Source: an uncultured Oscillospiraceae bacterium
Lineage (GTDB): Bacteria; Bacillota; Clostridia; Oscillospirales; Oscillospiraceae
Length of the DNA stretch: 34,804 nt
Reading direction: 5' to 3'
Assembly (NCBI GenBank): GCA_944386835.1
Contig: CALXCQ010000084.1
Location: 1 to 34,804, forward strand
Below are positions 1-34,804 of the stretch, one piece after another. The position numbers and the translations under genes are program-made. Every line of letters starts with the position of its first letter. Position 1 is the first letter of the stretch. The notes under the pieces were generated by a model. The model saw only the letters and a list, made by a program, of their open reading frames with translations. It was not told where the DNA came from and ran no database searches.

Positions 1-171
1 TTCCACCATACCTGCATTTGTTTCCTGGTCGTCAATCACAGGTTGCTCCAACGGCACGCTTTCCTGTTCCCCCGCGCTTTCCGGCCGAATGGGAGGCTGA
101 GCGGCACAGCCGGCAAAAGCCAAAAGAAACAGCATTCCCAAAAGCAATTGGAAAACCATGCTCTTTTTCAT
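1..171 (-). CDS. Lipoprotein, N-terminal part only (cut by window edge)
   Basis: The first 57 codons of a minus-strand gene are visible; the rest lies beyond the left edge. The protein begins with MKKSMVF, followed by a hydrophobic core and the lipobox LAFAGC, so Cys22 would be lipidated and the mature protein tethered outside the membrane. The residues after the Cys are Pro/Glu/Gln-rich, as in a flexible linker. A ribosome-binding site GGGAGG lies 9 bases before the ATG at 171. There is no recognisable functional domain in the visible part, so its job is unknown. It lies downstream of the VanW gene on the same strand, separated by a terminator. I saw no convincing promoter in the short space between terminator and start. 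Confidence 0.75.
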   Translation of the reverse strand, partial: MKKSMVFQLLLGMLFLLAFAGCAAQPPIRPESAGEQESVPLEQPVIDDQETNAGMVE

Positions 172-277
172 GGTTGCATTCCTCCCTGTTACAGTCTCCA
201 CGCGCAAGTAGGGGCGGTCCGTCTCCATCCCTTCGCAGAATTTCTCCCTGCCTTTCCGTCCCTGGCCCATCTGATAA

Positions 278-306
278 AAAACGGCGTAGCCTAGCTACGC
301 CGTTTT
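278..306 (-). terminator. Rho-independent terminator after the VanW gene
   Basis: A perfect 13-bp inverted repeat (AAAACGGCGTAGC, 3-base loop, and its complement) is followed on the minus strand by a run of six T. It lies about 115 bases past the stop codon of the VanW gene. The A/T ends of the stem could let it work in both directions. Confidence 0.85.
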
Positions 307-423
307 CACAATTCCATGTTTCTATTGTCTCATTTTCTGCGGGAATCTTCTTTGCAGCATACTGCCTTTCCTTACAAGAAAAGGCGAAGCCGCTGGAAAA
401 ATGCCGCATCTGTCCCGTCCGGA

Positions 424-2352
424 CTACTCCGTTGCGTTAGGATCCGGTAGCTCTTCCGAACCGTTTCCACCGCTCTCTTCATTTCCGGAATTCTCACCGG
501 TTGGTGCATCGGGATCAGACGGTTCCGTCGGTGTATCCGGCTGAACCGGTTCTTCCGGTGTATCCGGCTCATTGGGCTCATTGGGCTCATAGGGCTCCAC
601 TGGCCCATCCGGAACCTCTGGCTGAGTAGGTTCGGCTGGCTCCGTAGGTTCCGTGGGCTCGGTGGCCTCATTGGGGTCCTCTTCGTCAGGCTCTTCCGGC
701 TGCTTTCCTACCACCGTAATCCGGTCCCGCTTGAGATACTGGCTGTAGGCCACCTTGACCGTCTCCAGTTCTTTGCCGTTGGCATCATAATAGGTTTTAT
801 AAGTCTGGACTGTATAACCTGTATAAGGAGTCTGAATGACCTCTTTGTAATCGGCAGGCTTGGTCTCGTCTTCTTCTATTTCGTCTTCCCAGTTAGTAGT
901 GCTCAGTGTCTTGTAGTTCATTTTCACTGTGGTATCCGTCTCTTTTGTTCCCACCAGTTTAATATGCACATACCCGTCCGACACGCTGGCATCAATCCGC
1001 AAAGGATAGTTGGTGCTGTTTTTAAACTTAAAATCCAACTGGCCCCAGTACACCGTAGCATCCATGCCCCGAGGTACATAAGTCACCAGATACATATGCT
1101 CTGTCCGCTCGACAATCTCCAAATCCGCAAGAAGGGTGCACATATAAATAGTGGAAGAAACCTGACACACGCCGCCACCCAATTCGGCCTCTGACTTTCC
1201 ACCGTTGGTATAGACAATGGCTGCCTGATATCCTTTGTCCGCCGTTCTCTCGCCTACCACATCATTAAAGGAGAAGACGTCTCCAGGATTCATCACATAC
1301 CCGTCAATAGCCTGACAGGCCAATTCCAGATTCTTGGTACGGCCAGGGTTGTAAACGTGCTCGGAATCATACTCGCCCAAAACATCGTGGAATAATTTCT
1401 CTTCCAGAGATGCCTGCGTCACTTCCGGCAGCACTTCCTCCAGTTGAATCACAAGATCGGAACCTTCTTCTGCCATTGCCAGCTTTTGCTCCATGGCTGC
1501 TACATCAAATCCGTACCCCACAACCTCCGGCACAATTTCCTTCTTTTCCGCATCATAGTAAGCATCTTCCACATTGGTACACAGCTGATCATAAATAGCC
1601 TGCAAATCAACTGCCTCGGGCTTCTGCTCTGTATAAGAAAATTCCAGAGGAGAAAAATCATTGTTCATAAAGGCCGCAATCACAGCCTCATACAGGCCTT
1701 CCTCATCCAGCTCCCGCTGACTCGTCCCCACATGCACTACTACCTGTCCGGCCTCTTCGTCGATATCCACGGTAGACTGCTTCAGGTCGCTCTTTACGTC
1801 AGTGGCCGTCTCCGCAATGACCGTGCGAATATAATCTTCATCCAGCTGTAAGGCTGTTTCAATATCGATATAGTGTTCTGTATTCTGGGCTGCACTTTTG
1901 GCTTTTAAGGTGGCAAAAATTCCCCCTTCTCTGCCATAGTTCCAGGCCTGCTCCACTGCAGATTCTGTATCCAGCGCAATTTGGGTCTGCTCGGGAGCAA
2001 AGGTCAACGTCCTGTCCGGAAGCTTCACCGTAAGCGCGCTGCTACCATAAGTGCTGGCAACTGCCGCATTCACTGCCGCTACTGCCTCTTCTTTTGTCAT
2101 TCCACCTACGTTGACTCCCGCTACATAGACATTGGGGAAAATGGTACTGGATTTGGCGGCAACGAATCCGTAAACTCCGGCACACAAAGCCAATACGACC
2201 GCAACTGTCAAAATGATCAGTCCAACTTTTTTCCCCTTTTTCCCACTGGCAGCCGCTTTTTTCTTTCCTGTTGTATTGGCCGGTCTCGATGCCGGCGCAC
2301 GGCTATCAGAAGCGCTGTACGAGCGTTTCGCTTCAAATTTTCCCTTTTTTAT
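424..2352 (-). CDS. VanW-family envelope protein with PG-binding and G5-like regions and a Pro/Glu/Thr tail
   Basis: This is a membrane-anchored protein acting outside the membrane; VanW proteins are found near glycopeptide-resistance and wall genes but have no settled reaction. Numbered from position 2352 (642 residues): a Lys-rich cytoplasmic stretch (1-42), a membrane helix (about 43-65), a PG_binding_4-type region, and a VanW domain (about 337-469) with the core GGGVCQVSSTIY near 392. A G5-like segment follows, then about 90 residues of low-complexity Pro/Glu/Thr/Asp. The start is odd. The only ordinary start is TTG at 2211, which lies inside the membrane helix and has no ribosome-binding site. 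The frame stays open upstream, and AGGAG at 2361-2365 sits 8 bases before an ATA codon at 2350-2352 (ATT at 2356-2358 is the other option). A promoter lies just upstream. I infer an ATA/ATT start, or a start-codon mutation. Family call is firm; start is uncertain. Confidence 0.85.
   Translation of the reverse strand: MKKGKFEAKRSYSASDSRAPASRPANTTGKKKAAASGKKGKKVGLIILTVAVVLALCAGVYGFVAAKSSTIFPNVYVAGVNVGGMTKEEAVAAVNAAVASTYGSSALTVKLPDRTLTFAPEQTQIALDTESAVEQAWNYGREGGIFATLKAKSAAQNTEHYIDIETALQLDEDYIRTVIAETATDVKSDLKQSTVDIDEEAGQVVVHVGTSQRELDEEGLYEAVIAAFMNNDFSPLEFSYTEQKPEAVDLQAIYDQLCTNVEDAYYDAEKKEIVPEVVGYGFDVAAMEQKLAMAEEGSDLVIQLEEVLPEVTQASLEEKLFHDVLGEYDSEHVYNPGRTKNLELACQAIDGYVMNPGDVFSFNDVVGERTADKGYQAAIVYTNGGKSEAELGGGVCQVSSTIYMCTLLADLEIVERTEHMYLVTYVPRGMDATVYWGQLDFKFKNSTNYPLRIDASVSDGYVHIKLVGTKETDTTVKMNYKTLSTTNWEDEIEEDETKPADYKEVIQTPYTGYTVQTYKTYYDANGKELETVKVAYSQYLKRDRITVVGKQPEEPDEEDPNEATEPTEPTEPAEPTQPEVPDGPVEPYEPNEPNEPDTPEEPVQPDTPTEPSDPDAPTGENSGNEESGGNGSEELPDPNATE
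500..690 (-). repeat. Low-complexity repeats encoding the Pro/Glu tail of the VanW protein
   Basis: Short in-frame direct repeats, for example three near-copies of a 9-base unit (ggctcattg) around 569-598, encode EPT, EPN and EPD units. The tail resembles a wall-spanning spacer. No LPXTG sorting signal follows it. Confidence 0.7.
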
Positions 2353-2423
2353 GGTAATCTCTCCTATCTTATGACGGCGTCTTTTCCGCGCCGGAAGGCA
2401 GTTATTTTGAAATATACGGTTTT

Positions 2424-2452
2424 ATCATAGTCTATTCTTCCCCGCATTGCAA
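2424..2452 (-). promoter_or_regulatory. Sigma-A-type promoter for the VanW gene
   Basis: TTGCAA (2447-2452), a 17-base spacer and TATGAT (2424-2429) on the minus strand. Predicted transcription start is near 2417, upstream of the AGGAG at 2361-2365, which fits translation beginning near 2352. Confidence 0.65.
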
Positions 2453-2521
2453 CTACAAAACCGTTACTTTCCCACAACAAAAAATAAAGAATCTTTTAAT
2501 TGTGTAACAAAATATGCCTCT

Positions 2522-5500
2522 TCAGGAAACCGGCGGCTGTCCCGCCAGACCTTTGTAACATTTAACAAATTCTTCCGCCGCTTTTAAGGGATCCTGCCCT
2601 TTTAAAAGCTTCATGGTCAGTACCGGTTTCTCTCCTGCCAAAAACAGTACCCTGTCTTTCAATTTGGGATCGGCGCAAATGGCAGAAACTACAGCAAAAT
2701 CCAGATTTCGCAACGTAAAATGGAGCTTTCCCTGTTTTTGCAGGATTTCCGTAATCCCTGCCTGTGCCGCCTGGGCCCGAAGCAGTGCAACCGCCACCAG
2801 ATTCATAACCCCCTTGGGCGGATCCCCGAATCGGTCCACAATTTCATCCAACAGCTCTTCTGCATCTTCCTGACTGCGAATGGCAGCCATTCGCCGGTAC
2901 AGATCCATTCTCTGCTCTCCGGAAGCCACATAACTTTTGTCAATATTGGCCGTAATATTCAAATCTGCAGCACACTCCGCAGGGGCCTGTCTTTCTTCGC
3001 CTCTCTCCTCCAGAACCGCATCTTCCAGAAGTTTCAAATACATGTCGTAGCCCACGGACAGCATATGTCCCGACTGCTCAGAGCCCAGCAAGTCCCCTGC
3101 CCCGCGGATCTCCAAATCCCGCATAGCAATTTTGAAGCCAGAGCCAAATTCGGCAAAGTCCCGGATAGCCGCCAGCCGCTTTTCTGCCACTTCCGTAAGG
3201 ACTTTTCCCCTACGAAAGGTAAGATAGGCAAACGCATGCCGATTGGACCGGCCTACCCGTCCCCGTATCTGGTGAAGCTGTGCCAGTCCCAAACGATCTG
3301 CGTCTTCGATGATCAGCGTGTTCACATTGGGAATATCAATTCCCGTCTCAATAATGGTAGTACAGACCAAAATCTGCACCTCCCCATCTGCCATCCGTTG
3401 CATCACATCGGAAAGTTGCTCTTCGTGCATCTTCCCGTGAGCGACTGCCACCTCTGCTTCCGGAATCCGGGCTTTGATTCGCGCCGCAGTCTGCTCTATG
3501 GACTCCACCCGATTGTGCAAGTAATATACCTGACCCCCCCGGACCAGTTCCCGCACCATAGCGTCATCCAACACCCGGTCGTCATGTTCCAGCACAAAGG
3601 TCTGTACCGGGTACCGATCCTGCGGCGGCTGTTCAATGGTAGACATATCCCGGATTCCCGACAGGGCCATATTCAAAGTCCTGGGAATGGGGGTTGCCGA
3701 CAACGTCAGCACATCCACTCCTACAGAAAGTTCTTTCAGCCGCTCTTTGTGGCTAACACCAAATCGCTGCTCCTCATCGACAATCAGGAGTCCCAAATCT
3801 TTAAACTTTACATCCTTTTGAAGAAGTTTATGGGTTCCGATTATCAAATCCACGGTTCCTGCCTGCAAATCCTTTAGTGTCTTCTTCTGTTGGGCAGATG
3901 TACGGAAACGGGACAACACATCCACTGTCACAGGAAATCCCTGGAAGCGGTTGACTGCTGTAACATAATGCTGTTGCGCCAAAACGGTAGTCGGCACCAA
4001 AATAGCCACCTGTTTACCGTCCAACATAGCTTTCATAGCTGCCCGTAAGGCAACTTCCGTCTTTCCGAATCCCACATCTCCGCACAGAAGACGATCCATC
4101 GGTGCAGGGCTCTCCATATCCTGTTTGATTTCCCCAATACACCGGAGTTGATCGTCAGTTTCCGTATAGGCAAAGCTCTCTTCAAATTCCGCTTGCCAGG
4201 GCGTATCCGCCGCAAACGCATATCCCATTCTGCGCTTTCGCTGCGCATAAAGTTGAATTAATTCCGCCGCCAGGTCCTTGGCTGCCGCTTTGGCTTTCTG
4301 CTTCGTCTTCTGCCAGGCATCTCCCCCCAGCTTGTTCAGTTTTACCGGCGTCTCTTCTCCACCACCAATATATTTGGTAACCAGATCCAGCTGAGTTGCC
4401 GGTACATACAGAGCATCCGAACCTTGATAGGCAATCTTCACATAGTCTTTGACAACCCCATCCAGTTTCATCTGCTCCATGCCTACATAACGGCCGATTC
4501 CGTGGTGCTCATGTACCACCAAATCTCCTGGACTCAAATCTGTAAAAGAGTTCAGTTTCTGCCGGTTGGTAGGTTTTTTCCGGATAGCTTGCAGTTTCCG
4601 CCGGGCAGGCTGGGACAAAAGCTGTCCTTCCGTCAAAATTGCCAGCTGTAGCGCCGGATATTCCATACCAGACGGCAGTGCACCGTCGGTCAGTAAAATC
4701 TGTCCCGGTTGGGGCAGCTTCTGTAACGGGAAGGCTAAAAATGCACCTACGCCCTTGTCAGAGAGAACTTTTTGCAAAATCTCCCCCCGGCGGCGGTTCC
4801 CGCACAATACCAGGGAGCGGAACTGGTGATTCTGATAATACTGCAAGTCGGAAGCCGCCGTCTCCAAATTGCCTCCATAGGAGGGCAGCTGTTTGACTGT
4901 TACACTGAGCAAATGCTTGGGCGGCAAGCTCTCCGGATATCCCGCTGACAGGAAACTGTCAAAAAACACGACCGGCCTGCCCTTAACCTTTGCGCAGACT
5001 GTCTCCCAATCCGCGGAAAAATCACACAATTCCCCCGCCAAAATTCCTGATTGAAGCAGTCCGTCCAACTCCAATCCCATATCCTTCTGGCGGGTTTTGG
5101 CCGCCCTTTGCAGGTTGCCGTGGTCGCAAAAAACCACGAGAGCATCCTGTGAGATATAGTCGGCTGCCGTAGCAAACTCGGGATAAATCAAACTGATATA
5201 ACGGTCTACCGCAGGAAAACTGACTTCCTGCTCCAGTCTTTCCACATCCGCTTCCAAAGTCCGAATCAGCGCCTCATGGGGTGACCGTCGGCGTTTTTGC
5301 CTGGCAATGAGCCCTCTGATATCCTGACAAAGTCCCGTAAGCCCCTGCGGGTGCAGTCTGGGTTGCGTTTCTCCAACCGGCAACAATACCACTTGCTGGC
5401 AATTCTCTCTCCTGCGTTGGTTTTCTACATCAAAAAAGCCCATGGCATCTACATCATCGCCGAAGAATTCTATCCGCACAGGGCTGTCATAGGCCGGCGA

Positions 5501-6046
5501 AAAGACATCCAGAATTCCTCCCCGCAGGGCAAACTGCCCCACGCCTTCGACCATGGCCGCCCGGGTATACCCTGCGTTGCTTAATTTTTGCAACAGCTGC
5601 GGCATGGGGTAGCTCTCACCCACTTGGATCCTCGCTGATGCAGTAAACAGCTGGGATTTGGGAATCGTGCGCAGACACAAAGCCTCCAGGGTAATAATTT
5701 GCAACCGGGTGGCGCCTCTGCCCATATCGTAGAGCTGCCGCATACGCTTGTGCTCCCATCCCCGGGAAACTACCTGCGCATCATAAAACGTCCACTCCCG
5801 GCTGGGAAGGATCGGCGGCGTTTGCCCAAGAAATGCTCCGAGTTCACTCTGCAAACGCTGCGCTGCCAGCTCATCCTGGCAAATTGCCACGACGGGCCGG
5901 TCAGAATCTTGACACAGCGCAGCCAGCATATGGCTTCGGCCTGTTTGTCCCACGCCGGATACCGCTGCCGTCTCCCCGGCCTGAACGCTTTTACACAGCT
6001 GTCCATATTCCGGTAATTCTTGTAAACTTGCTAAAATCAAATTCAT
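2522..6046 (-). CDS. mfd: Transcription-repair coupling factor Mfd
   Basis: Mfd is an ATP-driven DNA translocase that pushes stalled RNA polymerase off damaged template and recruits UvrA. At 1174 residues it has the usual full length. The N-terminal part is the UvrB-like region that contacts UvrA. The RNA-polymerase-interacting (CarD-like) domain lies at about 500-560, including SPGDLVVHEHHGIG. The helicase Walker A motif GDVGFGKTE lies near 650, and the Walker B/DEEQ box (DEEQRFG) near 755. The RecG-like motor and the C-terminal TRCF domain follow. The ATG at 6046 is preceded by a weak AGGCAGG. It lies downstream of pth, as in Bacillus, but has its own promoter about 90 bases upstream. uvrA and uvrB are in the same window on the other strand, so three excision-repair partners are close together. 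Confidence 0.98.
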   Translation of the reverse strand: MNLILASLQELPEYGQLCKSVQAGETAAVSGVGQTGRSHMLAALCQDSDRPVVAICQDELAAQRLQSELGAFLGQTPPILPSREWTFYDAQVVSRGWEHKRMRQLYDMGRGATRLQIITLEALCLRTIPKSQLFTASARIQVGESYPMPQLLQKLSNAGYTRAAMVEGVGQFALRGGILDVFSPAYDSPVRIEFFGDDVDAMGFFDVENQRRRENCQQVVLLPVGETQPRLHPQGLTGLCQDIRGLIARQKRRRSPHEALIRTLEADVERLEQEVSFPAVDRYISLIYPEFATAADYISQDALVVFCDHGNLQRAAKTRQKDMGLELDGLLQSGILAGELCDFSADWETVCAKVKGRPVVFFDSFLSAGYPESLPPKHLLSVTVKQLPSYGGNLETAASDLQYYQNHQFRSLVLCGNRRRGEILQKVLSDKGVGAFLAFPLQKLPQPGQILLTDGALPSGMEYPALQLAILTEGQLLSQPARRKLQAIRKKPTNRQKLNSFTDLSPGDLVVHEHHGIGRYVGMEQMKLDGVVKDYVKIAYQGSDALYVPATQLDLVTKYIGGGEETPVKLNKLGGDAWQKTKQKAKAAAKDLAAELIQLYAQRKRRMGYAFAADTPWQAEFEESFAYTETDDQLRCIGEIKQDMESPAPMDRLLCGDVGFGKTEVALRAAMKAMLDGKQVAILVPTTVLAQQHYVTAVNRFQGFPVTVDVLSRFRTSAQQKKTLKDLQAGTVDLIIGTHKLLQKDVKFKDLGLLIVDEEQRFGVSHKERLKELSVGVDVLTLSATPIPRTLNMALSGIRDMSTIEQPPQDRYPVQTFVLEHDDRVLDDAMVRELVRGGQVYYLHNRVESIEQTAARIKARIPEAEVAVAHGKMHEEQLSDVMQRMADGEVQILVCTTIIETGIDIPNVNTLIIEDADRLGLAQLHQIRGRVGRSNRHAFAYLTFRRGKVLTEVAEKRLAAIRDFAEFGSGFKIAMRDLEIRGAGDLLGSEQSGHMLSVGYDMYLKLLEDAVLEERGEERQAPAECAADLNITANIDKSYVASGEQRMDLYRRMAAIRSQEDAEELLDEIVDRFGDPPKGVMNLVAVALLRAQAAQAGITEILQKQGKLHFTLRNLDFAVVSAICADPKLKDRVLFLAGEKPVLTMKLLKGQDPLKAAEEFVKCYKGLAGQPPVS

Positions 6047-6135
6047 GGAGCCTGCCTCACTATTGGAAAATTATGGAAGTCACCTGCGACAAAGAGGGCG
6101 GAAAGAGTACTTGTCTCTCTCCGTCCCTGTTTGGT

Positions 6136-6164
6136 AATATATTGTCTTGATAAAAGTTTGTGAA
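6136..6164 (-). promoter_or_regulatory. Sigma-A-type promoter for mfd
   Basis: TTCACA (6159-6164), 17-base spacer, TATATT (6136-6141) on the minus strand. It stands in the 200-base gap between pth and mfd, so mfd can be transcribed independently of glmU-prs-pth. Confidence 0.65.
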
Positions 6165-6246
6165 CGTATCGTTTGGGACCATCTGCATCTTTTAGGGCCG
6201 CAGGAAAGCCGATACTTTGCTTTTTTGTTTCTTCGTTTCTTCCTGC

Positions 6247-6840
6247 TTACTTCCCATTAAACTGACTGGCAGCCGCCTGATACCCCTGGGTCAGTAACGT
6301 CAGTGCCGCCTGGGCCCCATGGTCCAGAGCAGGCAGTAACAGCTTCATTTCCGCCGGTGTGAACCGGCTGAGCACCCAGTCCGCCAGATCGTAATCCGGA
6401 TGGGGTTTTTCCCCAACACCTATTTTCACTCGGGGAAAGGCCTGGCTTCCCAGTTGCGCAATGATGCTTTTCAGTCCATTGTGTCCACCGGCAGAGCCCT
6501 CTGTCCGAACACGAATTCGCCCTATTGGCAGAGAAATGTCATCAAAAATTACAAGGATCCGTTCCGTCGGAATCTGATAGTACCGGGCCGCCTCGGCCAC
6601 AGACAGACCGCTGCGGTTCATAAAGGTTTGAGGCTTCAAAAGCAGTAGCTTTCTGCCTTCATATTCTGCCATAGCCGTCAGCCCTTGGAACTTAGACCGC
6701 ATAATGTTCACCTGCAGGCTTTCCGCTATTTTATCAATGGCCATAAAGCCGGTATTGTGGCGAGTCTTATCATATTCCGCACCTGGATTTCCCAGTCCCA
6801 CCAACATCCAATCGCAACTTTTTTTTGTGAATAATTTCAT
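6247..6840 (-). CDS. pth: Peptidyl-tRNA hydrolase
   Basis: Pth releases peptides from peptidyl-tRNA that has dropped off the ribosome, an essential recycling step in the cytoplasm. The 197-residue length is normal for the family. The signature GLGNPG (15-20) carries Asn18, and TRHNTGF (26-32) carries the catalytic His28. The later motif GGHNGLKS and the DDIS acidic pair are also present. The start ATG at 6840 lies only 3 bases past the prs stop and has no clear ribosome-binding site, so translation is probably coupled to prs. Met12 is a possible alternative start just before the conserved core. Gene order prs-pth-mfd matches the classical Firmicute arrangement. Confidence 0.97.
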   Translation of the reverse strand: MKLFTKKSCDWMLVGLGNPGAEYDKTRHNTGFMAIDKIAESLQVNIMRSKFQGLTAMAEYEGRKLLLLKPQTFMNRSGLSVAEAARYYQIPTERILVIFDDISLPIGRIRVRTEGSAGGHNGLKSIIAQLGSQAFPRVKIGVGEKPHPDYDLADWVLSRFTPAEMKLLLPALDHGAQAALTLLTQGYQAAASQFNGK

Positions 6841-6843
6841 ATT

Positions 6844-7797
6844 TTAGAACATAGTTGAAATCGAAACTTCATCATAGGTACGGCGAATGGCCTCTGCAAA
6901 CATGGGCGCCACATCCAGATAGTGAATCTTAGTCCCCACAGTAGCCGCAGGTGCCGGAATGGTGTTGAGCAGCATCAATTCGTCAATGCAGCTCTCTTGT
7001 ACCCGCTCAATGGCCGGTCCGGAGAGGACACCATGGGATGCACAGGCATAGACTGTCTCGGCTCCCCCTACCTCTTTAATGGCTTTGGCTGCATTGCACA
7101 AAGAGCCTGCTGTGTCCACCATATCGTCAAAGAGAATACAGGTCTTTCCCCGAACATCACCAATAATATTCATAACTTCACACTGGTTTGCCCGCTCCCG
7201 CCGTTTGTCCACAATGGCAAGCCCCATATGGAGCTTGGTGGCAAACGCTCTGGCTCTGGATACGGACCCAACATCTGGAGAAACCACAATAATTTCTTCC
7301 GTGTTTTCAAATTTTTCGGAATAGTATTTGACAAACGCCGGATTCCCCCGCAAATTATCCACAGGAATATCAAAGAAGCCCTGAATCTGCGCAGCGTGCA
7401 AATCCATAGTCAAAACCCGATCTGCACCAGCTGCTGTAATCATATTTGCTACTAATTTTGCTGAAATGGGGTCACGTCCTTTGGCTTTCCGGTCCTGACG
7501 CGCATAGCCAAAATAGGGAATGACTGCGGTAATCCGCCCGGCGGATGCCCGCAAACAGGCATCAATCATGATCAACAATTCCATCAGGTTGTTGTTGACC
7601 GGCTTACAAGTAGGCTGTACCAGAAACACATCCGAACCCCGAACGGTCTCATTGATGCTCACCGACACTTCGCCGTCGGCAAATGTGGTAACGGTGCTGT
7701 TGCCAAGGGGAATGTGCAACTCTTTGCAGATATTTTCCGCAAAAGGGCGATTGGCGTTTGCTGCAAACACCTTTACGTCTTTACCGTGAGAAATCAT
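6844..7797 (-). CDS. prs: Ribose-phosphate pyrophosphokinase (PRPP synthetase)
   Basis: This cytoplasmic enzyme makes PRPP from ribose 5-phosphate and ATP for nucleotide, His, Trp and NAD synthesis. It is 317 residues, the usual class I length. Visible signatures are FADGEVSV near the N terminus, the flexible catalytic loop with YARQDRKAKGRDPISAK, the MDLHAAQIQGFF segment, and the PRPP-binding loop ILFDDMVDTAGS (family usual DDMIDTAGT). The ATG at 7797 has AGAGAGG and AGG elements upstream in the leader. It lies between the GlmU-like gene (78-base gap) and pth (3-base gap), so it is probably part of one transcript starting at the promoter near 9100. Confidence 0.98.
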   Translation of the reverse strand: MISHGKDVKVFAANANRPFAENICKELHIPLGNSTVTTFADGEVSVSINETVRGSDVFLVQPTCKPVNNNLMELLIMIDACLRASAGRITAVIPYFGYARQDRKAKGRDPISAKLVANMITAAGADRVLTMDLHAAQIQGFFDIPVDNLRGNPAFVKYYSEKFENTEEIIVVSPDVGSVSRARAFATKLHMGLAIVDKRRERANQCEVMNIIGDVRGKTCILFDDMVDTAGSLCNAAKAIKEVGGAETVYACASHGVLSGPAIERVQESCIDELMLLNTIPAPAATVGTKIHYLDVAPMFAEAIRRTYDEVSISTMF

Positions 7798-7875
7798 TGT
7801 CCTATACCTCTCTTACTCATACAATTGATGGTTTATGCCTCTATCTCTTTTTTCCCAAATTTTTGTCGACCCGTG

Positions 7876-9048
7876 CTATTTCTTTCCTTTTCCTAACCAG
7901 TCCCGTTTTCCACTACCTGCAAAAGCCTCTTCCTGCCGGATTGGGGAAATGTCTTCCAGAACGGTAGTTCCTGCCGCTACCACTGCATCCTGGGCTACCG
8001 TCACTGCCCCCAAGAGATTGACGTTGGCACCAATGACCGCCCGGTTTTCTATGACGGTACGACGGGACTGCTCCGGATCGTGAATGGTAGTCGCACCACT
8101 TCCAAATACCGTTCTGGCTCCCAGATCACTGTGACACAAGTAGCTCATCGGATAGATGGTTGCATCTTCTCCGATTTCGCATTCCTTGACAGATGCAAAT
8201 CCATCAATTCTTGCCCCGTTTCCTACCGAAACATTGGGTCCTAACTGACAATAGGGTCCAATTTGTGCGTCAAAGCCCACCTGAGACTCTACGACCTGGG
8301 AGGCGTTTATCTTACTGCCGTCGCCGATTTTGGCATTTTCCAAATAGGCGTTTGGTCCGATAATACAGTCTTTTCCTACTACACTTTGCCCACGCAAAAT
8401 GCTTCCGGGCAAAATGACCGTGCCGCTTCCTACGAACACCGCCGGATCCACATAACAGTTGGTATAATCCCAAATTTCCACACCGCTGTGAACCAGCTGC
8501 AAAAGGTGGTGCTGATTGAGCAGCGGCTGCCAACTGGCCAGTTCTTCCCCGGAAGAAACGGTGAATACTCCGTCCCGATCCGTATAAGCCACACCACGAC
8601 TATGTAAGAAGTCCAGGAAACTAAACTGTTCCGTGGCATCCAGCGCCTGCATCAGCGCGCCTCGGTTAACAGCATAGACACAGCTGGGTACCGGCCGTGC
8701 CAGCGTCCCCATGGTAGCGGCAGACTTGAGCACAATGGCCGGGCCTGTTACCACCACCACATCTTCCTCATCATCCTCCGATGTAGACAAAAACACATGG
8801 AGTAAATCCGCTGCATTTTCATTCATGGAAGTCTTCAGTTCTACATCTGCCGGAAAACAGCTATTTGCCTCATCGAGATACCGGTCATGGCAGACCAAAA
8901 AGAAACGCCCAACACCGTCGGCAATTAAGGAAGATACCAACCATGAGAGCAAAGGACTCCCCATAATGCGCTGGAGCATCAAAGGGCGGGAATATCCAGT
9001 TTTCGAAGTGTCGTCAGGAATAAAAACCACTGCGGAAATTCCTGCCAT
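7876..9048 (-). CDS. Degenerate GlmU-like protein (nucleotidyltransferase-like plus left-handed beta-helix)
   Basis: It holds the position that glmU has in the glmU-prs-pth-mfd order. GlmU makes UDP-GlcNAc for the cell wall. The C-terminal half is recognisably GlmU: hexapeptide repeats from about residue 195 (YVDPAVFVGSGTVILPGS) to the end. The N-terminal half is short and has lost the Rossmann signature LAAGxGTRM, reading AVVFIPDDTS instead. The GDVP motif with the metal-binding Asp reads GPAI. In the acetyltransferase half, the segment usually containing the catalytic His (HLTYLGD) reads PMSYLCH, so that His is not in place. Length is 390 versus about 455 residues. I start it at ATG 9048 (GGAAAGG upstream), because the longer-frame ATG at 9084 lies at the predicted transcription start. 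It may be a non-catalytic or altered-function paralogue; a true GlmU may be elsewhere. Confidence 0.75.
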   Translation of the reverse strand: MAGISAVVFIPDDTSKTGYSRPLMLQRIMGSPLLSWLVSSLIADGVGRFFLVCHDRYLDEANSCFPADVELKTSMNENAADLLHVFLSTSEDDEEDVVVVTGPAIVLKSAATMGTLARPVPSCVYAVNRGALMQALDATEQFSFLDFLHSRGVAYTDRDGVFTVSSGEELASWQPLLNQHHLLQLVHSGVEIWDYTNCYVDPAVFVGSGTVILPGSILRGQSVVGKDCIIGPNAYLENAKIGDGSKINASQVVESQVGFDAQIGPYCQLGPNVSVGNGARIDGFASVKECEIGEDATIYPMSYLCHSDLGARTVFGSGATTIHDPEQSRRTVIENRAVIGANVNLLGAVTVAQDAVVAAGTTVLEDISPIRQEEAFAGSGKRDWLGKGKK

Positions 9049-9092
9049 TTTTATCTCGACCTTTCCAGTTGAATTATGAGTCATACATACTC

Positions 9093-9121
9093 ATTATAGC
9101 AGTTTCTTTTATATTTGTACA
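9093..9121 (-). promoter_or_regulatory. Promoter of the glmU-like/prs/pth operon
   Basis: TGTACA (9116-9121), 17-base spacer, and a perfect TATAAT (9093-9098) on the minus strand. The transcription start would fall near 9086, which argues against the ATG at 9084 and for the ATG at 9048. Confidence 0.75.
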
Positions 9122-9219
9122 GCCAATCCGAAAGAATTTTCCTCCTTTTCCTTCTCTTTTCCCCGCTCTGTACCAGAGCTTTTCTGCCTGTCGCCCAGTC
9201 TCGTTTTCCACCCAATACA

Positions 9220-9244
9220 AAAGGAGATGCCGGGCATCTCCTTT
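9220..9244 (-). terminator. Hairpin terminator after the kinase-like gene
   Basis: Perfect 12-bp inverted repeat (AAAGGAGATGCC and its complement around one central base) 16 bases past the stop codon. On the minus strand the stem ends in TTTT. The T run is short, so efficiency is uncertain. Confidence 0.65.
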
Positions 9245-9259
9245 CCTCTTCGCCAAAAT

Positions 9260-10363
9260 TCAGTTGACATTCACCGAATCGAACACTTCGCTTGGCAAGA
9301 CGTCTGCCAATTCTACCAGGCAGTGCTCAAATCCGCCTGCATAGTCATAATTGACTACAGGACTGCGAACACTGTCTGCTGCAATCTGCCGGTGCAGTGA
9401 CAAAGACATGGTCACGGTAGTGCCCTCACCTGGCTTCCCTTCCAGAATCATCGTCCCACCGTGTAACGCAGCTACATAGCGAGCATAGGGCAGGCCCAAG
9501 CCCATTCCCCATCGGGAATCTCCCAGGGGCTCCCGGTGATGGAACCGGTCAAAGACCGTGGCCAACATTTCCGGCGGCAAGCCTTCTCCATTGTCCGCAA
9601 CCTTTATCAGGACGCTATTTTTATTGGTTTCCACCCGCAAAAGGATTTTTCCCCCTCTGGGGGTAAATTTCATAGCATTGGAAATCAGATTGAGTACCGC
9701 CCGCTCTACTTTTTGCCGGTCTATGACACCGTAAAATTTCCCTGTGGGACAGGCATATTGAATGGTGATCCCTACCGTAGCGCACAAAGGTTTCACCCGG
9801 TCATAAATTCCACCGAAAAATTCCCGCAGCTCCGTTTTCTCATCGTACATGGGCATCTCTCCGGCAATCAGCCGGCTCATGTCCATCAGATTTCCCGCAA
9901 GACGCAAAAGCTGATAAAGAGCTTTATTTAAAATTGCCGTTTGCTTCTGGATAAAGGGGTTTTCCTGTTCTTCCAGAAGCGGAAACAGCGTAGAAGTCAC
10001 ACTAAAAGCTGTAGCCAACGGCTGCCGCAGGCTTTGGGACAGCACACTCAGAGAATCCAGACTGATTCCCTCATCTGCGGTACGGCAGGCCACAAGAAAG
10101 ATATCTGTATCGCCTTCCCGCTTTAATGTGGCATTGCGTTCCTGGGCACCAAAAGATAGGGTTAGTTGCACGGTCTTCTCACCGTCATATTGCCGATAAA
10201 ACTCTAAATTGGGGCCCAAAACCGTCTCCAATCCCGACTCCTGTAAAGCCAGCTCCTGCGCCGCTTTATTACAGTAACATATTTTCTCGTCTCGAACAAA
10301 AAAAACCGGCTGCTCTACACAATCCAGAATCGGCAATACCGACTCAACTGCAACACTGTACAA
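9260..10363 (-). CDS. Histidine-kinase-like protein lacking the phospho-accepting His
   Basis: The protein has a PAS-like N-terminal region (about residues 8-100), a degenerate HisKA region and a complete HATPase_c domain. The ATP-binding boxes are all visible: N box NLISNAMKF, G1 DNGEGLP, F box VFDRFHH and G2 GMGLGLPYA. The H box, usually SHELRTPL, reads SQSLRQPL, so Gln (codon 10034-10036) stands where the His should be. No membrane helix is apparent, so it is probably cytoplasmic, and no response regulator is adjacent. I chose TTG at 10363 because AGGGGGG ends 5 bases upstream. ATG at 10417 has no ribosome-binding site, and the longest frame (from 10501) begins inside the promoter. It may be a pseudokinase, an ATP-dependent sensor, or phosphorylated elsewhere. 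The substrate and partner are unknown. Confidence 0.85.
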   Translation of the reverse strand: MYSVAVESVLPILDCVEQPVFFVRDEKICYCNKAAQELALQESGLETVLGPNLEFYRQYDGEKTVQLTLSFGAQERNATLKREGDTDIFLVACRTADEGISLDSLSVLSQSLRQPLATAFSVTSTLFPLLEEQENPFIQKQTAILNKALYQLLRLAGNLMDMSRLIAGEMPMYDEKTELREFFGGIYDRVKPLCATVGITIQYACPTGKFYGVIDRQKVERAVLNLISNAMKFTPRGGKILLRVETNKNSVLIKVADNGEGLPPEMLATVFDRFHHREPLGDSRWGMGLGLPYARYVAALHGGTMILEGKPGEGTTVTMSLSLHRQIAADSVRSPVVNYDYAGGFEHCLVELADVLPSEVFDSVNVN

Positions 10364-10472
10364 AAAATCCCCCCTGTTCCTGGTTTCCTTGGTAGGATAT
10401 GCAAAATTTACGGACATAATTAAGTAGTTTTTACCAATTGTTTGACCGAGAATTTCCCATTTTTCCATTGCG

Positions 10473-10501
10473 AGTATACTGGAAAATTCGACAAATTGCA
10501 A
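10473..10501 (-). promoter_or_regulatory. Promoter of the kinase-like gene
   Basis: TTGCAA (10496-10501), 17-base spacer, TATACT (10473-10478) on the minus strand, in the gap after cardiolipin synthase. Its position inside the longest open frame shows that frame's first codons are not translated. Confidence 0.7.
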
Positions 10502-10558
10502 TAGCTATAACCCAGGGGGAATTCCTTCCTTTTTGTAAAAAACCTTTGCCAGCAAGCA

Positions 10559-12088
10559 CTACATCAGCGGAGAGAAAACGCGCAGCAAAGAACGGAAAAT
10601 CCGCTGATAAAGCTTGGTCTCCCGGCATTCTTGCAAACTGACTTCGTGGCAGATGGGAAACGTATCTTCAAAGTCCTGCTTTACCTGTTCCAGACAGGTG
10701 CTGCGATAACAGAATACACCGTCTTCAAAATGGAGATAGAGACTGCGGAAATCCAGATTGACCGTCCCCACTACCGCATACTCCCCGTCAACACAACAGG
10801 TCTTAGAATGGATAAATCCAGGACTGTATTCAAAAATTCGTACGCCTGCTCTCCGCAGCGGCTCATAGTTGGCTTTTGTCAGCGCATAGACATACTTTTT
10901 ATCAGGTATTCCCGGCGTAATAATCCGCACATCAATCCCCGTTTTCGCAGCTAAGCGCAAGGCGTTGGTCATCTTACCATCCAAAATCAAATACGGCGTC
11001 ATGATATAAACAGACTTTTTGGCTTTCCCGATTAAGTTCAGAAAAACCGTCTCGCCTACACTCTCGCCATCCAGGGGACTGTCTGCAAAAGGTTGGACAA
11101 AGCCCATTTCCCCTTCTTCCGGCTCATAGAACGGCCGGTAAGCTCTGGCCGGCTCCCGCCAGTCGGTAATATAGTTCCACAGAGATAAGAACATCACGGT
11201 CATGGACCAGACCGCCTCGCCCCTTAAAAGGATACCGCAGTCTTTCCAGTGTCCAAACCGCTCTTTTGCATTGATATATTCATCGGAAAGATTGATTCCT
11301 CCGGTAAATCCTACAAGGCCGTCAATAATCATGAATTTCCGGTGGTCCCGGTTGTTGAGTCTCGGAGACATAACCGGAACATAGGGGGCAAATACTTTGC
11401 ATTGAATTCCCAGAGCCTCCAACCGCTTGTGGTATCCTATGGGAAGCTGGAGGATGCAGCCAAAATCGTCATAGATTACCCGCACGTCTACGCCCTGAGC
11501 CGCCTTCTCCTGAAGAATCGCCAGAATCTCATCCCACATTTTCCCCTCACCAATGATAAAATACTCCAGAAAAATGTAGTGCTTTGCTTTTGCCAACTCT
11601 TCCTTCATTCTGGCAAAACACGGCTCTCCAACCGGAAAATATTCCGTATACGTGTTGTGGTAAACCGGACAGCGGGCCACGCCCGTCAGATAGTTCATCT
11701 GAAGCCGCGCCTGATGGTCCAGCTGTTCCGCTTCTTCCATCACCTTTGGGTCCTGAATCAACTGATCCTTGTGCATCTGATCCATGGCAATCAATTTTTT
11801 CCGAATGGAACGGGATACTCGGTTTCCGCCAAAGAGAAGATAGATGGAAATGCCAAAGACCGGAAGCGCTAAAATTGGAATAATCCACGCCAATTTATAA
11901 CTGGAATTGACATCATCGGAAATAATCTTCAAAACAGCCAATAAACTTATCAGGTTGAGAAACCGGTTAAACCAGACAGAATAGTCGGAAAACCATACCA
12001 TCCCCATCCAGACTGCCACGATTTGTAACAAGATACACAGAGAAACCACCACAACACGCTGAAACAGTAATTTGAATAAATTGTGCAT
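10559..12088 (-). CDS. cls: Cardiolipin synthase (phospholipase D family)
   Basis: This membrane enzyme joins two phosphatidylglycerols into cardiolipin plus glycerol. At 509 residues it has the normal length. The N terminus has hydrophobic helices at about 12-33, 43-56 and 66-87 (PLDc_N region). Two HKD catalytic motifs follow: H249-K251-D256 (HRKFMIID) and H427-K429-D434 (HSKTCCVD), each followed by the usual G/N segment (GGINLSDEY; GTVNLDFRS). The ATG at 12088 has a strong GGAGGAAGG site. It is divergent from uvrA, with its own promoter, and stands alone before the kinase-like gene, which also has its own promoter. Confidence 0.96.
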   Translation of the reverse strand: MHNLFKLLFQRVVVVSLCILLQIVAVWMGMVWFSDYSVWFNRFLNLISLLAVLKIISDDVNSSYKLAWIIPILALPVFGISIYLLFGGNRVSRSIRKKLIAMDQMHKDQLIQDPKVMEEAEQLDHQARLQMNYLTGVARCPVYHNTYTEYFPVGEPCFARMKEELAKAKHYIFLEYFIIGEGKMWDEILAILQEKAAQGVDVRVIYDDFGCILQLPIGYHKRLEALGIQCKVFAPYVPVMSPRLNNRDHRKFMIIDGLVGFTGGINLSDEYINAKERFGHWKDCGILLRGEAVWSMTVMFLSLWNYITDWREPARAYRPFYEPEEGEMGFVQPFADSPLDGESVGETVFLNLIGKAKKSVYIMTPYLILDGKMTNALRLAAKTGIDVRIITPGIPDKKYVYALTKANYEPLRRAGVRIFEYSPGFIHSKTCCVDGEYAVVGTVNLDFRSLYLHFEDGVFCYRSTCLEQVKQDFEDTFPICHEVSLQECRETKLYQRIFRSLLRVFSPLM

Positions 12089-12135
12089 GACCTTCCTCCT
12101 CTGCGTTTTGTCTCGTCTATTGGGAATTTATCACT

Positions 12136-12163
12136 ATCATATCATATTTTCTTCCCATCTCAA
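12136..12163 (-). promoter_or_regulatory. Promoter of cls
   Basis: TTGAGA (12158-12163), 16-base spacer, TATGAT (12136-12141) on the minus strand. A second overlapping TATGAT copy lies at 12141-12146. Confidence 0.6.
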
Positions 12164-12206
12164 CGGCTTTTTCTACATAATAGGAAATTTTCTTTCCTTT
12201 TTCCTG

Positions 12207-12235
12207 TTGTGAGCCGTTGGGATTTCTGCTATACT
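12207..12235 (+). promoter_or_regulatory. Promoter of uvrA
   Basis: TTGTGA (12207-12212), 17-base spacer, TATACT (12230-12235). It is about 100 bases upstream of the uvrA start and divergent from the cls promoter. I saw no Firmicute LexA box (GAAC-N4-GTTC type) around it. Confidence 0.65.
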
Positions 12236-12332
12236 AGTTAATCAAGATTATTCTCAAATTCTGCATTTTGCTACAGACAAGGTCTTGCAGAAGGCCCTGT
12301 ATGGGGAAGATAGAAATCAAAGGAGATCCTGT

Positions 12333-15158
12333 ATGCGCGAATCAATTTTTGTAAAAGGCGCCAGAGAAAATAACCTGAAAAATGTGGATGTTACCATCCC
12401 CAGAGATCAATTGGTGGTCTTTACCGGGCTTTCCGGTTCCGGAAAATCGAGCCTGGCTTTTGACACCATCTATGCCGAAGGGCAACGCCGATATGTAGAA
12501 TCCCTCTCCTCCTATGCCCGTATGTTTCTCGGGCAGATGGATAAGCCGGATGTAGATTATATTGACGGACTCTCTCCTGCCATCTCCATCGATCAGAAAA
12601 CCACTTCCAAAAATCCCCGTTCCACCGTAGGCACCGTCACAGAGATCTATGATTACCTGCGCCTTCTGTGGGCCAGAGTGGGGACGCCCCACTGTCCCAA
12701 ATGTGGCAAGGAAATTCAAAGACAGACGGTAGACCAAATTGTGGACAAGATCATGGAACTGCCGGTGGGGACAAAATTTCAAATTTTAGCTCCGGTCATT
12801 CGAGGCAAAAAAGGCGAACATGTAAAGGTCTTCGAAGATGCCCGCCGTTCCGGGTACGCAAGAGTCCGGGTGGATGGAAGTCTTTATGACTTGACGGAAG
12901 AAATATCTCTCAACAAAAACCAAAAACATCAGATTGAAGTTGTGGTAGATCGTCTGGTCATGCGGGAAGACCTGCACCAGCGTCTGACCGATTCCGTGGA
13001 GACGGCCACTTCTCTTACCGGCGGGTTGGTCCTTCTGCATCAGATTGCCGACGATAAGCTGGATATGTTTTCTCTCAACTACGCCTGCGAAGACTGCGAC
13101 ATCTCCATGCCGGAACTTTCGCCCCGTATGTTTTCCTTTAACAATCCCTACGGCGCCTGCCCTGTCTGTTCCGGACTGGGTGAGCAATTGACGGTAGATC
13201 CCGCTCTCATTATTCCCAATCCCGACTTGTCCATTATGCAAGGGGCCATTCAGGCCTCCGGTTTTGGAAATGTCAAGGACGACTCCATTGCCAGAATGTA
13301 TTTTGAGGCTTTGGCCAAAAAATATAACTTTTCCCTTCAGACCCCTGTCAAAGACTTGCCGCAGTCTGTTATGGATGTGATTCTCAACGGCACAAACGGG
13401 GAAAAGCTGCAACTTCACTATGATCGGGGCAACGGACGTGGCACTTTGGAACAGCCCTTTGAAGGAATTTTGAAAAATCTGGAGCGCCGCTATCAGGAAA
13501 CCCAATCCGATGCCATGCGAAAAGAGCTGGAAGAATGTATGTCCTCCCGTCCGTGCCCTGCCTGCCACGGCGACCGTCTGACTGAGGTATCCCGCGCTGT
13601 TACCGTAGGTGGGATGCAAATTGCAGATTTTTGCCGTTTGTCCGTCCAGCAAGAACTGGAATTTATGGAAAATCTGAAACTGACCGGCGCCAGCGCCATC
13701 ATTGCCCAGCAGATTCTCCGGGAAATCATTGCCCGGCTTGGCTTCCTGAAAAGCGTTGGCCTTCAGTATCTGACCCTATCCCGGGCTGCCGCCACCTTAT
13801 CCGGCGGAGAAAGCCAGCGGATTCGCCTGGCTACCCAAATCGGTTCCAGTCTCATGGGTGTTTTATATATTTTGGATGAGCCTTCTATCGGTCTGCATCA
13901 GAGGGACAACGACAAACTTCTGGCCACTTTGAAACAGCTGCGGGACTTGGGCAATACCCTGGTCGTCGTAGAGCATGACGAAGACACCATTCGCGCCGCC
14001 GATTATCTGGTGGATGTGGGCCCCGGTGCCGGAATCCACGGCGGTGAAATTGTCGCCCAGGGGAAACTGGAAGATATTTTGGCTTGTGACCGATCCCTTA
14101 CCGGTCAGTATCTGTCCGGGAAGAAAAAAATTCCGGTCCCTTCCCAACGCAGATCCGGAAATGGCCACTTCCTGAAAGTCTTCGGATGCCAGGAAAATAA
14201 CCTTCAGTCTATTGACGTATCCATTCCTCTTGGAACCTTTACTTGTGTCACCGGTGTGTCCGGCTCTGGCAAATCCTCTTTGGTAAACGAGATTATCTAT
14301 AAAAAGCTGGCTTGTGATCTGAACCATGCCCGCATCCGGGCGGGAAAGCATAGTCATATGGAGGGGCTGGAATTCCTGGACAAAGTAATCAATATTGATC
14401 AGAGCCCTATCGGTCGGACCCCTCGTTCCAATCCGGCCACCTATACGGGACTGTTCAACGATATCCGGGATCTGTTTGCATCCACTGCCGACGCGAAAAG
14501 CCGGGGCTATGGGCCAGGACGGTTCTCGTTTAATGTAAAGGGTGGCCGCTGTGAGGCCTGCGGTGGTGACGGACTGGTAAAAATTGAAATGCACTTTTTG
14601 CCAGATATCTATGTTCCCTGTGACGTGTGCCACGGCAAACGTTATAATCGGGAAACCCTGGAGGTGCTCTATAAGGGCAAATCCATTGCGGACGTTCTGG
14701 AAATGACCGCAGATGAAGCTCTGGACTTTTTTGAAAATTTGCCCCGTATCCGCAGTAAAGTTGCCACGCTGGTGGAAGTGGGACTGGGCTACATTAAGCT
14801 GGGCCAGTCTTCCACAACGCTTTCCGGAGGAGAAGCTCAGCGCGTAAAATTGGCTGCAGAACTGTCCCGGCGGTCAACTGGCTCTACCATTTATATTTTG
14901 GACGAACCCACCACCGGTCTGCATGTGGCAGATGTCCATAAGCTGATTGAAGTGCTTCAGGCCCTGGTCGATCTTGGCAATACTGTTTTGGTCATTGAAC
15001 ACAATTTGGATGTCATTAAAGTTGCAGACTATATCCTGGATTTGGGTCCGGAAGGGGGCGACGGTGGCGGTACGATTGTGGCTACCGGTACGCCAGAAGA
15101 GATCGCTGCCAATCCAGACAGCTTCACTGGAATCTATTTAAAAAAAATGTTAGTATAA
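12333..15158 (+). CDS. uvrA: Excinuclease ABC subunit A
   Basis: UvrA is the damage-recognition ATPase of nucleotide excision repair; it loads UvrB on lesions. It has 941 residues, the normal size, with two ABC modules. The first Walker A is GLSGSGKSS (32-40), with signature LSGGESQR. The second has GVSGSGKSS and LSGGEAQR, with Walker B segments [13 protein letters not shown] and [10 protein letters not shown]. Zinc-binding Cys pairs are visible at [12 protein letters not shown] and in the C-terminal finger CEACGG...CDVC. I start at ATG 12333, which has AAAGGAG 7 bases upstream; a longer frame from 12285 adds 16 non-conserved residues. radC follows 18 bases after the stop, so the two are probably co-transcribed. 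Confidence 0.98.
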
Positions 15159-15176
15159 CGGAACGGGAGGACAGCT

Positions 15177-15857
15177 ATGGTCAGTCACGAGGGGCATCGT
15201 CAACGGGTCAAGGAACGATTCCGCAGGGCCGGACTAAATGATTTTCACGACATCAACGCTTTGGAGCTCTTACTGTTTTACTGTATTCCCCAGGGAGATA
15301 CCAACCCTACTGCCCACAGACTTCTGGATCAGTTCGGTTCCCTGGCCGGTGTTTTGGACGCCTCTGTGGAAGAATTGATAAAAGTAAAGGGAATCAGTGA
15401 GCACAGTGCAATTTTGCTGACACTGATCCCCCAAATTTGCCGGCGTTATTCCATGGAACGGTCCAGTCCCGGTGAAATTCTGAATTCTACAGAGCGATGC
15501 GGTGACTATTTAGTTCCTTACTTTTTTGGGGAAACGGACGAAGTTGTATACTTGCTTTGTCTGGACGCCAAATGCAAAGTTCTGGACTGCCGTATGTTGT
15601 TTCGCGGTAGTGTCAATTCTGCCGGTATTTCTATCCGCAAAATTATCGAAACCGCCTTGGCCTGTAACGCTACCTCGGTAGTTCTGGCCCACAACCACAC
15701 CTCCGGAATCGCTCTGCCTTCCCCAGAGGATGAGCGCACTACCCGGACACTGCAAACTGCTCTGGATGCCGTAGGAATTCTTTTGGCCGACCATATTATT
15801 GTGGCAGATGATGATTTTGTCTCTTTGGCAGACAGCGGCTTCTTTCAGCGCCGTTAA
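15177..15857 (+). CDS. radC: RadC-family JAMM/MPN domain protein
   Basis: RadC (UPF0758) proteins combine a helix-hairpin-helix-like N-terminal part (about 1-90, including KVKGISEHSA) with a JAB/MPN metalloprotease-like domain. The metal-binding motif HxH-x10-D is intact: H172, H174, D185 in HNHTSGIALPSPED; the family usual is HNHPSG. It has 226 residues, the normal length. Despite the name, a direct DNA-repair role is not established for the family. The ATG at 15177 is preceded by GGGAGGACAGCT. It lies between uvrA and uvrB, probably in the uvrA transcript. Confidence 0.95.
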   Translation: MVSHEGHRQRVKERFRRAGLNDFHDINALELLLFYCIPQGDTNPTAHRLLDQFGSLAGVLDASVEELIKVKGISEHSAILLTLIPQICRRYSMERSSPGEILNSTERCGDYLVPYFFGETDEVVYLLCLDAKCKVLDCRMLFRGSVNSAGISIRKIIETALACNATSVVLAHNHTSGIALPSPEDERTTRTLQTALDAVGILLADHIIVADDDFVSLADSGFFQRR

Positions 15858-16182
15858 CTGTCTGGCTGCCGTCAGCTGCCCCACAATCGCCCATTCGCGG
15901 CCGTTTCCGTGAGATAGGACTGCCCAACTGTCCTTGGCGACCTTTCGGCGTCATTCAGCGGTAGCGTTTCCTCCGTCGCCGCCGTGTCGGCATCTGTCAG
16001 GCCAATGGCTGTCCCATAATCCCTTCCTGCTCTGCTTGTCCCTATCCTACCGGTGACTGCTCCGCAGCGATTCCCAGGCTATCCCCGGCACGAAACATCC
16101 CGTTTCTTTCCCGCAGAGCCTGGCTCTTTTCCAGCACTTTCATGCAAAAACCACTTCGGTTCAAAAAAGAGGTATCTGCCCT
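15858..16182. other. Gene-free gap between radC and uvrB
   Basis: 325 bases with no start-bearing gene that I can support. On the minus strand one frame stays open for 66 codons (about 15887-16084) with normal-looking composition but no ATG, GTG or TTG near its beginning, so it may be a gene remnant. I saw no convincing promoter or terminator; uvrB has an AGAGG ribosome-binding site at its end. Confidence 0.5.
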
Positions 16183-18162
16183 ATGGAATTTCGTCTACAC
16201 TCTGATTATAAGCCCTCTGGGGATCAGCCTCAGGCCATTGCAGCTTTAAGCAAAGGTGTAAAACTGGGCTTGGAGGAACAAACCCTTCTGGGTGTCACCG
16301 GTTCCGGTAAAACCTTCACCATGGCTTCTATTATCCAGGAAGTCCAAAAACCTACCTTGGTACTGGCGCACAACAAAACTTTGGCTGCCCAGCTTTGCGC
16401 AGAATTTCGGGAGTTCTTCCCGGAAAATGCAGTGGAATATTTTATCTCCTATTATGATTATTATCAGCCGGAAGCCTACATTGCCCATACCGACACCTAT
16501 ATTGAGAAGGATTCTGCCGTCAACGATGAGATTGAGCGTCTGCGCCACAGCGCCACCTCTTCTTTGTCAGAGCGGGAAGACGTGATTGTAGTCTCCTCTG
16601 TCTCTTGCATCTACGGCCTGGGAGATCCCATCGATTACAAAAACATGGTGATCTCTCTTCGCACCGGCCAAGAACGTTCCCGGGAAGATTTGATAAAAAA
16701 GCTGATTGAAATCCGGTATGAGCGAAACGACTTAAACTTTATCCGTAACCATTTCCGTGTCCGAGGTGACACGGTAGAAATCTATCCTGCCTACTGGGTG
16801 GGAAAGGCCATCCGTGTTGAGTTTTTTGGGGATGAAATCGATCGGATCTCCGAAATCAATCCGATTACCGGCCTGCCCAATCGAATTTTAAACCATGTGG
16901 CTATCTACCCGGCCAGCCACTATGTGGCAAGCAAAGAGAAAATGGATCGGGCTATTCGGGAGATTGAAGAAGAAATGTGGCAACAGGTTGCCTTCTTTGA
17001 GTCTCAGGATAAGCTCCTGGAAGCCCAGCGCATTCGCCAGCGGACACTATACGATATTGAAATGATGCAGGAAATCGGTTTCTGCTCTGGAATCGAAAAC
17101 TATTCCCGCGTCATCTCCGGCCGGGCTCCAGGTACTCCCCCCACAACCCTCATTGACTACTTTCCCAAGGATTTTCTTCTGTTTGTGGACGAAAGCCATG
17201 TCACATTGCCCCAGGTACGGGCCATGTACAATGGAGATCGAGCCAGAAAGGAGAGCCTTGTCAATTATGGCTTTCGCCTTCCCTCTGCTTTTGATAACCG
17301 TCCACTGAAATTTGAAGAGTTCCAGGATAAACTCAATCAGGTTATCTATGTTTCGGCTACCCCGGGAGAATATGAACGTACCCGCTCCGGTCAAATCGCC
17401 GAGCAGGTCATTCGTCCCACCGGCCTTTTGGACCCGGAAATTTTTGTTCGTCCCATCGCCGGACAGATTGACGATCTCATCCAGGAAATCCACACCGTAA
17501 CAGACCGGGAAGAGCGGGTCCTCATCACAACCCTCACGAAAAAAATGGCAGAAGACCTGACGACTTACCTGCAAAAAGCCGGTGTTCGTGTCCGCTATAT
17601 GCACTCTGATATTGGCGCGATGGAACGGATGGAAATTATCCGGGACCTTCGGATGGCCAAATTTGATGTGCTGGTTGGTATCAATCTGCTGCGGGAAGGT
17701 CTGGATCTTCCGGAAGTCAGCCTGGTAGCCATTCTGGATGCCGACAAAGAGGGCTTCCTCCGCAGTGAAACCAGCCTAATTCAGACGATCGGCCGTGCCG
17801 CCCGGAATGCTCAGGGCCGCGTCATTATGTATGCGGACAAAACTACCGCCGCCATGGAAGCAGCTATCGAGGAGACCCGCCGCCGCCGGGAAATTCAGAT
17901 GGCATATAACGCCAAAAACGGTATCACTCCCAAAACGATTATCAAATCTGTCCGGGATTTGATTGAGATCTCCCAGTCTGCACAGGAAGCCTATGGAAAA
18001 GACGGCGTGAAGATGACAAAAAAGGAGCGGGAACACGCCATCGAAAAACTGGAACAACAAATGCGGGAAGCTGCCCGCATGATGGAATACGAATATGCCG
18101 CTGTATTGCGTGATCAGATTATCCAATTGCGGGGACAAACAGAAAGGAGCACATCTAAATGA
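16183..18162 (+). CDS. uvrB: Excinuclease ABC subunit B
   Basis: UvrB is the helicase-like core of excision repair: it verifies damage after UvrA leaves and recruits UvrC. Its 659 residues are full length. Walker A is GVTGSGKT (37-44). The damage-probing beta-hairpin region is [10 protein letters not shown] (about 90-99). Walker B DESH is near 336, and the helicase motif TIGRAARN follows. The C-terminal UVR motif that binds UvrC (about 615-650, with [13 protein letters not shown]) is present. The ATG at 16183 follows AAGAGG by about 10 bases. It overlaps the next gene through ATGA. uvrC is not in the window. Confidence 0.98.
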
Positions 18163-18500
18163 TCAAGCGTAAATCTGACATGACGGTAGAGATCCGTCAA
18201 AATCCCAAGGGAGGAGTCGGTGATATCCAATTCACCCACGTTTTGACCCAGGAGGCCCAGAATAAGGCGAACTTATTTTCTTTAATTCATCTGGAACCGG
18301 GGCAATCCATTGGCCTGCATGCTCACCAAGAGGATGCCGAGGCTATGTATGTGCTCTCCGGTCACCCCTCCATTGTGGATGATGGAGAAACTTACCTGCT
18401 TTCCCCTGGCGATGCCACCTATTGCACCGGGGGACATACCCACAGCCTGCAGAATCTCTCTTCGGAGCCAGCTCAGGTTTTGGCCATAGTCTTTAAATAA
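18159..18500 (+). CDS. Small single-domain cupin protein
   Basis: A 113-residue cupin beta-barrel. Motif 1, [17 protein letters not shown] (52-68), supplies H54, H56 and E61. Motif 2 (about 84-99) contains GGHTHSLQN with H93 and H95, so the usual metal ligands are present. Cupins of this size may be sugar or small-molecule binding proteins, isomerases or dioxygenases; the sequence alone does not choose. The ATG overlaps the uvrB stop in a 4-base ATGA, and AAAGGAG lies upstream inside uvrB, so it is translationally coupled to uvrB. No function in DNA repair is evident. Confidence 0.9.
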
Positions 18501-18515
18501 CGCGACTTCAGTCCC

Positions 18516-18602
18516 TGTGGAAAACTCCGAAAATTGGCTGAAAATTTATTGAATTTCCAAAAAAGTTTGTGAGAATTCCACATATCAACAGGTTTATCCA
18601 CA
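18516..18602. promoter_or_regulatory. Cluster of DnaA-box-like sites
   Basis: A perfect consensus DnaA box TTATCCACA lies at 18594-18602 on the plus strand. A one-mismatch box (TTTTCCACA read on the minus strand) is at 18516-18524. A half-type TTCCACA is at 18576-18582. An A/T-rich stretch (18541-18570) lies between them. No dnaA, dnaN or other replication-initiation gene is nearby. Confidence 0.45.
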
Positions 18603-19040
18603 GACTTTTCCATCGCAACCACGCAGTTACGACTTGCAAGCTTGGATAAAAAAGCCGAAATATGTTTTACAGCAACGACAGCCGTCAGTTTCAGGCGTAC
18701 TGTTTCTCACTTCCATAACATGAGTATGCCGACTTTCCCCTGCCTGCCAAACACTGACTTCTGATTTCTGAAAGACGGCTCCTTTGGTTGGAGGAACGCC
18801 ATAATTGCAAAAAGACACTTTGGTTGCCAGAAAGCGGTGCCGTGATCACAAGATTGGTCTCATCGGGAACAGTGGCAGCTGTTGTAAGTTCGCTTTCTTT
18901 GCTGTCAGTAACTGCCGTGCCACCAAAAGTGGCTTTGACTGCCGAAGGATGGCTGTCGTTGTCCCAAGAGAGTAATATTGCCGCAATTTGGTGTTCCTAT
19001 CTTTTACCGGTGAAAACTGCCCATTGGGAAGGAGGCACTT
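18603..19040. other. Gene-free stretch before the two-component genes
   Basis: About 440 bases with only short, unconvincing open frames on both strands (about 63 codons minus, 18627-18818; a plus frame running out of phase into the response regulator). A similar phrase CTTTGGTTG occurs twice about 40 bases apart near 18780-18825. I saw no convincing promoter for the response regulator, though one must lie in or before this stretch. It may be a dispersed intergenic element. Confidence 0.4.
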
Positions 19041-19715
19041 ATGAGACTGCTTGTTGCCGAAGACGAAATCGCAATGGCAGAGGCAGTAGAGGACGTTCTT
19101 CGTTATCACCATTATAGTGTGCAAACTGTCCAAAACGGGGAAGATGCCCTCTTCCTTGCCAAAACAGAAGAATTTGACGGTATTATTTTAGACATTATGA
19201 TGCCCAAATTGGACGGTCTGTCTGTTTTACAGGCTCTACGGCAGGACCATATTCATACGCCTGTTTTGCTTTTAACGGCAAAGTCCACAGTGGAAGACCG
19301 GATTGCAGGACTCAATTTGGGTGCAGATGACTATTTGCCAAAACCCTTTGCCATGGGAGAACTGCTGGCTCGTGTACGGGCCATGCTTCGCAGGCGGGAA
19401 GATTTTACCCCGGATGTCCTGGAGTTGGGTGGCATAACCTTAGATCGGAACCGCTGTATTTTAGCCGGTCCTTTGGGCTCTTTTCAGCTCAGCCGGCTGG
19501 AGTTTCAACTTCTGGAATTGTTTATGCTCAATCCGGGTATCACCTTTTCCACGCAAAAACTTCTGGAGCGGGTGTGGGGATATGATACGGAAGCCGAAGA
19601 GGGAACGGTCTGGGTCTACATATCCTACTTACGAAAAAAACTGAGCGCCCTGAACGGCAAACTGGAACTTCGCACCAAGCGCAGACTTGGATACTGTTTG
19701 GAGATTACGCCATGA
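19041..19715 (+). CDS. Response regulator, OmpR/PhoB family
   Basis: A 224-residue cytoplasmic transcription regulator. The receiver domain (1-115) shows the acidic pocket (E7, D8), phosphorylation site D51 (IILDIMMPKLDG), switch T79 and K101 (LPKPF). The C-terminal winged helix (about 125-222) ends in the typical VWVYISYLRKKL and TKRRLGYCLE segments. The ATG at 19041 has AAGGAGG. The kinase gene overlaps its stop by ATGA, so the two form a cognate pair. The exporter operon begins about 1.3 kb further on and is the natural candidate target. Confidence 0.96.
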   Translation: MRLLVAEDEIAMAEAVEDVLRYHHYSVQTVQNGEDALFLAKTEEFDGIILDIMMPKLDGLSVLQALRQDHIHTPVLLLTAKSTVEDRIAGLNLGADDYLPKPFAMGELLARVRAMLRRREDFTPDVLELGGITLDRNRCILAGPLGSFQLSRLEFQLLELFMLNPGITFSTQKLLERVWGYDTEAEEGTVWVYISYLRKKLSALNGKLELRTKRRLGYCLEITP

Positions 19716-20908
19716 TTCGCAGCCTGCAAAAGAAACTGATTGCTACGGCACTTTTGTCTCTGTCGGTTTTGCTCATACTGTTAATCGGCTGCATTGTCAC
19801 CATTTCCTATGTGGAAATGGAACGTTCTGCCGATGCTACCTTGGCGCGGCTGGCCCAGGAGGAGCCCCAGTCGCCGGGCCCCTCAGAGCACCGCCCCTTT
19901 TTTGGATATCAGATCTCCCTGGGTGCGCCGATTCCTTTCGGCCATTTTATTGCCAAACGGGATGGGATGCAGGTCTCCTCTGTGGACATGCGGGGCTTAC
20001 CCACTCTGACTCCTGAGGAAGCCTTGCAATTGGCCCAAAAAGCCCTGGATACGGGTGCTAAGGAAGGGAAACTGGGGTCTTATAAGTACCTGGTCACGGA
20101 AACGCAGGTAATCTTTTTGGACAATACCGTCCAAATGCGTACCCTGTTTACCATTTTGGTCATTGCCTGTGCCGTCAGTTTGGTCTGCCTGGCGCTCATG
20201 CTGTTTCTGGTTTGGTTTTTCTCCCGCCGGCTTTTGCGGCCCATCGTTGTCAATCTGCAAAAACAAAGGCAGTTTGTCACCGATGCCGGGCATGAAATCA
20301 AAACCCCCCTTGCCATCATTCAGGCCAATACGGAGGCTTTGGAGCTGCACACCGGCCAGACGAAGTGGAGCGCCCATATCCGGGCTCAGGTTACCCGGAT
20401 GGACGGTCTGATGCAAAAGCTCCTTTTGCTGGCCCAGGCTGACGAAGAGCTGCCTCTGGTTTTCACCTGTGTCAATTTGAGCGATTTGTGCCAGCGGGCC
20501 GTGGAACTGTTTACGGAACCGGCTATCCGGCGAAATCTGGCAATGCAGGTCAGTGTCTCTCCCCATATACAATTGCAGGGAAACGGAGAGCGGCTGGAAC
20601 AGCTTTTACAGATTCTTTTGGATAACGCTGTGAAATATGCAAGCAGTCCCGGCACCATCTGGGTAACCCTACAACAGGAAGGACGCCATATCCATCTCAG
20701 CGTTGCCAATACGGTGACCCAGCTTCCGGATGCACCTCCGGATTCTCTGTTGGACCGGTTTTTCCGGGCAGATACCGCTCGTACCCAATCTTCCGGCGGT
20801 TACGGAATCGGTCTGAGCGTAGCCAAAGCCATTTGTCAAATGCATCACGGGAAACTGAGCGCTGTCTACGAAGCGCCCAACCGCATTCGCTTTACCGCCC
20901 TTTTTTAG
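19712..20908 (+). CDS. Sensor histidine kinase partner of the preceding regulator
   Basis: A 398-residue membrane kinase. It has a helix at about 9-33, an extracellular sensor of about 110 residues, a second helix at about 143-170, then HisKA with phospho-accepting H194 in AGHEIKTPL. HATPase_c motifs follow: N box NAVKYAS, F box DRFFRAD and G2 GYGIGLSVAKA. There is almost no HAMP linker. The G1 box is unusual: the expected DxGxG region reads SVANTVTQLPDAPP, as in some BaeS/VanS-like small kinases, so this loop is divergent. It is coupled to the response regulator by ATGA and followed by a strong terminator, so the pair is a separate transcript from the exporter genes. Confidence 0.95.
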   Translation: MIRSLQKKLIATALLSLSVLLILLIGCIVTISYVEMERSADATLARLAQEEPQSPGPSEHRPFFGYQISLGAPIPFGHFIAKRDGMQVSSVDMRGLPTLTPEEALQLAQKALDTGAKEGKLGSYKYLVTETQVIFLDNTVQMRTLFTILVIACAVSLVCLALMLFLVWFFSRRLLRPIVVNLQKQRQFVTDAGHEIKTPLAIIQANTEALELHTGQTKWSAHIRAQVTRMDGLMQKLLLLAQADEELPLVFTCVNLSDLCQRAVELFTEPAIRRNLAMQVSVSPHIQLQGNGERLEQLLQILLDNAVKYASSPGTIWVTLQQEGRHIHLSVANTVTQLPDAPPDSLLDRFFRADTARTQSSGGYGIGLSVAKAICQMHHGKLSAVYEAPNRIRFTALF

Positions 20909-20930
20909 TTCACAATTTATTTACACTTCC

Positions 20931-20964
20931 GCCGCCGATTGTTCAAAATCGGCGGCTGTTTTTT
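20931..20964 (+). terminator. Rho-independent terminator after the two-component pair
   Basis: Perfect 10-bp GC-rich stem GCCGCCGATT / AATCGGCGGC with a 6-base loop, followed by TGTTTTTT. It lies 22 bases after the kinase stop. Confidence 0.92.
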
Positions 20965-21023
20965 AAGCTTCGCCTAAGGTAACCCTTCTAAGATAGGAAC
21001 AAACCATTTCAGGAGGCCAGGCA

Positions 21024-22808
21024 ATGAACATACTGCTTAAAATGGGAAAAAAAGAAAATACTCCTGCACCCCAGAAATTTCCAAGGCGTAAAAAAATCAA
21101 GAAAAAAACGTTACTGGGACTTTCTGTTCTCATCCTCTTTCTGGCAGGAGGAACCATAGGAATTCGCGCTCTGTTCTTTACAGAAGAAGAGCAAATCGCT
21201 CTCACCGGTACCACGACTTACGGTTCCCTCAACGAAGCAATCGAAGGTTCCGGCACCACGACAGCGGCCGATTCTGTCACCTATGACGTAGACGGGACCG
21301 TATTGGAATGGTACGTCTCGGCCGGCGACTATGTGGAGGCCGGCGATTTGCTCTATGTTTTGGACTCCTCTGAGGCTGAAGATGAAATCGTGGAATATGA
21401 AGTGGAGCTGGAACAGTTTTATGAAAATCTTGCCGATGTGCAAGAAAATATCGCCAACCAGACTGTCTGTGCTCCCTTCTCCGGCCGGATTGAGGAAATC
21501 TCCGTAGAAGAGGGAGATACCGTCAACAACGGCGCTGTTTTGGCCCAACTGATTGACGATTCCTATATGAAAACCACCCTGTATTTTAATGATGCTTATC
21601 AGTCTGCCATTTCCCCCGGCATGTCCGTGCAAGTCTCAGTGCCGGATCAAATGCTCACTTTAACCGGCACCGTAGCGCAGACGTACGACGTGGATTACGT
21701 AACTCCGGAAGGTCTGTCCTGTTTTGCCGTAGAAATCCAGGTCGCCAATCCCGGCTCTTTGACCGAAGGTGTCAGTGTCACCTGCTGGCTTACTGACTCC
21801 GACGGTTCGGAACTCTATGCGGCCACAGATGGTTCGCTTCAGTACTGTCAATCTGCAACCCTCAGCGCCAAAACCAATGGGGAAATTCTGAGTGTGGCCG
21901 CTGTGGACTATCAGCATGTGGACCAGGGCGCTACCCTGTTTTCCATCGATACCACCTCCTACACCTCTCAATTGGAAAGCCTGCAGAAGCAAATTGAGAA
22001 CACAGAAAAAAACATTGCCGATCTGGAGCAGTCTATTGCCACCGAATACTCCCGTTATTCCGATATCTCCGGCAAAGTCATTACTGCCGACTATTCCCAC
22101 AACCGTATCACGGGCAACGATATGGGCACCATCACTATCTATAATATGGAGTCTATGGAAATTTCCATCAATGTAGATGAGTTGGATGCGGACTATCTCA
22201 CGGTGGGGATGCCTGTTACCGTCTATCGCACCACTTCTTCCGATACGGAATATTACGATGCGGAGCTGACTTACCTCAGCCTGGAAGCCACTTCTTCTAC
22301 CAGCGGTGTCTCCACATTTGCCGCAACGATCACCATCCCCTCCAATGACCAACTCTCTGCCGGCGTCACGGTCTATTATTCCATTGATACCGGCGGCAGC
22401 GAGGAAGCCGTTCTGGCACCTGTGCAGGCCCTTTGCTCCTATGACGACGGCTATTATCTGTTGGTACAAGGGGAAACTGCGCCCGAAGACGCCATCGACC
22501 CCGCTCAGGCCGGCGGCAGTGTCACCGACTATCCGGAAGGTTACTATGCTGTTCCGGTAGAAGTAGGCGACGCCAATGAGCAATATATCCAAATTCTCTC
22601 GGGTGTGGAAGAAGGCGCTACGGTTTTCCTCCGCTACCAGAATGCCGCTCCGACTGGCGGCGATACCACCTCTCAGGTGGAAACAGAAGAAACCAGTATG
22701 CCCAGCGGCGGACCCGACGCCAACTTCCCCGGAGCCGGTAACTTTGGAAATGCCAGCTGGAACTTTGGCAGTGGACCTATGGGCAATATGCCCGGCGGAA
22801 ATCGGTGA
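21024..22808 (+). CDS. Membrane-fusion (HlyD/MacA/YknX-like) subunit of an ABC exporter
   Basis: A 594-residue membrane-anchored adaptor that links an ABC exporter to the outside. A Lys/Arg-rich start and one helix (about 29-50) are followed by a lipoyl-like half-motif (GTVLEWYVSAGDYVEAGDLLYVLD), a short coiled coil, and the second half-motif (APFSGRIEEISVEEGDTV). A beta-barrel follows. The pattern then appears again: GEILSVAAVDYQHVDQGATLFSID, a coiled coil around LQKQIENTEKNIADLEQSI, and another barrel. This suggests two fused adaptor cores. The last 40 residues are Gly/Asn/Pro-rich. The ATG at 21024 has CAGGAGG. The permease gene starts 8 bases after its stop. Closest known layout is Bacillus YknXYZ/MacAB; the substrate is unknown. 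Confidence 0.88.
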   Translation: MNILLKMGKKENTPAPQKFPRRKKIKKKTLLGLSVLILFLAGGTIGIRALFFTEEEQIALTGTTTYGSLNEAIEGSGTTTAADSVTYDVDGTVLEWYVSAGDYVEAGDLLYVLDSSEAEDEIVEYEVELEQFYENLADVQENIANQTVCAPFSGRIEEISVEEGDTVNNGAVLAQLIDDSYMKTTLYFNDAYQSAISPGMSVQVSVPDQMLTLTGTVAQTYDVDYVTPEGLSCFAVEIQVANPGSLTEGVSVTCWLTDSDGSELYAATDGSLQYCQSATLSAKTNGEILSVAAVDYQHVDQGATLFSIDTTSYTSQLESLQKQIENTEKNIADLEQSIATEYSRYSDISGKVITADYSHNRITGNDMGTITIYNMESMEISINVDELDADYLTVGMPVTVYRTTSSDTEYYDAELTYLSLEATSSTSGVSTFAATITIPSNDQLSAGVTVYYSIDTGGSEEAVLAPVQALCSYDDGYYLLVQGETAPEDAIDPAQAGGSVTDYPEGYYAVPVEVGDANEQYIQILSGVEEGATVFLRYQNAAPTGGDTTSQVETEETSMPSGGPDANFPGAGNFGNASWNFGSGPMGNMPGGNR

Positions 22809-22816
22809 GGTGCTCT

Positions 22817-23998
22817 ATGGATTCCGTAAAAATGGCCTTTGACTCGATCTGGGAAAAGAAAGGACGTTCCATTCTCACCATGCTGGGAATCATCATCGGT
22901 GTCAGCGCCGTATTGATTCTGGTCTCCGTGGTGCAGGGGTATAACGCCGATCTCACTGCCTATTATGAAAAGCAGGGGGTCAACAAAGTCAATATTTCCC
23001 TTACCTATTACGATCGCACCAATACCACCGATATCTCCCAGGAGCTAATGGACTACGTGGAAGATTCCCTGTCCCAGGTGACAACCGGTATTACCCCCAG
23101 CTACACCACAACCGGAACCTTAAAATACGGCTCCAATCTCAATTCTACTGCCAAGATCTACTTCGGCAATCAGCAATGGTCCGCATGTAATAACTTTACC
23201 CTGGATTCCGGGCGGGATTTATTGGAACTGGACATGGAAAACCGAAATGACGTATGCGTGCTGGGCTCCTATGTGGCCGAAAGCCTTTTCGGCTACCGGG
23301 ACCCCATCGGGGAAACCATTATGTTGAACGGCCATCCCCTGACAGTTGTCGGCGTATACTACCCAAAAGACGGCAGTGCAGAAGAATCTATGGACGACAT
23401 GATCGCCATTCCCTATACCCTGAACCGGAAAATTCTGGGCTCTGATCTGTTTACAGACTTCACCATTAAAGTCTCTGCTTCTTCTTACATGAGTTCGGTG
23501 ATTGACCGTGTCACAGTCTGGCTGGAAGACACCCTCAATGCCAACACTGCCACCTATACCGTGGAAAACGGCAATGATGCCATGGAAGCGGTTTCCGACG
23601 AAACTGCCTCCTTACAGGTAGTCCTGGGCGGAGTCGCCGGCATCGCTCTTTTGGTGGGCGGTATCGGAATTATGAACATTATGCTGGTCACCGTCACAGA
23701 GCGGACACGGGAAATCGGCATCAAAAAAGCCATTGGTGCTCCCCGCAATGTCATTGTCACCCAGTTCCTGGTGGAAGCTGCCGTTTTATCCGGTTGCGGA
23801 GGAATTCTGGGAACTCTCCTGGGCTACGCAGGTTCCGTCATTGGGGGGAAGGCATTGTATGACATGCTATTGTTTCCCAATTTTTGGATGGTTCTGGCTT
23901 CCTTTTTCTTTTCCATTGTCATTGGAATCGGCTTTGGCCTATACCCGGCCGTGAAAGCATCCGGCCTGCAGCCGGTAGACGCACTTCGGGTAGAGTAA
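22817..23998 (+). CDS. MacB/YknZ-type ABC transporter permease
   Basis: A 393-residue FtsX-like permease of the MacB group, mechanotransducing exporters working with a fusion protein. It has one N-terminal helix (about 19-41, TMLGIIIGVSAVLILVS), a large extracytoplasmic MacB_PCD-type domain (about 42-260), and three C-terminal helices (about 272-390). The conserved loop ERTREIGIKKAIGA and the C-terminal motif YPAVKASGLQPVDALRVE are characteristic. I start at ATG 22817, which has GAGGTG just upstream and begins the conserved MDSVKMAFDSIW; a GTG at 22805 would overlap the previous gene. The ATPase domain is in a separate protein two genes downstream. Confidence 0.93.
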   Translation: MDSVKMAFDSIWEKKGRSILTMLGIIIGVSAVLILVSVVQGYNADLTAYYEKQGVNKVNISLTYYDRTNTTDISQELMDYVEDSLSQVTTGITPSYTTTGTLKYGSNLNSTAKIYFGNQQWSACNNFTLDSGRDLLELDMENRNDVCVLGSYVAESLFGYRDPIGETIMLNGHPLTVVGVYYPKDGSAEESMDDMIAIPYTLNRKILGSDLFTDFTIKVSASSYMSSVIDRVTVWLEDTLNANTATYTVENGNDAMEAVSDETASLQVVLGGVAGIALLVGGIGIMNIMLVTVTERTREIGIKKAIGAPRNVIVTQFLVEAAVLSGCGGILGTLLGYAGSVIGGKALYDMLLFPNFWMVLASFFFSIVIGIGFGLYPAVKASGLQPVDALRVE

Positions 23999-24014
23999 TC
24001 GCGAAGGAGAGATC

Positions 24015-26321
24015 ATGATGAATGCAGCCACGAAAAAATTTGTGTGTATCTTTTTATTCACAGCCTTGCTTCTCGGCATCCTGCCAAACCAAACCGTCGC
24101 CGCCTTTACCGACATTACGGACACCCAAACCCAAACTGCGGCAGCTGTTCTGGCCGGTATGGACATTACCACCGGCACTACTTCCACATCCTTTTCCCCC
24201 AATACCCAGCTGACCCGGGCACAATTTTGCGCCTTTGTCATTCGCATGACCGGTCAGGAAAATCTGGTAGCCACAGCCGCCAGAAAAAACCTGTTCTCTG
24301 ATGTTCCCTCCGGCAGCTGGTACGCCGGGTATGTGAATTTGGCCTACGAAAACGGACTGATTAACGGCTATGGCAATGGTACGTTCGGTCCGGAGGACTG
24401 TGTGACGTATGGTCAAGCTGCCACCATCTTACTCAGAGTACTGGGGTACTCTTCTGCAGAAGTAGGCTCTGTCTGGCCCAGTGACTATACCACATTTTTG
24501 AGTAGTTTGGGAATTGGCCAGGGTCTGTCCCTGTCCGACTCTCAAAACCTTACCCGCGGGCAGGCGGCAATTTTGCTGTATCATACACTGGAAACTTCAG
24601 TAAAGGGAAGTTCCCAACTTTATTATGAAACCCTTTCCCAGGTTTCCGATACCAAATCTGTAATTATTTTGGATACCGAAACCCAAAACGGATACACAGA
24701 AGTTTACAGTCTCACCGACGGCACGTATCAAAGTTATCCCCAAGCCAACTCCCTTTCCGCAGACTTCACCCACAGCATTGGTACCCTGCTACTCAACAGT
24801 GCCGGAAAAATTACAGGCTATTTGCCGGACACGCAGGCAAGTACCACTGTCACCCTGAAAGAGGTCAAGTCCTCCGGCCTGACGGATACTTCCGGCACCT
24901 TCTATCAAATTCCCAGCAGTGCGGTACTTCTGTATCAAAATGAAACTTACTCCTACGGTACGGGAGGCTACTTACATGCCGGCGAGAACTTAGGTGCCCA
25001 GGTGACACTGTACTATGACGATGACGTTATTACTTATTTAACTCTGGCCACTGCCGATTCTACCCAGGCAGATACGGTAGCTGTTGCCACAACTGCCTCT
25101 GCCGAAACAGAGCTTGCCCAAAAGCTGGGGATTTCCGGTACTTCCTACACTATTACCAAAAATGCAGCGGCGGCCACTTCCCAGGATCTGGGCCTTTATG
25201 ACGTGGGCTATTATGACGCCGCTTCCCAGACCTTACGGGTCTCCGATTATAAAGTAACCGGCTATTTACAGGTGGCTTCCCCCACGATTGCCAATGCCCA
25301 AACTGTGACCATTGCCGGTGGTACCTTTTCCGTTTTGGAATGTGCCTGGGAATCCCTGGAGACATTTCAATTGGGAGACCGGTTGACAGTACTGCTCACT
25401 GACGATTGTCAGGTGGCCGCTGCCTATCCCGCCTCCACCCTGACGGCAGATATGGTGGGCATCTTGTCTTCCGACGGCCGCAGCGTCACTTTAAGCGGCA
25501 GCGGCATCACTTTGTCCGCCAGTGAGCTGTCATACAAGGACCAGGATTTGGGAGCCTTGGTGACTGTAACCACACCGGATGCCTCCTCTTTACGCTGTAC
25601 TGCCGTTTCTTCTTCTGCAGCTTCCGTCGATTTTACCCAGGGCACTGTGGGGAATCTCTCTTTGGCCTCCAACTGCCTGTATTATGAATGGACCGGCGCC
25701 GGACCGGTCTATGATCTGGCGGGGAATCCGTCGCAAAGTTCCTCCTCGACGGACGACCTGATTTGGACGGATCGCCTGAGCGCTTCCCAGGTCAGTTATT
25801 ATCATGTCAACGAAAACGGACTTGTGGACATTCTCTTGCTCAAAGATGTGACCGGAAATTGCTATCAATATGGGGCTGTGACTGCCTATTCAGGAACAGA
25901 CGGCATCAATCTGGGAGGAAATAACAATCTCACCAGTTATAACAATGCCGTAGCCCTTACCAACAGCGGCGGCACCACCGCCAAATATCTGTGTGCCCTT
26001 TCCACTGACGCCTATTGCGGACTGGTGGTAAAGACATATTCCTCCGCTTACCAGCAAGTATGCGCCGTGGCCGCTTTGACCAAACTTTCTTCTGTGGGAG
26101 CTGACGCTGTACACCTTACGGGAGATTCCTGGTATCTTTCCACAGAAACTTTGGAGCTCCCCATTTCCCAGAACGTGGAGGTCTACCTGAAAACCGCCGA
26201 CACCTGGCTCAGTGGAGAAAGCGGATTTCTGCACGTCATGAGCACTGACCAGCCCCTCACCGTTTACTACGACCGTACACCTGATACAGGGGCCCAGGTT
26301 CGGATCCTTGTTGTAGGTTGA
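24015..26321 (+). CDS. S-layer-homology (SLH) domain protein in the exporter operon
   Basis: A 768-residue secreted protein. A signal peptide (about 1-31, cleavage after TVA) is followed by three SLH repeats (about 31-78, 94-146 and 150-198). They include FTDITD, TRAQFCAFV, FSDVPSGSWYAGYVNLAYENGLINGYGNGTFGP and TRGQAAILLYHTL. SLH repeats bind pyruvylated wall polymer and would hold it on the cell surface. The remaining 570 residues are Ser/Thr/Gly/Tyr-rich with beta-strand character and no domain I recognise. The ATG at 24015 has GAAGGAG. It sits 16 bases after the permease gene and ends just before the ATPase gene (TTGA overlap or 14-base gap), so it is part of the transporter operon. It may be an exported client, an outer partner of the exporter, or a ligand sensor. 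Confidence 0.9.
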   Translation: MMNAATKKFVCIFLFTALLLGILPNQTVAAFTDITDTQTQTAAAVLAGMDITTGTTSTSFSPNTQLTRAQFCAFVIRMTGQENLVATAARKNLFSDVPSGSWYAGYVNLAYENGLINGYGNGTFGPEDCVTYGQAATILLRVLGYSSAEVGSVWPSDYTTFLSSLGIGQGLSLSDSQNLTRGQAAILLYHTLETSVKGSSQLYYETLSQVSDTKSVIILDTETQNGYTEVYSLTDGTYQSYPQANSLSADFTHSIGTLLLNSAGKITGYLPDTQASTTVTLKEVKSSGLTDTSGTFYQIPSSAVLLYQNETYSYGTGGYLHAGENLGAQVTLYYDDDVITYLTLATADSTQADTVAVATTASAETELAQKLGISGTSYTITKNAAAATSQDLGLYDVGYYDAASQTLRVSDYKVTGYLQVASPTIANAQTVTIAGGTFSVLECAWESLETFQLGDRLTVLLTDDCQVAAAYPASTLTADMVGILSSDGRSVTLSGSGITLSASELSYKDQDLGALVTVTTPDASSLRCTAVSSSAASVDFTQGTVGNLSLASNCLYYEWTGAGPVYDLAGNPSQSSSSTDDLIWTDRLSASQVSYYHVNENGLVDILLLKDVTGNCYQYGAVTAYSGTDGINLGGNNNLTSYNNAVALTNSGGTTAKYLCALSTDAYCGLVVKTYSSAYQQVCAVAALTKLSSVGADAVHLTGDSWYLSTETLELPISQNVEVYLKTADTWLSGESGFLHVMSTDQPLTVYYDRTPDTGAQVRILVVG

Positions 26322-26335
26322 AAGGAATTTGCCCT

Positions 26336-27091
26336 ATGGAAACGCCACTGATACAACTCAAAGGACTCTATAAACTGTACCTGGAGGGGCAGGAAAACGA
26401 AGTTCGGGCACTGGACGGCATCGACCTGACCATTTGGCCGGGAGAATTTACGGCCATTGTAGGAACTTCCGGCTCGGGAAAATCCACCATGATGAATATT
26501 CTGGGCTGTCTGGATGTTCCCTCCTATGGAGAATATTACCTGGAAGGTACCCCCATCAAATCCCGCACTCAGCGGGAATTGGCCCAAATCCGGAACCAAA
26601 AGATTGGATTTATTTTTCAGGGATACAACTTGATCCCCTCTTTAAATGTCTGGCAAAACGTAGCGCTCCCCATGACCTATCAAAAAATTCCCCTGGCCCA
26701 GCGCTACCAGCGGGCCAGGGCCGCTTTGGAGCAGGTAGAAATTCTGTCCAAGGCAGACAGCCGGCCTTCTCAGCTTTCCGGCGGCCAACAACAAAGGGTG
26801 GCAATCGCCCGGGCAATTGCCGCCCATTCCCCTATTATTATGGCCGATGAGCCTACCGGCGCCCTGGACTCCAAAACCGGCGCTCAGGTTCTGCAAATTT
26901 TACAGGATTTAAATAACCAGGGAACCACCGTCATTCTCATTACCCACGATTTAGGGATTGCTGTTCAGGCCAAACGGGTCGTACAGATGAAGGACGGGAA
27001 AATTCTCACAGATCTGACTCTGCCGGAAGGTCACCAGATTACACCGGACTTTTTTACCGCCGGGATGGGTTCTTCTCCTGCGCCTGAATAA
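26336..27091 (+). CDS. ABC exporter ATP-binding subunit (MacB/LolD/YknY type)
   Basis: A 251-residue cytoplasmic ATPase energising the permease encoded two genes upstream. Walker A is GTSGSGKST (43-51), Q-loop Q95, signature LSGGQ (147-151), Walker B ending in D171-E172 ([12 protein letters not shown]), and H-loop H204 (LITHD). All catalytic elements are intact. I start at ATG 26336 (AAAGGA 9 bases upstream); the longer frame begins with TTG at 26318, overlapping the SLH gene stop. It is the last gene of the operon, with no clear simple terminator immediately after; the long hairpin at 27417-27471 is the nearest candidate. Confidence 0.95.
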
Positions 27092-27416
27092 AAGGTTTAC
27101 CACAAGAAGCGATTTCGGCTCTGACCGCTGCTTGATGGGCCGCTCTCTTTCCCCCATGCTTGCCCGGAAGCGCTATTTCCCCGGCCCGGAAGTCTCTGCT
27201 TTACCCTGAGCCCCTGCCGGCTCCGCTGTCTCTTCCCAGCCTCCCCTTCTTCACTCCTCTGCCTTGCAGGCACACTTCCCGGTTCCTTTCCTTACACCTC
27301 TGCCTTTCAAGCGTAGTTCCCGGCTCCACTGCTCTTCCGGCTTCTTTCCCATACACGTTACCCCAATTCCCGGAAGTGCCGTTTTCCTCCCTGCCGGGAA
27401 CGTTTCTTCTTTCTCT
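27092..27416. other. Gene-free convergent intergenic region, pyrimidine-rich with degenerate repeats
   Basis: This lies between the convergent ATPase and PBP2 genes. Several open frames cross it on both strands, but all run through the inverted repeat beyond it and none has a convincing ribosome-binding site or recognisable protein. It holds imperfect direct repeats (see the next entry). Confidence 0.5.
27256..27327. repeat. Imperfect 31-base direct repeat, period 41
   Basis: Positions 27256-27286 and 27297-27327 agree at 25 of 31 bases, both starting CCTCTGCCTT and containing TTCCCGG. A looser similarity (CCGGCTCC) also links about 27209 with about 27320. It looks like decayed repetitive DNA. 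Confidence 0.5.
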
Positions 27417-27471
27417 GCAAAACGTCCCTCCGGAAAGACAAGTATGCCGTCTTTCCGGAGGGACGTTTTGC
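27417..27471. terminator. Perfect 23-bp inverted repeat, probable bidirectional terminator
   Basis: Two perfectly complementary 23-base arms (27417-27439 and 27449-27471) with a 9-base loop. The stem has a GC-rich centre (CGTCCCTCCGG) and A4/T4 near its outer end. It lies between convergent operons and could stop both transcripts, though the T run is inside the stem base. It could also be a dispersed palindromic element. Confidence 0.6.
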
Positions 27472-27498
27472 GCTTGTGAATTCCATTTTCCCAAAACA

Positions 27499-27517
27499 GG
27501 AGACCAACCTTGTCTCC
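27499..27517 (-). terminator. Small hairpin after the PBP2 gene
   Basis: GGAGAC / GTCTCC stem with a 7-base loop, followed on the minus strand by TGTTTT, 12 bases past the PBP2 stop. Plausible but short terminator. Confidence 0.5.
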
Positions 27518-27528
27518 CTCTTTTGCCA

Positions 27529-29595
27529 TCAGGAAAGCAGATTTTCCTGTTGGACGGTGTCGTTTTCCTGACTCCGATTAAAATACACATCCATCACTGC
27601 CGTGGCAACCCTTGCCAAATTACCGCCCTGTGCACCTTTTTCCACATAAACCGCTATGGCGATTTCCGGATCATCTGCCGGCGCATAGCACACAAAGCTG
27701 GCGTGGTCACTGCCGGAATCACCGTGCTGGGCTGTACCGGTCTTGGCACATACCTTGATGGGATAGTCTTTCAGATAAGTAGCGGCAGTTCCTTCGGTTG
27801 CCGCCAGTTCCATACCCTCCTGCACACAGGCAATGGCATCCTGAGAAATTGCCAGACGACTGGCAACAGTGGGTTCGTGCTCCCGAATCACCTGGGAATA
27901 GTCTGCCGAGAACACCCGGCTTAAAAATGTCGCCTCATACCGGGTTCCCCGGTTGGCCAGGGCTGCCGTATAACAGGCCATCTGCATAGGAGTAAATTTA
28001 TTCTCCGACTGTCCAATGGCCGCCATAATGGTGTCGGCATCATACCATCCAGACTGGGTTTCATCATCTTTATGGAGCAGGGCCTTTGTTTCCGCATTGG
28101 CCCGGTACCCCACTGACTCAGGCAGTTCCACTCCTGTAGCTTCCCCCAGGCCCAGACCTTTGGCTACCAGATCCATGGCGGTAATCCCTGTCTGCCGACC
28201 GACTTCGTAGAAATAATAGTTACAGGACACGGACAGCGCCTGCATCATATTGATGACTCCGTGGGTCGTACCGGTACTGGTATAAATATGGCACTTGGGC
28301 TGATATCCCTCATAACGGGTATAAACACCTTTGTCCTCAATTTGCAGATATCGGCTGATTCCGGCATCATCAATAGCCGCAATGGCTGTCACCATTTTAT
28401 AAACTGACCCAGGTGGGTACGTCTGCAAAAGCGCGCGGTTAAAAAGGGGGCCATATTCTTCTTCCAACAAAGCATTAAAGTTCTGAGAATACGTCCCGGG
28501 ATCGAAGGTAGGATAACTGGCGCTGGCCAGCACTTCTCCCGTTTTGCATTCCACCACTACAACGGCGCCGCCTTCTGCATCCTTGCCTTCTTCATCGCTG
28601 CCGACTCCGTTTTCCCGCAAATCCAGAATCACATCTTCCAGTGCATCCTCTGCCGCTGCCTGAACATCGATGTCAATGGTAAGCTCCACATTGTCGCCGG
28701 CTTCCGGCGTTGTAATATAATGTTCATCCAATATTGTGCCGTCTGCGGCAATGGTGGTGGTCTTCACTCCGTCAGTTCCGTGCAAGTAGGACTCAAATGC
28801 CTGCTCGATTCCGTCTTTTCCCACCTTGGCATCCAGCGGATAGCCCTCTTCCTGATATTGGGCAACTTCTTCGTCGTTCATAAGACCGATATGCCCCAAA
28901 ATATGGGCAGCGTACGGCGTCTGATACTCCCGTACCGTCGTTGTCTCTACCACGACTCCGGGAATGCTCAGCTCCATGATGGCCGCCAACTGTTCACTGG
29001 TGACATCATAGGCCAAAACGTACTGTTCCAGCGAAGTACACGTACGCAGGGACAACTCATACCGAAGGCCTATCACCTCTCTGGCCTCTTCTTCCGTCCA
29101 GGTGTCCGGTATTTTATAGGCATCTTTCATCAGCTTCATCAGGGTCTGTGCCGAAATATCTGAGTCCCAGTCCCAGCTGGACAGATACGTTTTAAAGGCA
29201 TCTTGCCAGGTCTGTGAAGTACTGTCCAGGGTATACGTATATGGCTTTTCCCGAGAGATAGGCAGATGATCCGTATAGGCAATCCCCAACTCTTTACACA
29301 AATTTACCAGCTTGAGAAGACTCTCATTGGGAGATTCCCCATTGAAAAAAACATAGTAGACAATTTCAATGTTATAGCTGGCACGATTGGAAACCAACAC
29401 TTCCCCGTTCCGGTCCAGGATATTTCCTCTGGCGGCCTTGACAGTCGTCTGATAGGTATAGGCGCTGAGCATCTGGGCATCCATTTCCTGACCGTCTGTC
29501 TCTTGAATTTTATATAACCGGAAAACAAAGACTGCCGATATAAAAAAAATCAGCGTCAAAATTACACCGGTACGAAATCGAACTCTTCGCTCCAT
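27529..29595 (-). CDS. mrdA: Penicillin-binding protein 2 (elongation transpeptidase)
   Basis: A class B PBP that cross-links peptidoglycan in the lateral wall as part of the elongasome. Its 688 residues include one N-terminal membrane helix (about 8-27) and the dimerisation/pedestal domain. The transpeptidase domain carries the active-site Ser in SVYK (about 396-399), the SCN triad (about 458) and KTG (about 619, AKTGTAQHG). The ATG at 29595 has AAGGAGAGG. It lies 9 bases after mreD and is the last gene of the cluster, followed by hairpins. The symbol is by family and context; other Firmicute names (pbpA, spoVD-like) are possible, but no PASTA domain is present. Confidence 0.93.
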   Translation of the reverse strand: MERRVRFRTGVILTLIFFISAVFVFRLYKIQETDGQEMDAQMLSAYTYQTTVKAARGNILDRNGEVLVSNRASYNIEIVYYVFFNGESPNESLLKLVNLCKELGIAYTDHLPISREKPYTYTLDSTSQTWQDAFKTYLSSWDWDSDISAQTLMKLMKDAYKIPDTWTEEEAREVIGLRYELSLRTCTSLEQYVLAYDVTSEQLAAIMELSIPGVVVETTTVREYQTPYAAHILGHIGLMNDEEVAQYQEEGYPLDAKVGKDGIEQAFESYLHGTDGVKTTTIAADGTILDEHYITTPEAGDNVELTIDIDVQAAAEDALEDVILDLRENGVGSDEEGKDAEGGAVVVVECKTGEVLASASYPTFDPGTYSQNFNALLEEEYGPLFNRALLQTYPPGSVYKMVTAIAAIDDAGISRYLQIEDKGVYTRYEGYQPKCHIYTSTGTTHGVINMMQALSVSCNYYFYEVGRQTGITAMDLVAKGLGLGEATGVELPESVGYRANAETKALLHKDDETQSGWYDADTIMAAIGQSENKFTPMQMACYTAALANRGTRYEATFLSRVFSADYSQVIREHEPTVASRLAISQDAIACVQEGMELAATEGTAATYLKDYPIKVCAKTGTAQHGDSGSDHASFVCYAPADDPEIAIAVYVEKGAQGGNLARVATAVMDVYFNRSQENDTVQQENLLS

Positions 29596-29604
29596 GACCT
29601 CTCC

Positions 29605-30099
29605 TTATAATTTTCCAATAAGCCGTGTCAGCCCCCAAAAAACGGGAGTAACTATGAGGGACAAAATCACTTGTTTCCCTACTAAAAGCCACCCGTCAGC
29701 CGGAAAGTTTCCTCCCAAATAGCTCTGTATACCAAACGAGCCGCCCTGGGTCAGAATGAGAGCTATCAGGCAAAACAAAAGACAGGGCACTAAATTTTTT
29801 GTCAGATAGGCCCCGCAGAAATACCCTGCCAATAAGCCGCTGAGAGTTAACGTGAAAATACACAAGCTGCCATCCGCGCTGCCGGAAAAGAACCAGAACA
29901 AGGAGGTCAACAGCGCAAACAGGCCGCCTGGCTCCATTCCCTCCCGAACCGCAACACAGACAATGACCAAAGGCACAAAACTGAGTTTTGTGCCAAAAAA
30001 CTGTGTATGGGCCAAAAAGACAGTCTGTGTCACAACGGTTATCAGGAATAAAAGGCCGTAAAGGGCCCACTTTCCCCAAGTCCGTGCCGGTTTTCTCAT
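29605..30099 (-). CDS. mreD: Rod-shape protein MreD
   Basis: A 164-residue integral membrane protein with about five hydrophobic helices, typical of MreD in length and in position between mreC and the PBP2 gene. MreD proteins have few conserved motifs, so context carries much of the call. It works with MreC, PBP2 and RodA in cylindrical wall growth. The ATG at 30099 has GAGGAGAG upstream. The spacing to mreC (28 bases) and PBP2 (9 bases) indicates one transcript. Confidence 0.9.
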   Translation of the reverse strand: MRKPARTWGKWALYGLLFLITVVTQTVFLAHTQFFGTKLSFVPLVIVCVAVREGMEPGGLFALLTSLFWFFSGSADGSLCIFTLTLSGLLAGYFCGAYLTKNLVPCLLFCLIALILTQGGSFGIQSYLGGNFPADGWLLVGKQVILSLIVTPVFWGLTRLIGKL

Positions 30100-30127
30100 G
30101 AATGTTTCTCTCCTCTATCTGACTGTC

Positions 30128-30955
30128 TCAGGAATTATCGTAATCGGTAATAATGAAGATTTGTTCCAGCTCTTCAAAATCTGCAGAAGGCCGCACAACG
30201 GCATATTTTTCCACGCCTGTCTCCGCCATCTGCACATCGGCTACATAGCCCAAAATCAATCCTTTGGGGTACAAATTGGAACCTGTCGTAACAATTTGAT
30301 CGTTGTTTTTAATGACAGCATCCTGGGCCAAATAGTTCATCCGCAATGTATCTGCGTCGGAAAAACTACCTTGTACTACTCCTGTATAACCTGAGGAAGT
30401 AATGGATGCCGAAATTTCCATGGTCGAGTCTTGGATGGTTACCACAGTGGCCCAGTTGGCCCCTGTCTCTGCGACAATTCCCACAACCTGCCCATACTCC
30501 GTCACCGCGCACATGCCTTCGGCAATCCCACTTTTTTCCCCCTCATCAATCGTAAAGCTGTCCTTCCAGTTGGACGCGTTCCAGGAAGTAATGTAGGCGG
30601 CAGCAAACTGGTAATCCTCATGTTGTGTCTTTAAATCTAAAAGCTGCTGTAAACGCTCATTTTCCCGCTGGTAAGCCTGTGCGGTCCGAACGTCTTCTTC
30701 CATTTCCAAAATTTGCTGCTTGAGCTGCTCGTTTTCCGCCTTCAATGCGTCAAATCGGAACAGATAATCATACACTTGCTCAGCCTGCCTGGTGATTGCC
30801 GACGCAACACTGCGGACCGGTGCCAATACGGCCCCTACTAACCTTTCTGCCGCTGTAGCCTCTGTGGTCGCGGAGATAATCACGCCGCTGAGCAATGCCA
30901 TCACAATTGCAGCTATTAAAATTGCCTTGACTTTCGGTGTAAAAAACTGTTTCAA
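30128..30955 (-). CDS. mreC: Rod-shape protein MreC
   Basis: A 275-residue protein with one membrane helix (about 9-30), a coiled coil (about 60-110, heptads in LKAENEQLKQQILEMEEDV), and the two-lobed extracytoplasmic beta domain with GIVAETGANWATVVTIQDS and the late segment GLILGYVADVQ. It activates PBP2/RodA. The start codon is TTG at 30955, since a stop codon lies five codons upstream; AAGGATGG precedes it. It follows maf after a 35-base gap. mreB is not in this cluster. Confidence 0.94.
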   Translation of the reverse strand: MKQFFTPKVKAILIAAIVMALLSGVIISATTEATAAERLVGAVLAPVRSVASAITRQAEQVYDYLFRFDALKAENEQLKQQILEMEEDVRTAQAYQRENERLQQLLDLKTQHEDYQFAAAYITSWNASNWKDSFTIDEGEKSGIAEGMCAVTEYGQVVGIVAETGANWATVVTIQDSTMEISASITSSGYTGVVQGSFSDADTLRMNYLAQDAVIKNNDQIVTTGSNLYPKGLILGYVADVQMAETGVEKYAVVRPSADFEELEQIFIITDYDNS

Positions 30956-30990
30956 CCCAATCCATCCTTACCTACGTCATGCAAACCATC

Positions 30991-31560
30991 TTACAAAACC
31001 GGATACCCCCATTGCCGCAGAATCTGCGACAGGCGGCATACCGGCAATCCCATTACCGAGTAATAATCGCCGGTAATACTCTGTACAAATACAGCGCCCA
31101 AGCCCTGAATTCCGTATGCTCCAGCTTTATCCAAGGGTTCTTGGGTTTGTACATAGGCCCGGATTTCCGCCTCTTCCATAGGGCGGAATTGAATACGGGC
31201 CGTCTCTACTTGGGTGATAATTTTTTCTCCCTGCAAAACAGTAAGCCCCGTCAGTACACGGTGCTCCCTCCCGGACAAAAGCCGGAGCATCCGCTCCGCA
31301 TCTGCGCTGTCTCTGGGTTTTCCTAAAACTTGCGTTCCAATCACCACAATGGTATCGGCAGCAATGACAATATCTTCACGCTTTATCAAAGGCTTCACTG
31401 CCAAAGCTTTCTTGCGGCATATCCGGGCTACCTCTTCTTCCGGAGGTGCACAGGGATCCATTTGTTCATCCGTCTGGGGACATACCACCTGAAACCCAAG
31501 TCCCATCTGGGCTAACAGTTGTCGCCGACGGGGCGACTGGGACGCTAAAATAATTGCCAC
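30991..31560 (-). CDS. maf: Maf-family nucleoside triphosphate pyrophosphatase
   Basis: Maf proteins hydrolyse non-canonical or modified nucleotides (dTTP/UTP-type or m7GTP-type) to monophosphates and influence septum formation when overproduced. It has 189 residues, normal length. The signature SQSPRRRQLL (8-17) is at the N terminus, AADTIVV holds the catalytic Asp, and KAGAYGIQG is the late conserved loop. The start is GTG at 31560, with AGAAGG upstream. It lies between the U32 gene (14-base gap) and mreC, the common position of maf in rod-shape clusters. Confidence 0.96.
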   Translation of the reverse strand: MAIILASQSPRRRQLLAQMGLGFQVVCPQTDEQMDPCAPPEEEVARICRKKALAVKPLIKREDIVIAADTIVVIGTQVLGKPRDSADAERMLRLLSGREHRVLTGLTVLQGEKIITQVETARIQFRPMEEAEIRAYVQTQEPLDKAGAYGIQGLGAVFVQSITGDYYSVMGLPVCRLSQILRQWGYPVL

Positions 31561-31574
31561 ATACAGCCTTCTTT

Positions 31575-33662
31575 CTACTCAACCCCCCGTGTATACAAGC
31601 CACGGGTGCAAGAGCCGGCCGGAAATTCTCCGCCAGTCTCATATGCCTGGAGAATTTGATCCACCTCTCGCTCATTTTCCGTAGTAAACTGCAAACGCAC
31701 AGCCCACAATCCCAAATCCCGGAATGCACTGCGCCGATCCAGCCAGTACAGCTTCTTTCCATTGAGCAAAACATTACGGCAGGTATCTCCGTCTTTTAAA
31801 ATAGGAAACTCCTCTCCCATGCGGTCTACCAATTTTGTAACGCCGGTTTCGCAGGTGCAGACCCCGGACCGATTCCGCATTACACAGTTTTCCATGATCA
31901 TCAGGGGTAGCCGTCCATAAATCAGAACTTCCGTTGGCAATGGCTTTTGTAAATCCCGGATCTGAGGCCATGTCAGCTCAAAAGAAGCTGTTACGGAAGA
32001 AAATCCTTCCTCCTGAAAATACTGGAGGGAGCGGGAATTGAACACGTTGAGGCCAAAGTCTCCCCGATAGGCCATGCCTGCCGCCTGTGCCAGAGTGATC
32101 TGCCCCAAATTCCCCAATAAAAGGGAGCGAACTCCCAGCTGTCTGACACTCTGAATCCGGGAAAGCAGCGCTGCTTGTTCCCCGCTCCACACAATCCTGG
32201 GCAAAGCGGCACACAGTTCCACACCAGACGGACAAAGACTGACAATTTCGGGATGGGCCAAAATCTCCCCGATCGGAAGATATAAAACCTCCGGTTCCAT
32301 TGCCAACAGTTTTTTTGTCACTTGCGTGCGTTTACTTACAAAGACGGTCAATCCTGGTATTCCCTTTCGACCGGGATACGGCACCATTTCGCTCACCGTC
32401 CCCAATTTGGGCGGCGGTGTTCTTCCCCGCTGAGCGGTCAGCTGAACCAATACTTCCCGCCGCATGGCGTTAATGGCGGAGGCCGGCAGCATCAGCCCCG
32501 GATCGATGACTGATTTGCAGCCTGCCAGATAGTAGGGTGTGCCACCTGTCTTTTTCAATCGCTCTTCCAGTTCTTCTGCCGTCAAGGGATGATTCCGGGC
32601 CTCGACCGGCATCTCGCCGGCAGTTTTGCACAGATTCCCTTCTTCATCTTCCGCTGCCAGCATAGCCGGCTTTCCTGCTTGAATTAAGGCGTAAAATTTT
32701 ACGGCAACCCGTTGCGTTTCTCCCGCTTCATAGGTCGCTCTGGCTGCCGCCAAAAGGGCCTTGTCTTCCCGGCCCTCTCCATGGACACCAAACATCTCCG
32801 GGCCAGTTTTACCGGTATAGTACCCGTCTGTAAATCCTTCCCGGGAAAAGATTGCCTCCAAATCCTTCAGATCCTGCCGGCTGACACTTCGTCCATCCAG
32901 GGCCTTCCGATAAATCCCCGTGACAACCGCCACGTACTCCGGGCGCTTCATGCGGCCCTCCAGCTTTAAAGAGGCGACTCCCAGATTGGCCAATTGGCCC
33001 AGTTGCGCCAATAAGCAGTTATCCTTCAGGCTCAAAGGATATTTGTCCTCAAACCGGCCGTATCCGTAGGGAAGGCGGCAAGGCTGCGCACACTGTCCAC
33101 GATTTCCACTGCGCCGGCCAATCACCGCCGACAAATAACATTGCCCGGAGTAGCCCATACAAAGAGCCCCATGGGCAAATACTTCAATTTCAATGGGACT
33201 GTTGCGGCAAATAAAGGCAATCTCCCGGTCAGGCAACTCCCGGGCCAGAACCACCCGGCTGCATCCCAGCTGGGCTGCTTTTTTTACGCCTTCCAGACTG
33301 TGCAAACTCATCTGGGTGGACCCATGTACGGGAATCCGGGGTGCTAACTGCCTGCACAGGCGCACGAGTCCCCAATCCTGTACAATGAGGGCATCCACCC
33401 CCACCCGGGCTGCCAGCCGAATCACATCCTGCACCTGGACCAGTTCCCGATCCGTCGTCAAAATGTTGAGGGTCAAATGCACTTTGACACCCCGAACATG
33501 ACAATAAGAAACCGCTTGCTGCAGTTCTTCTGGCGTCGCAAAATTTTTAGCATTCATACGGGCATTGAAAGTTCCATATCCTAAATAAACTGCATCGGCA
33601 CCATTTTGGACAGCTGCCCGTAACGCTTCCATGGAGCCAGCAGGAGATAAAAGTTCCATCAT
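31575..33662 (-). CDS. U32-family protein with C-terminal extension (RlhA/TrhP relative)
   Basis: U32 proteins were first called collagenases (PrtC), but studied members RlhA and TrhP hydroxylate cytidine or uridine in 23S rRNA or tRNA and use prephenate. This 695-residue protein has an N-terminal TIM-barrel-like U32 domain (ELLSPAGSMEALRAAVQNGADAVYLG). Four Cys for an Fe-S cluster are visible at C168, C175, C191 and C195. The LEGRMK segment follows, then a second half of the DUF3656/collagenase-type with another Cys group (CVMRNRSGVCTC). The length favours the RlhA-like long form. ATG 33662 follows AGGAAATT; a second ATG follows immediately. It starts the cluster with maf and mreCD. Confidence 0.92.
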   Translation of the reverse strand: MMELLSPAGSMEALRAAVQNGADAVYLGYGTFNARMNAKNFATPEELQQAVSYCHVRGVKVHLTLNILTTDRELVQVQDVIRLAARVGVDALIVQDWGLVRLCRQLAPRIPVHGSTQMSLHSLEGVKKAAQLGCSRVVLARELPDREIAFICRNSPIEIEVFAHGALCMGYSGQCYLSAVIGRRSGNRGQCAQPCRLPYGYGRFEDKYPLSLKDNCLLAQLGQLANLGVASLKLEGRMKRPEYVAVVTGIYRKALDGRSVSRQDLKDLEAIFSREGFTDGYYTGKTGPEMFGVHGEGREDKALLAAARATYEAGETQRVAVKFYALIQAGKPAMLAAEDEEGNLCKTAGEMPVEARNHPLTAEELEERLKKTGGTPYYLAGCKSVIDPGLMLPASAINAMRREVLVQLTAQRGRTPPPKLGTVSEMVPYPGRKGIPGLTVFVSKRTQVTKKLLAMEPEVLYLPIGEILAHPEIVSLCPSGVELCAALPRIVWSGEQAALLSRIQSVRQLGVRSLLLGNLGQITLAQAAGMAYRGDFGLNVFNSRSLQYFQEEGFSSVTASFELTWPQIRDLQKPLPTEVLIYGRLPLMIMENCVMRNRSGVCTCETGVTKLVDRMGEEFPILKDGDTCRNVLLNGKKLYWLDRRSAFRDLGLWAVRLQFTTENEREVDQILQAYETGGEFPAGSCTRGLYTRGVE

Positions 33663-33704
33663 AGTTTAATTTCCTGTGCGAAAAAGTTTTATCTGTAGTA
33701 TTCT

Positions 33705-33733
33705 ATCATAAATTATCCGGCGTTAAAAGGCAA
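33705..33733 (-). promoter_or_regulatory. Promoter of the U32-maf-mreCD-mrdA cluster
   Basis: TTGCCT (33728-33733), 17-base spacer, TATGAT (33705-33710) on the minus strand, about 45 bases upstream of the U32 start. No internal promoter is apparent in the tight gaps after it. Confidence 0.6.
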
Positions 33734-34265
33734 GATTGTAAAAAATCGAATTCTTTTTGTAAACTTTTTGCAACTTTTACCTGTTTTTGCAATCCACAGA
33801 TTCCAGTATACTTTTCCCCGCCTTCGACGCAATCGTATGGTAAAAACTTCTCGTTTTACTTTCGTACGCGGATACCGCCTGCTCTGCGTATCCATGTCCC
33901 TATAGGAACCAGAACGGTTTTGATTCCCCTGGCTTGCCTGACCAGTTGTCTTTATCCTCTTTTCTGCGTTTCCTGCCAGCCAGCCACCTTCTCTTTTCCT
34001 TCCCCTTTCCCGCCAGTCCGCTGCTTTTCCTTTCCCCGCCTTCCCATCCGACTGTCTCCACTCTTTTTAAACGATCTGACAGAACTTTGTGTGTCTTCCA
34101 TTTTTCCGTTTCTCACCCTGTTGGAACCCGGTGGAAAACGGTAACATTTGTTCCCTTTTCGTTTTCCTTTCAACTGTTCAGGGAAGCCACAACGGTGCAT
34201 CTTGATGCCACCGCTTGAATCTTTCCCTCCAAACCCCGCCGGGAAGCAGGTGGAAACCAGATTAT
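33734..34265. other. Gene-free, pyrimidine-rich divergent intergenic region
   Basis: About 530 bases between the U32 promoter and the operator region before eda. The plus strand is strongly C/T-rich at 33930-34060. Open frames of 74-94 codons on both strands have low-complexity composition (Ser/Pro/Phe or Lys/Arg/Gly) and no convincing ribosome-binding site, so I do not call genes. A small bulged hairpin lies near 34192-34216. Confidence 0.45.
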
Positions 34266-34278
34266 GAAACTCGGTTTC
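34266..34278. promoter_or_regulatory. Operator-like palindrome 1 (GAAAC-TCG-GTTTC)
   Basis: Inverted repeat GAAAC / GTTTC around a 3-base centre, about 50 bases upstream of the -35 box of the eda promoter. It shares the half-site GGTTTC with the other two sites. Confidence 0.4.
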
Positions 34279-34326
34279 TATACACTTTGCCTATAGTTTT
34301 GCCCAACAATTTAGCCAGTATGGGCG

Positions 34327-34355
34327 TTGACAACTGTTTTGTCCTAATGTAGTAT
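34327..34355 (+). promoter_or_regulatory. Promoter of eda
   Basis: Perfect TTGACA (34327-34332), 17-base spacer, TAGTAT (34350-34355). Predicted start near 34362, giving a leader of about 100 bases before the eda ATG. Confidence 0.75.
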
Positions 34356-34362
34356 CAATTGT

Positions 34363-34376
34363 GGGAACGGTTTCAT
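34363..34376. promoter_or_regulatory. Operator-like site 2 at the eda transcription start
   Basis: GGGAACGGTTTCAT, an imperfect palindrome sharing GGTTTC with the other sites. It covers the predicted transcription start, a normal place for a repressor of the LacI family. Confidence 0.45.
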
Positions 34377-34427
34377 TTTATCTTGTTCCTTGCGTACTCT
34401 GAGAAATATAGGGAGATCTTTCATTTT

Positions 34428-34439
34428 GAAACCGGTTTT
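34428..34439. promoter_or_regulatory. Operator-like palindrome 3 in the eda leader
   Basis: GAAACCGGTTTT with the exact palindromic core AAACCGGTTT. A central CG within a 10-14 base palindrome is typical of LacI-family operators; the position in the leader fits roadblock or looping with the upstream sites. Confidence 0.5.
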
Positions 34440-34461
34440 ATACCCAGAAAGGAAGGATACT

Positions 34462-34804
34462 ATGGAAAAAATTGCCCAGAAAATTTATGATTGCGGACTT
34501 GTACCGGTAGTAAAGCTGGACCGGGCGGACGATGCTGTGCCCCTGGCCAAAGCACTTTTGGCCGGAGGAATTGGCTGCATTGAAGTCACCTTCCGTACCG
34601 CCGCAGCTGAAGCGGCAATTCGGGCCATTCATAAAGAGGTTCCCCAGATGTTGCTGGGCGCCGGAACCGTACTGACGCCGGAGCAGGCGCAAAAGGCAAT
34701 AGATGCAGGTGCAGAATTTATTGTAAGTCCCGGTTTGAGTGAGACAACTGTCTCCTATTGTGTCAGTCACAATATTCCGATTTTCCCCGGATGCGCTACT
34801 CCCT
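34462..34804 (+). CDS. eda: KDPG/KHG aldolase, N-terminal part (cut by window edge)
   Basis: The first 114 residues of about 205-215 are visible. This cytoplasmic aldolase splits 2-keto-3-deoxy-6-phosphogluconate into pyruvate and glyceraldehyde 3-phosphate at the end of uronate or Entner-Doudoroff breakdown. Visible family marks are VPVVKLDRADDAVPLAKAL, GIGCIEVTFRT with the catalytic Glu41, LLGAGTVLTPEQA, GAEFIVSPG and IPIFPGCATP. The Schiff-base Lys lies beyond the window. The ATG at 34462 has AAAGGAAGG. A good promoter and three operator-like palindromes upstream suggest sugar-acid-responsive repression. Downstream genes, perhaps a 2-keto-3-deoxygluconate kinase, are not visible. Confidence 0.95.
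   Translation, partial: MEKIAQKIYDCGLVPVVKLDRADDAVPLAKALLAGGIGCIEVTFRTAAAEAAIRAIHKEVPQMLLGAGTVLTPEQAQKAIDAGAEFIVSPGLSETTVSYCVSHNIPIFPGCATP

Follow-up and report, generated by a model that had tools for sequence, protein, structure and literature searches.

The gene described here lies in a 34,804-nucleotide stretch (the window) from the 2.2 Mb, 97% complete MAG of an uncultured Oscillospiraceae bacterium (G000 in our set). It stands first in a minus-strand run followed by prs, pth and mfd (Table 1). An earlier note on this DNA had placed it in the glmU slot, and tblastn recovered the same slot-prs-pth-mfd order in relatives. Of the strong promoter and intact frame that the note also described, the frame stands, open over 390 aa; the promoter is a consensus match at 10 of 12 positions and not evidence of expression. 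A longer start at 9084 was rejected as it falls on the promoter. We take the start at 9048 to be correct because orthologues begin at the same Met and 9084 is just 3' of the TATAAT. A sensor-kinase-like ORF (9260-10501, minus strand) adjoins the slot gene, and similar ORFs flank the slot in G016 (L101), in G113 (L138) and at L105.

Table 1. Features of the slot locus (window coordinates)
Feature	Position	Strand	Basis
Slot gene; GlmU-derived 390-aa protein, catalytic residues of both halves gone	7876..9048	-	ORF, 24-member clade alignment, AlphaFold2
Vestigial uridylyltransferase N-domain, aa 1-188; LAAGxGTRM, K25 and the GDxP Asp replaced, still conserved	8485..9048	-	Alignments
Left-handed beta-helix half, aa 189-371; fold kept, acetyltransferase residues lost	7936..8484	-	Alignment and model, block pLDDT 75-98
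Former acetyltransferase motif, IYPMSYLCHSDLG where ISHLTYVGDSDVG is expected; catalytic His = Pro300	8119..8157	-	Alignment
Sigma-70-like promoter, TGTACA-17-TATAAT	9093..9121	-	Consensus scan, 10/12 + TG; a sequence match that says nothing on expression
prs (ribose-phosphate pyrophosphokinase), conserved neighbour	6844..7797	-	
pth (peptidyl-tRNA hydrolase), conserved neighbour	6247..6840	-	
mfd, conserved neighbour	2522..6046	-	

The C-terminal half of the slot protein has the left-handed beta-helix of GlmU. Ten acetyltransferase positions of E. coli GlmU (R333, H363, K351, Y366, N377, N386, K392, S405, A423 and R440) were tabulated. In the alignment, seven of these (R333, H363, N377, N386, K392, S405 and R440) are replaced by G, P, V, H, S, A and F, respectively, and K351, Y366 and A423 are retained; the five residues marking GlmU membership (H363, N377, N386, K392 and R440) are thus all absent. 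The same site is intact in most slot orthologues (HLTYVGD, NYD, GCNTNL, IAR) and destroyed in G000. The bifunctional GlmU profile TIGR01173 matched the slot protein with 135 bits over positions 213-429, below its equivalog cut-off of 367 (NF010934 also describes bifunctional GlmU). An AlphaFold2 model had a mean pLDDT of 87.4, with values <50 only in the final 20 residues. Its closest PDB structures were GlmUs, and the helix superposed on the E. coli GlmU C-domain (4aa7) with a TM-score of 0.86 (by target) and an rmsd of 1.5 Å, the catalytic residues being gone. The GlmU-like helix reported from the letters by the earlier note is therefore upheld by profile and structure, and the segment it read as PMSYLCH (within YPMSYLCH) does carry Pro at the acetyltransferase His position.

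The N-domain lacks the LAAGxGTRM signature, Lys25 and the Asp of GDxP, which reads GPAI. Alignment agreed with the note on the missing signature and on the change of GDVP to GPAI; the domain is also shortened as claimed, by ~59 residues (188, where full GlmUs from its order have 246-248) rather than about 65. With the N-domain signatures and seven of the ten tabulated acetyltransferase positions replaced, both active sites are gone and the protein is probably non-catalytic, as the note had supposed. The same shortened, dead N-domain was found in every Oscillospiraceae slot orthologue inspected at residue level. No full GlmU scored above the curated cut-off in any of 250 Oscillospiraceae genomes; among 60 relatives there were five, all in other families of the order. 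Judged by these sequences, the loss of the uridylyltransferase half is old and family-wide.

A search for another GlmU in the genome, suggested by the note as a check, bore the note out, with the two functions in separate genes: G000 carries a GlmU-type uridylyltransferase (P0002) and an acetyltransferase (P0003) (REPLACEMENTS). P0002 is a stand-alone protein of 250 aa on contig C63, with its own stop codon, the motifs LAAGKGTRM, PKVL, GTGHAV and GDMP, and a TIGR01173 match of 224 bits over positions 2-239. Its neighbours are ORFs that, named by eye from sequence, we presume to be acyl-carrier-protein-like and mnmA-like. P0003 (221 aa, contig C125) lies immediately after glmM and matched the C-half of Arch_glmU with 150 bits, its nearest solved structure being Sulfolobus ST0452. 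Its His motif is PHYNYVGDS; PHYNYVGDSILG...GAGSITSN retains the His in 19/19 close relatives aligned, and a glmM match was present in the retrieved flanks of 10 of the 19. P0003 is the same kind of acetyltransferase as the C-domain of the ST0452-type archaeal GlmU (TIGR03992; PDB 2ggo, 5z09) but differs in being a free-standing domain beside glmM. From their motifs, both P0002 and P0003 are predicted to be active enzymes.

Contamination is an unlikely source of these contigs because the tetranucleotide usage of C63 and C125 matches the window (0.86-0.89 per 4 kb, against 0.87-0.94 within the window and 0.2-0.72 for relatives). We rejected MAG contamination as the origin of P0003, since the composition of C125 fits, unlike that of C129. 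The latter bears a second, partial glmM at a contig end (L213, G000:C129:1-435), 74% identical to the C125 glmM, with a GC of 0.40 and a tetranucleotide match of 0.55 to the window; it looks foreign and is probably contamination or a mobile stretch. The C125 glmM is 68-77% identical to glmM of G018, G191, G145, G086 and G113, but only 42-45% identical to that of the genomes closest in their slot gene (G187, G140, G031 and G012), a pattern suggesting a joint arrival of glmM and P0003.

An ordinary GlmU with unusual yet working active sites would fit the slot position and the helix homology, but is scarcely credible, as both sites lack their signature residues and the same genome has a dedicated replacement for each. 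It is also very unlikely that the slot protein is still an enzyme of another sort, its helix half retuned to a different acyl transfer or its catalytic base moved, for example to His306. The helix fold is kept with high model confidence and His306 is new, but seven of the ten positions have been replaced at once (the R440-equivalent Arg included), His306 stands in for a conserved Asp six residues on, and the helix is the fast-evolving half (see below).

Across the 250 family genomes, an intact-scoring slot acetyltransferase was found in 98 (‘intact’ being by score save where residues were read, and G102 showing that a protein may lose the one His and still score as intact) and a P0003-type gene in 114. 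Both were present in 11, the slot enzyme only in 87 and the P0003-type only in 103, a near-exclusion (odds ratio 0.06, p 8e-20, nominal as the genomes are related). The genomes are mostly MAGs, so absences may be gaps. Of the 11 genomes with both, most keep the slot residues. In G109 (L111, L205), which carries a P0003-type gene, the slot protein has K351R, N377Q and S405A, possibly early decay. Distant P0003-like proteins occur in 32 of the 250 genomes (L089-L096). We left them out of the acetyltransferase count, since Ser takes the place of the catalytic His in all eight that we aligned; an intact-scoring slot acetyltransferase is absent from all 32 genomes.

A survey of the 60 relatives and 250 family genomes recovered nine in which a broken slot acetyltransferase coexists with a P0003-type gene. 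Four of them have a full-length dead slot protein (G000, G016, G113 and G102, the last with His to Arg), three a truncated one (G250, G068 and G017) and two only its N-domain (G197 and G151; 157-165 aa). In a tenth, G222, the slot protein is truncated and no P0003-type gene was detected, the sole such case. All the broken genes other than that of G102 were confirmed to lie before prs. The slot genes form a series, from broken through truncated and N-domain only to gone. On a Prs tree that took in nine broken cases (G222 in, G102 out), the broken label requires seven changes, at least five of them forced by supported branches. The slot acetyltransferase has been lost at least five times independently. 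The earlier note overlooked that the two sites went in distinct events, very unequal in age and breadth: the N-domain is dead across the family, whereas the acetyltransferase was lost repeatedly in independent lineages and, it would seem, after a glmM-linked gene had replaced it. The genomes therefore do not show a joint, conserved loss of both sites. The orthologues in the same gene order that the note proposed to count share the dead N-domain in all cases inspected, but most have an intact acetyltransferase. A mirror case was seen in another family of the order (G058:C9, L140), where the slot GlmU has uridylyltransferase motifs, its helix half is truncated and a P0003-type gene is present.

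Two genomes, G012 and G031 (L100, L099), have an intact slot acetyltransferase and a dead N-domain, and a search of both for a GlmU-type uridylyltransferase found none. The profile PF01704 (UDPGP-type uridylyltransferase) had no match in 28 genomes, but the controls gave none either, so this result does not establish absence of such an alternative enzyme. In a search with PF12804, the G012 ORF L193 was set aside as presumably IspD-like, judged by eye from its sequence.

To examine selection, we estimated dN/dS by the Nei-Gojobori method in single pairs of relatives, dS between the window gene and its nearest orthologue being saturated. In a pair whose members both lack the acetyltransferase (G250/G068), slot-gene dN/dS was 0.21 (Fisher 2e-16); in the N-domain-only pair (G197/G151), it was 0.42 (Fisher 4e-5). 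For prs the value was 0.05-0.15, and the remnants ran at 2-4 times the values of prs and pth. In non-saturated pairs of intact orthologues, the N-domain, which lacks the uridylyltransferase residues, gave 0.03-0.19. The remnants in these relatives are not free-running pseudogenes, and their purifying selection suggests that the dead protein still has a non-enzymatic task. In the window protein itself, the N-domain is 64% identical to that of G187 and the helix half 43%, compared with 53 and 71%, respectively, in the intact pair G187-G031. For G000 the median helix/N distance ratio is 1.41; among intact pairs the 5-95% range is 0.38-0.94 and the maximum 1.12. The N-domain of G000 has diverged no more than those of intact orthologues. 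These differences from the intact pairs argue that the acetyltransferase half of G000 has been released and its N-domain has not.

The main rival is that the slot protein is a slowly dying relic, superseded and functionless, with relatives retaining open frames and a low dN/dS because the loss was recent or selection acted before it. The stepwise truncations and the faster evolution of the remnant relative to its neighbours are as this reading would have it, and the region upstream of prs, read in 26 P0003-type genomes, yielded no N-domain-like ORF, so the remnant is dispensable in the end. However, dN/dS is below 1 in pairs that had both already lost the acetyltransferase, the N-domain has a dN/dS of 0.03-0.19 in intact pairs despite the missing uridylyltransferase residues, and the G000 N-domain is no further diverged than in intact orthologues. 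We regard a functionless relic as rather unlikely, and lean towards a GlmU that has been superseded and is non-catalytic, with some role left to its vestigial N-domain.

The distribution suggests an order of events for this superseded GlmU. In the family ancestor, the uridylyltransferase half of GlmU would have lost its active site (in G000, P0002 would supply that activity), and the prs-linked protein would then have served as an acetyltransferase with a dead, shortened N-domain. This lineage would next have acquired the archaeal-GlmU-type P0003 after glmM, probably along with that glmM, following which the slot protein lost the acetyltransferase residues, the step read in its sequence. GlmM, P0003 and P0002 would now carry out UDP-GlcNAc synthesis, and the loss of both slot sites is best explained by these two other genes having taken over the work. 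What is left would be a non-catalytic protein of nucleotidyltransferase fold and beta-helix before prs, with an N-domain on which selection still acts in relatives. For that domain, by analogy with the proteins below, a non-enzymatic role is likeliest, in binding a partner or ligand. What the pairs show is selection on the remnant in relatives; the regulator or scaffold of UDP-sugar supply put forward in the note would be a conjecture beyond that. Simple pairing with P0002 is disfavoured, as G031 and G012 have the N-domain and no GlmU-type uridylyltransferase was found there. More tentatively, the dead N-domain may be a family-wide non-enzymatic module in Oscillospiraceae, independent of the acetyltransferase and kept even as a ~160-aa protein after replacement by a horizontally moving glmM-acetyltransferase pair.

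Compared with bifunctional GlmU (TIGR01173/NF010934), the slot protein shares the gene slot, helix fold and descent, but has neither catalytic centre. In other pathways, too, this fold has dead members: GMPPA is the dead partner of GMPPB. The structure is PDB 7d72. GlgD, of the Firmicutes ADP-glucose pyrophosphorylase, is an inactive sugar-1-phosphate nucleotidylyltransferase relative that modulates the active GlgC beside it (PMC9093745), and KONJAC1/2 are dead GDP-mannose-pyrophosphorylase-like proteins that raise VTC1 activity (PMC11066809; PDB 8yre). Like these, the slot protein has no catalytic residues and a preserved fold, and the N-domain-only remnant gave a weak structural match to VTC1-KJC2. 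As to an accompanying enzyme with predicted activity, G000 has P0002, whereas the search of G031 and G012, which bear the same N-domain, found no GlmU-type uridylyltransferase. GlgD is kin of GlgC, its known partner, and not of GlmU; KONJAC and GMPPA are eukaryotic, belong with GDP-mannose enzymes and differ in descent. The three make a non-enzymatic role possible, as an analogy and not a test. Among the papers searched, none combined ‘GlmU’ and ‘pseudoenzyme’, and nothing relevant on a dead GlmU came up.

In Oscillospiraceae, GlmU, which is essential for cell-wall precursors and a target for antibacterials, has been dismantled and replaced piecemeal several times within one family, with intermediates visible in living genomes. 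Annotation by gene order would name the slot gene glmU and put the real enzymes in the wrong place. Should the remnant prove functional, it would add a GlmU-derived member to those dead sugar-nucleotide enzymes that act as tuners of active ones.
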